A stretch of DNA of 5,380 nt from a candidate division LCP-89 bacterium B3_LCP. GTDB lineage: Bacteria; Electryoneota; B3-LCP. How positions within the stretch are numbered: the first letter of the stretch is position 1; each line of letters begins with the position of its first letter. A model generated the notes under the pieces. That model was given only the letters and a program-made list of their open reading frames with translations. It searched no databases and had not been told where the DNA came from. The translations under genes and the position numbers were made by a program. The stretch is from the NCBI GenBank assembly GCA_005223185.1, contig NJBN01000018.1, positions 1 through 5,380 on the forward strand. Reading direction: 5' to 3'. Shown here piece by piece: positions 1 to 5,380 of the stretch.

Positions 1-555
1 CTTGGGCAGGTAGATCGAGGCATTCTCAGGCCAGCGAAGATACTTGTCACGCAACTCAACGAGGTTATTGTACAAAAACTGGTGCATCGGAAATCCGGTT
101 TGGGCCAGATCAATAGCATCAGCAACCACGTCTTCGAAACTCATGGTTCCGTACAACCGCAACGATGTTATCCAGGCATCCGGAGCTGCCGGCACCACCG
201 TGCGCTCTATTCCTTCCGGCAGCTTCCCATCATGGTGCTTGGTAAAGTAGTCCACAGATGCAGCTTGGGGCCAGGGTCCCAAACCGCTAATTGTCTTTAA
301 TTCGTTTTTATCGGCATTAAAGACCATAATTGGTGCCACTCCCGCAAAGCTGACCATTTCGGGTTGGAGCACCCCAAGACAAATTCCTGCTGCCACCCCG
401 GCATCAATGGCATTACCACCGCGTCTCAGGATGTTCATACCCGCTACCGTCGCCAGCGAATGCCCGGTAACAACCATTTCGCAAGTTCCCCGTATAACCG
501 GACGCATGGAAAGCCGCGTCTGCTCATAAAACGAAAAGACCTTGTCATCTGACAT
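1..555 (-). CDS. Gamma-glutamyltransferase-family Ntn-hydrolase, N-terminal 185 residues (runs off left edge)
   Basis: The frame is open from an ATG at 555 to base 1 with no stop, giving 185 residues of a protein that in this family is usually about 530-580 long. The N-terminal large-subunit signature is clear: GHSLATVAGMNILRRGGNAIDAG at residues 31-53 (H32, GGNAID 46-51), then LGVLQPE at 60-66. PAAPDAWITSLRLYGTMSF at 122-140 and the ENGF-like QTGFP at 152-156 are also typical. Family members are self-cleaving hydrolases or transferases of gamma-glutamyl or related amides; the catalytic Thr of the small subunit would lie beyond the left edge. At the place where classical enzymes have an RETAP-like substrate-binding Arg, this protein reads GLGPWPQAAS (91-100), so a substrate other than glutathione is plausible. 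No signal peptide is visible, so a cytoplasmic location is inferred. The start is supported by GAGGAG at 563-568, seven bases upstream. It overlaps the tctC remnant by 11 bases. Confidence 0.88.
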   Translation of the reverse strand, partial: MSDDKVFSFYEQTRLSMRPVIRGTCEMVVTGHSLATVAGMNILRRGGNAIDAGVAAGICLGVLQPEMVSFAGVAPIMVFNADKNELKTISGLGPWPQAASVDYFTKHHDGKLPEGIERTVVPAAPDAWITSLRLYGTMSFEDVVADAIDLAQTGFPMHQFLYNNLVELRDKYLRWPENASIYLPK

Positions 556-562
556 GCTTCTT

Positions 563-568
563 CTCCTC
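563..568 (-). promoter_or_regulatory. Ribosome binding site of the GGT-like gene
   Basis: GAGGAG on the minus strand lies seven bases before the ATG at 555. It decides between that ATG and the second, out-of-frame ATG at 548. The site sits inside the 3' end of the tctC remnant, as expected for neighbouring genes of one operon. Confidence 0.7.
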
Positions 569-621
569 TTGGTTTTGCTCCAATTTCTTTTCAACGGCCC
601 GGATCTGTGCTTCTTGCCGCA

Positions 622-644
622 GGCCGATGGTCTGACCATCGGCC
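622..644. repeat. Perfect 11-bp inverted repeat inside the tctC remnant
   Basis: Arms GGCCGATGGTC (622-632) and GACCATCGGCC (634-644) are exact reverse complements around a single central base. The repeat coincides with codons 73-79 of the tctC remnant (the ADGQTIG stretch), the last part that resembles the family. It has no T-run and does not look like a terminator. It may be chance within a GC-rich conserved motif, or a hairpin that promoted the deletion inferred at this spot. Confidence 0.6.
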
Positions 645-860
645 GGCGCATTTTTGAGTGAGGCCGCCATGACTGCGCCACCGCCGCCGGCCTTGTTTTC
701 CGGGATGATGCGCCAGCCGCGCAGATTCTCCAGTTCTGCGGCGAGAGACCGCGCTTGAGTGTCGGTGCCACCACCCGCGCCGAACCCGATCCAGAGCTTG
801 ATGGGTCCCTTCGGCTGCCATTCGGCCTGGGCGGAACTGACGATAAGCCCAACGGCCATC

Positions 861-911
861 TGTCAGGGCCGACCTGAATATGTCATAAAGCCACCGGTAT
901 GAAGATGCATA
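861..911 (+). repeat. IS left terminal inverted repeat with two internal 20-bp repeats
   Basis: It opens with TGTCAG, then repeat L1 GGCCGACCTGAATATGTCAT (867-886), a 5-base spacer, and repeat L2 CACCGGTATGAAGATGCATA (892-911). The common core is CCGg..TGAa.ATG. Spacing is identical to the right end. By analogy with IS21 these are IstA binding sites. Confidence 0.85.
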
Positions 912-912
912 A

Positions 913-998
913 TTTTCTTCTTTGATTTTTCTTCCAAGTCAGATTTTTTTAATCCATATTCTTCCGTTTTCTTCCCTTAGGCAAAATATTTTCTTCCC
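913..998 (+). repeat. Leader of the IS with five pyrimidine-rich TTCTTC repeats
   Basis: The stretch between the left IS end and the first gene is AT-rich and carries five copies of a (T)TTTCTTCC(C) motif at 913-920, 926-935, 958-965, 967-976 and 989-998, all in the same orientation. The region must hold the promoter of the four-gene operon. The only pair with sensible spacing that I see (TTAGGC at 977-982 and TAAAGA at 1000-1005, 17 bases apart) matches the sigma-70 consensus poorly. The repeats could be regulatory or simply low-complexity sequence. Confidence 0.5.
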
Positions 999-1048
999 AT
1001 AAAGATCGGATTCATCAATAGTTGGCTCCAACTGGAGGTAAACTGTGG

Positions 1049-1597
1049 ATGAAAAAGATAAAGCGAAAAAAGTGCTGTCATTGCAGGTGTCTATTCGTAC
1101 CGGACCCTCGAAATCCGGCCAGACAGAATTATTGCAAAAAGGAACCCTGCAGAAAAACAAGCAAAGCCGCCAGTCAAAGAAAGTGGCTGAGCAAACCGGA
1201 AAACAGAGATTATTTCAAGGGGCCGGAGCATGTTAAGCGGGTTCAGGAATGGAGAAGAGAGAACCCCGGATATTGGAAACGATCAAAGCGGCTGATTGCG
1301 TTACAAGATCCCTTAATCGTCCAAGGTGTTGAAAATACAACGCATAACGATCAAGTTGCCGCATGTGCGTTACAAGATCTCTTAATCGCTCAACCTCCTG
1401 TTATTATAGGGTTAATCTCCAATTTTATCGGATCTGCGTTACAAGATGACATCGCAAACACCCTTCTTCTTATGCAACAATCCGGGCAAGACATTTTATG
1501 TCTTAAACCCCAAAAAGAAGGAGGAAAACATGATTGTCAAATCCCCGATTTTACCCAAACGGGTTCGCAAGGTGCCCAGAAGCTTCAGCTGGATTGA
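1049..1597 (+). CDS. Cys-rich probable zinc-binding protein with three 23-residue repeats, IS accessory gene
   Basis: This 182-residue basic protein has no function known to me. Residues 9-36 hold a Cys cluster, CCHC at 9-12 with C14, C29 and C34, spaced like a zinc ribbon (CxxC, 16 residues, CxxxxC). A highly basic aromatic stretch follows (about 36-84: QRKWLSKPENRDYFKGPEHV, then RRENPGYWKRSK). Both suggest nucleic-acid binding. From about residue 84 there are three tandem 23-residue units each opening with ALQD (ALQDPLIVQ, ALQDLLIAQ, ALQDDIANT). Similar proteins, from memory, lie next to IS21-like transposases in Desulfobacterota and Planctomycetes. I chose ATG 1049 with GGAGG at 1034-1038; a TTG at 1022 in the same frame is possible but would place that site inside the gene. 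The last 22 codons overlap the next gene in another frame. A role in target choice or in regulating istAB is speculation. Confidence 0.72.
   Translation: MKKIKRKKCCHCRCLFVPDPRNPARQNYCKKEPCRKTSKAASQRKWLSKPENRDYFKGPEHVKRVQEWRRENPGYWKRSKRLIALQDPLIVQGVENTTHNDQVAACALQDLLIAQPPVIIGLISNFIGSALQDDIANTLLLMQQSGQDILCLKPQKEGGKHDCQIPDFTQTGSQGAQKLQLD
1298..1454 (+). repeat. Three direct repeats with an exact 69-bp period
   Basis: GCGTTACAAGAT begins at 1298, 1367 and 1436, exactly 69 bases apart each time. Copies one and two share 21 of 22 bases (1298-1319 and 1367-1388, ending CTTAATCG); the third diverges after the first 12. The rest of each 69-bp unit has drifted strongly. Because 69 is 23 codons, the repeats stay in frame and produce the ALQD units of the accessory protein. 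Confidence 0.85.
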
Positions 1598-1892
1598 TCA
1601 CCGGCTGATCCGAGACCGGCATATTGACTTGTGCAGTCATAGCCAGGCCGCTTTGTATCTGTTTTTGGTCTGTGCGGCTGATGAGAAAGGGTTAAGCTAT
1701 TACGGCGATGGGTCTATTATGGCAAAACTGGGTATGGATCCGCACACCCTGGAGGCGGCCAGATCCGGCTTGATCCAAAACAGTCTGATTGCCTGGCAAA
1801 AGCCCATCTATCAGGTTCTCAGCCTCGAACCGCAGGAGAGCCGAACCGGATCAATGATGCGCCTTAAAGACATCCTGGGAGGTGCAAAATGA
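1530..1892 (+). CDS. Small winged-helix-like protein, IS accessory gene
   Basis: This 120-residue protein starts at ATG 1530, preceded by a strong AAGGAGG at 1518-1524 with five bases of spacing. An in-frame ATG at 1446 lacks such a site and would lie deep in the previous gene. After a basic N-terminus (KRVRKVPRSF at 10-19) comes WIDHRLIRDRHID (21-33), then a predicted helical set: SHSQAALYLFLVCAADEKG (36-54), YGDGSIMAKLGM (58-69) and DPHTLEAARSGLIQ (70-83), with a short beta-like wing IAWQKPIYQVLSL (87-99). This pattern resembles winged helix-turn-helix domains of DnaD or replication-protein type, in which SIMAKLGM and DPHTLEAARSGLI would be the two HTH helices. The stop overlaps the istA start (ATGA, 1889-1892), pointing to translational coupling. 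I infer a DNA-binding partner or regulator of transposition; no specific function is known to me. Confidence 0.75.
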   Translation: MIVKSPILPKRVRKVPRSFSWIDHRLIRDRHIDLCSHSQAALYLFLVCAADEKGLSYYGDGSIMAKLGMDPHTLEAARSGLIQNSLIAWQKPIYQVLSLEPQESRTGSMMRLKDILGGAK

Positions 1893-3361
1893 TCGATTAC
1901 GAAACCTATGCGCAAATCAGAAACTGTTTTACCCGAGACGGACTCAACTACAGCCAAATCGCAGATGAACTGAGCCTTGATCATCGAACCGTGGCTAAAT
2001 GGGCCGACGAAAAACGATACCTGCCCAGAAGATCAGCAGCACACAAAAGCAAACTGGACCCTTTTAAAAACGATATTGCGCAGATGCTTGAGAAACATGC
2101 CTTTACGGCAAGGCAGATTTTTCAACGCATACGGGACAACGGGTTTGACGGCGGCATCACCATTGTAACCGATTATGTTCGTAAGATCCGGCCCCCAAAA
2201 ACAACGCCATATTTAAAACTGGTCTTTGCTCCGGGTGAATGTGCCCAGGTGGACTGGGGATCATACGGCAATGTACGCGTGGGATCGACCAGCCGCCGGT
2301 TAAGTTTTTTTGTGATGGTGTTATGCCACAGCCGCATGATGTATGTTGAGTTCACCGTCTCCCAGACCATGGAGCATTTTTTAGGATGTCATCAGAATGC
2401 GTTTCATTTTTTTGGCTCGGTTCCTCAAAAGATCATGGTGGATAATCTCAAATCGGCTGTTTTGAAAAGAACCATCGGCAAAGCGCCGGTGTTTAATCCC
2501 CGGTATATGGATTTTTCAGACCATTACGGATTTGCGATTGCCCCCTGCAATGTGGGCAAAGGCAATGAAAAAGGTGTGGTTGAAAATGCGGTAGGATACG
2601 TCAAAAAGAATCTGTTAAATGGTCTGGACATCTCTGATTTTAAAATCATGAAACCGATAGCGAAAAACTGGATAGATACAATTGCCAATGTCAGGAACCA
2701 TGGTGAAACCGGTAAAAGGCCGGTTGATATGTTTGCCGAAGAGAAACAGAGTCTGCAATCGCTTCCGGCAGAACCGTATGACATTGGTGTGGTTGAACAG
2801 GCCCGGGCATCAAGGCAGTTCAGGGTGACCATTGATACCAACCGTTACAGCGTACCTGCCCAACTGGCCGGTGTCGGACTGACGGTCAAGCGGTATCCGG
2901 ACCGGTTCTGTTTTTATCATGAGAATAAACTGGTTGCCCGGCATGTCAGAAGCTTTGACCGCCGCAGAGACTTTGAACACCCGGATCATCCCAAGATACT
3001 GTTAGCGCAAAGAAAAAAAGCACTGGATCAAAAGATATTCATGCGGTTTTTGGATTTATCCGACAACGCACAGGAGTATTACCGGCAGTTGGAACAGTGC
3101 CGGATGAACCCGTTCCATCATATCCGCCAGATCGTAGCGCTATCGGAAATCTATCCCAAAGAACAGGTTGCACGGGCTATTGAAGATGCGTTTTATTTTA
3201 AAGCATTTTCCTGCGATTATATCGCCAATCTTTTGGAGCAGCGTTCCCATCATGTTAAAGCGCACAGAGCGCTTCACCTGACCCGGAGCAGTGATCTTCT
3301 GGATTTAACCATCAACAAACCGGATCTGTCGATTTACGACATAGGGGGTACAAATGAGTGA
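1889..3361 (+). CDS. istA: IS21-family transposase IstA
   Basis: The 490-residue protein is a DDE/RNase H-fold transposase that cuts and joins the element's DNA. An N-terminal HTH is seen at about 17-41 (GLNYSQIADELSLDHRTVAK, then WADEK), which should help bind the terminal repeats. The catalytic triad is visible: D122 in AQVDWGSYG, D185 in IMVDNLKSAV and E232 in KGVVENAVGYVKK. GNEKGVVE just before and in the E motif is typical of IS21. The C-terminal part (from about 300, FRVTIDTNRYSVPAQLAG) is the beta-barrel domain of Mu/IS21 transposases. Length is at the upper end of the usual 390-510 residues. The start is set by GGGAGG at 1877-1882, six bases upstream. The ATG overlaps the previous stop by four bases, and the stop lies eight bases into istB. 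The gene appears intact. Confidence 0.96.
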   Translation: MIDYETYAQIRNCFTRDGLNYSQIADELSLDHRTVAKWADEKRYLPRRSAAHKSKLDPFKNDIAQMLEKHAFTARQIFQRIRDNGFDGGITIVTDYVRKIRPPKTTPYLKLVFAPGECAQVDWGSYGNVRVGSTSRRLSFFVMVLCHSRMMYVEFTVSQTMEHFLGCHQNAFHFFGSVPQKIMVDNLKSAVLKRTIGKAPVFNPRYMDFSDHYGFAIAPCNVGKGNEKGVVENAVGYVKKNLLNGLDISDFKIMKPIAKNWIDTIANVRNHGETGKRPVDMFAEEKQSLQSLPAEPYDIGVVEQARASRQFRVTIDTNRYSVPAQLAGVGLTVKRYPDRFCFYHENKLVARHVRSFDRRRDFEHPDHPKILLAQRKKALDQKIFMRFLDLSDNAQEYYRQLEQCRMNPFHHIRQIVALSEIYPKEQVARAIEDAFYFKAFSCDYIANLLEQRSHHVKAHRALHLTRSSDLLDLTINKPDLSIYDIGGTNE

Positions 3362-4085
3362 TATCACTGAGCACCTGACATATTTAAAACTTGCCTATAT
3401 CCGTGAAAACTACGAAGCCGTCGGAAAAACAGCAGCTCGTAAACAATGGGATCATATCCAATATTTATCCGAACTGGTTAGACAAGAGTCCAACCTGCGC
3501 AAGGACAGAAGCATCCAGCGCCGGATCCGATTGGCAAAGTTCCCGGTCATCAAAACCCTGGATCAATTTGACTGGCCCTGGCCCAAAAAGATAAACCAGG
3601 CTCAAGTAAAAAATCTGTTTCGCCTCAAGTTCATTGAGGAAAAAAGCAATGTTGTTTTTATCGGTTCGGTTGGCGTTGGAAAGACCCATATCGCTACGGC
3701 GTTGGGATATCAGGCCTGCTTGAAGAACAACACGGTGTTGTTTGCTTCAGCCATTGATGCCGTCAATAATCTGATTGCAGCACAGCATGCAGGGCAGCTT
3801 AAACAGGAATTAAAAAAATACCTCAAGCCCTCATTGCTGGTTTTGGATGAACTCGGATATTTGCCTATTGATAAAAACGGAGCCGATTTACTGTTCCAAA
3901 TCATCAGTGAACGATATGAACGAGGCTCCATAATCATCACCACCAACCGGGTGTTCAAAGACTGGCCGCAGATCTTCAACAATGACAGCACACTGACATC
4001 AGCCTTGCTGGATCGACTGCTGCATCATACGGAAGCCGTTGTTATCGAAGGTAACAGCTACCGGATGAGAAAAATAAAAGAGTGA
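3354..4085 (+). CDS. istB: IS21-family helper ATPase IstB
   Basis: The 243-residue protein is an AAA+ ATPase related to DnaC and DnaA. In IS21 elements it assembles on target DNA and stimulates IstA-mediated insertion. The N-terminal helical region (1-95: HLTYLKLAYIRENYEAVGKT, then FDWPWPKKINQAQV) is typical of IstB. Walker A GSVGVGKTH lies at 104-112, Walker B LLVLDELGYLP at 161-171, sensor-1 IIITTNRVFKDWPQIF at 193-208, and SALLDRLLHHTEAVVIEG at 216-233 carries the arginine-finger region. Length is normal for the family (about 240-260). The start overlaps istA by eight bases and has AGGGGG at 3343-3348, five bases upstream, so translation is probably coupled. It is the last gene of the IS operon and is followed at once by a terminator. 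Confidence 0.96.
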   Translation: MSDITEHLTYLKLAYIRENYEAVGKTAARKQWDHIQYLSELVRQESNLRKDRSIQRRIRLAKFPVIKTLDQFDWPWPKKINQAQVKNLFRLKFIEEKSNVVFIGSVGVGKTHIATALGYQACLKNNTVLFASAIDAVNNLIAAQHAGQLKQELKKYLKPSLLVLDELGYLPIDKNGADLLFQIISERYERGSIIITTNRVFKDWPQIFNNDSTLTSALLDRLLHHTEAVVIEGNSYRMRKIKE

Positions 4086-4092
4086 ACACTGC

Positions 4093-4134
4093 CGGGTCAG
4101 CCGGTTGATAAAATGCCCGGCTGACCCGCTTTTT
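4093..4134 (+). terminator. Rho-independent terminator of the IS operon
   Basis: A perfect 12-bp stem (4093-4104 with 4117-4128, core GGGTCAGCCGG) closes a 12-base loop and is followed by C and five Ts (4130-4134). It begins eight bases after the istB stop and lies inside the right end of the element. It would stop operon transcripts before they reach the terminal repeat and the flanking DNA. Confidence 0.88.
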
Positions 4135-4136
4135 AT

Positions 4137-4187
4137 CAAACATTTTCAAACCGGTCGTTTGATGACATTTTCACGCCGGTGCTAACA
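4137..4187 (-). repeat. IS right terminal inverted repeat with two internal 20-bp repeats
   Basis: Read on the minus strand inward from 4187 it starts TGTTAG. Repeat R1 CACCGGCGTGAAAATGTCAT (4181-4162) follows, then a 5-base spacer and repeat R2 GACCGGTTTGAAAATGTTTG (4156-4137). Thirty-seven of the 51 positions match the left end, with the best conservation in TGAA.ATGTCAT and ACCGG. Confidence 0.85.
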
Positions 4188-4251
4188 CTCGGTGCGGACC
4201 CGCTTGCCGGGTGGTGTGTGGGCTGGGGGAGAAAACCCCCGGCTACCCGAT
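4188..4251 (+). ncRNA. Group II intron 3' remnant (partial domain V and domain VI)
   Basis: CTCGGT (4188-4193) pairs with GCCGGG (4206-4211); GCG (4194-4196) pairs with CGC (4201-4203) around loop GACC, with a two-base bulge TT at 4204-4205. That is the shape of domain V. A second hairpin follows, with GGGGG (4225-4229) pairing with CCCCC (4236-4240). It ends CTACCCGAT at 4243-4251, with a candidate branch-point A at 4245 seven bases from a 3' end AT. GGTGGTGTG followed by CTACCCGATT is a pattern I recognise from bacterial group II introns. The 5' strand of domain V, including most of the catalytic AGC triad, and everything upstream (maturase, domains I-IV) are missing. They are replaced by the IS end, so this remnant cannot splice. 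Confidence 0.62.
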
Positions 4252-4260
4252 TATCTTTCC

Positions 4261-5380
4261 CTAATTCCCGCCAATCCCAGATTGAATAATTCTGCCTGCA
4301 TAATATAAGGGTACAAAGATCATTTTTTGTTCCTCCAACTTTTCAAACTCCCGGGTTGAAAAGACAATCCCTGAAGGGCAATCCGGATAATTTCTCAAAA
4401 TCATATGCATGCTTTTTAGGGAACCGGCTTTGCCACTTTTTACCTCAATTGGATATGGTTTACCGTCAAAGGTAACAAGATAGTCAATTTCTGCACTACT
4501 TCCTTTTTTATCTCTCGCCCAGTAGCAAATTTCTCCATCATTTGCGCAAATTAATTCCTGTCCGACAAATTGTTCCGCTAAAGCGCCTCTGTATGTATTT
4601 GAGAGATCCGATTTTATTAGTTCCTGATAATCCGACATTCCACTCAGATGCTGCCATAACCCGATATCCAAGAGCAGCGTCTTAAATTTTTTTAAAGAAA
4701 TATTTAAATTTAAGGGGGGGGTAATGTGACTTAACGAGGGTATCTTTTTAATTATTTTGGCATTTAATAAGGTTTCAAAAGCCTTCTTAATTGTTGGAGA
4801 AGAGAATGATTCGGAAAGATGCGTATATTTTATCTGATTGCCAATATTCTTTGCCACGTTTTTAAATACGTCATTCAAACAGTGTTTATCAGCATATGGC
4901 GCATATTTTGAGAAATCATCCTGAAATGTAGTGATAAGTTCTTTATGAACATCAAATGCGTCAGAAATACTACCACTTTCAATAAATACCTGTATACTTT
5001 CAGGCATTCCCCCGATAAAAAAATATGTTCTGAGTTCACTGAGCATTGAATCATGTATTTGTTCGGGCAATTTTTCAGGTCTGGAATTTATAATTTCCAA
5101 CGCTGTTTCATTTTCAACAGCCATAAGGTATTCCGCAAATGTCATTGGATACATATTTAAATATTGAACTCTCCCAACTGGAAAGGAAATCTTAGAAAGG
5201 GAAAATTCCAGCAATGATCCTGCAGCGATGACATGAATTTCATTCATTTCTTCATAAAAATATCTTAACGCGGTTATTGCGCGCGGACAACTTTGTATTT
5301 CATCAAAGAAGAGAAGCGTTTCTTCCGGTATAATTTTTGTTTTTTTTATGATTTCAATTGATTGCTTTATAACCATGGGA
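4261..5380 (-). CDS. AAA_14/DUF4143-type ATPase, N-terminus beyond right edge
   Basis: The frame is open through the right edge and stops at TAG (4261-4263). The first ATG at 5376 is probably internal, because the Walker A loop expected about 50 residues earlier is absent. Numbering from that Met, LLFFDEIQ at 21-28 is Walker B, AAGSLLEF at 51-58 is the sensor-1 region, and PVGRVQYLNMYPMTFAEYL at 66-84 is a family hallmark. Residues about 110-255 form the DUF4143 part. The C-terminus carries a PD-(D/E)xK-like pattern, AEIDYLV (D298) and PIEVKSGK (E311, K313). Intact members are roughly 400-450 residues. They are widespread archaeal and bacterial P-loop ATPases of unclear role, often in accessory regions. 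The gene is AT-rich compared with the left half of the window, which suggests a separate origin. An intron remnant ends nine bases after its stop. Confidence 0.88.
   Translation of the reverse strand, partial: PMVIKQSIEIIKKTKIIPEETLLFFDEIQSCPRAITALRYFYEEMNEIHVIAAGSLLEFSLSKISFPVGRVQYLNMYPMTFAEYLMAVENETALEIINSRPEKLPEQIHDSMLSELRTYFFIGGMPESIQVFIESGSISDAFDVHKELITTFQDDFSKYAPYADKHCLNDVFKNVAKNIGNQIKYTHLSESFSSPTIKKAFETLLNAKIIKKIPSLSHITPPLNLNISLKKFKTLLLDIGLWQHLSGMSDYQELIKSDLSNTYRGALAEQFVGQELICANDGEICYWARDKKGSSAEIDYLVTFDGKPYPIEVKSGKAGSLKSMHMILRNYPDCPSGIVFSTREFEKLEEQKMIFVPLYYAGRIIQSGIGGN
4714..4721. repeat. Homopolymeric G8 (C8 on the coding strand) tract inside the ATPase gene
   Basis: Eight consecutive Gs on the plus strand read as Cs in the minus-strand ATPase gene, at the codons for THR-PRO-PRO in HITPPLNLN (about residues 217-225). 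The tract lies in AT-rich surroundings next to several A/T runs. Such tracts slip during replication; gain or loss of one base would truncate the protein before its nuclease-like C-terminus. Confidence 0.6.

Follow-up and report, generated by a model that had tools for sequence, protein, structure and literature searches.

The window, a stretch of 5,380 nucleotides, carries between positions 861 and 4187 what is almost certainly one IS21-family element of 3327 bp, with four intact and overlapping genes (Table 1). The two distal genes were assigned with the NCBIfam models for the IS21 transposase and for IstB, both of which score above their curated cut-offs. The terminal repeats are identical at 36 of 47 positions when the right one is reversed, and the two additional frames that an earlier note on this DNA had placed inside them, ORF1 and ORF2, do lie between these repeats. 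The overlaps reported in that note agree exactly with the gene coordinates (68 bases for ORF1/ORF2, 4 for ORF2/istA, and 8 for istA/istB), and the chain that they form bears out its view that the extra genes belong to the same operon as istAB.

Table 1. Coordinates of the element's features in the window
Feature	Position	Strand	Description
Left terminal inverted repeat	861..907	+	TGTCAGGGCCGACCTGAATATG...ACCGGTATGAAGATG; two sub-repeats as in IS21 L1/L2
TTCTTC array	915..996	+	Five direct repeats; proposed ORF2 binding array (putative binding)
RNA hairpin (predicted)	1011..1053	+	Encloses the ORF1 ribosome-binding site and start codon; putative role
ORF1	1049..1597	+	182 aa; N-terminal Cys4 zinc-binding-like domain, basic helices, LQ(D/E) motifs, helical C-terminus
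ORF2	1530..1892	+	120 aa; winged-helix protein, RepA_N/HTH_36-like (predicted)
istA	1889..3361	+	DDE transposase; NF033546, 281 bits (cut-off 160); PF00665 and PF22483
istB	3354..4085	+	AAA+ helper ATPase; NF038214, 275 bits (cut-off 200)
Right terminal inverted repeat	4141..4187	-	Reversed: TGTTAGCACCGGCGTGAAAATG...ACCGGTTTGAAAATG

Published members of the IS21 family are described as having two open reading frames (PMC10122671). The element described here is not limited to istA and istB, and differs from those members by two additional conserved genes, a leader array of TTCTTC repeats and a length of 3.3 kb. With IS21 and IS5376 it has in common the IstA DDE transposase, the IstB AAA+ helper, the TG...CA ends, the two sub-repeats per end, and the short target duplications (5 bp in the Caballeronia copies described below); since the catalytic genes and the ends fit, it is filed as an IS21 variant. 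A literature search, with ISfinder/TnPedia and most subscription journals outside its scope, found neither the ORF1/ORF2 pair, nor the array, nor a four-gene IS21. The element is present as a single copy in the host genome, and its flanks (..CCATC / CTCGG..) show no visible target duplication. Its left end is adjoined by an apparent truncated fragment of a tripartite-tricarboxylate-type binding protein (545-859), and an AAA_14/DUF4143 ATPase gene lies on the minus strand (4261-5376) immediately beyond its right end.

Conservation and joint movement of the four genes

A scan of the genome collection with an ORF1 alignment gave 70 loci, and in 44 of them ORF1, ORF2, and istA were found in the same order by tblastn. 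Another five contain ORF1 and ORF2 followed by a contig end or a decayed element, five are cut by the contig end within what appears to be a single multi-copy element (BRH_c16a), five have ORF1 ahead of a serine recombinase, and 11 are fragments or ambiguous; ORF1 remnants stand alone in some genomes. The loci span Desulfobacterota, Gamma- and Betaproteobacteria, Magnetococcales, Verrucomicrobia, Lentisphaerae, Planctomycetota, Zixibacteria, and Syntrophomonadaceae. Where the locus is intact, there is almost always an overlap between ORF1 and ORF2, usually of 29-107 bases, and one of 4 or 8 bases between ORF2 and istA. The reverse search took IstA alone as the query and covered 395 Desulfobacterota genomes as well as 31 source genomes or records; it found ORF1 and ORF2 upstream of every copy of this IstA clade with enough upstream sequence, the exceptions (L108 and L116) being copies whose upstream sequence is cut. 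When ORF2 alone was searched for in the same 395 genomes, 26 places were found: 20 directly before an IS21 istA (one of them decayed), four before tyrosine recombinases, one beside an IS110 transposase, and one decayed. ORF2 is rare in Pseudomonadota (3/398 genomes). The earlier note had taken the two genes to be conserved accessory genes, and chance passengers if their homologues lay mostly away from istAB or varied freely; the association with istA in the ORF1 and ORF2 searches, together with an order and an overlap kept across phyla, came out against passengers.

The median dN/dS outside the overlaps is 0.26 for ORF1, 0.30 for ORF2, and 0.13 for istA, with values of 0.22, 0.21, and 0.10, respectively, between the window and L012. 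The distance matrices of ORF1, ORF2, and IstB correlate with that of IstA at 0.76, 0.48, and 0.56, compared with 0.40, 0.17, and 0.30 in the best of 500 permutations. Movement of the element can be followed in Caballeronia, in which three copies have identical ends (TGTCATCGGCG...GCCGCTGACA; TGTCA...TGACA), differing flanks, and 5-bp target duplications (CCACC, CCCTC, and CTTTG), from which it follows that the four genes move together. The three insertion sites have no obvious common motif in this small sample. In a fourth Caballeronia copy, an IS66-like transposase gene (named by eye) is inserted in ORF1. Regarding the host, no second copy or relative was found in its own class (ORF1 and ORF2) or phylum (ORF2), ORF2 being absent from 38 other genomes of that phylum, and the nearest relative found is in a Desulfobacterales MAG (IstA 84%, ORF1 69%, and ORF2 75% identical). 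This distribution suggests that the element arrived in the host horizontally.

The encoded proteins and the leader of the operon

The Cys cluster of ORF1 (C9-C12-C29-C34) is well conserved: in 35 aligned sequences C9, C29, and C34 never vary and C12 hardly does. In the predicted structure, a long helix accompanies the N-terminal Cys4 unit and the C-terminus is helical; the block of residues 1-70 has a pLDDT of 84-97. A fold search with this model gave no match among the PDB entries listed, no firm Pfam match was obtained, and sequence searches of NCBIfam, PHROGs, and PDB returned nothing usable. Of the zinc-ribbon-like Cys cluster and repeats described in the earlier note, the conserved Cys4 and the recurring ALQD motifs, which are kept in relatives, hold; no matching zinc-type fold was among the PDB matches listed. 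Within ORF1 of the window, near-identical DNA repeats 69 bp apart (1297-1447) encode ALQD motifs, and their identity at the DNA level may reflect a recent local event.

ORF2 had been thought to resemble a winged helix, and the predicted model agrees, with a core pLDDT above 90. Its best fold matches in the PDB are RepA_N plasmid replication initiators (4pql, 4pt7, and 5kbj; Z 8.2-8.5; rmsd 2.8 over 82 residues), a likeness by predicted fold alone (Foldseek E 0.007) with many winged helices close behind (Z 7-8). The Pfam family HTH_36 is matched by 9 of 39 aligned ORF2 members (best E 4e-9), ORF2 of the window itself having no Pfam match at E 0.1; sequence searches against NCBIfam, PHROGs, and PDB gave nothing usable. 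The N-terminal domain of RepA_N initiators binds repeated Rep boxes and forms tetramers, and the pPR9 initiator has an HTH_36-type domain in place of the RepA_N one (PMC5703833). What ORF2 has in common with these initiators (pSK41 and pPR9) would be the winged-helix fold of their N-terminal domain; in contrast to them, ORF2 is a single short domain carried by a transposon, has neither a linker nor a C-terminal primase-binding domain, and shows no sequence match in the PDB.

Between the left terminal repeat and ORF1, direct repeats, usually of the form T(T/C)TTCTTC(C/G), are present in every leader counted; in the window, TTCTTC copies begin at 915, 929, 959, 969, and 991. Forty-two leaders together contain 172 copies and a single reverse word; dinucleotide shuffles predict 14.9 copies (maximum 24 in 100). 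Most leaders have three to seven copies and two leaders have one. When all hexamers were counted across 41 leaders, TTCTTC came out on top (169 copies, 14.2 expected, all 41 leaders positive), well above the words of the terminal repeats (TGTCAG and CTGAAA), which are also enriched. The array is missing from the right ends (two TTCTTC copies in 38 elements), its spacing is irregular, and helical phasing was tested for and not found. TTCTTC is kept even in GC-rich leaders (as TTCTTCG), beyond dinucleotide composition, and is enriched in an independent set of distant ORF1-ORF2-istA elements with IstA about 34-45% identical (22 copies against 2.3 expected, maximum 8). Elements with ORF2 and a trio of recombinases give a mixed picture, with four copies within 330 bp in L177, none in L178, and a leader cut by the contig end in L179. 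On the other hand, loci without ORF2 (ORF1 with a serine recombinase, an ORF1-like gene with a ParB-like gene and istA, or plain istA) have one TTCTTC in 17 leaders, as expected by chance. Presence in elements with ORF2 and chance level without it indicate that the array goes with ORF2, and not with ORF1 or the type of recombinase; TTCTTC as a site for ORF1 was set aside because ORF1-only serine-recombinase loci do not have the array. Another IS21 element (L165) combines istA, istB, and an ORF2 homologue with a Cys-rich gene other than ORF1; no clear TTCTTC array is seen there. The array, its tie to ORF2, and the predicted RepA_N-like fold are new relative to the earlier note.

Around the ORF1 start, a stretch of 51 bases is predicted to fold more stably than shuffled sequences (mean z -1.42 in 41 elements; -4.3 in the window), compared with mean z values of -0.46, -0.27, and +0.34 at the starts of ORF2, istA, and istB, and -0.01 further upstream in the leader. 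A stem of at least 7 pairs ending near the ATG, with arm sequences that differ, is found in 15 of 41 elements (4.2 expected); only about half of the elements show a clear hairpin. In IS10 and IS50, such structures can block the translation of transcripts entering from outside.

Relatives beside unrelated recombinases

RIT elements have been described as consisting of three recombinase genes (PMC3414803), tyrosine recombinases that stand in place of the IstA/IstB of the window element, and in some of them the overlapping recombinase genes are immediately preceded by a homologue of ORF2. Before such trios stand ORF2 relatives that share 56-63% identity with ORF2 proteins borne by IS21 elements. 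In four loci of this type (L176, L177, L178, and L179), three recombinase genes are present where the contig is long enough, and the Cys-rich gene further upstream differs in each, being ORF1-like in L179 only. The ORF2 of L179 is 63% identical to that of a distant IS21 element (L151), compared with 42% between the window and L151. The ORF1 borne by RIT elements shares 48% identity with that of IS21 elements in which a ParB-like gene replaces ORF2. This arrangement, an ORF1-like zinc gene and a ParB-like gene before istA, is seen in a separate IS21 lineage (L166, L168, and L169, about 160-1600), which has neither ORF2 nor a TTCTTC array.

Another example is provided by large serine recombinases, in which an ORF1 homologue with the same Cys4 domain overlaps or directly precedes the recombinase gene; unlike the window element, these loci have neither ORF2 nor the TTCTTC array. 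They were observed mostly in Verrucomicrobia (L010, L072, L073, L076, L077, and L080), and the ORF1 of L010 is 42% identical to that of the window. On the IstA tree, elements with ORF1 and ORF2 fall at three or more places, separated by plain or ParB-type elements. Considering these scattered places and the identities across recombinase types, the cassette has probably been exchanged, or gained and lost, repeatedly.

Possible roles of the two genes and the array

In the reading that we lean towards, the left end of this IS21 subfamily carries a portable control cassette made up of ORF1 and ORF2, with ORF2 acting on the array. ORF2, through its RepA_N-like winged helix, would bind the TTCTTC repeats of the leader, and this binding would control, in either direction, the transcription of the coupled ORF1-ORF2-istA-istB operon and perhaps also mark the left end of the element. 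ORF1 might act alongside as a Cys4 zinc-type nucleic-acid binder, the gene overlaps would couple the translation of all four genes, and the hairpin at the start of ORF1 may prevent the translation of transcripts that read into the element from outside. The earlier note had likened the two genes to extra DNA-binding subunits for target choice or control. Control is the part retained; with ORF2 relatives before tyrosine-recombinase trios and ORF1 relatives before serine recombinases, the two proteins are not subunits specific to IS21, and this distribution speaks against an IS21-specific target selector. Control is favoured because target choice should depend on the recombinase, and the cassette is common to unrelated recombinases, a shared use that is compatible with a second role at the left end. 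Against a control cassette count the trio leader without an array (L178), the ORF2 homologue of L165 without an obvious one, the likeness to RepA_N by predicted fold alone, the irregular spacing of the repeats, which would fit an RNA-level signal as well, and the presence of a clear hairpin in only part of the elements.

A less probable explanation, to which we still give appreciable weight, is that ORF1 and ORF2 are working parts of transposition, comparable to the extra subunits of Mu- or Tn7-like elements, either because ORF2 on the left-end array helps to assemble or orient the IstA synaptic complex, or because the pair steers IstB/IstA to targets. The position of the array next to the left terminal repeat, and at that end only, would fit such a role, as would the co-divergence of both proteins with IstA, about as strong as that of IstB, and the fact that no clade IstA copy with complete upstream DNA is without them. 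However, the proteins also serve tyrosine-recombinase trios and, in the case of ORF1, serine recombinases, whose chemistry and targets differ; sister IstA lineages do without ORF1 and ORF2 or have a ParB-like gene instead; and the Caballeronia insertion sites lack an obvious motif.

The array might alternatively work at the RNA level, its pyrimidine-rich, G-poor leader being a Rho-dependent terminator or a protein-bound attenuator that limits incoming transcription, without ORF2 binding it as DNA. The orientation of the repeats on one strand, their irregular spacing without helical phase, and the hairpin just downstream are in accordance with this proposal, which we nevertheless consider improbable in view of a precise hexamer that persists in GC-rich leaders and whose presence tracks ORF2, not host or recombinase. 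Still more doubtful is a plasmid-like iteron control, in which ORF2 would either sense the copy number of the element by pairing arrays of different copies and then shut down transposition, or recruit replication proteins to the element. The predicted RepA_N-like fold, the relation of HTH_36 to initiators (PMC5703833), and an array of direct repeats near the element's own genes recall such systems, but classical iterons differ from these short repeats with their irregular spacing, and a protein of 120 aa is too small for a primase- or helicase-interacting domain. Finally, chance passengers or decaying cargo, of which the lone ORF1 remnants might be a sign, are ruled out for practical purposes by the conserved order across phyla, the purifying selection, the co-divergence with IstA, and the joint transposition.

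Returning to the control cassette, it predicts that ORF2 binds TTCTTC arrays. A broader version of it, to which we give not quite even chances, is that the zinc protein ORF1 and the RepA_N-like ORF2 with its TTCTTC array have been swapped among chemically unrelated recombinases of mobile elements (IS21 DDE transposases, tyrosine-recombinase trios, and, for ORF1, large serine recombinases), providing them with a common control of expression or copy number derived from DNA recognition of the plasmid-initiator type. IS21 serves as a structural model of transposition under AAA+ control and has been described as a two-gene system. A four-gene branch that is widespread and has an array of its own at the left end would show how regulation works in small transposons; the sharing of proteins with tyrosine- and serine-recombinase elements suggests that this regulation evolves as a recombinase-independent module. 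As a separate observation, at L145 / L180 homologues of ORF1 and ORF2 are followed by an IS110-family transposase, which could reflect either yet another association of the two genes or the insertion of an IS110 into what is left of an IS21 element.
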